A stretch of DNA of 64,000 nt from Albifimbria verrucaria (Eukaryota > Ascomycota > Sordariomycetes > Hypocreales > Stachybotryaceae). The DNA lies in NCBI GenBank assembly GCA_020081605.1, contig JAHREC010000018.1:2790001-2854000 (forward strand), written 5' to 3'. Below the pieces are notes generated by a model. That model saw only the letters and a list, made by a program, of their open reading frames with translations. It was not told the DNA's origin and searched no databases. This document shows, one piece after another, positions 1 through 64,000 of this stretch. A program made the position numbers and the translations under genes. Positions within the stretch are counted from its first letter, which is position 1. Each line of letters starts with the position of its first letter.

Positions 1-1
1 G

Positions 2-2701
2 ATCGACGACCTAAGAAACGGAACCACTTACTTCACAGGGCCCACTCCACATGAAGCCTCACAGTCTAAGCTGCTCCCTTGCACGCCGTCCGCTGCCACC
101 CACCGTGGAGAGATCGTCTCAGCCGGTTTCCAGGGCAAGGAGATTTGGATTTACGGCATTCCCGAGGATCTCGATGCCGTGGCCGAGACTGCATCTTCTC
201 ATAATGATAGCAGCTCAGCGTCTTCTAGCCTTGGTAGGCGCAATAGTGCTCAGGGCAGCAACTCTCGTCATGCATCGCCTAGGGCGCAAGGTACCAGCAA
301 CAGCATTGTTCCACAATGGCAGCTCTTGTGCGATAAACAGAGGAATACCTTTGTTATGGGTCGCAAGATTTCTGAGCTCTCCGGCTTGAGCAATGTTAGA
401 TGGGTATCTGGGTTTGGTGACTCGTCGTTCCAGGAGCGTCTTGTTGCAGGAGCCAGGGGCGTAGCTGGACCAAGACTTGTTACTGATGAGGAAGATATCG
501 ACTTTGTCGATGGTGGCCGAATTACGTTGCTGGACTTTGACTATGGCCTCTCCAATGGCACGAAGAACGAGATCACGATCGAGGTCGGTACCGAAGAGGC
601 CGAAGTCCTGGAAGAAGAGCAGCGTGATATGGAAACAGAAGTTGCCATCGTTCGACGGAGAACGGTCATGCAGAGGCGGAACAGCCGTGTCTCTCTTCTG
701 CGAGCCGCCACTACCAGCGGTTCGCGTGCGAGCATCGTGCCTCCCGTTCCCCTGTTCCCCCTGTTCCGGCTATGCCGCAATCCAATAATGCAGACGACGA
801 CCCCTGGTTCCCAGAACAATCGGTCGAAACCCACTAAACCGGCAAACAATCGTTGGCCCTCCTACGAGACGATGGAGATGCAGCATCAATCGATGAACAA
901 GAGGCCCTTGACCTGCCTTACGCCAACGCCAGCCCCGTTCCGGCACAACGTTGCGTCGTGCTGCCACAGCTGTAGCTGTGAACAGGAGGTACAACCCCAC
1001 AACCGCAGATGGAAGGCCGATCGAATACCGTCGTGCTGATGGCAGACGAGAGCATCCGCATGAGAGTGATGCGGATAACTGGGTACCTCCACCACCTCCT
1101 TATCAAAAAGAGGACCCGGGAGACATGCCGGCATTCCTACGTGCAACCAGTGTCGCTCCGCCTCTGCCACCGATGCCTCCTATGCCACCAATGCCTATGT
1201 CCATGTCTTCTTCTTTTGGTTCCAAGCCCCGTCCAGAAACTGTGGCTTGGTCAGGGACTCCACCACTACATGAGAGGCACCAGAGTATCGATTTCAACCA
1301 TCAACGCCCATCACATCAAAGGACGAACAGTGATTCTACTACACTTAGTAGAAGACGTATTGCGGACACGCCAAGACCAATGTCGACCCCATCAATCCAA
1401 GCAGACGTGGAGAACATCTACGATGTTTCCCCTCCCGACTCACCGCGACAAAACGTCCGACCACAAACCGCTTCCGAGCCCTCACCGCAGCTTGAACATA
1501 GCCTGCCCCTAGATGCGCCCGTGTCCCGGGCTACGACACCCGGAAACGATATGGTCGAACCACCATCTGTGCCGATGGACATTCCATTGCCCACCGAACG
1601 AGAGGACGTTGAGCCTGTGTCTACTGAAGAGTCAAACGACAGACGAGAAGAGCCTGTTGCGAGAACAGAAGAGCTGGTTATTACTTCAGCGCGTCCTTCT
1701 GTGGAGCCAGAGGAGCACATTACAAGGCAAGAGGACTACAACGTGAGCCCACAAGAACGAGCCGTAAGGCCGGTTGCAGATCTACCAACTCTGGGTCTCC
1801 AGATCCCTCCGCCACTGCCGCAAAATCACGAGCCTTACTCGGCGAATACTCCACGAATGAGGCGATTGTCCAATTCATCTACTTGGCCTGCAGCACCCCG
1901 TCCTTTTGCCAGTCATAACCACAGTCAATCGAGCGGCTACCCATACTCAGCGCCACCTGTGCAGTTCACAGCAGAGGACATGGCTGCAGCTTTACCACCG
2001 CCGCCTACTTCCAACCAGATGAACAGTCTTAACAAGCGAATTAGCCAAGGGAACCCTCGCCGTTTGTCTGGCGGATACCAGCAAATCCCACGCGTGCCCA
2101 TCGGCGCTCGCAGTGCCAGTGCACAGCACAATTACTCTTCCAGTTTGCAGCACAGTTACTCGCCCGTCAATCCTATTCGACGTCCGAGCACTGCACATGT
2201 CGAACCTGACCAACCGCTTATTATCAGCACTCCAGGAGGCGTCTCAGGCGCATTTGATGACCCCAACCAGCAGTCTTCGATGAGCCAGCCTGTTACACCT
2301 ATTCTTGCTCCAATTCCTAGACACCCTCGACCAAGTCAAGGCTCGCCTCTCCGACCAACTGTTGAACGCTTGGAGACCATCTATAGCACGGCTTCATCAC
2401 AAGGACGCAATCAGACTATACAATCACTACCTCCTCCACCTCCCGAACCCCGCACAGTATCCTCCCGTCATGGCTCAACCGGCCGGTGTCCTCATACAGC
2501 AGGACGTCCCCGAGCGTTCGACGTCGCCGTAGCCGTGCGGAGAGGAGCGCTGCGAAGAATATGGAAGACGCCAGAAAGAGTGGCTGGTCGTCTTCGCGCA
2601 AGAAGAACAAAAAGAAGACAGCTCTCGATGCGGCCAGCACTATGGGCTGGGCCGATGAATCAGACCCGTCACCGACGAAGAAGAAGTGCGTGGTGATGTA
2701 A
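2..2701 (+). CDS. 3' part of a large Pro/Ser-rich protein with a C-terminal CaaX box (5' end outside window)
   Basis: I do not recognise the family. The gene enters from the left edge in frame with no start codon in the window. The first part (to about 700) is globular, with stretches such as GKEIWIYGIPEDLDAV and EDIDFVDGGRITLLDFDYG. After that the protein is low-complexity: runs of PPPP, a PPPY motif (PPPPPYQ near 1088-1108, a possible WW-domain ligand), PPLPPMPPMPPMPM, and many Ser/Arg/Gln. The end is strongly basic (SSRKKNKKKTALDAAS) and closes with PTKKKCVVM then TAA. CVVM after a lysine run is a good farnesylation-type CaaX box, so a membrane-attached scaffold or regulator is plausible (inference). 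The reading frame changes at about 700, 836-950, 2445 and 2515; these look like missing bases. The N-terminal part might belong to a WD-type protein, but I cannot show that. Confidence 0.7.
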
Positions 2702-3430
2702 AATTGTATTCCCAGGCTACACAGTGGGACAGTATTTGGTACATTTTTGGAACAGGATACCCTCGTTTGTTCTTAGTTTCTTATATCTCTTGACTCATTC
2801 AAAATTTGTCCCACGAGTTTGGTTGCAGATCTGGCAAATTATTTCTTATTGGTAGTTTTTTTGTTTTTATTTTCTACTGCACAGGTAGCGCAGGTCTTTA
2901 GCGATATTTGTGGTTTTCACTGGCGGCTTGGAAGCTGGTCACACTTGAATGGCGACACCCAGGAAGGGGCCTGTCGTCTTAGACATAACAAGAAACATTA
3001 TGGGAGCGTGGGCTGTTGATGAAATTGGTTCGGTAGCGGAGAATGAAATATCGAATCTTATTTTTGTTAATTTGCATGTGTCTTTGCCGAGCTGTGATCA
3101 CGTATATACCAGTGAGCTTGGCAGACCTAACCCAACGAGAGATCATAAAACACTTTGAGACAGGTTGGATAAATGTTTGATAGGCTTAATAGATGACTAA
3201 ATATTACGATCTCGACTAACTGGTCCTCCTCCAGAGGGGTATAAGCTATGATAAATGATCCCGGCTAAGCCATGTGCCCTTAACGCCAAAATGAAAGGTT
3301 CGTAGACCTGGTATATATATAAGAAATTCCCAGCTCGACAACCTCGGATTATTGCTGGTTCAAATGTGCTGCATCCAGTGCAGATTTGTAATAAAGAGTG
3401 ACTGTGGTGGCAACATGGGCTTCTCGTCGC
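2702..3430. other. Intergenic region between two converging genes
   Basis: The 3' ends of the CaaX gene and of the minus-strand membrane-protein gene face each other here. The DNA is AT-rich and holds only short chance ORFs. A TATATATATA tract lies near 3310-3320, but no gene starts beside it. No RNA gene was seen. Confidence 0.6.
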
Positions 3431-4692
3431 CTATATCCGAGGTGTAGAACCCGGCACATATGGCTTGCCCCTATGCACATCGCCAAGCTCGGCCTGGTCC
3501 ATGAGGTCGGTAAAGGTAGTCGCGCGCGTTAGCCTGTTCTCCTTGTTCTTGCCCACGGTGCCTGGGTCGGCAAAGACGTTGATGCTCTCGCTGCTGGGCT
3601 CGCGCAGGAAGTTGGGCGGCGTCAGGCAACGCGAGCGGCGATCCGACGACTTCATGGCCCGGATAGGTGCCAGTCTTGCGGCGCCGACGTTGCCGGTGCG
3701 CAAGGGTCGGTCATCTTGAGACAGGTAGGAGGCTCGCGATGCAGCAGGGAGGGCTCAGAAGGGTTGGGCGAGTCAAAGGATTGGGGATAGAGATGCGCGG
3801 GACGTTGATATGACGAGGCGGGGGTCCACCACCGCTTCTATTGCTGTAGCTGTTGGCGTTGCTCTCGGCGGACGAGCGGAGAGATGGCTCCTTTAAGATG
3901 AAATCAGTGCGAACGCAGTTGTTGGGCTGCAGAATGGGATCGGAGATGATGCTAGCGAAAGGCAATGAGTGGCGAGCTTGGCTGTTCTTTCTGTGGATGC
4001 CCTTTTCAGTGAACGTAGGCTGATGCTTGTTCTTGCGGCGAACACAAATGAATATTATGGCGGCAACAAGGAACAGGAAGACGCAACCGCCAACCACGCC
4101 ACCGATAATGGCGCCGGTGGTTGGGCCAGATGAGGAGCCGTTGCTAGGAACGACGGCCTCAGCTGGGGCAGACGTGGCATCGCCTGGGTTTGTTATTATG
4201 AGTGTTGGGCCGCCTGTCTTGGTAGAGCTAGGCTCCGTCGTCGCGGTGCTACTGGGCGGCTTCGAGCCTTCGGTGTCCTTGGGGGTTTGGACTGGTCCTC
4301 ATCCCGCAGACACTCCGTTCCGGCGCAGGAGTAGCCAAATGGGCAACATCCGTCGTCACCGCACTTGTTCAGGGGCACGTCGAAGATGGTGGTCTTGATG
4401 GGTGCGCCAGGGAACTTGGCAGCATCTTGAGCAGATGCGTCGCAGATGATGGGCTTGATTCGCTGGCAGTCCTTGCCTTCCGGACAGCAAAGAGCAGAGG
4501 TTGCGCCGGCGAGGAAATACACCTGCTGGTCTCAGGACAGCAGAAGTTGTCGGGGAGGCCCTGCGAGCACGAGCGGAGACCGCTGGCGGCGCACGTATCT
4601 TGACGAGCGAAAACGTTTGGCATGGCGGAGACGGTGGTGGAGGCAGCTATGAACAGCAAGAGGCTGATGGGTGCGGGTAGCCGCATGGTCAT
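3431..4692 (-). CDS. Secretory-pathway Cys-rich single-pass membrane protein
   Basis: The start at 4692 gives a clear signal peptide (MTMRLPAPISLLLFIAAS...VSA), followed by a Cys-rich ectodomain with repeated Cys-Cys motifs (NFCCPET, ALCCPEG, DGCCPFGYSCAG). A Ser/Thr/Pro linker follows, then a transmembrane helix at about 4050-4100 (GGCVFLFLVAAIIFICV) with a basic stop-transfer (RRKNK). The roughly 200-residue cytosolic tail is rich in Ser, Pro and Arg and ends at TAG 3431. This is the layout of fungal cell-surface or wall-sensor-like proteins; the Cys spacing loosely recalls granulin-like knots. Frame changes near 4510, 4300 and 3715 join the pieces and look like single missing bases. An unseen short intron at one of these points is the alternative. 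Function is unknown, and a surface sensor is only an inference. Confidence 0.7.
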
Positions 4693-5433
4693 GGCGCCCG
4701 GATGAAGACGGTTGATATATCCTTTTTGTCTCTTGTCTTTACCGAGCTCAGGGTTGCCCGGAGAAGGCTGTCTCCTTTATTCCTGTATAGGAAGCCCTAC
4801 GGCAACCGTGCCAACCGTCGTCGATGTAGATTGTTGTGAATCGAATGTGATGTTGTTATTATGATATGTCGTCCGTTGAAGATTTTTGGTGAAATTTGCT
4901 TATGCAGGGATTCACTTGTGGGCAGGAGCGGCAGTGATATGATATGGAACACAAACTGTCTCTCTCTCGCGGTGCCAAGTGATATCCAGAGTAAAGCGTC
5001 TTTTTGAAATATGGTCGTGTCGAAGGAAAAGAAGAACGACGTCCAGCGGCGCTTTCGAGTGTGGTATAAAGAAATCTAGGGAATGCTGTTTGTTCCTGTT
5101 ATTGATTGAGTCGATGGGTTTGTTTGAATAGGTCGAGTGATTGAACAAAAGGATGCTGAAGAGAAATGTGGTTGAAATGTGGTTGATGTTTTCTTTTTCT
5201 TCCTTGTCTAAAACAATGGGAAACGAATATGTTTGGACACCCGAGACATGCACGTACAAAGACACAAAGAGATGAAGAAATGAAGAGAGAAACGGAGGGG
5301 AAAGGACAAGATCAGGGAGGAAGGATGAGTTAAACAAGATTCATGCACGCGGTCGCAGGACGATGAAGAAACGGCTGCAGCAACCGGCAAACGCCCGTGG
5401 GGGTGGTCTTGGGCCCGTCCCACCGTCGGTAGC
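4693..5433. other. Upstream region of the Cys-rich membrane protein gene
   Basis: This is the probable promoter and 5' leader of the minus-strand gene ending at 4692. On the minus strand it has long pyrimidine tracts (about 4960-5340), as is common in fungal promoters. The 141-residue ORF through it is Ser/Phe-rich, low in complexity and probably not coding. Confidence 0.5.
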
Positions 5434-5679
5434 CTAGCGCTCCATCTCCCTCTGGTGCTTAGCCCGAGCCTCACAGGGCCAATAGCTTCGTGAGCAGAAG
5501 GGCTTCCTCTGCAACGACCCTTGTCTCGCCGGTGTCTTGTCGCAGGCGCCGGAGGGCAACGCCCATATGAGCCAGGAAATTTGGAAGGGCCAGCCAGTCG
5601 TTAGGCTGGCGACGAAGAAGGGGCGGTGCACGTCGCGGGAGACGCCGCAGCGGAGCCGGACGACAGGTGGTGAGGCCAT
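5434..5679 (-). CDS. Doubtful small protein (81 aa), hypothetical
   Basis: From ATG 5679 an 81-codon ORF starts MASPPVVRLRCGVSRDVHRP and ends EARAKHQREMER then stop. The N-terminus is basic and hydroxylated with no acidic residue before about residue 16, as in a mitochondrial presequence. A hydrophobic stretch (GWPFQISWLIWALP) follows, and the end is charged and helical. Another frame over 5460-5560 also reads like a helical segment (ETRVVAEEALLLTKLLAL), so an intron or missing base may be hidden. I do not recognise a family. Chance coding is quite possible. Confidence 0.3.
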   Translation of the reverse strand: MASPPVVRLRCGVSRDVHRPFFVASLTTGWPFQISWLIWALPSGACDKTPARQGSLQRKPFCSRSYWPCEARAKHQREMER

Positions 5680-8284
5680 CGCGAGCGCTTCAAGGCATGG
5701 AGCGTGTAAGAGTGTAAGAGGATGAAGGAGGTTTGGTGCATGTGGTTGGCTGTCAACGCGCGCGCTCCCGTCTAGGCCAAGGCGCCCCGCTGATTGGCTC
5801 GAGGGGCCGCCTGGTGTATGATTGGCTGGCACTTCTCAGTTGGGCAGGCAGAGAGGGCTGCTGTACATAGTAGTGCCAGTTTTAGGGCCCCTCAAGCCCC
5901 CTCAAGCCCCTCCAACCGCTGTAGCTTAACGTTAATTCTCCTCCAACCCTTGCCTGGCGGCATCCATCTTTGGCGACGTCCATTCCCAATTGGAAAAGCC
6001 CACCCTCGTCTCATTCACTCACCCACGGCATTCATTTCATCCAACCTCGTCCGGCTGCGACAACCAAAAACAAAAAAGGGCCACTCATCCATCCGCCTTC
6101 ACAACCTGCCAGACACGTCATTCGCACAGCTCAATTCAAGGCCCAGCACCGACTTTCGGCCCGGCCATCATATGCCACGCTCACGTGCGCAACGCATCCC
6201 TGGTCGCCCATGTCCCACCGCCACCAAACGATCGTCGCTGTTCCTAGGCAATAAGCAAAGCAAGCATCGCCAACGGAGACACGCAACCTCACCGACACAC
6301 GCGGAACGGTTGGCCTCGTGACTGCGGTGCCGCATCGAATCCTGCGCCGGGAAAAGCTGAGCTGAGCTCGTCGTGCTCTGTGCAGTACTGCACCTGCACC
6401 GTGCATTACGAGATCGGCTCGCTTGTCTACCAAGATCCCGTCGCAATCCTTGCTTGCCGTCGCTTCTGCTCTGGCCGTCCAGGTTACACGGACCAGCCCG
6501 AGCCGCCCCCATCCATCACTTACTGTACAGCGCTCGCTGGCCAGGGCATTCATCCATGTCCTGGTCACTTCTCGTTTTCTCCTCTTCCTCTCCCGCCCCA
6601 TCGTCTGCACCCAAGGATCCTCACCTCAACCCTGTTCCGCCTTTCCCTTCCTTGTGTGCCGTCGCACGGTCGCAATACTGACCAGACCGCCCCAGCTTCC
6701 TCCTCGAGTTCCCCCGCCCTCTTCAACGGTCAACAGCAGTCTCCGGGCCCTTGTCATCGCACGATCCAGGCGATCCCGTTTGCCCATGTTCGTTGACTCA
6801 CACACGCTCTAGCCTCAAACCTGGAGCAAATTCCCAACATTGAACACGTATAGAGGCCCCATCAAAAAGCCAGCGAATAATCTAGACCCATGTGAGCATT
6901 CGTTCCAGCTGGGAGCCATTGAGGGCCACTCGAATAGAACCAGCCAGGTCCAATCCTCTTCTCTTGGTGTGGTAGGATTGGTTGGTTGCTCCTCAGCCTT
7001 CGGGCCGCAACCACCGCTGCGCCTCCCCAACTGACAGCCTCGACCCATCCTGTGGCGATTGACCATGTGGGTTTTTTCTTCGTTTCTCCCATACCCTTGA
7101 CATTTGCCATGGCCGGACAGCCCGTCTTTCCTAGTCCGTCATGTGCAGGCGTGTGGTTAAGGACTCGCATGGGAACGAAGATGTCGGGGGCTGGAGGATC
7201 CTCGCCTTTTTCCGTGTCTTCACAGTTCGACAACACTGTCCTCGGGGACAGGGAGGTGATGCTACCTAGGTGTGATGTGATTACGACGAGCGGGCCCGTT
7301 TCCTCTGCTCCATGAAGACGCCAAGTACACGCCGTAGCTGTAAATTAAAATTATCAGTGTGCTGAAGGCAAGGGTTCTCGCCGCATGGTGCCATTTCGTG
7401 GCTTCCAGCTGTAAGTCAAGGTTGCAATCGTATCAGCTACTCATTGACTGCCAACCCATTCCCAACGTGACCATCTCTACGAAGCGACATCGCATTCACC
7501 AATTCACTAAACAAGGCATGGCACGCTTTTTTATCCAAATAAGGGTATATTGAATTTTTCAGCCCTCTCCAAAGTGAGGGTTCGTAACCTGCCCGGCAGA
7601 CAGGACTCCAGTTCCTAAGAACAAAGATAATGTATCTAGGGAGCTAGCCCTTTGTAGCTCCCGGAGCTTTCACAGCCCATATGCTGAATGCTATCCCAAC
7701 CCAGCCGAGGATCCAATACCTCAAAATAATGACCCCTAGACCGATGCGCCAGTATCTCCAGAACCCGCCAGGTATAAGTGGAAAGCGAGTGATCGTGAAA
7801 AAAAGGCCAAGGCCTGGTCCATGCCATCCCCTTGTAGTCGTAATTACCGCTTAAGCGATACCCTTTCCAGCGCCTGTCTGTCAAGTAATTCAAGTGTCGT
7901 TCAGTGTCTCGTGTCTCTGTAGCTCCAGTCCATCTCCGTTTGTGCCTCGCGGCATCCTCTAGACCCCCAACCAGTAGGTATCATATGTTAAAAAAGGGAA
8001 AATACTAAAGAAATTAGACATAAGAAATACTAAGGAAATTAAAAGGGAAAGATATAGGAAATACTAAGGAAAGAAAAGAAAATCGAGGCTTGGTGGTCCA
8101 CTAGGAGCCCGTTGGTGTGTCCTCGTGATTGAAGCTGATGCAGTTACGAAGATGGGGAGAACTTGTCTGGGAAGATGTCATCACTCGCCCAGAATTGATT
8201 CATTCCCTCTTCAGAAGCCAGCTAATGAAGAGTCGCGTGATGTTCTTCCCTAGATAAGCAAGTAATCCCAACCCTTCAACTGCA
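5680..8284. other. Gene-poor region, 2.6 kb
   Basis: No convincing gene was seen. The part at 5880-6800 is C-rich on the plus strand with pyrimidine tracts, so many overlapping Pro/Ser/His-rich chance ORFs run through it on both strands. It may serve as promoter or untranslated leader. From about 7300 the composition becomes more AT-rich. Confidence 0.5.
7990..8085. repeat. Purine-rich degenerate short repeat
   Basis: The motif AAATACTAAGGAAA and near variants occur about three times within a purine-only stretch that interrupts otherwise mixed sequence. It lies downstream of the Zn2Cys6 gene. This is low-complexity DNA with no assigned role. Confidence 0.6.
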
Positions 8285-10366
8285 TCACCTGTCTCCAGTG
8301 AACGAACTGGTAAGCGTCCGAGGCGGTAGAGCCAGGGAACCAGCGTTGGAGAAGTTGTCGTTTTGCATCCAGACTTCGCGAAGCAGCATCACCACGCGAC
8401 CGAAAGAACCGCACTCAGACTGCTCGTTAAGCTGTGCAACGCGGTCCTCAAAGAAGGCGCGGAAGTTGCTTCCCGGAAGGCTGAAAGATCCGCCGATGAG
8501 GTAAACCCACACCAGGCTGCGGTCGAAGCCCTTGGGCCCAGAGGGGATGAATTGAAGCACGTTGGTCAGCTTCTCCACCAACGCCATCGGGGAAGGCTGG
8601 TCGGGGCTGAAGCCGGGAACCAAGCTGCAGAGGTGAAGGCGCGCGGCAAGGCGGAAGGCCATGGTGATGTTCTTGGAAAGCTGCTTGGGGGACAGGCTGC
8701 CATTGGCGTTGAAGGGCATCTTGGGGCCCGACTCGTTGGCCTCAGTCAGGCTGATCTGCTCTCCAAGAGCCGAGACGTGCTGGCAAAGGGTGAAGTCGTC
8801 CATACCGTTACCCTTGAGCGCCTCGAGGCAAGCAATCTCGGAAATGAGGTACATGACACGGTCATCGCAGCCCATCAGCTCACGGAGCCCGAGGTTGGGG
8901 TTGACCTGGGAAAGGTGCTTCTCTCTGTAGGTGTGGGCAAAGGTAGGAGACTGGCCTTGCATGGTGGCGCCAAGAATATCAATCCATGAAGTCAGAGTCA
9001 TGTTGAAAGGGGCAGGTGCCATCTGGCTAGCAGGGTCCAAAACCATGCGCGGCAGGTCAAGCTTCTGGACCAGGTTGATCGCGGCCTGGAAGTGTTGATG
9101 CCAAGCGATGTCGAGGAGCTCATCGTCCGAGCGACCGACGACACATTGGAAGAAGATGAGGCCAAGGGCTGCTTCCAAGATCTGGTGATGGTTCTCATCT
9201 CGCTTGAGAGAGTCGCACAGCGAGTAGATGGTTGCGTAGCGGTGTCGCATGATGTCGTGGTCAATCTCCTCGCTCGGAATATTCGCGGTGGACTTGAGGT
9301 GCTGAGCGGCAATGCTGAGGCAGCAGTGTAAGTAGATGCTGTTGGACTGGAGAGCGGGAAGGATCAAGTCTGAGCCCACTGAGCCGTGCTGGTTTGACTC
9401 GAGGATGGGGAAGATGATTGGCAGGACAAACTGGATGAAGTGTTCTAGCAGTCTCTGGTCGTTCTCCTCGAGCTCAATCTTGATTTGCCTAGACTCATGT
9501 GAGGGGCCATGAGCAAAGTCAAAGAAGTTGAGGTTGAGCGCCTCTTCGGCAAGCGACTCCTTGCGCTCCGGCTGAGGGCGCTCCGTCCACTCGGCGTTGA
9601 GAGGTTCAGATGGCAGGACGGTGCCGGGAGGTGGAGGGTGTGGTAGGTGCTGAAGGTAGAGATGTGAGATTCCCTGAGTGTGGGCACATCGTTGACGAAC
9701 ATCTGTCGCTCTGTCTTGACATCGATCTCGTATGGCGAGTATGCGCCGAAGATGAAGTCGGGGTGGATTTGCGAGTTATAAGCACTGTACTCGCTGCCGC
9801 TCGGGGGCTGTTGAAGTTGAAGGCGGTGGAGAAGTGAGAGTCAATGGAAGCGGAGCGCGTGCGATCCAAAGGGTCGGTGAAGGTGGCAGATGTGGGAAGT
9901 GAATGCGACAATCCAGGGGAGAGCTGACTTGGGTCTGGATGGTGTGTGTCGACTTCTCGGACAGCTTCTTGCGCTTGATGATCATCTTGATATCGTCCTT
10001 GTGCTTCCTGCGGGCTTCATTGTTGCTCCACCACATCGGTCGCTTGTACTCGCACTGCAGGCCAAGGTGCTTGCAGGCTGTGCACATGGGCGAACCCTCG
10101 TCGCACTTCTTGCGTCGCAGTCTGCAGGTATAGCATCCTGTGTGTCGGCGACAGTGGTTAGCAAAGAGTCTCTAAGTCAGTGACGGGAGGCGAGCCGGCT
10201 TAATTGGCAGCGAGCCAAAGGCGTTTGGGTGTAAGTGAGATGGGGATGGGAGGGAAGGATGAGACAAACCTGTTCTTGAGCGACGATGCATCTGTGTCTT
10301 TGCCTTGTTGTTGCCATTGCTGGCCTTGGAGACTGGCTTAGTCTTTGCACACTGCGTGACGGCCAT
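8285..10366 (-). CDS. Zn2Cys6 fungal transcription factor, PRO1/ADV-1-like
   Basis: Exon 1 (10270..10366) ends in ...HRRSRTG. A 132-bp intron (10138..10269, GTTTGT..CACAG) follows. Exon 2 continues with the binuclear cluster [19 protein letters not shown] then [10 protein letters not shown], completing six cysteines. Next come a basic linker ([24 protein letters not shown]), a Ser/Pro-rich region, a segment with [20 protein letters not shown], and a roughly 360-residue C-terminal 'fungal-specific transcription factor' helical domain ending at 8285. The predicted length is about 650 residues. From memory, the YKRPMWW extension and overall plan resemble PRO1/ADV-1 (NosA/RosA in Aspergillus), regulators of sexual development and cell fusion, but I cannot run the comparison. 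Frame changes at about 9400-9850 look like missing bases. The start is the first ATG of exon 1; an upstream exon is possible. Confidence 0.85.
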
Positions 10367-10768
10367 CTTTGCGGGAGCTCGTGCCGAGCCTTTGCGATAA
10401 TCGGGGATAGGGTTGACATTTGTATCCTGTGATGCTGAGCCGAAGGTACCTGCGTACACAGTCGACTAGGGTAGGGGTGGTGTAAGTCGAGAGGTGTGTC
10501 ACTGTGTGTGGTGGGTGTTTAGGCACTGTGACGCGGAGCCGGTCGAAAGAGGCGGACAGAACGAGAGTCTTGCTCTGCCTGGGGTCCGGATTGGGGGCAG
10601 AGGGGCTGGCTCGAGGTAGTGTAGTGCCAGGGATGGTTGTTGCGAAGGTAGTGATTGGCAACGGAAAGATATTAGATTAATTAATCGTCGTTGAGAGTGG
10701 TCCAGCCTGTTGTATCGAACAACGTAGAGGGTATTTTCGATTTTCCGGAAATCGAGCAAATTAATGAT

Positions 10769-10803
10769 TGTGGTGGTGGTGGTAGTGGTTGTAGTGGTAG
10801 TAT
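10769..10803. repeat. (GTG/GTA)n microsatellite
   Basis: Imperfect trinucleotide run of TGG/TAG units in the probable 5' leader of the Zn2Cys6 gene. Confidence 0.8.
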
Positions 10804-12244
10804 GGAGGTATCCAAAAGCAAGCCCAGCTTGTCCTTCGCAGAAGGGGATAGGTGAGAGAGGATGAGAGGGGCGGAGGGAAAAGGGGACTAAAGAGAGGTA
10901 AAAGTCTTGAACGACACTGAAGACTTGGGGAAGAAAAGAGGGCAAAATTCGAGCGCGGTTCTCAAAGTCTTATATCATGGCCGCTCTCGTAGCGGCCCAG
11001 AACTTGGGCATCTCGCTCCCACCTCCATGACGAGGTTCGACAAGCTGTGTTGCTATTTCTGACCTACGTGCGTATGCACTATTGAGTGCCATCGCACGGG
11101 AGGCAGGATTGCGTGGGCGACTGCGCTTAGAGAAACCAATGAGAACGAGCCGGCCGAATTTGGCCAACCACCTCGATCATCATCCCGGGAATAGATGTGC
11201 AGAAGGCCCTAGCCTCTCAACGACTAGGGCCGTGAGGGGTCCGAACCAAAGAGGGAAGAATCATGCATGGCTAGTTCTCTGGCCCATATTGGATGACACC
11301 CTCCAAGAAACCGCACTTGCAGAGCTTACCCTACCGACCCTCTATCCACACGAGGGTCAAGGGTCCAGAGCTTGCCAAATCTGGGGCCAGAGTGAGCAAC
11401 CTGGAAGAAGGACCCTCATTGGGCTGCGATTTGGTGATTTGACTCAGAAGGACAGGCCATGATGAAGACGACACTCTGAACCACTTTCCCCATCAGACAA
11501 GTCTCAAAGAAACGGTGAAGTAAATGTGGCGCTGGCGGGCTCAAGACACTCGGGAAAGGCCTCGTCACAACGGCCATGCAAGTGATCTATGCCTCTACGG
11601 TAAGCAGCCGGCTTCGTTGGCTCGAGGGCACGGTAATGGTTGTGTCCTAACGGCAAAGAGGGAAGCAAAGCTTATCCACCGCGTAGAGCGCAAAGTTGCT
11701 GCACAGGCTACCAGGATGGTGAACCGACCGCCCACGGGACGAAAATGGAGGGACAGGGAATGTCGGGTGGCCGGCTGCATCTAAACATGGGTCAATATTG
11801 AAATGGCTTGCGGGGTGGTGACCAAGGAAAAGACCCCAACGTCCATCGAGCCCGAGTCAGGAATCAAATGCCTCAGCGCCCAGGCCCTTTCTTCCCACTA
11901 TGCAGGGCTGAAGCCCGGGCCACGGTGAGCGAGCAGCTCAACCAACGCGGCCAAGATCGATGATCCTGCTCCGGAATAAGAAAGGTGCTGAAGATCAAGA
12001 CATTTCACGATAGCAAGGGCATCGAAGAGGCGCCCGACGAATGATGGGCCATTGCCGGGGTAAGAAATGGGACATTGGCCAACAGGTGACCAATGAAGGT
12101 CTGGTTCCGTATTAACATGAGAGTGAACTGTTTTCACGAGAGAGTGTCGGCTTCGAGGGAGGTGCGGAATTGGCTGCGGAGGAGGCGTGAAATGTGCGCG
12201 CCATCATCACGCGGACGTTGTTCAGGCCGGCCTAGCCATGTCTT

Positions 12245-12298
12245 GGTGTGTGTGTGTGTGTGTATATGTGTGTGCAGGTTGGCTGGCTGGCTGGCTGG
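12245..12298. repeat. (TG)n followed by (GGCT)n microsatellite
   Basis: A TG/TA dinucleotide run is followed directly by about five GGCT units. It explains several overlapping chance ORFs on both strands. Confidence 0.9.
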
Positions 12299-12479
12299 AC
12301 AAAGCACAGCGCAGCGCAGAGCGTAGGGGGAGAGGGAGGAAGAGCGGGAGGAAGACAGACAGGCGCCCTAGCCACCCCCAAAATGGGATTCGGCGAATGC
12401 ACACAAGCACTGCATGCGGAGCGTATTTGCAGCGGCAAGGCGGCCGATGGGTGTTGTGCTTGTGGCCGATGCTCGGTCG

Positions 12480-12536
12480 AGGTGGGAGGAGGTGTGGATG
12501 AGGTGTGGATGAGGTGTGGTTGAGTGTGGGTGAGGA
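12480..12536. repeat. GGTGTGGATGA minisatellite
   Basis: Three to four imperfect copies of an 11-12 bp GGTGTGGATGA-type unit in tandem. Confidence 0.7.
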
Positions 12537-15500
12537 AACAGAGCGGGCGGTGGGGAAGACCGTCTGGTGAAAGGCTGGCTGCGTAAGCTGATTCGACGGC
12601 TGCATGTGACGGCACGCTGGCTCGTGCATCTTGGTGCATGGATGTGCAGCAACGCACATCAAGCCGCAGGGGCCGCGGGACCAACCGATTGCTAGCGCCT
12701 ACAATCGCCAGGACAGGGCCCTCGGGTGAGAGGGCGGTTATCGATCAAGATTGGCTGGCTGTGCATGATTGTCCAGCAGGGGCATCCCGTGCAAGGGCCA
12801 ATAACCTCTCCGAGATGCATCGTGGGGCCACCCATGTCCATGCCATCCTTGCAGTCCCTTCCCCTGCTTGAAGCTTTTCCGGACTTCACTCACCTCTTGT
12901 TTTTCCGTGGTCACTTGTCCACCTCGTGTCTTACCTGTCCTTGCTCGCCCAGGTACTTGCTCTCCCGCTGCCTTGCCCACACAACTCCCAAGTACTTCCC
13001 CAGGCCTGTCCGCCTCTCCATCGTGATCTGGGCACTTGTTCACGTACCGCTTGGCTGGCTTACACCCACCTAGGTACTTACCTACCTGTCCGTAAAGAGT
13101 GACTGCTGCCTGAGGCTTCCGCAGTGTCTCGATGAACCAACATCTGTGCCGTTGCTTTGCTTACAACCAACACATTTAGTCCCACGCCTTGTTCGAGTCC
13201 TGGGCTAATTTTGGTCTCAAGCCACTCGGCCGGGCGCCTAAGGACCAAGAGCGAGACACTCGTGGCCCGTTATCACCAGATGACGTACGCTGGTTGCACC
13301 TTGTTGACCTCTTATCTGGCCTGCTCGGCGCTAAAAGCGAGGCAAGCAGCGCTTAAGATAAGCCTGCCGTTGAACGTGCCGCTCTAAATTTAGTCTCAAT
13401 ACTTCTGGGTGAGAAGGTAAATTATTACGCTTTCGACCAAATATTGGAATTTCGAGTGGGCTAATTCTGGACTCGGTCAAACGTCCATCCATCACATTGC
13501 TGTCACCCAGGATGGCAGAATCTGTGCGCCCACGCAGCAACCATCCCCGTCCATGACGATCCCAATGCCGGAAGTCATGGCGTCGTTTACCATGCCGAAT
13601 TCCTTCCGCACGCAAGCCAGGCCCTAGGATCATTAATCCTCCGCCCTTTATCCCCATATCGATAATTGCCCTACATCGTCTCCATCACCAGTATGTCCCA
13701 ACGCCATCGCTTGCTCGTCCCCGGTCCACCCGCCGTAAGGCCAGCCATGCTCAACTGCCCAGGGTTCGCACACTTGACTCAGCAGGATTCTCGAACGGAT
13801 CACGCGAAATTTTCTTCCAGTGTCCTACGTGCTGCACACTAACTCCAGCATGGCTCCATACCTACTCTGTACGACGTGCCACACCTTCACCGCAAAGGCG
13901 ATTGATCATATCTGAGAGAGAGAAATGTGTGTATGCTGTGCTACATTGAGGAGGTGCTCGACGGCACAATAAATCTCTGCTTCCGAGCCAGCCCCTTCTT
14001 TTGTTCACCTTGCATTTATCATTTATGCTCAAATTTGAGAAGAGGTTAGCACTATATTGTGGCTCCAGCCAGCATGGTTGCCTCCATGATGTACTTGATT
14101 GCGATCACCGCGCCGCTTCAAGATCGCTTCTTGCAATCTCATCAGGTCCTTCCTACAGGTTCCCGCTTCCCGACGACGGTAAAGCAGCAAGGCTTCACCC
14201 AGCAGTATCGCCCCAAGCGAAATGAAACTACGACCCAACTAGAGCATATCACAAGAAGTGAGCATGAATCGAGTGTCGGGCATGAATGTGATTCGTAAGG
14301 TTGTTGCTATCGTGATTAATTAAAACTCAGAACCTTGCCTGGGTAGCGTTCGTGATTGTGGCTTTAGTGAGAGCAAGCACCAGGATGCTCCGGAAGGGCT
14401 GCCAATATACAAGGTTGCCGGGGCCACGGAAGAGATGCAGCGCGGCCTGCTTGCATATGCCATGAGCTATCCAATGCAACCGTCTGTCCCGCACCGGATG
14501 GGTACCTTTGAGTATGGTGCATCGTTGTGGCGCACTTGGGCGTCGTGCAATGAGCTCATCCGGCTAGACTTTTGCACAATCTGCCCAGCTCGCCTTATTG
14601 CTTATTCCGTGTTCTTCCACCAGCCATTGACTCCTCACACGCAATCTAACAGACTCGGTGATGGCGAACAGGGGCCTGGTGTGCTGGGGAAGCCGAACGG
14701 GATTTACCACTAGGCATTTTTCTTGCAGGTGATAAGGCTATTGGCTGGCTCTCCTCGCAGACCTGTTTGTTAGTTCAATTGACTCGGAGCCGTTCAAGGC
14801 AGAGGGCGGCGGGGATTCGCTGAAGAAAATGGGTGGTGTGCTTTGTGTACAGGGTCTAGATGCTGAATGGGTCAGGGGTCATGGGACGGTTACATCGCGC
14901 ACTGTGACGGGATGGGGATAGCTCTTCAGCACAAGGATTCAACGACGATCCTGCTGCCGAATTTCTGCTGAGGTTGAGACCCTGGTGACCGTAGGAGCTT
15001 TTTCGCTTCCTTTGACAAGCCGGGCTTCGTTCGGATAGACGGGTACGGTCGGTCGATCTACCCACTGATTGTGCATCCATGTCAGCCGGACAGATTGCTT
15101 TTTCTGATAGTCCCGACCTTGACCGTTGGGGGAATCCAGAGGTGAGACATTTCAAATGTGAACCTGTTCTTCCAATGCATGCATGTTGGCACTGATTGTG
15201 AGCCGTGTTGACTTTTCATGTGAATGATAAGTGACTGTCGAATCATCCGAAGACGTCTAATGCGACCTCGACTGCTGATATCTCCGAGGTAAAATGCAAA
15301 GCATCTTGCCTCGAGCAAGGACACTGCAGGCGCAAAGTGGGAACGTAGCATTGGTTTGGTAGCACCCCGAGTCCAAGTCTCTCTCGCCTTTCTCGCTTTT
15401 GACGCATTGTTTATGGAGCAAGAGATCCAGGGCTGGGCAGGGGACTGGGCAACGAGCAGGGGTCGTGGGAAAGATGTGGCCCGTGGCACGATGCTGCTAC

Positions 15501-16469
15501 CCCGCAGCATTGCGATTGATGGATAACTGGCCAATTGTCATTGCCAGAGAGGATGGGATGCAGCGATTGGGCATTGGATAAATTGCTCTTCATACCAAGA
15601 TCGATAGCATCGATTGTGATACGGCCTATCTCGTGGACGGGTCGTGAATGGGCTGATTAATGAGCATGAGAATCAATTTTAATCCGAGCACGATGCCATG
15701 GCGGCCCAATCAGCCGACGAGATATGTAGCCATTGCAGACAGAGAATGGCATCTCGGTATCGCCGCGCACTGTCTGTCGCGAAAGCACAGTGTAAGCCGT
15801 TTGGTGCTATGGCCACACCCTACAAGCAAGGACAATTCCCACATCCTCTTTGATGGGGATTCGGACGAACATGCCATGCCCGTTGCTGTTTCCGTTGCCT
15901 CTCTCTTGGACAATAGCATTGTTCACCAAGACATGCGTGCGGTCAATCTCCGCTGAATGTCAGCGATCGCTGATCCCAGGCGTGCAGGACGCAAATCGGC
16001 CTGCGGTTCCAAGCTTCGCGACGGGTCCTCGCGACGTCGACTGCTCAATCCTACCACGATAAAGATAAAGCATACAACTCACCAACAGTGGCTTGCCTGC
16101 ACGGGGACCATTCGCTCAGTTGTGGAATTGCGGAACGGGGCTGGCCTTTTGGTTAGCACGCTTTGGCGTTTGCGCTAGAGATGGTCTTCCTCGCCTTATA
16201 CATGTTAAGCATACCTTGACCGATTGAGGCAACGTGCTGTGGCTCCCCGTCCCCACCAAGTTGCCCAAGGAGCTCCGAGTCAGCAACCCGGCCCGGAACG
16301 ATTGTCCTGTCTTGTATGTCCTAGACAAACCCCTCACGATGTCCAGCTGCCCAGCTCGGAAGTTGAGCTCTTGGTTCGTGAAAGAGCTCGCATGGGGGCA
16401 CGCAGAGCCGGAGGCGGGGTAAAAGCGAGGAAAGCTCTTTCGCATATGCACGTGCCCTTGCCTCGCTTT

Positions 16470-16505
16470 TGCCTTGCCTTGCCTTGCCTTGCCTTGCCTT
16501 ACCCT
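16470..16505. repeat. (CCTTG)n microsatellite
   Basis: About six tandem CCTTG units. Isolated copies (GCCCTGCCTTGCC) recur near 16600. Confidence 0.9.
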
Positions 16506-16536
16506 ACCTGGAGCTTAGGTAGTCCTAGTCGCTACA

Positions 16537-16658
16537 TACCCACCTACCTACCTACCTCCTACTAAGATAGCTTGCCCTACCTACTACATCTTGTTCTGTG
16601 CCCTGCCTTGCCTCACAGGCTAGGCCTGCCTGTATGTATGTGGGTAGGTAGGTAGGCA
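16537..16658. repeat. Inverted pair of CCTA/TAGG simple-repeat tracts
   Basis: CCTACCTACCTACC at 16543-16556 is matched by GGTAGGTAGGTAGG at about 16643-16656, leaving a spacer of about 85 bp, so a hairpin could form. The arms are simple repeats and the order of the flanks does not fully mirror, so this is probably only microsatellite DNA. Confidence 0.6.
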
Positions 16659-18750
16659 TCTTAGGGCACATCGCATCCTCGCCAAAACTCCATTCGGCTC
16701 CGGTCACCTCTGCTGTCCAGCTCTGAGGGCACACCTCACCTCACGCTAGGGCACACAGAACAAGGATGCATCAAGTAATCTTTGCCCGGGGTATATCGAT
16801 TCCCTCGTCATGTCATGCTGTGGCTCGACACGCCTGTCGTTTGTCCGGCCGACCTTCCTAGCAAGACAAGCTGCTTACCGCACTCGAAGAGTTTAATCAA
16901 GCTTTCGCAAGCTTTGAGTATTGCGTCCTGCATTATCCATGCCTATTCGTCACGATTGACCGCTATCTGGCCGAGCACCGTATGTCATGTGCTTCTGGTC
17001 ACGCAGCGATGCCGGCAGCCGAGACTTTGCCTGTGCGCCAACCGAACGGCAAGCTCTGATGATTCAAAGTAGCGGTCATGAAAAGCAGGAACCACATCCC
17101 GGTGCTTCTGTGTCTTTGCATCACCAAAACTACGAGTGCCACGGTGGCTCGCTCCATCACGGCAACACCCGTGGGCTGACCGTGTCCACTCAGGCCCGCG
17201 TTGCGAAGTCGTTCGCGCACGTTGGCGAGCTAGTCACGAGGACCATCATCTGAACCTGTCTTCGTGGATCTTACATGATCTCCAACGTTTGCCAAATCCG
17301 GCAAGCTCCTTAGCAGAACGAGGGTCTCGGGAGCTAACTGAAGTCAGTTTGCGGTCCATTCACACTTTGTGGGGCTCCCGCTTTCACGGACTGGAGCCAC
17401 CACCGTGAACTGAAGAGTCATCGCCATGCAGTAGAAGCGAGGTGGAACAAATGGTTCGAATGAGGTGGCCGGGCCGTACGTAGTTGGGCGGACGAGCCGA
17501 CTGACCGACTCGCCAGCGAAGAATGCGCCCATAACGTGGCCTTGACAACGTGACTAGTCTTCCCTTCAAGCCTTGGTTCATACTTTAGCGTAGGCGTGGC
17601 GCATTGCGCTTGTAACGGTTGTGTCTCACGCCCCTCGAGAGGAAGCATCAAGATATGTATGTCAAGCTCATGGGGCTTGATACCGGCTCATGTACGGTTC
17701 TCCTGCAAAGAAGCTTTCATCGCGGATGGTGTTGCCACGGAAACTTCCAGCTCAACCTACAGCTGAACCTGTCGCTACGACGTCGCAGCAGAGAAGAGCC
17801 GGCTCGAGGAACACTTTACCGGCAGCTCCTTACCCAACTAAGAAGAGTCGGTCGCAGCTCATCCTTCGTCAACCCCCAGCTTTGCCGTGGTGGCCCGTGA
17901 GACCCATGCGCCTGCACCGTTCTGCCGACTTGGCCCTCCAGCCACTCACAAGCTCAGAAAGTTGATCACGGCGCTTAACTGACTCCCATTGCTAAATTTG
18001 GCGAGGGTTTTACCTGTCTCTCATGACCTCGGCGAATAGCATCGAGGGCCGCTACTCGACACCCTCGTCCCCTTGAAGCATTTCGAGCCTATCAGGGGCC
18101 CTAGATGGCCTGGTCACTGCACATGCGGCCGGATAAGCCAATGGCCCATGTCCTTTTCGCGCCACGGAATGGCTGGCTAGGCCCAAGTGGCACCAACGGG
18201 CATCAAGCTGCACGCCTGTCTGCATCTTGCATTGCAGTGTGTTCTCCTGTACCTCGGTGGTTGAACCTTGGTCTCTAGCCCCCCTCCCTCGACCGCTCAT
18301 GCTGATGTGCTGCTATAGCACACCCTAATGCGTCTTTTGCTAGGATTCTGCTGGGATTCTTGGGTGATCTGTGTCCTCTATTCTTGGGAAAGGCCTGTGG
18401 TCCCCGCGCAACCCGCGCACCTGCTTGTGCTGGTCACATCTTATCACATCCGTCCCAACCAACACTAAGATGCACATTTGCAGTACATAACTTACACTAT
18501 CTGCCCTCCCATCCTCCGATACACCCTCTCCCGCCCTTTTGCGACCTGCGTGCTGTGCCCTCGTCCTGGCGAGTTTTGTTTTGTTTGTGTCTACATTTCC
18601 TTGTCTCACGGCAAACCACAAATCCAAGCATTTTCAACCTAGAAAACGTGCCGGCAACGGCTCCGTCTCCATCCAGTGCCAGTTTCGTGATCCATACCAT
18701 ATACTACATCGTCTTGTCACATGGTACATGGTTGCAGTGTGTCCGTCAAT

Positions 18751-21314
18751 ATGGTAAGTAAGCGCCAAACCCACGTGTGTAATTATCATCTAATCTCATC
18801 ATGCAGGAGCACGCATACTATGAGGCCGGCAGACGCCGGACCTTTCAGGAAATGCGCCAGAAACAAACGTATCGCGACAACTTCTTCAACGTAAGGCAGG
18901 ATAAGCAGGGATATCGCCCGACATCAGTAGCTACCGAGTTTGTTGATACAGACTGGGACGAGGACGACATTATCAGCGAGCCCGAGGATAACTCGCCGCG
19001 AGTCAGCTTGCAATCCGTGAGTTCAAATGATTATGCACCATCTCACCAGTGGCGGATCAACTAACACCCCATCACACCTAGTCTGGGCAACCAAGTTTCA
19101 CAACAGTGTCCTCGTACGACGAAGTCCAAACACCCAGGTCAAGTAGAAGTCGCGATGCATTCTTCGAGTTCACTTCCAAGCCGGTCGAAGGACCACGGGG
19201 TCCTCACCTATTCCGCCTTTCGGCTGATTCGTCAATGCACGAAGATCTGATATTGACCCTTTCACCCATTACACCAAAAGTCTCAAGAGGATTTGTAGAT
19301 CTGCGGGCTCAGACCCAAACCCCACGTCGGAGTAGTCCATTTGAGTTCTCCCGCGAGGAACTCGATGCTTCAAAACTTGCATCATGGACGCCGGAGATGG
19401 TTGCACAATCTATGCTCAATGCTGGCATCGAGCTATCGATTGCGGAGCGGTTTATTGAAAACGACATTAACGGCCCAATTCTTATCACACTCAAGTTCGA
19501 GGACCTGAGAGAATTGGATATCCAATCCTTTGGTATCCGAACCAAGGTCTGGCATCAGATTCAAGCCCTACGAGACAGCCGACCCGCGTCCCCTCGGCCA
19601 TCCACGCCAATTGAGGATGCGCCAAGCCGAGAAGCACGGAGAGACACGAAGCAAAAGGACGAGCCGGAACTCAAGCGCGGCCAGGGCAGCAGGAGGAGGC
19701 AGCGGCGAAAGACACCTGTCACAGACACCATCTTGCCTGGGGAGTCTGTGTCAATTATTGGTATTGAGCAGGTCATTCCCAAACCACACTCTTGCTCTAA
19801 AGGCGAGAACTGTTCCAAGTGGAGGAAGCAGCAACGAACTCTGGAACAGTTCCGCAAGGCAAATCCGCACGTCGACATGTCGGCGGGTGGAACCGTCATG
19901 ATTCTTGGTGACGCGGGTAATCCCGAAACCGCGCGGGCTATTGACCCCAACCAAGTGCTGAGGCCTATCTCGGATGCCGTCCCTCGGTTGTTGCATCGTC
20001 TGATATCCTCGGACCTGGAGAACTGCCTCCACTGCAATATCTTCAAGAGGCTACCCTTCGCGGTGTTCAGTCGCGAGACCCTCAGGATAACGTGCGACAG
20101 TTTCTGGTTTTCCAAACCCAGAACAATGCCAATGAAGTTCCCCTACGCCACCCTTCCAGATTCCCACCTCACCACAATCTCCGCACCATGGTCTCCGTCG
20201 CTTGCCCAAGCTCTCCATCCCCGAGACTCCCAATTGCCTAGGCGTACTCTATCCAGGGCGTCAACTCTCCCGCAGACAGCCAGGGAGCAACAGCAGCAGC
20301 AAATGGAGCAACAGTTCCAAGAGCAGCATGATTTCGTCCCTCATGTCATGGAGAAGGTTGATCCACGATCACCAGACTTGGAGACTCCCAGAAACCCCTT
20401 TAGGTTTGGAACTCCTTTCTCAGAGATGGACGTTCCAGTTACCGCAGTTAACATGGGACCCATCTCCCGCAATGTCTCTCAGTCTGTGCCTCCAGAGATG
20501 AGTTACCGTTCCAATGGTCCGGTCAGTGTACCTCTGCGCTCTCAATCGAGGGCTTCAGGCCGCAGGCCCTCTTTCCCCGTTCTCCCTGCTTTGGATGAGA
20601 ACAGGCCTATCCGGGAATTAGCCAGCCTCAGTCTCCAGAGAGGATGTCCCCAAGGACGTCTATTCGGCCCCAGCAGCCTATGCAAGCACCGCCCCGTGTC
20701 AATTATCCTTGGTCTCCCATTGAGCGCACCCAGCCTGAGCAAGCCCTACCTCCGGCTGCTGTTCCAGTTGAGGAGAGGCATCTAACTCGTCTACCGTCTC
20801 GGTTGCAAGCTCCAACGGTATCACACATCAGGGTCCCATGAAGAAGCGCAAGACCCGTCTACTCCGTCACGAGTGGCATGATGGCTACTTCACCCTCAAG
20901 GGCACCCGCCTTAACATGCACAAGGATGCACAGAAATTAGACCGCACCCTTGAGTATGTCGACATTGACGACTACGCAATTGCGTGCTCGAGCGCTGCGT
21001 CGACCTCCAAACTTAGCGCAGCCTTCAAGGCTGTCCACATCTCTCACAACCGTGAGAAGAGCGACCCTGTTGGTGCTTTCAGCTTTCAACTCATTCCTCA
21101 GGGCAAAGATGGTGCTCGTTTGCGCAAGCGTGACAGCTCCATCCACTCCAGTGGCGTTCCTGTTGAGGGAGTGAACGGCACTGGCAAGACCCATCACTTT
21201 GCCGTCAAGAGCCGAGATGACCGCATCGACTGGATGCGGGAGTTGATGCTCGCCAAGGCCCTTAGACAGAAGGGAGAAGGGTTTGAGGTCAGTGTTAATG
21301 GTAGCATGATTTGA
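18751..21314 (+). CDS. SAM and PH domain protein
   Basis: Exons are 18751..18753 (the ATG alone), 18807..19016 and 19082..21314. Both introns are canonical (53 bp GTAAGT..TGCAG; 65 bp GTGAGT..CCTAG with CTAAC). The N-terminus (EHAYYEAGRRRTFQEMRQKQ) is charged. A SAM domain follows at about 19370-19580 (LASWTPEMVAQSMLNAG through VWHQIQALRDS), then a long Ser/Pro/Arg- and Gln-rich region (QQQQQ at about 20293). A C-terminal PH domain covers 20838-21280, starting MKKRKTRLLRHEWHDGYFTL and ending in a helix (DRIDWMRELMLAKAL). SAM-PH proteins act as cortical adaptors linking signalling to phosphoinositide membranes. Unlike yeast Boi1/2, no SH3 domain is seen. About five single-base losses (near 19983, two in 20160-20250, near 20625, near 20825) explain the frame changes; correcting them gives about 816 residues. 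Confidence 0.85.
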
Positions 21315-22132
21315 GCATTTTTCCTTGGTTGCATTCACTTTTTTTGGTTCATCTTCGAGTGCCAGCTTCATCGGCTGGTTGCACATCGCGTCACGACTCA
21401 CTCGTTATGGTTATGAGACGATGCTTGTATCTGCCTTTTCTTCTTTTCATCTTGGTTATGGCATGGCGAAGGATAACGGTACCAAAGAAAAGTTCGGTCC
21501 TCTGGACCTGACGGACATGGACTCGCGTCTGATATATACCACACTCCTTTATAGGAAGGACTGAATACCTCTTTACTTTAGTTTTCTAGGTTAGCATAGC
21601 AATAAAGTGATTTGATTAAGCCAGTGTCTTTTTGTGGTGTTCTAATATCGTGAAATGCTGTTTACTCGTGTTTTCTGTTGGAAGGTTGTGATGTTCTGGT
21701 GTGTTGTTACATGACTGAGATAAGAGTATCAAGATATACACAGTTGAAGACGAAGCGTCCAAATTGAATAGACACCACGTACCTTGCGAAAACACGCACC
21801 CTATAATATTCCACAAGCAAACAACAGAAAATTACATTTATATCCCATCTCAAAATATTCATATTCAATGCATGAGTTTAGAAATGTTCAGATGTTGTGT
21901 AAGTAGAAGTCTGAATTTAAGCACGTCTAGGGTAGGCGAACCCGCCTCAACTCGTGCTAGCCTATGTTACAGTACAATTCTCGCTTTATACATGCAGAGA
22001 GTACATTATCTTACAATGTCACTGCAGCCTGTCTCTTTTTCTCCCCTCCCGAGTTCAGCTATCGAACCCGGCCGCATCGTCGACTCAGGACTTTCGTTGC
22101 CTTGCACAACGGGACACCTTGGGCGTTCTCGC
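21315..22132. other. Intergenic region between converging genes
   Basis: It holds the 3' ends of the SAM-PH gene (plus) and the mitoribosomal gene (minus). The middle is AT-rich with only short chance ORFs; nothing else was seen. Confidence 0.6.
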
Positions 22133-23140
22133 TCACGAGGACTTGAAGGTCGGTCGCAGGACGCCCGACTTGTTGGCAACCTTCTCCCAGTCAATCAGAT
22201 CCCACCAGGCCTCGGCGTAGGCCATTTTGCCGCCGTTGCCGCCAGCGCCGACGCCCCAGTCAAGCAGCCAGGCGTGCTCCCAGGTGTTGAGGCACAGAAG
22301 GGCTCGAGCTCGATACCACCGGGAGGGAGGTTCTGGGCCCTGCCGGAGCCGCTGAGGCCCTGGTTCTTGAAGTAGCGGCTGGCGGTGCCGCGGAGCCGAG
22401 GGTGTTCATGTCGTTGGTCTGGGCGCGCCAGTGGGCGCCGGGGTAGGGCGAGCCGGCGAGGTAGGTGGTCAGCAGGCGGTAGTCAGCGGCGCCGGCCTTG
22501 ACGAGCCAGACGAAGCCCGGGCCGAACATGGAGGAGGCGGTGATGATGAACTCGCGGCGGAGGGTCTCAATGGAGGAGAAGGAGGCGGAGAGCTCCTGGC
22601 GCAGGGCGTCGGGCATTGGGGTGCCGCTCGGGAGATGCCCTGGAAGAAGAAGTGGTTGTTGTGGGCCATGGAGGCGTAGTTGAAGATGGGGGCCTGGCTG
22701 GGCTCGCGAGCCGTCATGAGGGCAATCGTCTTGGTGTCCTTGTCTTCGAGCTCGGTACCTGGAGGAAGGAGAGGCATGTTAGCAACGGAGGAACATTTTT
22801 GACGACGCAATTGCGTAGAGCAGATTCTCCATCCCGGGGTGGTGTGCATGGAGCGCATCAAGCAAAGATTGCGACGACAGTCTGCAAATGCTCGCAGACG
22901 AGCAGAAAACGTACCGGCCGTCAGAGCATTGAGCTTCTCAACCATCAAGGCCATGTACTCGGACCAGGCCAGCGAAAAGCCAGCCGGGCTCATGAGGTTC
23001 GGGACGCCCTGGGAGTAGTCGTGGGGCAGCGCGGGAACGTGATGGATGTGTCTGCGGGCGTTGACGGAGGCGCGCAGGCCCAGGCCGAGCCCAAGGGCAC
23101 GGCTGCTGGTGCGCGGTATGCTCAATGCCGTACGAAGCAT
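22133..23140 (-). CDS. Superoxide-dismutase-like mitochondrial ribosomal protein (mS42/mS43 type)
   Basis: Exon 1 is 22915..23140, the intron 22759..22914 (156 bp, GTACGT..CCAG) and exon 2 22133..22758. The N-terminus is Arg/Ser-rich with no acidic residue ([19 protein letters not shown]), fitting mitochondrial import. The Fe/Mn-SOD fold shows in [13 protein letters not shown], in [11 protein letters not shown] (SOD: HYNHSLFW) and in [16 protein letters not shown] (SOD: DVWEHAYYLDY). The first SOD histidine ligand is not seen, and the Asp ligand before WEHA is Asn, so metal catalysis is probably lost. This is typical of the yeast Rsm26/Mrp1 pair in the small mitoribosomal subunit. Three missing bases (in C and G runs near 22636 and 22392, and near 22290) break the frame; corrected, the protein is about 284 residues. 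Which of the two paralogues it is, I cannot say. Confidence 0.85.
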
Positions 23141-23995
23141 GTTTGCGGCTGTGGTTTTTGTTTGACGGGGAGGAGGGTTCCGGCTTTCCCCTTCGATTCT
23201 GGGCTGGAGAGATGGACGACGGGGCCTGGGAGCTTGAACTTTTACGACCAGGGTCTCTAGTGCGCGGTGTGTCGCCTGACAAGTGAGGCTGGTGTTTACT
23301 GTAGGGTAGGCTAAGGGGCTGTAGCTCCCGTCAGCCACGTACAGTAGTAGGTAATCTCGTAGTACATAGTAGCTTACCTAAAGCCCGCCAGCAAGCAAAA
23401 CGCGGAGAGACGTTTGACCGATGCGCGCCTACTTGTACGTAAAAACTACCATAGCACCAGCCTACCTTACCCAGGATGAAGGCCAAAGTACCTGTAAAGA
23501 GCAGCCAAGCCAAGCACGGCACGTTTTAGCCTCTCCTCGTCCCCTGGTTGGGGCCTAGCGCTCAGTTCTCTCGCCCCCAAAGGACCAAGGACCACCACCT
23601 GAGGCACCGCCACGGCACCACGGGGGCCACTACCCACGATGCGACATCACCAGCGTCACCTGCTACTGTACTAAAAGCAGGGGACTCGAAAAACCGACTC
23701 TGTGTTTTCTCCTTCCCTTCTCCCGTCTCGCGCTTATTATACAAACTTCTTGTTTCTTCGTCGCTGGCCCGTTCCGTTCTTGAGCTGTCCTTGTCTCTTT
23801 TGTAGCTTGACTGGCCGCTACAGGCAGCTGGTGCATTCTTGGCTGTGCCTTCTCTCGCCCTCCCCGAGCGTGTCCACCGTCCAGCCTCTTCCTTCTCTCC
23901 ACGTTCGAAAACACCGTTTCTTTTGCTCGTTTCGAAACCCCTTCCGACTCTCCTCCGCAAACTACGCCTGAGCCTCCCGCGCCGACTCCTTCAAT
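23141..23995. other. Divergent promoter region
   Basis: It lies between the minus-strand mitoribosomal gene and the plus-strand vacuolar membrane protein gene. CT-rich tracts at 23700-23960 precede the plus-strand start. The ORFs here are Ser/Pro-rich or Arg/Glu-rich shadows of these tracts. Confidence 0.6.
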
Positions 23996-25146
23996 ATGCA
24001 GCCTCCGCCAGGCCTCGCGGCCGATGCAGATGCTGCCTTGGTGGCGGCTGTGGCATCGACCATCCAGAACGCCGCCACGGCCACCGCAGCTGCTATCGTG
24101 TCTGCGACCGCCGCCGCCGCCTCAAATATGGCCCCGACCGACGACGACAACCAGGGCGAGTGCCGTCTCATGGGTCCCTTTGCCCTGCTCGTCCAGCTTG
24201 CCCTCGGCGGTCTAGCTATGCTGTCGCTGGTGTACAAGCGCTGGAGGGAGCGCCCTCAGCGGCCCGTCAAGATCTGGTTCTTCGACGTGTCCAAGCAGGT
24301 CTTTGGCTCCGTCCTGGTCCACATTGCCAATATCTTCATGTCCATGTTGACCAGCGGCCGCTTCTCCATCAAGGCCGAGACCGCCCTCCCCACGAGGCTG
24401 ATGGTCCGGTCCGACGACGAGTACAAGCCGAACCCGTGCTCTTTCTACCTCTTGAACCTGGCCATTGATGTAAGTTCTGAAAGAAACATACCAGTTGCAG
24501 CGTCAAAGTCACAATTACTAACGTGCTGCAGACCACTGTCGGTATTCCCATTCTTATCGTTCTGCTCCGCATCATCACCGGCTTGGCTGCATACACCCGC
24601 GTCGGTCAACCCCGAGTCTATCCAATCCGGATACTACGGCAGCCCCGAATGTGTGGTGGTGGCTCAAGCAATCCGTCATCTACTTCCTCGGACTCTTTGG
24701 CATGAAGCTCTGCGTCCTCATCATCTTCCTCATGATCCCTGGGATCGCCCAGGTCGGTGACTGGGCGCTCTCCTGGACCGATGGCAACGAGAAGCTCCAA
24801 ATCGCCTTCGCGATGATGATCTTCCCCTCATCATGAACGCTCTGCAGTACTACATCATCGACTCCTTCATCAAGAAGAAGGAAGCCGAGCACGAGCCAGT
24901 GCCCTCAGAGGACGGTGAAGACACCCGGAGGTTATACGACGACCCCGCCGATGAGGCCGGGTCGGACTCGGATAGTAGCGAGCGTCGCCAACAGCGCATG
25001 AAGCTGCAGAACCGAGTGAGGAGTAGCGTTTCCGAGGAGTACGATCCGGACGTGGATGGTGACGCTGGCACCTTTGTCGGCAGCAGCTCTAGCCAACGGA
25101 ACAAGGCTGGGCAGCGGGTACCCCTGAACTGTTCCCTAAAGAATAA
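23996..25146 (+). CDS. Multi-spanning vacuolar membrane protein, STIMATE/YPL162C family
   Basis: Exon 1 is 23996..24469, the intron 24470..24531 (62 bp, GTAAGT..TGCAG, branch CTAAC), exon 2 24532..25146. After an Ala-rich N-terminus, the family signature starts at GECRLMGPFALLVQLALGG. It continues with LSLVYKRWRERPQRPVKIW, FFDVSKQVFGSVLVHIAN, a helix IPILIVLLRIITGLAAYT, WWLKQSVIYFLGLFGMKL, and FPLIMNALQYYIIDSFIKKK. The tail is acidic and cytosolic (SDSDSSERRQQRMK). The human member STIMATE (TMEM110) sits in the ER and controls ER-plasma-membrane contacts and STIM1; the yeast member is vacuolar. Missing bases occur near 24610 and 24655 and in the C run at 24824. At 25127 a further base missing from CCCC would end the protein as VPPELFPKE at TAA 25146; read literally, the frame runs to 25453. 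Confidence 0.85.
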
Positions 25147-25709
25147 TACACTCTCCTGCTTCCTGTCTAGAGACACATTTGGAATTTGTAGTTTTGGGAC
25201 ATACATAAGAACGGCGTTTTGTACACAAGAGTATCCGGCGTTTACATGGGGCATCGTATTGCATCACACACACAGCACGGGAAGAGAGGGTTGGGAATAC
25301 ATTTGTACCACGGGGCCCTTTCCTTTCATCAACGTCTTGATTGGTTTCTGTAATCGTAACAGGAATTATCTCATTTGTCTAAACCCCTTTAGAGCTTCTT
25401 TCAAGAGGCTATATCCAGTATATGTAGTAGCCTTGCGTCAGGGCTGCGTCTAACAAATAGGTGTCCTTGCACCCATAAATTAACAATGATCATCATCGCC
25501 TCGACTTGTATCCAGAACCAGACTGAATTGTCTCCAATTGAAGCTTCCCGTTAACCAACTCAAAACGCCAAGCTCATTAACTCCGTCGAATCCAAGATAT
25601 ACATGAGAAAATGTAGTATAGAAAGATCAACCATCATCTTCTTTCGGTGAATGAGTAGAAGCTTTCCTTGTCTATGCAAGGTCAAGCTCAAGAAGTAAAA
25701 TATCATGCC
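25147..25709. other. Intergenic 3' region between converging genes
   Basis: AT-rich DNA between two converging genes. No ORF with protein-like content apart from the uncorrected read-through tail of the upstream gene. Confidence 0.6.
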
Positions 25710-27176
25710 TTAAATACCGCTCCAGCCCTCCTGCGGCCTGTTGTAGGGTTTGTAGCCAGGGTAACCCTCCTGTCCAGCCGGCTCTCGCGACTCGCTGGGT
25801 CGGCGGTCGTACTCTTGAGGCCGGGCATAGCCGGAGGTGAAGTCGAAGCCCGAGTTGTTCGTGATGGGAGAACCGGGTGGAGACTGAGCATAGGGACGCT
25901 CAGGCGGGGGCCGTGTGTTGGCCAGTGGTCGTGGAGAAGGACTGCCGTACTGGCGGTCAGGGCCAGGACCGGGGAGTAGGTTCGGTTGAAGTTGTCCCTC
26001 GGCGCGTTGTACGCAGGAGCGCCGTAGCCGCGGCCATTCTGTGGTGCCGGGGACTGACGAGGTGAGGCACCGTATGGGGCCGGGCCACCTAGAGGTGATT
26101 GACGCTCCATGGGACCTCTTCGTTGCATGCCGTAAGGGTCCGGGAGGCACCTCGCGATCCCTGGCCATAGGGGCCCTGGTTTCCGTACCCATTCACGGGA
26201 GAGGGCATCTGAGCGTAAGGCTGATGCTGATGCATGGGATCCTGACCATAGCCACGGAAACTCTGAGCGGGAGACTGGCTACGCATGCCACCCATGGCGG
26301 CCACAGGAGGCACAGCGTTGAATCCTTGATCTTGAGGGTATCCAGAGCCTTGTCCGTCAACCTGAGTGAATGGAATCGTTGGCTCCGTCTGAGGAGGAGC
26401 ATAGCCTCGGGACTGGCCCCATGAGCTTGTCCGTAAGCAGTCGGATGCTCCATGGGCATAGGGCTCGTGGGAATAGACGAGGAAGAGCCGGCCATGAGGG
26501 GACTGTCGGATCAGTTGTTGGCTTCTTCAGCTGGTCCATCTCGACTTCCTCCTCCTGAACAAGGACCTTCTTGTTGGCTGATTCCTCCCAGCTGGGCATG
26601 GCGGGTAGAGAGTCCTCCCTCCCTTTCTCGATACATCGAACTCGGCGTATTGTGGAGGAGCGGGTGCAGCGTGGTTCTGCATGTGCGAGGGAAACGGTGC
26701 TGGCGCGGGGAACGGTGCCTGCATTGGAGCCTGTGTCTTGTAGCCTTGCTCTGGGTTGTAAGGAGCATCGAGATACTTCTGCTTGGGACCACCTGGAGGA
26801 TCACAGCAGCCACAGCAGTTTCCGCAACACTTGAGGCATTGGCAGCAGCTGCAGCAGCAGGCCATTCCGCAGCAAAGGCATCGTACTATGCAGGTTACGA
26901 TACCGAGGAGGATCAGGCCTCCAACGACAATGATTGCAATAACGGGCCATCTGGGAGCGGGTTAGCGGGCATCATTGGCAACATCGGAATTGGATTACGC
27001 GTACTTGCAAAAGTTGGCGGCCATACAGTTATCCCAGCTGGAAATGGCAGTCTTAAAGTCGTTGACCTTGGTTCTAGTGTCATCGATGACATCTCTTCGC
27101 TCGACACTGGCCGCGATACTCCGCGCCAGGCTATCGCTGATAATCTCCCACACGGTCCCCTTAGGCTCCTAGCCAT
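25710..27176 (-). CDS. Fungal Cys-cluster transmembrane protein with Pro/Gln-rich tail ('fibroin-3-related')
   Basis: Exon 1 (27005..27176) encodes a short soluble head with DVIDDTRTKVNDFKTAISSW and DNCMAANFCK. A 54-bp intron follows (26951..27004). Exon 2 opens with a transmembrane helix WPVIAIIVVGGLILLGIV and a dense cysteine patch (CIVRCLCCGMACCCSCCQC, LKCCGNCCGCCD) likely to be palmitoylated or metal-binding. The rest, to TAG 25710, is a long flexible tail rich in Pro, Gln, Gly and Tyr (YNPEQGYKTQAPMQAPFPAP; ARPQEYDRRPSESREPAGQE). Databases name this family 'fibroin-3 related' from composition only; its function is unknown to me. The frame changes near 27160, 26640, 26510, 26300, 26150 and 25970 look like missing bases. 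The start may be ATG 27176 or 27197. Confidence 0.75.
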
Positions 27177-29497
27177 AGCAACGTCGATTGAAGGCATCGT
27201 AAAGTAGTGGTGACGGGACGCGTGCCACCAAAGTCCGTCCCACCAGGTGTCGTGTAAAAATCAGATGATGCTGTAGATGTGAGTGATTGGGTGGTCAAGC
27301 TGAACAATTGTCCGAGGCCAAAGGTGTAGAAATGATCCCAAGCTAGACCATAACCCGATTGGTTTCAATTGTGGAGTGCGATGAGGTCGTGGTTCGTCGC
27401 GAGTGTGAAGCAGGCGAAACGATGGTAGCGAACAGACGTGTTGGGTATATATGAAGGAGGTTTCGGTCGCTCAATCGTCGCGCGCACGGGATAGAAAAAA
27501 CTCCAACAGGACCGAAGAGATCGGATCCGAGAGCGGAATGGCGAAGCGTCGTAACGGCTTGGCGAGAGGCAAAACGAGCAGGCTTATGTTGCGGGAGGTG
27601 TTTTATAGAAACCCGGGTCCAGAGGTTTGAGGATGCCGGTATGAAGCGTACCCAAGCCGGGGCGGGTGAGGAAAGCGTGGAGCAGAACAAGGCTACGTGC
27701 GTGCGGCGACTCGCAAGCAAGTGACGATTCAAAGAGTGCTTAGAGGTCTGTGATTCGTCTCGATGCGAAGAGAGCTGAAACCCAGGGGCTGTGCAAGTAG
27801 CCTCGGAAGATGGTCAATCAAGGATAGACGAGACGACAGGCAAAGCAAAGCGGATAACCGCTTGTGTCGTAAGACGACGGAGGTGGCAACAAACCAAAAG
27901 AAGAAAAAAAGAATGAGGGGATAGTAAGAAGAAGGAATGAGAAGAAAAGAACAATGCGCAGAATATCTGAAAAGAGATAGGCGAATGGCGCAACAAGGAG
28001 CAGGAGTAGGGGAGGAGAAGAAGGGAAGGAGGAGGGAAAGGGTGGTGGTGTGTGGGCAAGAGACAGGTGCAGCTGGCCAATAGGAAATGGCGAGGCAGGC
28101 AAGACGTTCACAAGAGGAAAAAAGAAAATGGCATCCCAGGATCAACCGCCAAGAGCGCCTGCATATCCGCCCTTTTTTTTTCTCGCTTTCGCTCTGTCTG
28201 TCTTGCCACGCGTTGTGCCTGAAAAGATAGGGGATTGGAAATGAACCCTGCAATAAAATGGGGAGAGTCTTACTCCGCAGAGCTAAGGTGCTTCTCCGTG
28301 TGGATCACGAGAGGCTGACCTCCGGGTCATCACCACACGTCCCTGGCCCAGCCTCTCCTGTCGGAACGGGGAGAGAAGGGATGGCAGGGGTCGCAGCCCG
28401 AGAGAGAGAGGACCTTGGGCAAAGGTAAGCCATCTTACAATGTAAAACTATACAATTCTTCCATTCCTTTTTTTGCTTCGGCGACAGACACCTGGGTCAA
28501 TACCTCTTCAGTCATGTCCGCCTCTTGCCTTAGTACTCACCAAATAATGGGGAGCCGGCTCCTGGCGTCTTGAAATAGCTAGTTAGTGGCCGGTTTTCGC
28601 TCAGGGGCTCGAGCCTCTGGACCCTTTTGTGCAAGTGGCCTGCAAGGGAGCTGCGGTTTGTCTTGGGGGAAGAGAGCGCTAAACCCGAAGTCTGGGTTGG
28701 CGCTGAGAACGGCGCCATTTGTGAGACTCGTTGTCTCCACCAAGCACAGCGTAGCACAGCATAGCACCAGAGCAGAGCACACGCATCATAGCAGCGAAAC
28801 AAAAGTGAGCGAACGCAGACGTAATATCACGTGCGCCCATCTCCGCTGGAACGCTCCGTAATGCCAATTTGAGCCATCTTGGCCTGTGGGTGCTGTCGAC
28901 CATGGCTCTGCTTCACCAGCAATTTATTTGGTTCTAGGTAATGAGGATGGGCGCTCTATGCTTGCAACCCCGTCGCAGGCCCCGCCTGGCGCTGATGATC
29001 GTAAAGTGCTCTTTGATGATGAGGGCAGCAGTTGGAGCTTACTCAAGCTCCGTCTGTCAGCAACTATTCGTGTAATTCACCTTGAACGATTCGGTCCACG
29101 GCCGAAAAAGACGTATAGGTCCATGTCATCACTTAGTCCAATATCTGATTATACCAGCTATTTTTGTCACATCTGTTTGCTGCCCCGTAGCTCCAGATTT
29201 GTCTCTTCACGAAAAAAAGAATCCAACAAGGCCAAAGACCCCAGTACGTTATGGATCCTGGCAAAGCAAGCTAGGCAAGGCCGAGTGGTATCGGTATATT
29301 ACTATAACAGGAAATTCGTTACAAAATCGGTATCAAGTTCAAAGACTCATTCATTTGATATCAAATGCCAGCGGGATGGTCTCGTCAAAATAACCCAGTC
29401 CGCATCCGGAACGCCAAACCTTTGTCAAAAGGGCCCAGAGCATACACAAGTGCTCTCATTAACCATTCGATGATGCCTTGAGCTGCGCATCCTCCCT
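27177..29497. other. Gene-free region, 2.3 kb
   Basis: The part next to 27176 is probably the promoter and leader of the Cys-cluster gene. From 27720 to 28250 the minus strand is strongly pyrimidine-rich, giving false Ser/Leu/Phe-rich ORFs. A 195-codon plus-strand ORF at 28886-29473 has no start context, no motif and mixed composition, and I reject it. Nothing else was seen. Confidence 0.5.
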
Positions 29498-30112
29498 TCA
29501 CTTGCCCGGTGGCGGACCGGCCGGAGGAGGATACGCATCGCGCTGGTACGCGTGTGGAGGAGACTGCACGCCGCTCTGCTGCCCGTAGTAGCCTTCGTTG
29601 GGGTTAAAGGTCGATCCGGTGTACTGCGGCTGCTGTTGCTGGGCTCCGTACGCAGGGGCGCGTTGTATTCTCCTGGTAGTTCGGATTGTAGCCTCCATTG
29701 TTGTAGCCTCCTGGTTGTAAGCCCCATTGTAGCCGTTCATGTTGTAATTGTTGGGGTCGTTTTGCTGGTTTCCATATTGCTTGCCATGTGCCATCCAAGC
29801 GGTGCCGTAGTAGGGCGTCTCGGCCACGTCTGCGACGGCGACGGGCAGTGACTCTGCAATAATGTCAGCAGCTGCTGGATGGATTTGGGGACGGCATTCT
29901 GGGGATGAATATCGCCGCGGGCCTTTGGTTAAGATGATTACTTACAGACAACAGAGCAGCGTGATGAAGAGGCAGACGAGGATGATGCCGACCACAACCC
30001 AGCGACCCCAGTAATACCAGTTGGAGCGTCGCACGCATTGGTTTCCGTAGCGATAGTAGCCATAACCACACCCATTCCAGAGACGAGGGATGAGATTATT
30101 CGTGGTGTCCAT
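29498..30112 (-). CDS. RCR-like single-pass membrane protein
   Basis: Exon 1 (29946..30112) starts MDTTNNLIPRLWNGCGYGYY and runs through NQCVRRSNWYYWGRW into a transmembrane helix VVVGIILVCLFITLLCCL. A 92-bp intron (29854..29945, GTAAGT..TGCAG) follows. Exon 2 encodes an Arg patch (ARRRRRRG), then TPYYGTAWMAHGKQ, an Asn/Gln/Gly/Tyr-rich region and a Pro-rich end (YPPPAGPPPGK) at TAA 29498. This order (short luminal head, helix, Arg cluster, YGTxWM, PY-rich tail) is that of the fungal RCR family. Yeast Rcr1 and Rcr2 act in chitin deposition and in sorting of plasma-membrane proteins with Rsp5. Missing bases near 29825 and 29680 break the frame; length is about 170 residues. Confidence 0.75.
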
Positions 30113-31099
30113 GATCGGAGCTGGCGAGGAGGCGAAGTGAATCGAATGCACAAAGGGTGCTCGGAGAACTGCCTGTGTTGTTGATGCGGTGTCGCAGATC
30201 GAAGATGCGGCAAGGAACGCGAGATGGGTCGTGGAAGAGTTTTGTCAAATGGATGCAAGTCTCGACGGATGTCGGGCTTCTTTTACTGTCGAAACAGACG
30301 AGCGCAGCTGACGTGGCGACGCAGTTTCCGCGCGAGATCCGTAGTGACGTCGTATGCTGGCGTCGCAAGGGTTGCTGGTGGTGAACCTGGTTCGCTTATA
30401 CCACACGTGTGGATGAGGATGTCTAATTCGGATGGATTTTCACCTGCACGATATCTATGATGTAGACGCAGGGAAAAACAAAAACCAAGACACAGGAGGG
30501 GAAAAAGCTGGGCACGAGTAAAGAATGGGCGTACACGGCGGCCTTTTAAGAAAAGCTTACTGCTGGGCTCTCCTTGAGTCTTGGGCTGGCCCATGGGCAT
30601 ACGCCGCCCTCCCCCGCCCTCGTCGCTCGGCGTGCCCACATGCTAGGAAGCTTGCTGTGCTCATGATGGCTGAGGGACGGCAGACGCATTCGATGTGGGC
30701 CACGGCATCCTTGCCTGACTGGATCGAGTGCTGTCCTCACCTTACCCACCGACGAGCGAATGGCTGTGTTCGCCACTTAAGCCGACGAGCCCTTGCGTGT
30801 CGTCGAGGCTCGGCACTTACGCCCATTCCCGTTTGGAATCATCTGGTGGGTGCTCGTAGGGAGCTCAGTGAGAGACTGAATGAATGACTGATTATTCTGT
30901 AGTTGGTTCGCTACTTCGGGGCGATGCTGCTGCTCCGACTGCTGCTGGCGGCCTCCGTAGCGACAGCAACCAACTAACACGAAATGCCGGCCCCCAAACC
31001 AGCCAACGGACGGGACACGGGCGAACCAGGCACCTTGGCACCTCCGCTCGTCGCGATGCTCGCCATTGCTGCTGCTACTGTTGCTGTGCCTGTCTACAT

Positions 31100-31137
31100 G
31101 CCATCCATCCATCCATCCATCTACCCATCCATCCACC
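31100..31137. repeat. (CCAT)n microsatellite
   Basis: About eight tandem CCAT units with one CTAC interruption. Confidence 0.9.
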
Positions 31138-32752
31138 TTTTAACCGGAACGAGTCACCATCATCGATGCTGAGCTCGGCCCAAGCTCCGTCCTTGGTGCG
31201 GCTACGTAATCCTGCTTGGCGCCAAGTTGACCGTCTCCTCTGGTGTGTCAGTCGTCCCAACCCGCGGAAATTGCTACATCCTGTTGTTCCTTGGCCATTG
31301 CCATAGGGCAAAGTTTAAACACGTCCCGTCGTAGCGATCACTTAACCGGGTGTTTCTCTCTCCCTCACTGGCATGATACGATGGGGCCTGTAGCTTGCTT
31401 CTGATGTCGAATCCCATCACATGAGTTTGGCTGCTGAGGATCGGTTGTGGCTTGGCTGGAACTAATACGCTCCATGGTAATCAATCATTAAGCCTGGTGT
31501 TGATCAGCCCACAAAAGAAGAAAACCTGTACGATAACCTCATTTAACACACGTCCAATATAGACTATCTCCTAGTACAGCCATCCTGCCTAGACAACTAA
31601 CCTCGAGCATCTGTCTGTTCGTGCCCGTGCGTTCGGTTCTGCAGGGGATCCTGGCTCTGCACCAAGCCTTTGGCAACATCGCCAAGCCCTTCACTGCCAT
31701 GCCGACTCATCCGTCTTTACGCATTCGCAGCCCCAGCAAATATAGTACGTAGCTTAACCCCTACCGAGCTTCTGACGTCGCCGCCACAGCAAGACCCTGA
31801 AAGGCCCGCCTCACGTGGTGGCCTCTGACCTCGTCGGTTTGGGCACGCCAAGATGCATGTTGCTGCAGATTATCAACCTGTTGGGAATGTCGATGACGGG
31901 TCGCCCATGTTGGACCCTTTTGAAGGCTTAGGAGCTATGCTGTACGATGTTACACTCTCCATATCTTCTGGGAAAGGCAGTCTTCAACCAAACCCACAAG
32001 CCTGGTCACCTTCAACGCCTGGTTGGCTAGATCCCCAGCTCGTGCGCAGCAAACGATTTAATAATCTATGGATTTATAGAAGCCTCCATATCTTCTTGGC
32101 TGATCCGCAACCTCGTAAAATAACCTTCAAGCCTTGCCGCATGCAACGCGCAAAGCTGATGACGCCCCTCCGCTCACTACGGGCTTGTGTGGCGTCTGGA
32201 CAGCGACGTAGAAATCTAGACCTCGGACGGGGGCCCGCAAGCTAAGGCAATGGTGCAGTAGCATGTTTGTTCCGTTTGTATGCGCAGATGCGACGAACCC
32301 TCCACTCATGCTGATCGGAGACCCGATTAACTAGGGCCATCCGTGTTGGTCCTCGTGACGCCATACCAAACACAAACCACGAGAAAGAGCCGGGCAACGG
32401 CCTGGAGAAATGAGACAGATCGGCAATGCCATGGAAAAAGAAACATTTTGTGAAAACAAGGACCAGAAGAAATACAATGCGTAAAGTCAACATTACAACA
32501 ATAGGAAATATCCCAATTGTCAACCGACGCAGCATGATTACGCGACATCAAAGAAGAAAAAAAGAGTCTGAGGATGAGAGACGTCGCCATGTCGAGTCCA
32601 TAGTAATCAAGTATGCTGGCCGTGTTCCATTTTTAAATAGACAGACAGACAAAACCCCCAAACACCTCTGCTTTTATCTCTTGTAGGGGCGAGAAGCACC
32701 ATCAAAGACCGCTATCCTCCGAAACAAAAGACAAGACAAGAAAAGAATCGTA

Positions 32753-32848
32753 TTAGCGCTCATCGTCGTCGTGGGCGATGCCTGGCCAAGAGTCGTCATT
32801 AATCCCAGGGGTTTTCCTTTTCCGTCCCATAGTGCCATTCCAATCCAT
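32753..32848 (-). CDS. Possible tiny ORF or terminal exon (31 codons)
   Basis: From ATG 32848 the reading MDWNGTMGRKRKTPGINDDS then WPGIAHDDDER and stop is charged and unlike the noise around it. It may be a conserved small protein, or an alternative last exon of the gene just upstream on the same strand (ends 32944). A preceding CCACAG could act as acceptor. Coding is unproven. Confidence 0.25.
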   Translation of the reverse strand: MDWNGTMGRKRKTPGINDDSWPGIAHDDDER

Positions 32849-32943
32849 TTCGTCAAACGCCGTTAATCATTCGCCCTGTGGAACTCCTTGTTGAATTTTT
32901 ATCTTTTTGACGCCGGGGCCGGGCGAGTTCGTGGGTCGCCCTT

Positions 32944-33700
32944 TCATAACGGAGACTTGGGGAAGGAGAACCGATTCCGGCGGAGCTCCTCGGCAGCCTT
33001 CGTGTTGCGTTCCGCAGCTTGTTGAGCCTGCTGCTTCGCCGCTAGAGCATTGATCTTCTCGCGTGCCTTGAGAAGGCTGCTGTTGTCCTGCTGCTTGAGT
33101 TTGGAACGGATATCATAGAGTGCCATCAGCATGGAGGCTCGTTCGAGATCATCGTCGAGCTACACGGGGTTCACAGTCAGTCGTTGGGTTCAATCGTTTG
33201 AGTTCAACCTTTTTGCTTTTTCTCCACCAGGAAACGGAAAGCCAGGAAAGGATGTCTTACATCAAAATCACCCCGCCGCGGTGTACCGGGAATGGAATTC
33301 GTCGCAGACCCTCGGGGTGAATGAGGGCTCGACGAGTTGACGAGAATGCGACGGCCGTACTTGTCGACCTTGGGTTGGGAGCTGGGGTCGAAAGACCATG
33401 CGCGCTGCATAGAGGTAGATGGGCGAAGCTGGTGGTTCGGGGTGCCAGCGGGACCAGTCTTGAGGTCGTCGCTGGTGGAGGAGATGATGGCTTTGTTGAC
33501 GGAGACGATGGCAGCGGCAGCTTCGGATTCCTGGCGATGGACTTGTTAACGAGGTTCGGGGCAGCATCGTGAGGCGGCGTCGTGGTCATTTTGCCAAGTC
33601 GCGTGTCATCGACGGGCTGCGGGGAGGGCGGAAGGGGACATACTGCGGCGCCAAGGTTGCTGAGATCAGCGAGGACTTGAGACAGCTGAAGGCTCTCCAT
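32944..33700 (-). CDS. Conserved small fungal protein with C-terminal helical segment
   Basis: Exon 1 is 33261..33700, the intron 33160..33260 (101 bp, GTAAGA..GTGTAG), exon 2 32944..33159. The start MESLQLSQVLADLSNLGAA is helical. A Ser/Pro/Thr-rich middle contains APNLVNKSIARNPKLPLPSS and MQRAWSFDPSSQPKVDKYGR, then RGSATNSIPGTPRRGDFD. Exon 2 encodes a strongly helical, charged block (LDDDLERASMLMALYDIRSK, QDNSSLLKAREKINALAAKQ) ending RRNRFSFPKSPL. I do not recognise a named family. The helical block, and the split by one intron just before it, make this clearly a real gene. The Ser/Pro region suggests phosphorylation or cytoskeletal adaptor use (inference only). At least two missing bases near 33640 and 33480 break exon 1. 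Confidence 0.7.
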
Positions 33701-35090
33701 GATGACAAGAATCGTAGGAGAGAGTTGGTTGAATATCAGGTTGTCCTCACTAGCAAATTCATTCAGAAATGGTAGGAGGAAGATCAGCTTTTGCAGGGCG
33801 AGCGGCTGTCCGGGAGAGACGGGTGTTTTTAGGGTGCGGAGCCAGAGGGCGTCAGGTAGGCGTTATATGAAGATACAGATACCTGGAGTACCTACCTGTA
33901 TGGGTAGGGTGGGTGAGAAAAAGGGAATAAAAAATTAAAGTGGTACGGGGAGTTTTTAGTGGGCAAGGTAAGGCAAGGCAGTGGAGTTTGGCGCAGTTTA
34001 TGGAAGAGATGAGCCCCGCCGGAGTGAAAGGGTGAATCTGGGGAGGCGAGAGGGGTGAGGTGTTGCGCGGCGGTGGTAAGTACTGTAGGTACTGTAGGCG
34101 GCAGTGGTGGTGGCAGCGGCGGTGGTGCAGCGGTGGTTAGGTACTTGCACCCAGCCAGGTGGTGGCCCCCACATTGGTCACGGCTGGTGTCGTCACTGGA
34201 TCGCTAAAAGCTTAAAGCCGCTAGGTTCTAGGGCCTCCTCGGGCCTCCCAAGGTGGTGCGGTGTGGTGCGGCGCGGTGCGGGTGCAGCGCAGTGTAGTGT
34301 GGGAGTGGGTTGCCTCAACGGGGACGCAGCCAACCAGCATCTCGCCAATGTCTTTTTCCCATCCTCTAGCTCCTGGTAGGTACTTCTCCTTACCGGTCTG
34401 GTATCTTCCATGCAGCGTGGGGAAGAAGAGGCAGACGGAAAACCTGCAGATGAAAGGTCGCAGGCGTCTGCAGAACAATCTACCTTTCATGTCAGATGAT
34501 GCTTTGGGCAGGCAACTGTCAGATGATGATGAATTATCCTGCGAGCGGAATCATCAAACTGCCTCTTTTCGCTGCTTTGTCTTTTTCCACAACCACAGTA
34601 CGGTACTTTTACTTGTAGGTACCTTGCTCAGTCAGGTAACTACCTGCTGGCAATAATTAGCAATGTCGGTTCTGAAACAGCCTGTCCCATTTCCAATTCA
34701 TCGCATTGAACCATCTCTTCCCCAACCGCATTGAGCTGTCTCTCATGCGCAATCAATTTCGTGATGCATCCGTTCTCTCCCGTCGTCTAACCAGGAGGAA
34801 TCTCCGCGTCACCCCCGTGGCGTCCCATGTCACTCTCCCGGTCAATTCCGCTGGTTCAGCCAACGGCATAGCATAATATAGTGCTATAGCTATGGCCATG
34901 GCGCTCTCCTCTCAGCCTCTTCTCCCCGAATCCCGAACGGCACATCTCCTGAGGAGGAAGTCCTTTGATGCTCCACTCTGGTCTGCAAGCTGGGGGCGTA
35001 TGTGCTTCTTGTCACGCGACAGAACAGCTTCCCTGCATTCACCGATCAAGCGGGGAGCGCAAACAGGGACTCCCGAGCAGCGAGGTACTA
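33701..35090. other. Upstream region with simple repeats
   Basis: Probable promoter and leader of the minus-strand gene at 32944-33700. It has GGCAAGGTAAGGCAAGG near 33963, a GTACTGTAG pair near 34080-34098, and GGTGGT/GCGGCGGT runs at 34100-34135. No gene was seen. Confidence 0.5.
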
Positions 35091-36649
35091 TAGAATATGA
35101 ACCGACGAACATACGGATTTAGTTCGAATTAAATCCTGGTAAAATCCGAATAAATGCATCAATAGATTGGAATCGAGTGCCACCACGGTCGAGATGAGTG
35201 TGTGGTTACATTCATGTATAATCTTAATTGATAAATTGATTTTGTGTTTCCTCTTTCGATTTTCTCGACAATGTTGTTATTCGTAAAAAAAACACCAAGG
35301 CCTAGGCCATTTGCAGCCCTCCTCATACTACCCGCCGATGTAGCTTATGGCTGCTGTCCATGGCCCATCTCGTCCTGTTGGGCATATCCAAACCCGAGCG
35401 AAGGCTTCGCAAACACGGCGCCGCATCATCGGCTTCTTTCGAGTATCGCCGATTGCTTCGCAGTTCTCCCACACCCCGAAGCTCTAGCTCGGGGTCCAGA
35501 TCCTTGAACAGCTAAAGAGGGTATGACAATCACCAACCCACACGAGGCTACGGCACGTCTCAGTGGTGGATTCAGAGTGCCCGTTCGCCTCCCAGATAAA
35601 CCGTGACAGCAAATAATGTTACCAAGTTAAGGGAGCCTACGTCAATTTCCTGCCTTTATTGGTTATCCAATGATTTCTTCACCACGTCGACAGTGATATG
35701 AGAGTTGTCCCAAAACCAACCAGGCGACGATTAAACAGCAATGCGATGCTTTTTGCCCTTCTTTTTCCTTGTAATCAATGTGAATCTTCGGTTTCGATTT
35801 CAGAGAGATTTGTATATTTTGTAATACTTATCGAACAGCGTTTGAGAATTTTCTTAATATAAATATTCAAAATCCGTTGCACGAAAGTATATTTATTATA
35901 TACTAGCAGGACATTTCTTGTTCTACAACCTAACTAAAGGTCCTGCAGAATTTGCCCTGACTTTCTCTCATCGGATTCATATATAGGTAGGTAGTCTTCA
36001 GAGTCTACAATTGATTTTCCTTAACTCTTCTAAATAGCTTGCAGGTTCTGATATTAACACATCACCACGAGGTCTCGGGAATCCATAATGTTAATCTCAT
36101 GTGCTTGGTTAAGTTATCTAGGTGCAATCCGGGACTTTTGGGTACACCCGGCGAATAGGAAGCTTCCTAAGACTGACTTTCCCTTCACTCGGCTCTGGAT
36201 GTGTAATGAAGAGGAGGGTGATCGAGTCGGCCATGCCCAACCCCCTGGTTGATACGCTCTCAAAATAGTCGCACGGGTTTGTTCAAGCCCGCACAGGCAA
36301 GCAAAGCATTGTACCATAGGGAATTGCTTCGTACGATATCTGTTCGCAAGAAATGTATAGCTGTGTTCGAGTTAACAAGCACACAGATACTCTTCCGTCA
36401 CATGTTTGCATGCTTTTTGTTTGCTTCTATTCATTCACCACGGCTGGTGAATCTCGCCTCCTAGTCACAATCACCACATGCTTCCCTCCCAGGTATTACG
36501 GTCATAGTAGTCTCCTATGCGACTTCTATTTATTTCCTCATGCTATCCCGTCCTACATCACTTCAAATAACATCCCTTGCCGCTACTTCCTTGTCCAAAA
36601 GGCAAGCCTCGCTCCGCATCCCTCCTTTCAAGTCAAACGCTCCTCGACC
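35091..36649. other. AT-rich island, left part
   Basis: From about 35090 the composition changes to AT-rich sequence with many stop codons in all frames (for example around 35860-35920). This fits decayed, possibly RIP-mutated, repeat DNA, but no transposase or LTR could be read in it. Confidence 0.45.
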
Positions 36650-36931
36650 ATGTGCATCATATACTATTGTCCAAAACACGGCAGAATCGCCAGGAGATGC
36701 AATACCAGACAGGGCATCGTATTCCGCAACTGCCCGCCGATACGATCCGACTTCCACTATGTGCCATGTCCAGGCCCTGACTGTCCTTTTAAACGCAAAC
36801 GGTGGCAGCGTTTACGCCGTAAGATCCGGGGCAAGGTCGCTTTGCTGAAGCGGATGTACCATAATAGGAACCGAGATACACGTCAGGATAAATCATCACT
36901 CCCCAAAACGAGTCCTCTTCAGAGGCATTGA
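36650..36931 (+). CDS. Small Cys-rich basic protein (93 aa)
   Basis: From ATG 36650 the ORF reads MCIIYYCPKHGRIARRCNTR, then QGIVFRNCPPIRSDFHYVPC and PGPDCPFKRKRWQRLRRKIR, and ends ...TSPLQRH. Six cysteines plus His/Pro residues in the first half suggest a small zinc-binding or disulphide module; the second half is a highly basic helix (KRKRWQRLRRKIRGKVALLK), as in a nuclear or nucleic-acid-binding tail. No signal peptide is evident. Small Cys/His proteins of this style are scattered through fungal genomes and are largely uncharacterised. It stands alone inside an AT-rich island yet keeps an open frame. The ORF is open further upstream (to 36353), but the composition there is not protein-like. 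Confidence 0.55.
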   Translation: MCIIYYCPKHGRIARRCNTRQGIVFRNCPPIRSDFHYVPCPGPDCPFKRKRWQRLRRKIRGKVALLKRMYHNRNRDTRQDKSSLPKTSPLQRH

Positions 36932-38015
36932 CCTCGCCACAAGTCCAATCTGCCATGGGCTCCAACCAGGACGATCCGGTCGACTCGCTTCCATCGTTCA
37001 CCAGCTCTTTTAGAGTCTCGCAGCGTCCTCAGAGTGACGAGCTTCACGGGATAAAAGATGATCTACACAGCCATCAAACTAAAGCATTAATAGCTTGAGC
37101 AACCAGGAGAGGTGCTTAGAGACGTACATCATCAACGCCTTAACTCCTATCCTCTACAGATCTGATGAAGTATTTCATAATCGACAAGCAATTAGCACAT
37201 GCTGGGTATGAGCTGCACATAACCTCCTATATAGGCACCAGACGGCAGGAGAGGTCGAACCGAGCGCACCGCTAGACCGTCGCAGACTTCGACTCCATAT
37301 CTCACATCTGTCTTCGCTGTGGTTTCGCTGCAAAATCACCTACCACTACACACCATCCATTTCTTTTGTTGCTGTCGTTTACAGCGGTTTCCCACCACTA
37401 CCAGAGTACCTCCATCCATGCTCACTTGGGGTCACTATTTTACAGCAAACCCTGTCCTCCAGCTTGCTGAGTTTGGGATTTGTCTGGCTATCGACCATTT
37501 TAGAGCTGGATGGTGGCTTTGTAATGCTCTTGGTTCGCTATGCACTGCCTTGTGCAGTGGAGAAGTAAGATCCTAGCTGTTTTCACATAGACCTGGAAGG
37601 CGGTATGATACAATAGAACAATTTCCATCACCAGCTAGACTTGGACTGTACGTAATACGACAGAGAATTCTTCTTTTAATCTCAGATTTCTCTTCGAATA
37701 TTCTTAGAATATTCCCAGGAAGTCACACGGATTTTCTACGTGCAATGAATTCTGCTTAACAATGTGCTGCAGCTGAGGGCAGCCGCAGTTGCAAAAGATA
37801 CTGGTCTAAGAACATTACAGAAACAAACTTATGTGCCCAGATGCTGACGATTTAGGAGTAGAATGTTTTGTAAATTTATTAGGTATAGGACTATTGGTAT
37901 TCACTAGTCATCATGGCTCTAAGCCACGTATTCATGCATCCGGTTCTGGAGCATAACCCTCCTTCGACTTAAATCAGGTTGCCTCGAGCAAGGGGCTGGT
38001 TTTTTCATAGTTCGT
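36932..38015. other. AT-rich island, right part
   Basis: Stop-rich, AT-rich DNA between the small Cys-rich gene and the end of pyruvate carboxylase. No gene or readable transposon domain was seen. Confidence 0.45.
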
Positions 38016-41000
38016 TCATGCCTTCGTGATGCGGCAAACCAAGTCGGAGCCGTCAACTGAATCGCCTTCCTTCACCTGCAGACTCGCCACCTTTCCGCTG
38101 TGAGGAGCAGAGATAACCATTTCCTTCAACACATGTTAGTAAAAAGCATAAGACATTTAAACACTGGGTTATTACTCACCATCTTCATGGCAGACAGAAC
38201 GGCAAGAGGGTCGCCCTTCTTGACATCAGAGCCCTCGTGCACTCTCAACTCAACCAAGACACCAGACATAGGCGCACCGACCTGGCTGGAGTCGCTGGCA
38301 TCAGCCTTAGGGCGGCTGATGTTCTCAACGGCGGCCTTCTTGTCCATGACAGCGACCTGTCGCACCTCGCCGTTCATCTCAAAGAATACCTCACGCTGGC
38401 CAGTGTTCTCACTAAGGGACCGACAGCAAGAAGCTTCAGGATGAGAACCTTGCCCTTCTCCAGCTCGACGTTGAACTCCTCGCCGATCTCAGGCTTGGAG
38501 AGGAAGTACTTGGTAGGGAGGACAGAGAGATCTCCGTACTGCTGCACGAACTTCTTGTAGTCCTCAAAGACCTTGGGGTACATGACGTACGAGGCGATGT
38601 CGCAGTCGGTAACGGGACCGCCGAACTTCTTGCCCAGTTCCCTCTTGACCTTGGCGAAGTCAACAGGCTCGAGGAACAGTCCAGGACGCTTGTCAAGCTT
38701 GCGGCGTCCGCGAAGAGCATCGGTACGCAGGGGCTCAGGGAATCCACCGTACGGCTGGCCCATCAGACCCTCAAGGAATTCAAGGACTGATCCGGGGAAA
38801 TCAAGCTCGGAGGCACGGGCCTTGACATCTTCGGGCGAAAGCTTGTTGGAGACCATGAACTGAGCAAGGTCACCGACAACCTTGGATGTGGGAGTAACCT
38901 TGACAATGTCACCAAGGAGGTCGTTGGCGTGCTCGTAGGCCTTCTTGGTGTCGAGCCACTGAGAGCCGAGACCAAGCTGAGAAGCCTGGAACATCATGTT
39001 GGTGAGCTGACCACCAGGGATCTCGTGCTCGTAGACCTCGGGGTCGGGACCAGCAAGGTGAGCCTCGAAAGGAGAGTACAGAAGACGCAGCTGCGACCAG
39101 TAGGTGTCGAGAGCTCGGACCTGCTTGGGATCCAGACCGGGGTCGAGCTCGCTACCCTCCAAGGAAGCCAGAATAGCGTTGATACTAGGCTGGGAAGTCA
39201 TACCAGACAAGCTGTCGGTGGCGGCATCGACGGCATCGGCACCAGCCTTGGCGCAAGCGACCATGGAAGCAACACCGGTACCGGCAGAGTCGTGGGTGTG
39301 GACGTGGATGGGGAGGTCGGGGTATCTCTCGCGGATAGAACCGATCAGGAGAGTGGCGGCGTGGGGCTTCAGAACACCAGCCATGTCCTTAATACCCAGG
39401 ACGTGAATGTCGAGCTTGACAAGCTTGTCGACAAGGTCCAGGTAGTACTGCAGGTTGTACTTCTTGTGGGGGTTCTAAACAAATATGTTAATCGATTGTT
39501 ACAAATTGGTGAGAAACGAAATGAAAGACGGTGTTCAATGGATGAGAATTGAGCCACTTGCTCGATTATGCCACCGTACTGAGGTGCTTTGCTTAATCTT
39601 TGGAAACGTTGTGGGAGCCGAAAGGGTGAAGATGGAGTCAAAAATCTCTCAAATCGACGAGGATTGATGAGAATCGAGCTACTTGCTTGATTCTTTCACC
39701 TTACTGAGGTGCTTCTTTGTCTGCAGATGGCAGTTGAGCTTTTGTTGAGTCTTGGCGGTATAATCACAAATGCTGCAATAGTATTTCCGTTTGGCGAAGT
39801 TCTCCTGATGTCTTTCCTGGGCTCGAGGATTCTTGACAACTCTGACGACACCAGCAACCTTGTCAAGATGCTTCTGGAGAGTTTTGTGATTCCTCAATTG
39901 ATTGGCAGCACCAAAGTTGACATCGCAAACGTCGCAGTACCACTTTTTGGTAGCAAGAGCTCTGTCTCGGGTAGCTTTTGAGTTACTAGCAGTTCGCTCT
40001 TTACCACGTGTTTTGGCGTCCCTGCGGCTGTTGCGTAGTTTTCTTTCGGCCTCAATTGTGTTCAATTCCTCTGCTTGGAGGCTGTCCGACATTGAAATAC
40101 CGCCTTCTTGTAATGAAAAGTGTCCGCAGCAGCCATCATACTCCAATGTGTCAAGAGACCAAGGACAGAGAGCAGGCATGCTATAACTAGCTGTCTTGGA
40201 AACCATGGTCCAGAACCAAATAGTGAGGGCTGCTTCCACAATGAGGAAGAGCGCACGAAGAGTTGAAGCATTTGAGGGTGGTGGAATTGGCGTCCAGCAT
40301 AGAAGTCCATGATGTGTGATGGAATAGCCATCAATTGACGCCTTTTGAACCCATAGAGGTAAGTTCTCGCCTCTTTTGTACTGTCCAAAGCGTGTTGCAA
40401 TACCGCTTCGTTTCTCCGTTCCAATACCGGTGTACAGCTTAGGACGGAAACCTTGCTTCTCCAGTACTACAATGTAGACGCCCCAACGTTGAAAATAGTC
40501 AACAGGAAGGCTTTTGAAGAAAGACAAGGGTGGCGGTGTCTTCGATTGAAGTCGATTCAGGAGATTGGGTGCGAATTCAAACGCTGATCCGAGAAAAACA
40601 GCTTGGAGGGCGTCTGAACTTGGGAAAAGGTAAGAGAAGACAGGGTTCTTCATGCATTTTGGTGCAATTGAGAGCAATTTCCAGCTGAGCCACATCATAA
40701 AGTGAAGGCTTGTGTTGAATTCTGAGCCGTCCATTGGTGTCAATTGTGCAGAATGCATAGGAGATTCAAACTGCAAGCCGTCCATTGTTGCCAATTGCGC
40801 AGAACGCATGGGAGACTCCAAGCCGTCCATTGTTGTCAATCAGAAAGAGTCCACGAAAGACTCAAAATCCAGGAGGTCCGTTGTTGTCAATCGAGCAAAC
40901 TCACCAAGCTCTGGGCTTTAATTTCGTTCAAAGAGAGGGAACAAACCAAGACAAATTGGGGACAATTGGGGCATGGAAAGGAGTGTGAAGAGGTGGAATG

Positions 41001-44000
41001 GTGTTCAGAAGAGGTTGAGAAGAGGAGGGGAAGAGGGGAGGGGGAGAACACTGATTCTCTTCCTTCTTGCCGTCTTAATCCAAGGAAAGAGGTAATTAGA
41101 GGTCGAAATAAATTGTCAAGAACGTACCAACACTATAAATCATGTTAGCAGGTGCGATTCATTAAAAGGGAAGGGGTATTCACTATCTCCACTATAGCAC
41201 ACGGTTCCTTCCACAACACCTCCAGCCTTGTGGACAGCCTTGATACCAACTTCGAGCTGGTCGATATCGTTCAGAGCATCAAAGACACGGAAGATGTCGA
41301 CACCGTTCTTCTTGGCCTGGTCAACGAACTGGTCAATGGCGTTGTCAGGAGAGAAGAGTAAGCAACACCGTTGGCACCACGGAGCAGCATCTGGAAGGGA
41401 ATGTTGGGCACGAGCTTTCGCATCTTGCGAAGTCTGTCCCAAGGATCCTCGTAGAGGAATCGCATGGCGACGTCGAAGGTGGCGCCACCCCAGCACTCGA
41501 GACTGTACAGGTTGGAGAGAGCATGGCTAGTCTCCTTGGCAATGTTGAGCAGATCAACAGTACGCACACGAGTGGCCAGAAGAGACTGGTGGGCATCTCG
41601 CCAGGTGGTGTCCATGAGAAGACAGCCCTTGTAGTCACGGACAGCCTTGGCAAAGGCCTTGGGGCCCTGCTCAACGATGATGTTTCTCCAGCCCTTAGTG
41701 CAAGGCTCGGTGACATCCACCTTCTGGCCCTGTGAGTTGTACAGCTCAGGCAGGATAATCTCGCCCTTGAACTTGGGCTCGCCAACCTGACCCTTGATGC
41801 TGCTACCGTTGACAGCGACGTCACCGAGGTATGCCAACAGCTTTTGGGCACGGTTCTGGCTGCCGACGAGGTCGAAGAGCGAGGAGTATCATCGATGAAA
41901 GTAGTCCAGCAGTTGCCGTCGATGAAAGTAGGGTGAGTCAGGAGAGTGGCCAAGAAGGGAATGTTGGTCTTGACACCTCGGACACGGAACTCGATCAAGG
42001 CACGGAGCACCTTTCTGCGAGCAATTTCGTAAGTGGAACCGTGGCATGTACACTAGACGGGCAATTAGCATCTCGATTTTCACAAATTGATTCTTGATGA
42101 TGGCTTACCTTGGTCAACATGCTGTCATAGTAGGCTGTTTAGATAACAGTTAGCAACAAACATGATAAAACAATGAATTACCCAAAAGGTTGTTCGGGTT
42201 TAGAGGAGAAAGGTATTACTCACGTGTGATAACAGCACCAGCAAAACCGTTGCCACCATCAAGACGAACACCGTTACCACCCGCTGATCGGTAGACTTCA
42301 ATCTTGCCAGTGTCAGGTCGGAAGGCCTGGGAAGGATCCTCAGTGGTGATACGGCACTGGATAGCGAAACCACGGGTGGAGATGCGGTCCTGGGTGAGAC
42401 CAAGCTGGGAGAGGGTGGCTCCTGCAGCAATCTGGATCTGGGCGGCGACAATGTCGATGCCAGTAATTTCCTCGGTGATAGTGTGCTCGACCTGGATACG
42501 AGGGTTGATCTCAATGAAGTAGTAGCGGTTCTGCTGGTCGACCAGGAACTCCGCAGTGCCAGCATTGCGGTAGTTGACGGACTTGGCCAGTCTGACAGCG
42601 TCGTTGAGGATAGCATCCCTCACCTCGGCGGGGAGATCCTTGGCAGGGGCGATCTCGACGACCTTCTGGTGGCGACGCTGGACAGAGCAGTCACGCTCGT
42701 AGAGGTGCACAACGTTTCCGTGGTTGTCACCCAGGAGCTGGACCTCGATGTGCTTGGGCTTGTCCAGGAAACGCTCAACAAAGACTGTGCCGTTGCCGAA
42801 GGCCGACTTGGCCTCGGAAGTGGCTCGCTCAAAGTTCTCCTTCAGGGACTCGGCATCGCGGACGACACGCATACCACGGCCACCACCACCGAAGGCAGCC
42901 TTGATAATGATGGGGAAGCCATACTGATCGGTGAAAGACTTGACCTCCTCGTACTTCTCCACGGCACCCTCGGTACCGGGAACAACAGGCACATTGGAGG
43001 CAATGGCCAGCTTACGTGCAGAAACCTTGTCACCGAGGGCATCAATGACATCGGCGCTGGGTCCGACAAACTAATTCGGGGTGCATGTGTTAGCGGGCGC
43101 ATGTCCACTTTTTAACAGATTCGGCTTATCATGGAGGGTAACTTACAATGAGACCAGCCTTCTCGACGTTGCGAGCGAACTCGGCGTTCTCAGAGAGGAA
43201 ACCGTAGCCTGTTTCGGTCAGTGGGAGAATCAATTGGCCTTGGCAATTGGAGATTTACCTGGGTGGATCATTTGAGCACCGTGCTCGACGGCGATCTTGA
43301 TGATTTCGTCGCCGGCAAGATAAGCTCCGACGGGGGTATATTGACCACGCTTGCCAATGACGTAGGCTTCGTCGGCCTCTGTTATCAGATAATGTTAGCA
43401 AAGAAAAAAAAGCAAAACTCCATGACGGAATGGTGGGTGATAAGGAAATCGTACTCTGTCGGTGCATGCTCAGACGATCCTCATAACTGGTATGGGTCAG
43501 TGACTGTCTGCGCGTAATTTTATGCCGCTAGTAATTGGGGCGTTACCTGAAGACCGCGATGGTGTGCAGGGAAAGTTCGTGAGCCTGGGATCACATGTCA
43601 GCAGGGCGTCTAATGGGTAGAACCAAGGGGCTGGCATACGGTTCTGAAAATCTGTTAAGCGGTCGTAATGTCAGTCTCAAATCTCGGTACTATTAGGAGC
43701 ATTGAACTTCAGGGTCATCGTACTCGGATGGCTGCAGTCTGTTAGCTGTGTGCTCATGGTGGTGGCAGAGCGCCGATGAGGGGCAACTTACGGATTTCAC
43801 CACGGTTGGCGACTGAGACAAGGAAAAAACAATGTCAGCAAGTTTCCTTAAAGTATGACTCGAGGCCATATCTCGAGAATTCCGCGTCTGAGAAGACACA
43901 GGCTCGGCAACTCACCAAGGATCTTCTTCAGCTGCATGATGCTGGAGTTGGCACGGATGTGGTGCACGGTGGGGGCCTCCTTGGGCTCGACGTCGTCTTC

Positions 44001-44048
44001 GTCGAAGACATCGTGAAAGGTCAGCGGCTGCTGAGGAAGGGCAGCCAT
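38016..44048 (-). CDS. pyc: Pyruvate carboxylase, 14 exons, interrupted by an endonuclease-bearing intron
   Basis: Biotin enzyme making oxaloacetate from pyruvate, bicarbonate and ATP. Exons: 43916..44048, 43792..43812, 43724..43731, 43640..43651, 43547..43584, 43455..43486, 43259..43378, 43147..43208, 42224..43070, 42109..42134, 41184..42052, 41128..41132, 38180..39474, 38016..38123. Biotin carboxylase shows [19 protein letters not shown] and [14 protein letters not shown]; the carboxyltransferase shows [29 protein letters not shown] and [15 protein letters not shown]; the biotin carrier shows AMKM with the biotinyl Lys at the exon 13/14 border. The N-terminus ([19 protein letters not shown]) is acidic, not a presequence, so the enzyme is cytosolic as in aspergilli. 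Three bases are missing (near 41354, 41883 and 38420, each in a C run). Corrected, the frame is exactly 1192 codons plus stop. Confidence 0.97.
39541..39715 (-). repeat. Direct duplication of the endonuclease ORF 3' end
   Basis: Segments 39541..39590 and 39666..39715 align along their whole length (by eye about 42 of 50 positions). Both contain the core TACTGAGGTGCTT. The inner copy includes the ORF stop codon; the outer copy lies between the stop and the 3' splice site. Confidence 0.8.
39679..40830 (-). CDS. Intron-encoded GIY-YIG endonuclease with two C2H2 zinc fingers
   Basis: The 383-codon ORF starts at the first ATG (40830). Residues 1-40 are a short repeat ([34 protein letters not shown]). 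A helical region follows. Residues 115-207 form a GIY-YIG nuclease domain: GVY (117-119), YTG (133-135) in KLYTGIGT, catalytic-type Arg147 in GIATRFGQY, and the metal-site Glu199 in [13 protein letters not shown]. Residues 255-295 are a basic linker. Two U1/matrin-style zinc fingers follow, [10 protein letters not shown]...NH(x5)H at 298-321 and [10 protein letters not shown]...CH(x5)H at 351-374, both C-x2-C-x12-H-x5-H. GIY-YIG enzymes cut DNA, and homing members pair the nuclease with DNA-binding modules such as fingers. It is intact while many neighbouring genes contain sequence gaps. Penelope elements also have GIY-YIG domains, but no reverse transcriptase is present here. Confidence 0.85.
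   Translation of the reverse strand: MDGLESPMRSAQLATMDGLQFESPMHSAQLTPMDGSEFNTSLHFMMWLSWKLLSIAPKCMKNPVFSYLFPSSDALQAVFLGSAFEFAPNLLNRLQSKTPPPLSFFKSLPVDYFQRWGVYIVVLEKQGFRPKLYTGIGTEKRSGIATRFGQYKRGENLPLWVQKASIDGYSITHHGLLCWTPIPPPSNASTLRALFLIVEAALTIWFWTMVSKTASYSMPALCPWSLDTLEYDGCCGHFSLQEGGISMSDSLQAEELNTIEAERKLRNSRRDAKTRGKERTASNSKATRDRALATKKWYCDVCDVNFGAANQLRNHKTLQKHLDKVAGVVRVVKNPRAQERHQENFAKRKYYCSICDYTAKTQQKLNCHLQTKKHLSKVKESSK
40725..40902 (-). repeat. Tandem repeat of 45-51 bp at the 5' end of the endonuclease ORF
   Basis: About four imperfect copies begin at 40725, 40775, 40820 and 40871 (the last partial), each carrying the shared core GTCCATTGTTGTCAAT or a variant on the plus strand. The downstream copies are translated as the MDGL..SP.RSAQL repeat. 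The upstream copies lie before the first ATG and end in a TGA, so the repeat number affects the N-terminus. Confidence 0.8.
40831..41127 (-). promoter_or_regulatory. CT-rich leader inside the intron, possible promoter of the endonuclease gene
   Basis: Between the 5' splice site and the ORF, the sense strand has a long pyrimidine tract (about 40990-41060), like fungal core promoters. This suggests that the ORF could be transcribed on its own and not only as excised intron RNA. No TATA box was identified. Confidence 0.35.
41128..41132 (-). other. 5-nt microexon of pyruvate carboxylase (exon 12)
   Basis: The bases TGTTG are flanked by ..TTTATAG upstream (51-bp intron 41133..41183, branch CTAAC) and by GTACGT of the large intron downstream. 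They supply the last two bases of the Met codon and the Leu codon of the conserved GDML string. Without them the frame is lost. Confidence 0.85.
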
Positions 44049-47000
44049 GTTGAAAATTGGGTATTAGGAGAGTTGTCGAGGTTGTAGGAGGGAAGAGGAC
44101 GATGGAGGAGCCGAACAGAACCGAGCTCTCTGTGTCGAACAGGCGCTGCGGGGCAAGTTCGAGCGAAGGCGAGCGAGGGAGGATGCGCGGCAGATTGTGG
44201 GGTAGCACAACAGCAGCTAGCAAGGTAGAGCTCCAGTCGTAACGAGCTACCGGGATAAGTATAGCTGAGCAAAGGTTGGATGGTATCGTCACGCAACAGA
44301 GCCCTCTGCAGGTGATGGGGATGGAGCGCGCGGTGAAGGGAGACAGCAGCTGCTTAGGAGGCAGACCAGAGCCGTCAAGAGTGAGTTGGAGGGAGAGAGA
44401 ATGAAGAGGGAGTCGAAGGGGAGGAGGGGAGGGAGGTCTAGAAGAAATAAGGGCTCGTCGAGGAGGGGCAATTGGCAGACCCTGGCACCCTGAGGCTAAG
44501 GTCCTAACCTTGGGTCAGTAGGCACGGAGTACCCCTCGTAGTGCTCCGGACAGAGTACAGGTACAGGTAGCTCACCTCACCTGAACCATCAATAAGCTTG
44601 CTGACGGCGGCAAGCAGCACCACGCACCACCACGCACCACCACCACGTTCCCACATCAGTGCGTGCCCATGGAGTCGCGGTGTCGGACGGAAACGACGCT
44701 AGCACGGTCGCGGCAGAGCCAAAACACTCATGTGCTCGGATTGGGCTTTCGTCGCAGGGTGGCGGGTCGGACGGGGTCGTGATAGTCTCAAGTGTCTGGC
44801 GGAGGAGGGGTGAGATGGCTTTGGTTCGAATGGTCAACCTCGCAAAGCTTCAGAAACTGCTGAAAATAGAACAATTATGTTTGGGCCCTTTACTGTACGG
44901 ATAGTTGCTACGCTTTTTCTGTCTTGGGGGAGGTTTATTCCTGGCTGTAAAGAACCGCGGCATCGTCAAGTGCCTTATCTGCTGTCCTCGGCCTCAGCCC
45001 TGTTCGGCTATTTGGTTGTATCGATGGATGGTAAGTTAAGGTATGTAGGTATAGCAACCGTAGGCATCGTCCCTCCTCACCCGGTCAACTCAGGTCGGCC
45101 CCGTCGTCCCCAGCATATGGGCTCTCCGTTTGCAACATAGGGAATGCCAATCCAATCGGGCCAAGAACTCTTGATTTAGCACTGACACAGCTGTTGAGAC
45201 ACTGGTTCTGCCACATCTCAGGTGAAGGGGCGGGCATACGTAGCCTCCCCGAGCGGCGAGCCAACACGGACCTCGAATCGACAGTGGTATCTTCGAGCCA
45301 GGCTAACCTTATTCCCGTAGACACAATTTCTAAAATTCAAAGTAAATTCTATCATCGCCTTGGTGCAACCCTGCCAGTTGACCAGTAAATCAAGAATCTC
45401 TTTTTGTGATTTTTCTTATTTTGGTCATGACACTGGGGATGTATCTTGTCATGTCTTCACTTACGTCTTCGGCCCCAAGTGATCTGCAGCTTACCCCTTC
45501 GCTTGTCGACATGCTTGATGCAATGGTCCCCACGTTTTTTTTTCCTCTTCTGACACATGTTGCTTTTGGGAAGCAAAAAGACGGCATTGGCCAATGGGCG
45601 TTTTGCGATAATGGAATTCGTTACCAACGAGGCTAGAGAGCTTACGTTTAAGGTTGTCTCTCCAATAGCGCTCAGACTTCCTGCCTCGACTCGTTGCCAA
45701 TCCTCCCTCCTACGTTTGCTGCTTCGCACGGGCTGGCCTGTCCCACCGTGGCTCATCCTTTGGCTGATATCAGCGGCCTCTCGTTTGTCGTTGCAATTCT
45801 ACCCCGATCCCCTGTCCTGCACGCTCTTCATCCTCCCGCCTGATCAGCGGCCCACAATGTGGTTCGCTGCGCTGCGGGAACCACGGCTTCTGCGAGCCTC
45901 AAGTGCGTGATGGTGGGTGGCACAATCAACGCACACCGACAGGCATTGACCGCAAGCCCGCTCGTGCGGCTGCATTGCTCAACATCTCTTGTTTCTGCGC
46001 CAGATACGTCTCGGCTTTCTACCCGGGCCGCTAGCGACCAGCATCTTGGGAGAGGCTATCCATGACACACCATCCTCCGGGACCCATTTCATCGTGACAA
46101 TATCTCTCACTAACAAGTTTAAAAAATTATCAAAAACAGCCTCAACTCCCCGCTTATAAGCTGCTATATAGCCGATATGGGTGCATCTCGACTTGCTTGG
46201 CGTGTCTCTGGCCTGCAAAACCACTCTCCCTTTCAACCGACCTCGGCTGTACAGACTAAACCACCGACCTCGGTCTCGATGCAGTAATGCCGGCTCTTGT
46301 TCAGATCCACAACCTCGTTCCTACATGTCACCTTGCCGAGAGATCCCCATCCTCCCTTCAGCACATGATGATTTAGCCACAGCCGACGACAACCAGAGCG
46401 AGCGGCTAACAAGCCCTCCTTACCCAATCTGGCTCGCCATCCCACCTGAGCCCCCATGGATTGGTTCCCTGGTCGATCAAATTGATGACTCCCAGCCTTT
46501 TTCATTAGCAAAACGGCCAACATAAGCATGCCACCAACATCCTATCGTGCTCGGGTTATGATCTGTTCCCTCCCCCAAGGCCCAAAGGTAGCTCGTTGTT
46601 GTTCACAATTCGCGCGTTTCACGGCTACCATCGCCCCACCGATTCGCCGCGTCGGCTGAGCTATTTACAGATGCGATACCATGACTGCCGGAGATGTCCA
46701 CGTTGCTGGTGGCTTTCTAATTTTGCGGACCCCACTGTAGTTTGCTCATCTTTTGCACAAGTTGTAAGCAGCCATTGGCAAGCGTAGTCCAACCAGATCT
46801 CCCGGGGTCGCAGAGGCCTGCTTCTGTTTCGTGCGGTTCGAGTGAGCCCCAGGTCAGTGAAACACAAAGGGACGCCTCCGATAAGCTTCATCTAGACAAG
46901 TTTCAGACTACGGCAAGGTTCACACAGACTCGTGTCCTTGGCAGCAGCAAAGTCCATTCCTCACAGCCACTTGTCTAGTCCTGGCAATCTATGGATCTGC

Positions 47001-48159
47001 GCCGCTGGTGCCCACTGCCCCTCGACATAGTCATAGCGTGCCTTGTGCCATTCGGCGTTGACATATATTACACGACTAGCCCCGGGCCACACCTGCGTTC
47101 TCGGTAAAACCAAACCTCTTGGCCATCCCTATGTACCTCCACTGCTGTCCTGCTTAGCTTCGAAAGGCGCCCGGCCGATGAACACCATCGCCGCCCTACT
47201 AAGCAGAAACGGCTACCGCTGGGTAGACTCGGCCCTGAGCGCCATCCTTAGCTGGCCGTCGATGACATCTTGTCAACCGTCAAGGACTGAGACTCGGCCT
47301 CTTTCGCAATGGGCCGACCTCGGTGTTACACTCCTATCAAGGTCGTTTGCTCACAAACAGATATGCAACGTCATTGTAAGTCATTGACCAGAGGACCTTC
47401 TTCTTCACTTGCGGGACGGCTATCTCGTAAAAATATGCCTTAATGGTAAGGAACTTTCAATTATAAAACACGAGAATACTATTGGACGGAGTTTGCCCTC
47501 CTCACAACGCGATGTGGGTGTTAAATAATTCGATGCTGTAAAAGGCAGTTACCATGCCTTCGATCTTATACGTGGGTGTGCAAATACTTTTCTTAGTGAA
47601 CTAGGATCCTCCTTTCATGGTATCAACAACCTACTTGGAACTCAACAGCTATACGGAAATATTTATTGGCGTTGTCGAGCGAAAGATGTATGCCCACCAG
47701 CTTTATGACGAATCTTCATACAGACTAGCGATCCATGAATATCGGTCAAGTCAGATCCTCATCCTAGATAATGACCATTTCCGTCAGCTAGTTGGCAGGT
47801 ATGTGGAAGGTTACAGGACCAATTCCTGGCACTGAAGTTGGATATGTCATACAGACATCACAATCTCTACGAGGGCTTCACAGTACTTAATCAAATCACA
47901 GGCCATGATCGCACTTGTGAGAAAAGAATCACAAAAAATTACTGATTCTATAACCAGCTGTCCGTTTAAATGCGCTCTTCTCAAGCAGTCGTATGCGTAA
48001 ATATGGTACAGGCACGGCGCTGTCTGGGGACCGGATGACTCGAACACAAACTGTGTGTGAATATCTTCCCTGAACCCGCCGATAGTGCCATGGAGTTTTC
48101 GTTTCGTGTTATCCGCCTCCTTTGATGGAGGGTAGCCGGATATTAGTATGCTCGCCCGT
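44049..48159. other. Gene-free region between pyruvate carboxylase and MPC1, 4.1 kb
   Basis: The part at 44049-44500 is the CT-rich promoter and leader of pyruvate carboxylase. CACCACGCACCAC units repeat near 44620-44645. From 45100 to 47600 only short ORFs without motifs occur. A 72-codon plus-strand ORF (47617-47835) is open but unrecognised. No RNA gene was seen. Confidence 0.5.
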
Positions 48160-48904
48160 TTACTTGCCGACTGCGGCCTTGACCTGGTCAGCGACCTTCT
48201 CAGCCTTGTCCTTGGCGGCCTCAACACCATCCTGCAAGGCCGCCTTCTCCTTTCCACCCCAATAATGGTATTGCATGTAACGGTAGCTCTGGGTAAGCTG
48301 AGCACCAGCGTTGACGAAGTGGCAGCCGAAGAGAAGGTAGTTCTTGGGGGTAACGGCGAGAGAGTATCGCATGAAGGTGAAGGCGTAGACGACAAGAGCA
48401 CCAGTCATAGGTCCAGAGATGCTGAGTAAATAAACAAGTCAGCTTCCGCAAAACAAGGGACCAGCGAGTTTAAGACCGGGGACGAGCTTACAGGTCAGGG
48501 CTCTTCTGGGTGTCCATCACAGCGGCCAGAGGAATGCCGAAGTTCGACACAGGGCCCCAGAAGTCTGTTGTCATGAAAGGTTAGCATTGGGGTGCCTTGA
48601 AGTTTCGCAAACAACGACGCAAGTCACTCAACAGGACCCAAGCCCGGCAGCGCGCTCCTCAGGCACGCTTAGCTCGGTCAACCTACGAGTCAATGCATTG
48701 ACGTGCATATATGCTCTGTAAGATGTCCTAGCCTCGGGGCTGCCTTCAATGGAGGCCTGGTTCCAGAGAGACGACTTGCTTGGTACGGAGGTCCGCGGCG
48801 TGCAGATGAGGCTGGCTGGAAGCACACGTACGAGTGGAACATATGTAGTTGGTGGTCGGGTTCGACCGGATCTTGGCGTTCAGCGCCTTAATAACAGCTG
48901 CCAT
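48160..48904 (-). CDS. mpc1: Mitochondrial pyruvate carrier subunit 1
   Basis: Inner-membrane subunit that, with MPC2/3, brings pyruvate into mitochondria. Exons are 48832..48904, 48492..48564 and 48160..48421; introns are 48565..48831 (267 bp, GTACGT..AACAG) and 48422..48491 (70 bp, GTAAGC..CTCAG). These give exactly 135 codons plus stop with no frame break. Family signatures are SNPTTNYICSTHFWGPVSNF, GIPLAAVMDTQKSPDLISG, MTGALVVYAFTFMRYSLAVT and NYLLFGCHFVNAGAQLTQ; the tail is charged and helical (KAALQDGVEAAKDKAEKVAD). The reading frame stays open upstream of the chosen start, but 135 residues fits the family. The gene lies on the same strand as pyruvate carboxylase, about 4 kb upstream of it. 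The two proteins compete for or share cytosolic pyruvate, but the large gap argues against shared control elements. Confidence 0.95.
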
Positions 48905-49734
48905 CTTTTCTGCGCTTTTGGTGTATCCGGCGAGAGCGCGTGAACAATTGAAGGTCAAGGGCGAGCGAGAGTAGTAGTAGCTCCGATATCGAAGAGGTGC
49001 TAAGCTGCGCCGAAAATTCGCGGCGGGCTGGGAACCATCACGTGACCTTCCCAACCAGGCACAATCGCTCCGTATCACCTCCGAGACCAGGATTCTCGTG
49101 CATCTGCCTCATCCAAAAGAGCCAATGGGCTCCCAAGGTAGGCCTGAATGTACGACATCAATTGAGAAAACAGGCCTTATTACCGGTATCGCCATTCCGA
49201 GCTGGATCTTGATTCCTTGCATCATCAGCTACTTCCAAGTATTTGGGAGGCTAGACACGGTTGAGATTATTTACAGTGGGTGGACAAAAGTTTCGCCTGC
49301 CTCGCGATTTCTATTGGCATAAAAGGCCTAAGCCCAAGTCGTTTCCCGATACGCATGCTTTCCGTACTAAATGCCACAATGGCTTCACGGACATTTATCT
49401 ATGGAAAGTATCGAGAAAAGTGTTGATTGACTAGATAACTAGTCATTATGGCAATGTGAGCCCTTCCCGTAGGGGTAAGCAAAGCGGAAAGCCAGGTAGG
49501 CTCTAGGGTATGTCAAAGGCAATGTTAAGGGCTCTTGGTAAATGCCTCCGGCGGCGATTGCATCGAGCCGGCCTCGCTACGCTCGATATCACGATTATCA
49601 AGACTTGAAGTAGCCGGTCCAGCAACATCGTTATAGGGCTCAGGGCTCAAGGCAGGCAGCCTCGGAAACAATCTGCTATTCTCGGACGACAGGATTAACC
49701 TGCCAGGGGCTGGCGCTAGATTGACTTCAATTCG
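48905..49734. other. Upstream region of MPC1 and spacer to the relic
   Basis: Promoter-like DNA up to about 49100, then mixed sequence with no gene. Short ORFs (for example 49098-49322) show no motif. Confidence 0.5.
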
Positions 49735-50800
49735 GAATTATTTGGGAAAGCCATACCACAGACATTACAGAAGAAACGTTTTTCTGCAAGTACTTTTGCT
49801 CTGACTTTTCGGGCAATCTCTAGCTTATGCTGTTACTCTTTTGTTCTCTAAGATCGTAAGCTCGGAGGAAGCAAATGGGTATTGTACCTCTTCGTATTAA
49901 GATGCTTGTCCAATTCACCTTGTGTAGTAAAGCTGCTCCCGCATGGGTCACATTGGAATGTCTTTTCCACTGGTCGATTCTTGAAAGGTGTAGAGCGTCT
50001 TCCTTCTACATTAGTCCTTTTGCTATAGCCAGATCAATATGGATCTACGATCGCTCACGTCTAGAAAGTTCATGCTGATTTCGGAAAAACTTATTCACAA
50101 TCTCACAAACAAACCGCTCAGATTCAAAACCAAGTTTTCTTCTTTTTGCCTGGTATTCTCGTTCATTCTGCCGCCATTAGTCAAGAGTGCTGTCCGTAAT
50201 TGTATGCTCGATGTCTAGGAAGACGTGTGCTAGCGAGTTGCCTGCCTGGGGCTTCTGCATGCCACCTTTGATATAGTCTTCCGACTGCAAATGCCTCTAT
50301 AATGAGCTCTCAGTGGTATATGACAGATCGCAAACCTCGCAATGGAACTTTTGTGTTTGGATAGCTGGGAGAGTCCATGGTCCAAAGGGCACTTGCAAAG
50401 ATAGTCTCAAGAAGTAACAGAAGATATCTGGTCGAGAACTTAGTTTGAGCTGGGGAAATTGGTGCATAACAGAGGAGCTCTTTGGAAGAGAGTGTATAGC
50501 CATCTTCTAAAGCCTTGCTTAGATATCTTGGTAGTTTCTGGTGAGACGTATATTGATCCCACCGGAATGCAATACCGTCACTCAAATGAGTGCCTGAGCC
50601 GACATAAATTTGAGGTCATTCATTAGCCTTCTCTAGTATTAAAAGGTAAACTCCCCATTGATCTGTAGGCTTTTCTGGGAGATCTTGAAAATCTGTAAGA
50701 AGAGGTGAACATTCAGATAGTAACCGTAATGCAAGCTGCACATGGGGGCTTGATATTTCCGTGAAGTTCGCTATTGTAAGTTATTCATTGGACTGCATAA
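49735..50800 (-). pseudogene. Decayed GIY-YIG/zinc-finger endonuclease, relative of the PYC-intron ORF
   Basis: Reading the minus strand from about 50790 gives LRLLSECSPLLTDFQDLPEK. At 50657 a GIY-YIG domain begins (WGVYLLILEKANE, stop, PQIYVGSGTHLSDGIAFRW), continues DGYTLSSKELLCYAPISPAQ, and reaches the Glu-bearing helix LLLLLETIFASALW. It matches the intact copy along the whole domain: WGVY, LEK, Y-G-GT, GIA-R-QY, LP, DGY, LLC, PI, E, W. After a frame change near 50360, three zinc-finger remnants follow: FHCEVCDLSYTTESSL-stop-RH, FQCDPCGSSFTTQGELDKH and FFCNVCGMAF. At least four in-frame stops and several frame changes show that it is dead. One TGA sits where the intact copy has Arg (GFRPKLY), fitting a C-to-T change of CGA. 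It is not inside any gene that I can recognise. Confidence 0.85.
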
Positions 50801-51370
50801 GCGTTCATTATCCGATGGACTGGGCTGAATACAATGAGAGGACAGAAATTTAGCATGCCTAGCGCAGATATCTCAAGGGATAGTCAACAAAACATTGAAG
50901 AATAAACCAGTAACAATGTAAGAAGATTTTATTGAAGAAGTGATGAACTTGGAAGATAAATGGAATGAATTGAATAAATTATAAATATTTCTAACGCTTC
51001 TTTTTAATAATACCCTGTATCCTGATAGAAATCGCAAGCTAGGCTGGCTTTTGTCCTCCCATTGTATGAACAAGGGAGCGTTGCTTCGATTGATCACTAG
51101 GCATTTCAGAAGGAGGATCTTTGCTAAACGTCTTGTAACAAAGGAAGACAATGGTTCAAGAGATGGTCCTTATTTTGGATCATATCGGAGGGAAAGGGTG
51201 TTATGTAGACATTTTAGTCTATGTATGTCTTCATTAACAGTGAACGATAGAAGCTCCCATCGTTATTCAAGACATTATTCAATTTCCGAGATGTGCCCCT
51301 TATAACTGATTAATGATAGAAGAATAATTAAAGTCAAATAAAATATTCTAAGTTCGAAGTTACATCCACA
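50801..51370. other. AT-rich spacer
   Basis: AT-rich, stop-rich DNA between the dead endonuclease and the 3' end of the WSC-oxidase gene. It may be the remaining flank of the degenerate element. The ORFs here are short and meaningless. Confidence 0.45.
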
Positions 51371-54300
51371 TTAAATACCTGGCCGAGTAAAGCCAGTGCC
51401 TTGTGGCCAATTGCCAATCTTTGCAGGATCACCACCAATACGAACATACACACCCACTGCAGGTATACCACCATCCAAGACAAAGAACTGATACCATCCT
51501 GGTGGACAGATGTGCGCATTGGGTGGAGCAGTAACAGTACATGTTGTACCAGAGCACGACACCGCCGGGAAAATCGTGCGAGCTCCCATTGAGTTGCCAT
51601 GGGTACTCGAGACTGAGCCGAGAAGGGACACTGTGATGGCTCCGTTACGTGCAGGACCGCCGGTGGTGAAGGTAGCAGTAGCGCCGTAAGCCCAATCAGT
51701 ATCTCCAAGCTTGAATGTTGGCCTTGGCTTGCCGCTGAGAAGGTACGGTGGCGTAAAGGTCTCGACTCGGTATTCCTGAGGGTTCTTACCATCCTGAGGA
51801 TCTGAGCCAGAAACAAGAACGCGTCCATCCAGCAGAGTGACAGCTTCCGAATGATACAGGCGAGCTACTGTCGTGTTGGCCATGACTGTGATTCGTTTGC
51901 CAACCGGCTTGGCCGGGTTGTAAAGGAGTGCGTTCAGGTTGGGGATGCTAGCGAGACCAAAGCCAGCAACGCCGTGCAGTGCGCCGTTCATGATGATGTA
52001 GGTTCCGTCAGGCAAGGGAGCCATGCAAGAGATTACTCGGGGCTGGGCATTCTCTCCAGCACCCATTCCGGTTCAGCGGCGTCAGGGTGTATCGTGACAC
52101 AGTTATCAATAGCGTTGGCAGGGCCTTCAGTCGAACCACCACAAATCAGGACACCAAGTGGCTCATTGTATGGAGCGCGTTGGGGCAAAAGAACCGCGGT
52201 ACCTTCAAGAGGGTAGGTACGGCCACCAAGAGGATCGTTCACTGCGCCAGGAATGTTTGGCAGTGTCGTGATAGTCGCAAAGGTCTTCTCATCCAGGATC
52301 CGAGCTTCGTTCCAGTAGGCAACAAAGATGCCACCCGAGGGTAGTACGCAGACAAAAGGATACAGGTTGTTGGGGTCAGTTCGCTCGAGCCAATCCATGT
52401 AAAGAGGAGCACCACCCGTGTATGGCAGAATCTCCAGGGTTGGCACAGGGGCTCCGTTAGATCCCTCTTCTCCTCCGATAACAAGAACGGAGCCGTTGGC
52501 CATGACCATAGCAGAGGGTACCAGCGGCCGTCTTGTAGCTTGAGAATATCAACATTCTCCTGCCAGTCATTCTTGCCGGGCACTCCAGGAGATCCATCAG
52601 GAGTGTAGAGTCGAACACCGTACGTGGAATCACCGGACCAGCCACCGATGGTGAGCTGTCGCCCGCCTTTGTCAGGAAGCGTCACACCTCCTGCGCAGAA
52701 AATATCCGTCTTCACATGCATTGGCCTCCAAGCAGCCTTAAAGTCGTCGAGCAGGGACAGATCCAGCTCATAGGCACCGGTAGAGTTGGGCGGGCCTGTA
52801 CCCCATTTCTCCAAGAAGGTAACCTTTCCGGTGATTGTTTCTGACACCATGAGAGGAATACACACTCCGCCGATGAGGAAGTCATAGGAGCCTGCCTCGG
52901 GTGTACCAGCCTTGGGATAGTCCCATACGTAGAATGGGTCGCCTTCCCAAAAGTAGGTTGACATCCTGGAACCTCCTCCACACATGGCAGAAGCATCTCC
53001 AGCACAAACAACATTGCATTGGGTGTCTGCAACAAAGCTGGATCCTGCTATTCCGATGTCCTTTGGATCGCCACAATAGCATTCTCTTCCGTACTCGAGC
53101 CCAGCCGCCATGTAGCCGAATTCACCACAGGCGTTGAGGCAGTCCGAGGGCTCCATATCATCAAAGATGAGCTGCCACGGGAAGGTCCGCTTATTGTTGA
53201 CATTGTCTAACGAACAGCCCTTATATTTCCAGTCACCCACGGCCTGGACTGGTGCAGGCGGTCCCACGACCTTGGGTTCGCCGACGGAGAAGATGCTCAT
53301 CCTGTTAGGGCCGCCACAGTCTTGCTCAGTATTGCCTCCACAAGGAGTGTTGCATTCAGCATTCGAAGTCGCCTTCTTCCCTCCGTTTCCAACCTGGTTA
53401 CCGCAGAAACACTGTGTGTGATATTCTGCGCCGGCAATTGAAAAGCCAAGTTTGGCACAGGCGTTGGCGCAAGACTCAAGGGTGAGGTCGGGGTCGTCGG
53501 GGACCTGGCGACTAAGTATACGGCCGTTAACGGCATCAACCCAACAACCATACGACTCCCACCCGTCGGGTAATCCTGTTGGCTCAGGCACGGAAGACGT
53601 GGCTGACGCGGTGGTCGATGTCGATCCTGGTGGTGGCCCACCACCCTCAACAACATACACTGATAGGCGGTCACCCGCGCCACAAAGTGTGCATTGGGAA
53701 CCCGAACATGTCATGCTACACTGAGTGCTAGCAACTGCCTTAGAGCCAGTATTCAGCTTATTGCCGCAGTAACATTCTCGTGAATACTCTACGCCAAAGT
53801 ACGTGTAACCGGAGCAGAAGCTGGCGCAGCGGGACAGCGTCATATCATCATCGGCAAACGTCTTGGAGTTAAGGGCACGGCCAACTGTAGCCTCCGTATA
53901 GCAGCCGAGCCATTCCCAAGTTCCAACCGCAGTAGGCTGACCAGGGCATTGTGCGGGTGGAGATTCCGTAGGCCCTTCCGGATCTGCGCTGGTTGTGCTT
54001 TTTACGGAAACATTAGCGTATGATCAGATCATCCATGCATCGGGAGTTTCGAGGAATCCGACTGGGATTATTGAGAAGGGTAACCATGTAAATGCACATA
54101 CCTCGATGGGTCTGGGGCTGCCTCTGGTAACCGTAGAGATTGAGACGGTTCGCTCCACCGCAGAACTCAGTACGGTCGCCGTTGCATACCGTGCTGCAGC
54201 CACTAGCTGCAGGTTTCCCCCGTTGCTGAGGTTGTTTCCGCAGTCTGTTGGGCAAAAGAAAGTCAGCAAGCCATGGACCTCGTATAGGATGGTTGTCGGC

Positions 54301-55048
54301 TAGTCACTTACAGCACTCGCCCGCATACTCTACTCCCGCGAGGCTGAATCCCGCGGCCTTGCAACCTGCCGTGCACTTGGCCACAGTCATTTGAGATACA
54401 GGCACCGTGGTCATGGCGTAGGTCAGGGTCCGTCCTGTAGAACCCTCTCTGTAATGGTGTATGTTAGTGAATCTCCTTGCTTCTGCACCAATATTGAGCT
54501 GTTGCAACCTACGTGTAGCACCCCAAGACACCCAGCCGTCAACTCCGGGATTTACCACTGGATCAGCGGGTTCCTCTATCAGATTGGTCTTGTACAGGGT
54601 GAGGCGGTTTGGGCCACCGCATGGTTCTGTTGCACCACCTCCGCAGGGCGTACTGCAGTCAGCTTCGAGTGTTTTGACACCTCCTGGCGCCAACTTGTCT
54701 CCGCAGAAACATTCTGTATGATATTCTGTTCCAGCGTATGGGTAGCCTTTCCCGAAGCAGAAGTTGACACACATCTGGTTCGTCATCTGAGCGTCGGCCA
54801 TGTCGGCTTTGATGATGGTACGGCCAACATCACTATCAAACAGATCAGCCATGTATTACACACACAATAGCACAACAGAATTCAATCATTTTCGTACATG
54901 TAACATCCCTGGTATGCCCAGCCATTCTCAAACTCCGCAGGGGTGGACCAAGAGCCCGCTGTTGCAAGGAGGCACCATGGCTTTGGTCGATAGTCTGAAG
55001 GATAAACGCAAGCCAGGGAACGAACGAACGTGGGCGTGGAGTCACCAT
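51371..55048 (-). CDS. Secreted multi-WSC copper radical oxidase-like protein (glyoxal/galactose oxidase family, AA5)
   Basis: Exons are 54898..55048, 54513..54832, 54312..54448, 54102..54244 and 51371..53997, all with canonical short introns. ATG 55048 gives a hydrophobic signal-like start ([13 protein letters not shown]). Five WSC domains follow, each with paired Cys motifs ([80 protein letters not shown]). WSC domains bind wall glycans. The C-terminal 600 residues form a glyoxal-oxidase-type beta-propeller with FCAGG (cross-linked Cys), [20 protein letters not shown] (Tyr-His copper site) and [11 protein letters not shown] (second His). It probably makes H2O2 from small aldehydes or alcohols at the wall. 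Missing bases near 54940, 54530, 54195, 52520 and 52060 break the frame. The corrected length is about 1,125-1,130 residues. Confidence 0.88.
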
Positions 55049-58000
55049 GGTTGCGCCTGCGAATCAGGGTAACCAAGACTTCACTTGGCCAGAGGAGATG
55101 GCTGCCTTATAAGTGCAGAAAGACAGCAATGGCACTGAAGGAGGGTTGCGCTGCTGGCACACACACACCAACAACCTCGTGGTCATGGTTCCTATATAAG
55201 CAGCTCACAGAGGTTGCAACCCCTGGATGAGGAGAGCACCGGGCAGACGGGCCTAGAACGCTCGCGAGGTTACCCATATGGACGAGTGGATTGCTAGGCG
55301 ACGATGGGATCTGGATATCTTTGCGGACGTTTTCTGGTGGGCTTAGACCAGCCTGACAGATCTTGACAAGGGTCCTTGGGTGGGCGGAATCGGGAACTAA
55401 GATAGCTACCCATGACGGGCTAGCCCTGGAGGGATTTGACAACGTTAGGTCCACATCCCTTTGCCAGTTCTGGACGTACTGGGTGGACTGGGGTCTTCAG
55501 CTCCAGAAGAAAGAAAAGGAACCACCCCTCTTCAGTGGAGGTGATGGGCTCCCAGGGCCAGGGATGTGGCAGAGAACCATCGTGGATTGGGCTCCTAGTC
55601 CCGGGCAAGACCCTGCCTTCCGCTCGCACTGAGCCCACAAGGGCGGCTGTTATCCCGGGAACTGCCACCAAAAGCGGAGTTTTCTCATCAACTCTGCATT
55701 CAATATTGACATGATCACGCGGTGAGAAGCTCTCCGTGCATGGTGTTGAGAATAGGGACATGGGCAGCGCCGGTTGAGTCGGCAGCTGTGTCGAGCAGAC
55801 TCATTTGCGAGCTGTCGCCACGGCTGAAGGGGTAAGATGGCCCCTATGCAAAGCCACTCGATTGGCCGAGCTCGAGCATGTGAGAAGCCTCGTCTGTATG
55901 CACTTGTCGAATGGTTGCAGAAAGGTAATCTCGCTCCCACTGCTGCCCCTCGTATGACCAGCCTGGGCAGGCGAACAGATCCTTCTGCCAATAGGGATCG
56001 TGATGGTTCACATAGCAAGGTGTGAACAGAGAACCGATGGTGTCACAGAGTCTATCTTGGAGTGCCCATTACAAAGAAAGGAGCTGCTCGAGAGCAGACA
56101 CCACCAAGACAGCCCCGTGTTGAGGTGTAAGTGATGTATCATCATCACCTTGCCCTGCTCTAAACAGACTGGGATTTGTGATTAAAGTTCTCTTTACTCC
56201 GATTCACATATAAGCCCCTTGACGTTTTAGCAACACGGTCCGTCCTGGCGCGCCTTAGCCCGTCCTGTACCCCTGCTCATGCAAACAAGAGGGTGGTGCA
56301 CATGAGGTCCAATATCCAATACCTTCTTGACCTTATCGCCTCGCCAAGTAGCTAACCCAGCAAGGAGCCTGCTGAGATGATGCCCAGACCATAAGCGATT
56401 GTTCTCGACACAGGACGCCCACCGCAAAGCCCACTTGAAGGTTACCGTCCAGGTCAGGGCTGAAGCATGCTTTGGTTTGTGGAGTCGCCATTGCCTGACC
56501 AGAGCCCGCGATAGCTCCATCCCCTATCTGTTTCGGCTAGACCTGAGCGACTATGGGGTGATGGATTCGGAGGTTTTGATATATTGAAGATCCTGCTGGT
56601 GGGCCATTTGCTACTTGCGGCCATCCAAGAAAGACCCCGGCATCCAATATGCAATGCAAGTGTGACTCCTCTTACACCACGGGTACCGTCCGAATTTTTC
56701 ATCATGATTTCTTGGCGGGACATGCTTATACATTGGAATGATACGACGTGTGGCGCGTGTTCCACTTCATTTTGTTTGGTAACGAACGCTGCAGCAACGG
56801 GCTGCATGGACGAGCACGTTGCATTGTTGCCTTGGTCCCAGCCCCCAGGGTTGACGGCACGTCGCTACTGTGGGATTACGTACTGGGTTACAAGCCGAGG
56901 GAGGACTGTACTGTTTCCTCGCAGATGGATCGGCACTGGGGTGTGTGTTGATTGGGACTGGGTCCGTTGAACTGGCGAGGAGCGATTCCATACGGACCAG
57001 AACTCCCATGGCACGCGCGCGCGCAGAACTCGGAAACCCCCAAGGGCGCTCTTCAGACTCCTAACTTCTCCAGATATCGAATGACGAGATAAGAAGACCA
57101 ATAGGGGCATGTCCGCGCCCGATGCTTACGCCGGGCTGTGGCTAACACACCACCAACAACTTGAGATATGAAAAGCCACCCGCCGTCTCCCCGCCTACAC
57201 AACCTAGACCTGACACACGGGGTGGTATCTCATGCATGGAACGAGGATAAGACCGAGATGCCACAAAGTCACGTCTCCTGGACGACCTCACGGGGCCTCA
57301 TGCTGATCATCGCGCCACTAGGCGAGCAAGTCTCGTGTCTAGTGGTGGCGCACCAAGGTCGCATTTAATTATCAAATGCCGTGGCAGAAGATGAATCGCT
57401 GCATGAAGTTGGGGTTGAGGAGCCGCAACCAACAAGGCGCATTCTCCTTGCATGCCGCTTCAGCCCGCAGTCTCGTATTCAGGAGCAGCTCCAAAAGCAA
57501 AGGACATGCAAAGAGGCTTGCACAGGGCTCGCTACTGGTTGATAGGAAATAGGAGCCTTGCTCGTGTGCCCCGAGCCTGCAAGGTCGATTATGTCGCATC
57601 GCCGCCCTCCTTGTGATTCACTGATACTACGCTGTGCTATGTCGTTGGTCTGATGAGCTTTTGATCACATCAGCCCGTTGGGGGTTTGAATGTTGGCGAT
57701 ATCATATGAACCCGGGGTATAGGACCATAGGGGATAGGACCACTGCCTAGCCAACGCTCCCTCCCTCCCAAGTCCAGCTCCAGCCACAGCCCGGGTTGCT
57801 AGGCAAGTGTGAGGTTTAAACCCGCAATCGGGTTTTTGAATGGCTGAAACACGAACTCGTCTGGTCGGAAGAATTACGTTAATAGGTGCAACATCGGGAT
57901 CTCACGATCAGGCCCAGCCTGGGGCAGATGGGCGCCGAGATATCCGGAGCTCGGCTAGATTCAAGGATGGGATTATGCCGTGTTACAACGGTCAGCGCAA

Positions 58001-59590
58001 AGGTACTGCTGGGTCAGCATGCCACCGTCCCCGCTTTCATACTGCTGTGACGGCATCGCAAGGGTCTTGATATCTCTGTTGGCAACATGAGTGCTTGAGC
58101 TGGTACTGCAAGCATCTGTTGGAAGCATCACCAACAAGTGATACAGACAATCGGGAAACGTCGGCAACAGGCTGTCGCAAACGGTGACGAACCGTAAATA
58201 ACTCTTGGATCAACAAGGAAGGCCTTAAATGCGGATCAAAGACGACCAGGTTGATATCAAGCTAGCGTTATGACTCATAATGAGAAACAATCCAGCACAA
58301 ATCGCCAAGTCTCCTTAGTTCTTTCGTATGTTATATTGATTGAACAAAGAAAGCTTTCTCAAGCCCACGGGCCTAAAGTTTTAGTTCACAAAGATTGACC
58401 GTGTACGATCAAGTATCCAGACTATGCATCAGCCACAGTGTATCCCTTATCATCAGTTGAGTGTATAGGGTAGACATTTCTAGGAAGGCCTCAACCACCA
58501 TCATAGCCTCTTCTACGCTCTTCATGCTCTCCCTTTTCCCTGGGTTTCACTGTGGGGAAATTGTTTGAATGGCATGATCGTCTGGAGCAGTTGATGGGAT
58601 TATTTCCGCATTCGTCAATACCCATAATAGAATAGTCGAGTAGCTCGCTTTGCAAGTCCGCAAGGACCAATGACAAAAGAGCAAAGTTGTCGCCACGAGA
58701 GAAAGAAGCTAACACGAAGAATCTATTTGGGGCTAAGCAATTCTGAATAAGATTCGAAGAAAATTCCAGAGTCGAATAGGATCAGATAAGCCGAGCCGAA
58801 GAATGCTCGATGACAAGAACGGAAAGCAAAGGTTACACAATCATTGCGTATGTGCTTCGGGATGTTACAGTATCGGCTCTTAACAACCACTCTTCTTCAA
58901 GTGTCAACGCCATTGTATCTGGGAGACCAGGGGGCCATCATGCAACTCGGATCCAAGAGCTTTGGGAAATAATATCATAGATCTTGGCTGCATGCAATGA
59001 ACAGGGCCACGAGTAAGGCCTGACCCTCGGCAAAAGCAGAATGGAGTTGCTTCACTTGCTACTAGAGGTTAGACGAAATTGCTTGGAGGCGGTTCCGAGC
59101 AGGGGTTTGGGGACAAAGAGGAGCCAAACTTGCAAAAATGAAATCATTCAATGACTCCCATGCGTTGCAATTTCGTGTTGGTCACATCAAAAGAAGCTCC
59201 TGGATTGGTCAACGTCTTATTCTGTTGCAGATACCTGGAGAAGACGAAGAGTGACTCATTATATGTGGGTTTGTCAGCCTCAGTGTGGCTTTGCCACTGG
59301 GCTGGTTCGGTGGCTCCACTAATTCTCAAGCTTTCAAGATATATCCATCAAATGCCAGGGAGCAACGAACCTCCTCTCCTGGCCTGCTCTTCCTTTCTCA
59401 TATCTTGTGCATAGAAAAGAGCCTTCAGCGTTTGCGCCATCGAGCTGGTCTTTGGCCGCCGGCATTGCCCGTTATTTCACTTTCATTTTCTTTCATTTCT
59501 GTCAGAAGTCGCCGATATTTTAGAGCGCCAGTCACACCAGCATCTCATCTCATCTCATCTCATCTCATGTCGCTGACTGTCACTGTCACC
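55049..59590. other. Gene-free region, 4.5 kb
   Basis: It lies between two divergent genes. I found no ORF with domain-like content; the candidates at 55420-55761, 56454-56807 and 58491-58715 lack motifs. The last 200 bp before 59591 look like promoter and leader. An unseen short gene or ncRNA is possible. Confidence 0.45.
59541..59569. repeat. (CATCT)n microsatellite in the FAP1-like leader
   Basis: About five tandem CATCT units end just before an ATG at 59567 that is in frame with the chosen start at 59591. Confidence 0.85.
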
Positions 59591-62500
59591 ATGCCGGACA
59601 ACCAGGATAACCAGGCACAGCCGTCGTCTTCAAGACAGGACGGACAGGCCCCAGGGGAACCGTAGAGGGCGCGGTGGCCGCAACCGTGGCCGTGGAGGGG
59701 CGGCAGCAGGAAAGGATCGAAAGCCCTCGTCTCAGCCTTCTCAACAACCTGAGCAGCCTCAGCAATCTCAATCTCAATCACAAAGCACACCCTCACAGCC
59801 GGCACCGGCAGAATCAACTGCCGAGTCATCACGTTCGAATCGTGGTGGACGGGGCCGACGGTCTCATCAAAACAGCAACCGGGGTGGCGCCCGCGGCGGC
59901 GCAAGGCCAGCCAGGCCCAGGACGGCTGGTGGTAGGGCATTCGGAGGACATCTTACATCGACAGCAGCGGAAGATGGCTCTTCGCCGAACCCCAACCTGA
60001 GCGGAGATGCTCCGGAGTTTGTCCCTGGGCAGCCTCACGCCGTTCGAAGGTAAATTCTCATCGAAACGTTGTAGATTAAACTCGGGCACTGGCTAACATA
60101 CATACAGCACTCCAGAAGCTAAACCACATGTCCAGGCACGCCCTAAGCTGCCGAAATCCACAGCAGAAGACCTAGGAACCAGGATTCACGAAGATATTGA
60201 TCATTTTAACTACGAATGCGCCATCTGCACCGATGACGTTCTCCGTACTTCCAGCATATGGTCATGCAACATCTGTTGGACCGTTGTTCATCTCAGATGT
60301 GTGAAAAGGTGGTATATGAAGACTCCTCAGCCATCGGAACCCCAGGCCGAGATGACCTGGCGTTGTCCCGGTTGCAACTCCAAACTCACCGAGGAACCAG
60401 GTTCCTATCACTGCTGGTGTGGCAAAGACATCAACCCTCGCCAGCAAGCAAGGCGCTCCCCTCACTCGTGCGGTCAGACTTGCTCAAAACCGAGAGGCAC
60501 CTGTCCTCACCCTTGTTCGCTCCAATGTCACGCTGGACCCTGTCCGCCCTGTGACCTGACGGGACCCATCCAGTCTTGTTTCTGCGGCAAGAATACTTCT
60601 CAAAAGCTTTGCCGAGAGACGGATTACGAAAATGGCTGGAGCTGCCAGGAGCCTTGTGAGGATTTGATGCCTTGTGGTGAACACTTGTGCGAGAAGCTTT
60701 GCCACCCGGGTCTTTGTGGCGACTGTACGGTGGTGGTTGATGCCAAATGCTACTGTGGCCGTCTCGAGAAGCAGGTACCGTGCTTTGAGCGTGAAGACCC
60801 TGAGCAATCGTTTAGCACTAAGGACAACGAATGGTTCGAGGCTTCTCTTAACTGTGGCAATGTTTGCGAGCGCGAATTTGACTGCGGACATCACAAGTGC
60901 ACACAGACGTGCCACCCTCAAGATGAACAGCCGGCCCATTGTCCATTTTCACCGGACATGGTCTTGAATTGCCCATGTGGCAAGACGCCTCTCGACGAAC
61001 TTCTCGAACACCAGAGAGAATCATGTCAGGACGCTATTCCCCACTGCGACAAGCCTTGCGAGAAGCCGCTTCCATGTGGCCATCTCTGCAAGGCGAAATG
61101 TCATGTCGGTGACTGTGGATTTTGTTACGAAATGATCGATATTACTTGTAGGTGCGGGCGAACTTCTACCAGATCCGTTTGTCATCAGGGCGACCTCCAG
61201 CATCCATTGTGCATGAGGACGTGTCAGGCGAATCTGAGCTGCGGTAGGCACAAGTGTGGAGAGCACTGCTGCCCTGGAGAGAAGAAAGCGGCAGAAAGGT
61301 TAAAGAGGAAGAACAGATCTTCTGAACAAGCCGTGCCTATCGAAGCGGAGCACATCTGCATCAAGACGTGTGGACGGCCACTGAAATGTGGTAGTCACAA
61401 CTGTCAGCAGATGTGCCACCGAGGACCCTGCGGAAGCTGTCCTGAGGCCATATTCCATGAGATTAGTTGCGATTGTGGCAGGACGGTTCTGCAACCACCA
61501 CAGCCATGTGGCACTCGCCCACCCGAGTGCCGCTTCGACTGCCAGCGACGACCTAGCTGTGGTCATCCGGCTGTTAGTCATAACTGTCACTCGGATGACA
61601 TTGCCTGCCCCAAGTGCCCATTCTTGGTGGACAAGTGGTGTGCGTGTGGGAAAGAGAAGCTGCACAGTCAGCCGTGCCATCTCCAGGAACCCCGTTGTGG
61701 CCGTCCTTGTGGCAAGATGCTGAAGTGTGGCTTGCATAAGTGCAAGAAGCTGTGCCACCGAGATGGTGATTGCGAGGATGCGGCAACCTCTAGTGGACAT
61801 TGTTCTCAAACTTGCGGAAAGACGAAGCTCTTCTGCGATCACCCCTGTCAAAAGGGTGCCATGGCCAGACTCGTAAGTCCACTCATTTATCTTCAGCGAA
61901 TGCCCCAGCTAACGAGTTAACAGCTTGCAACGAGTCGACCTCTTGCACCGGCAAGGTCACGATCTCTTGCCCTTGTGGATTGCGAAAGCAGGAAGTCAAG
62001 TGCCTCGCCAGCAGCTCCAACCCGACTCCATCTTATCCTGAAATGAAGTGTGATGATGAGTGCCTCCGCCTTGACCGAAATCGCCGTCTCGCCGCTGCAC
62101 TGAATATCGATCCGTCTGCGCATGTCAACGACCACGTTCCTTACTCTGATGAAACTCTGAGCTTCTTCCAGGACAACCAGGCTTGGGCTGAGACGCAGGA
62201 GCGGGAGTTCCGCGTGTTTGCGAGCACCCTAGCGAGGTCAGGCTACGATACAAGCCTATGCCTAGCCACCAGCGCGAGTTCCTCCACCTCCTTGCCAAAG
62301 ACTTTGGGTTGGAGAGCAGGAGTGAGGAGCCGGAACCGCAGCGCTACGTGGTAGTTTACAAGGGCTCACGGTTTGTGTCTGCACCGAGCAAGACACTTGC
62401 GCAATGTGTTAAGATTCGAGCTAAGCAGGCGGCTGAAGCTGCTGCGGCTGCGGAAGCTTCCAGGCCACCCAGTCCCCGGCAATTGTTGTCGACCCATACA

Positions 62501-62990
62501 ACGCTTACTTGCTCATCTCCCTCGATTCGGACTTACTGCTGAAGAGATCACAGCTGCATTGCAAGCAGATCTCTCCAGCCAGCCATCAATCCGTTTCAAG
62601 ATCGATTTCCTCCCGACTACTGACGAGGTTCTCATCCGTGCCACAACCAACTACTCCGCATTCCTCACACCCTCGGCCTTGGAACAGGCCCTGGCAACTT
62701 TGAAATCCCGACTAGCTATTACAGTCAGCAAGAATAAGCTTGCCGGTGCCATCTTGCTCTGCCATGTGGACGACAACAACGAGATATCTCGTAAAGAAAA
62801 CCTAGTCCAGAACAGCACCTCCGGCTGGAGCGCGGTTGCTGGACGAGCAGCTTCTCGGAAGCCCTCGCCAATGTCTGAAGATGGGGCCGCCAAGGCTCCA
62901 GGCAGAAAGCTCCTGGGCCTGAAGAAGAAGAAGGTTGAAAAGGAGAAGGAGAGTACTTGGTCAGCTCTCAGTGGCGATGTTGAATGCTGA
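59591..62990 (+). CDS. fap1: NFX1/FAP1-type zinc-finger protein with RING-like, NFX1 and R3H domains
   Basis: Exons are 59591..60049, 60108..61872 and 61924..62990; introns are 58 bp (GTAAAT..TACAG) and 51 bp (GTAAGT..AACAG), both with GCTAAC branches. After a Gln/Ser/Arg/Gly-rich head (GGRNRGRGG) comes a RING/PHD-like finger (YECAICTDDVLRTSSIWSCN...WRCPGCNSKL). Then come many NFX1 fingers (CGQTCSKPRGTCPHPCSLQC, CGEHLCEKLCHPGLCGDC, CGLHKCKKLCHRDGDC), and an R3H single-strand nucleic-acid domain (REFRVFASDP...MPSHQREFLHLLAKDFGLES). The conserved C-terminal block ends WSALSGDVEC. Human NFX1 is a transcription and RNA regulator; yeast Fap1 binds FKBP12 and modulates rapamycin response. About six missing bases (two near 59658, then near 61852, 62232, 62487 and 62520) give, when allowed for, about 1,098 residues. 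Confidence 0.92.
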
Positions 62991-63866
62991 GGCTGGCGGT
63001 AATGTGTTGTAGAGTGACAATTGCATTTGAATGCTGGGCTGGTTTCTCACTTAGGCACTTATGGTACATATACTCACATAGATGAGATAATAAACAACAT
63101 GGTCAAATACATCGTATATGTTACTCAAGCAATTCGTTCGTTGTGTCTCCACTAATGCCTCAAAGATCCGTAATGTTTGTCCGTAAGTCATAACCTCCTG
63201 CGAACATTGCGGTGAATACACCTTTCATGATACGCGGTATGCTTCGACACAAAGTCTTTCATACCGTATTATCGATTGTGTTGTTAACCAGGGTCTTGAT
63301 CTAAACGAATCAGTTTAATTCCGAGATTCAACACAGGTAGGATATCGAGAAGCAATATACAGCTGACATTGAGGAGTCGGTTCAATTCGATATGTAGAGG
63401 GAGAACGGTTAATATACAATACTCCTGAAAGGAGAACCGAAAGATACCGTTTGATCAGAATGAAAACTCCACAGGGCTTCATTACGAAGTTGCGATCTCA
63501 AATGTAAACATGAATTTCTTCAACAGCTCCTGTAGCCGCAATACCACAAAGGAACTGTTCAACACAGGTCACTATCACATTGGGGAGCTCTCACAGTTCT
63601 GGTCATGCTACAAATCACATTCTTCCACAAGGAGGTTGTTCAACGTTCGGCTTTATGTGCTTCTATGTGCGCCGTAGCTATTCATAAACATGTGGCAGGT
63701 TTCTTTAGACCCGCCGTTGCATCAAGTATTCATATCATGTGGGGTATCAATCATACTGGAGGAGCTCTCTACAGTATATGCAGTTCCTTCCCTGTCAGAC
63801 CCAAGCTTCAATATCGTGTCAGTGCTGTGTCACAGCATCCTCGATGTGCAATACATCGCCATCGCC
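62991..63866. other. Intergenic region between converging genes
   Basis: 3' flanks of the FAP1-like gene (plus) and the Bem46-like gene (minus). AT-rich with no gene; a 93-codon plus-strand ORF at 63605-63886 overlaps the end of the minus-strand gene and is rejected. Confidence 0.55.
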
Positions 63867-64000
63867 TCACAAACGCTCCTTCTTGAGAGCATGGTCGTTA
63901 GTGACATCGGCGATGAAGTCCGTGATGGACTCGAAGTAGCCCTCCTCTATGACACTGGAGTTGTGGTCACCACCAGGCAAGGGCTTCCACCGCTTGTCAG
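63867..64000 (-). CDS. C-terminal end of a Bem46-like alpha/beta hydrolase (partial)
   Basis: Only the last 44 codons are inside the window. They read DKRWKPLPGGDHNSSVIEEG then YFESITDFIADVTNDHALKK and end KERL at TGA 63867. The GDHN..VIEEGYFESI pattern is the end of the Bem46/ABHD13-type alpha/beta hydrolase fold, with the catalytic-type His in GDHN. In fungi Bem46 proteins affect polar growth and tryptophan/auxin metabolism. The body of the gene lies beyond 64000, so the catalytic Ser cannot be checked here. Confidence 0.65.
   Translation of the reverse strand, partial: DKRWKPLPGGDHNSSVIEEGYFESITDFIADVTNDHALKKERL

Follow-up and report, generated by a model that had tools for sequence, protein, structure and literature searches.

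A GIY-YIG-fold nuclease gene within a spliceosomal-type intron of the pyruvate carboxylase gene of Albifimbria verrucaria: a probable homing intron in a fungal nuclear genome

Sequence analysis confirmed that the pyruvate carboxylase gene (pyc) of Albifimbria verrucaria, a nuclear housekeeping gene, carries a gene for a predicted nuclease of the GIY-YIG fold within an intron of spliceosomal type. The intron has three of the features that define a spliceosomal homing intron ('shintron'): GT-AG borders that restore the coding sequence, no detectable group I or group II intron, and a nested homing-type nuclease gene. We therefore consider it probable that the pyc intron is such an element, residing in a cellular nuclear genome. 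The term was coined in 2025 for GT-AG spliceosomal introns of mirusviruses that contain homing-type nucleases and lack group I/II signatures; these introns show a preference for target genes, and the nucleases are of the GIY-YIG type in 132 of 334 cases (PMC12768974). The nuclease family extends to other housekeeping genes of Pezizomycotina, which makes the finding wider than an earlier, sequence-only reading of the locus. On balance, we favour the view that spliceosomal homing introns form an entire class in filamentous ascomycetes, residing in nuclear genes that are essential. The finger-bearing GIY-YIG nuclease of each lineage would be directed at one codon of pyc, SSB, aconitase or another gene, and the introns would spread by cutting uninterrupted alleles.

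The host genome comprises 48.4 Mb in 41 contigs, and the DNA analysed belongs to contig C15. Coordinates refer to the window, the 64,000-nucleotide stretch of DNA that was analysed, in which pyc and its insert are read on the minus strand. The intron (39475..41127, minus strand, 1653 nt) runs GTACGT..TTTGTTTAG, with the donor GTACGT at 41127-41122 and the acceptor TTTAG ending at 39475. A branch-site-like TTAAC (39487..39491, minus strand) is separated by 12 nt from the 3' end of the intron. Immediately upstream lies the 5-nt microexon TGTTG (41128..41132, minus strand), which is required for GDMLNP and is itself preceded by an intron of 51 nt (41133..41183, minus strand; GTGAAT..CTAAC..TATAG); this arrangement had not been spelled out in the sequence-only reading. 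The coding stretch directly upstream of both introns (41184..41349, minus strand) ends with ..TATAGTGGAGATA, the exon continuing upstream beyond a one-base frame break near 41349, and the coding stretch downstream of the 1653-nt intron (38402..39474, minus strand) begins with AACCCCCACAAG. Joining GGAGATA, TGTTG and AACCCC yields ..YSGDMLNPHKKYN.. as the protein sequence. Unspliced read-through from the upstream exon leads to a stop (ORF ending ..SHLLT), and, in the frame of the downstream exon, AACCCC is directly preceded by a TAG codon. The GC content is 55–59% in the exon windows compared, against 45–48% within the intron, which is present as DNA in a single copy in the genome. A search of positions 38000-44500 against Rfam gave no match at E<=1; hence no group I or group II intron family was detected there.

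The nuclease ORF occupies 39679..40830 on the sense (minus) strand, with an ATG at 40830, a stop codon ending at 39679 and a length of 383 codons. An in-frame TTG at 40839 would extend it to 386 codons; further in-frame ATGs are found at 40785 and 40734, and it is with the latter that the start points of several relatives align best. When 5000 sequences of equal length were drawn from a first-order Markov model, the longest ATG ORF had a median of 80 and a maximum of 259 codons, as against the 383 observed, and the longest ORF on the antisense strand of the intron has 84. Between donor and ORF lie 297 nt with a pyrimidine content of 63%, a composition compatible with a fungal promoter. Repeats that are 71–100% alike flank the ORF start (40725..40897, minus strand) and multiply the start-codon region (..CAATGGACGG..), while a 52-nt direct repeat (39538..39714, minus strand; 39663-39714 and 39538-39589, 85%) places the 3' end of the ORF again beyond its stop. 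Inverted repeats of at least 14 nt were not found in 39400-41300, and the pyc intron shows neither the terminal inverted repeats nor the several copies that characterize a DNA transposon.

Members of the GIY-YIG superfamily share the tyrosines of the GIY and YIG elements, an arginine, a subsequent Tyr or His, and a glutamate. In the intron ORF, the corresponding fold region (40114..40491, minus strand; residues 117-242 of the 386-aa reading) contains Y122, Y136, R150, Y154 and E202, which are conserved in the family in 68/68, 67/67, 63/65, 64/64 and 60/64 sequences respectively. Two C2H2 fingers follow at 39868..39936 (minus strand; C302, C305, H318, H324) and 39709..39777 (minus strand; C355, C358, H371, H377). 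The sequence-only reading had described a 1653-bp pyc intron with GT..AG borders holding a complete 383-codon sense-strand ORF with GIY-YIG residues and two C2H2 fingers, and borders, length, ORF and both fingers were indeed as described. That reading had named failure to match GIY-YIG profiles as a refuting condition: the Pfam GIY-YIG model gave no hit on the ORF up to E<=1, but two predicted structures match the GIY-YIG nucleases I-TevI, UvrC, T4 EndoII and Slx1. By this structural prediction, the intron ORF is a nuclease gene of the GIY-YIG fold.

The Pfam GIY-YIG profile PF01541 was absent among the 25 listed of 45 Pfam families in a scan of 23 family members; the same profile finds an Slx1-like gene in the A. 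verrucaria genome. With Foldseek alone, I-TevI heads the list with no E-value being significant, and the search of viral structures in BFVD gave weak rows only, some of them GIY-YIG proteins. Matches in PHROGs were weak and mixed, including HNH families and none named GIY-YIG. When the profile was searched against PDB sequences, the best 60 of 99 matches included zinc-finger proteins. The fingers of the 23 members scanned score mostly as zf-jaz/zf-met types, with U1-type fingers in three and SF3a60/Prp9-type fingers in two. A candidate PCNA-binding motif was rejected, having 3 matches in 70 proteins compared with a mean of 1.25 in shuffles.

An exon-joined pyc query matched 481 proteins, the best 120 of which were examined at the insertion site. 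The motif SGD[M/L/S][L/M][N/D][P/S] is unbroken in all 120, a result that bears on the comparison of relatives at TGTTG/AACCCC suggested by the sequence-only reading; this set is biased in that site-broken proteins rank lower and the length limit of the search shuts out full-length proteins. The best relative among the matches listed for the region searched is from Parascedosporium putredinis (Sordariomycetes), with 95% identity. Most of the 120 are metagenome-derived and probably represent unspliced ORF calls; 18 begin with M[L/I]RAL[V/I]E, close to the start of the matching exon here, and ten rows that bear an NCBI organism name (counted by hand) may be spliced models. The site thus probably consists of continuous codons in many of the listed relatives, the 51-nt and the 1653-nt intron both being absent.

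The nuclease family comprises 70 relatives. Organisms named for its members belong to Dothideomycetes (Vermiconidia, Alternaria), Eurotiomycetes (Neophaeococcomyces) and Leotiomycetes (Pseudogymnoascus), and also in Diaporthe, Zymoseptoria and Pestalotiopsis; viral contigs and one scan of GTDB genome contigs contained no confirmed relative. In four of the 70, the gene model links the nuclease with exons of a housekeeping gene, which is aconitase in one case and SSB-type HSP70 in three. P0148 from Vermiconidia calcicola, named aconitate hydratase, consists of the nuclease followed by mitochondrial aconitase from QWDRRD on. In P0160 (JGI source, 2439-base contig), P0174 (Alternaria alternata) and P0178 (A. 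arborescens), the nuclease is followed by SSB-type HSP70, and all three joins are at one codon, from TFTTVADNQQ on. P0160 has a full-length nuclease that includes the two fingers; between its serine-rich tail and the SSB exon lies a linker of some ten residues, as would result if a gene caller had read through an intron end; from the protein letters, one might guess that the A-N of this linker reflects a GCTAAC branch site. The Alternaria models have shortened nucleases, P0178 being devoid of fingers, owing to either the gene caller or decay. P0150 (Neophaeococcomyces mojaviensis, named CPA2) contains no CPA2 domain and was therefore left out of the host-gene joins.

In the A. verrucaria genome itself, the SSB gene (..KKR|TFTTVADNQQ..) and the aconitase gene (..CIG|QWDRRDVKKG..) are uninterrupted at the DNA level, while the corresponding sites elsewhere are apparently occupied, as read from protein gene models. 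With these sites empty here and pyc unbroken in the listed relatives, occupancy thus appears to be reciprocal: pyc in A. verrucaria, SSB or aconitase in other fungi.

P0174 and P0178 are identical in the SSB part (182/182) but share only 148 of 238 positions (62%) in the nuclease part. With such divergence beside an identical exon in these two gene models from congeners, simple vertical descent appears unlikely, and turnover or repeated arrival at the one SSB codon would explain the difference. A quick tree, rooted at the midpoint and with SH-aLRT as its only support measure, was computed from 58 of 71 rows, after exclusion of 13 that were short or fragmentary. A clade of 24 (support 100) unites the three SSB-joined rows and contains neither the aconitase nor the pyc row; the closest companions of the latter are P0001 and P0014 (96), within a clade of 22 (99). 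On the basis of five labelled rows, this topology fits target-specific nuclease lineages.

We propose that the spliceosome would remove the intron from pyc RNA, so that pyruvate carboxylase is still made, and that the nuclease would be made either from unspliced transcripts or under a promoter of its own. The GIY-YIG domain and the C2H2 fingers would then recognize and cut uninterrupted pyc around GATATGTTG^AACCCC, and repair templated by the intron-bearing copy would insert the intron into the cut allele. Related nucleases across Pezizomycotina, some of them at fixed SSB and aconitase sites, would apparently each have their own target. What the sequences themselves show is the anatomy, the restored coding sequence, the predicted fold, the catalytic conservation, the family, empty versus occupied sites and differing nucleases at one site; that the intron is spliced in the cell, that the nuclease is expressed and cuts, and that the intron is copied are inferences from these, and homing is likely.

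Only one intact nuclease copy exists in the genome. A decayed relative with 39% identity to the ORF and one internal stop lies at 50364..50735 (minus strand), with no recognizable intron around it, and a second, rearranged one is found at C10:1708955-1710074. Neither shows any sign of intron location, an observation that counts against the homing-intron reading. They share about 30–45% protein identity with the ORF or other family members and have no DNA similarity to the pyc intron at E<=0.01, and were thus rejected as its recent duplicates. Possible origins are ancient ectopic insertion or descent from other nuclease lineages of which they are remnants. The short repeat close to each of them is a member of a distinct family of roughly 230-bp repeats. 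The sequence-only proposal of a selfish, site-specific intron gains independent support from the unbroken pyc sites in the best 120 of 481 matches, the SSB and aconitase joins at sites empty in this genome and the Alternaria pair; the decayed copies with no sign of lying in introns speak against it.

Of the other explanations, the least implausible is that a host intron once captured the nuclease gene and that this gene, which may have been domesticated, no longer homes but passes down by vertical descent. The single intact copy would agree with such a nested gene, as would SSB and aconitase introns that could have pre-existed in the other fungi, where the joins are known from protein models; we nevertheless regard it as unlikely in view of the unbroken pyc site in the relatives examined, the one codon shared by the three SSB joins and the unequal divergence of exon and nuclease in the Alternaria pair. 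That a transposon or introner-like element with a nuclease gene landed in pyc by chance is much harder to defend: the decayed relatives outside recognizable introns and the direct repeats within the pyc intron are what one might expect of it, but the lack of inverted repeats in the region searched, the single-copy state of the intron and the recurrence of one SSB codon in three relatives are not.

It is equally improbable that the protein acts in a maturase-like manner, its fingers mainly helping to splice or regulate the intron that encodes it, with no cutting of DNA. The finger types found in the family and weak structural matches to spliceosome parts point in this direction, but the finger matches are weak, the finger class is common, and the catalytic residues of the nuclease are kept almost without exception. 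Finally, pyc could be a pseudogene or the insert could remain unspliced. Its reading frame is broken three times by a single base (near 41349, 41882 and 38402), and this locus is the only match in the genome to the 336-aa pyc fragment. We read the breaks as assembly errors because similar ones were seen by eye in the SSB, galactose-oxidase-like and NFX1-like genes of the same genome, though pyc might conceivably be decaying. Given the exact splice signals and coding restoration and a nuclease family that is real and conserved, artefact or decay has very little probability, and we retain the spliceosomal homing intron as the preferred reading.

GIY-YIG homing endonucleases such as I-TevI and those of fungal mitochondria reside in self-splicing group I introns of organelles or phages. 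These introns resemble the pyc intron in the catalytic fold, its residues and, on our reading, mobility combined with protection of the host gene by splicing, but they are ribozymes, whereas the pyc intron has spliceosomal borders and matches no ribozyme family (Rfam, 38000-44500). Introners, groups of similar introns within one genome, are new spliceosomal introns derived from mobile DNA. The pyc intron is likewise a new spliceosomal intron gained via mobile DNA if our reading holds; unlike these multi-copy groups, it is single copy and encodes a nuclease. Introners are also mentioned in the paper on mirusvirus shintrons (PMC12768974). Homing genes in nuclear DNA are known from the rDNA of fungi and protists, where group I introns carry His-Cys homing genes; spliceosomal introns there interrupt the homing gene, whereas in pyc a spliceosomal intron carries the nuclease (PMC9548176). 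Compared by description, mirusvirus shintrons and the pyc intron are alike as spliceosomal GT-AG introns encoding a GIY-YIG nuclease, but the former are found in viral genomes, mostly in virion genes (PMC12768974), and the fungal one in a nuclear housekeeping gene, with C2H2 fingers.

No spliceosomal homing intron of a fungal or other cellular genome was found among the titles and abstract openings listed in searches of the open-licence PubMed Central literature. The earlier view that a nuclear spliceosomal case is very unusual has to allow for a viral precedent, the mirusvirus shintrons (PMC12768974). If the reading as a class is true, no earlier system of this kind is known from cellular genomes within the literature searched, and a family at fixed housekeeping sites would place the shintron strategy there. 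The results suggest that ordinary nuclear introns are able to spread as selfish elements. The gain of spliceosomal introns is a long-standing question, to which the fungal family would offer a directly testable route in culturable fungi. Nuclease introns may also explain why public databases contain some fungal gene models in which a nuclease is fused to HSP70 or aconitase.

The nuclease ORF carries repeats at both of its ends. A repeated start-codon region (40725–40897) supplies three in-frame ATGs, all in the same CAATGGACGG context, and the amino terminal extension of the nuclease produced by these repeats is of low confidence. The 3' end of the ORF is likewise repeated (39538–39714), with a second copy of 52 nt, 85% alike, downstream of the stop codon.

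Four members of the nuclease family (P0004, P0005, P0008 and P0156) end in SS..(K/E/D)LD at the carboxy terminus. As a guess from the protein letters, the codons for the Asp and the stop could together provide a candidate ACTAAC branch site directly upstream of the 3' splice site. Resemblance to U1-type fingers was found in three of 23 members and to SF3a60/Prp9-type fingers in two of 23 (P0022 and others of the family profile A1); such likeness could conceivably aid splicing of the intron.

Only 5 nt away from the nuclease intron lies a 51-nt intron (41133–41183), which, like the nuclease intron, is seemingly missing from the pyc relatives listed (the best 120 of 481 matching proteins). Speculatively, it could be the shrunken leftover of an earlier mobile intron.

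One-base frame breaks occur in four genes, namely pyc (38402, 41349 and 41882) and the SSB, galactose-oxidase-like and NFX1-like genes, those of the latter three being spread over 51980–52560, 61600–62050 and L028, a stretch outside the window. Their spread across these genes suggests indel errors in the assembly.

A genome search with 49700–51400 as query gave 44 matches, the query itself included, the majority of them 65–88% alike across a repeat of about 230 bp (50830–51066). The two decayed relatives of the nuclease each have one copy next to them, and the repeat family looks like MITE-type elements. The sole match to PF01541 (GIY-YIG) in the organism's own genome is at 1501–1608 of L015, also outside the window, in a gene which we take to be Slx1.
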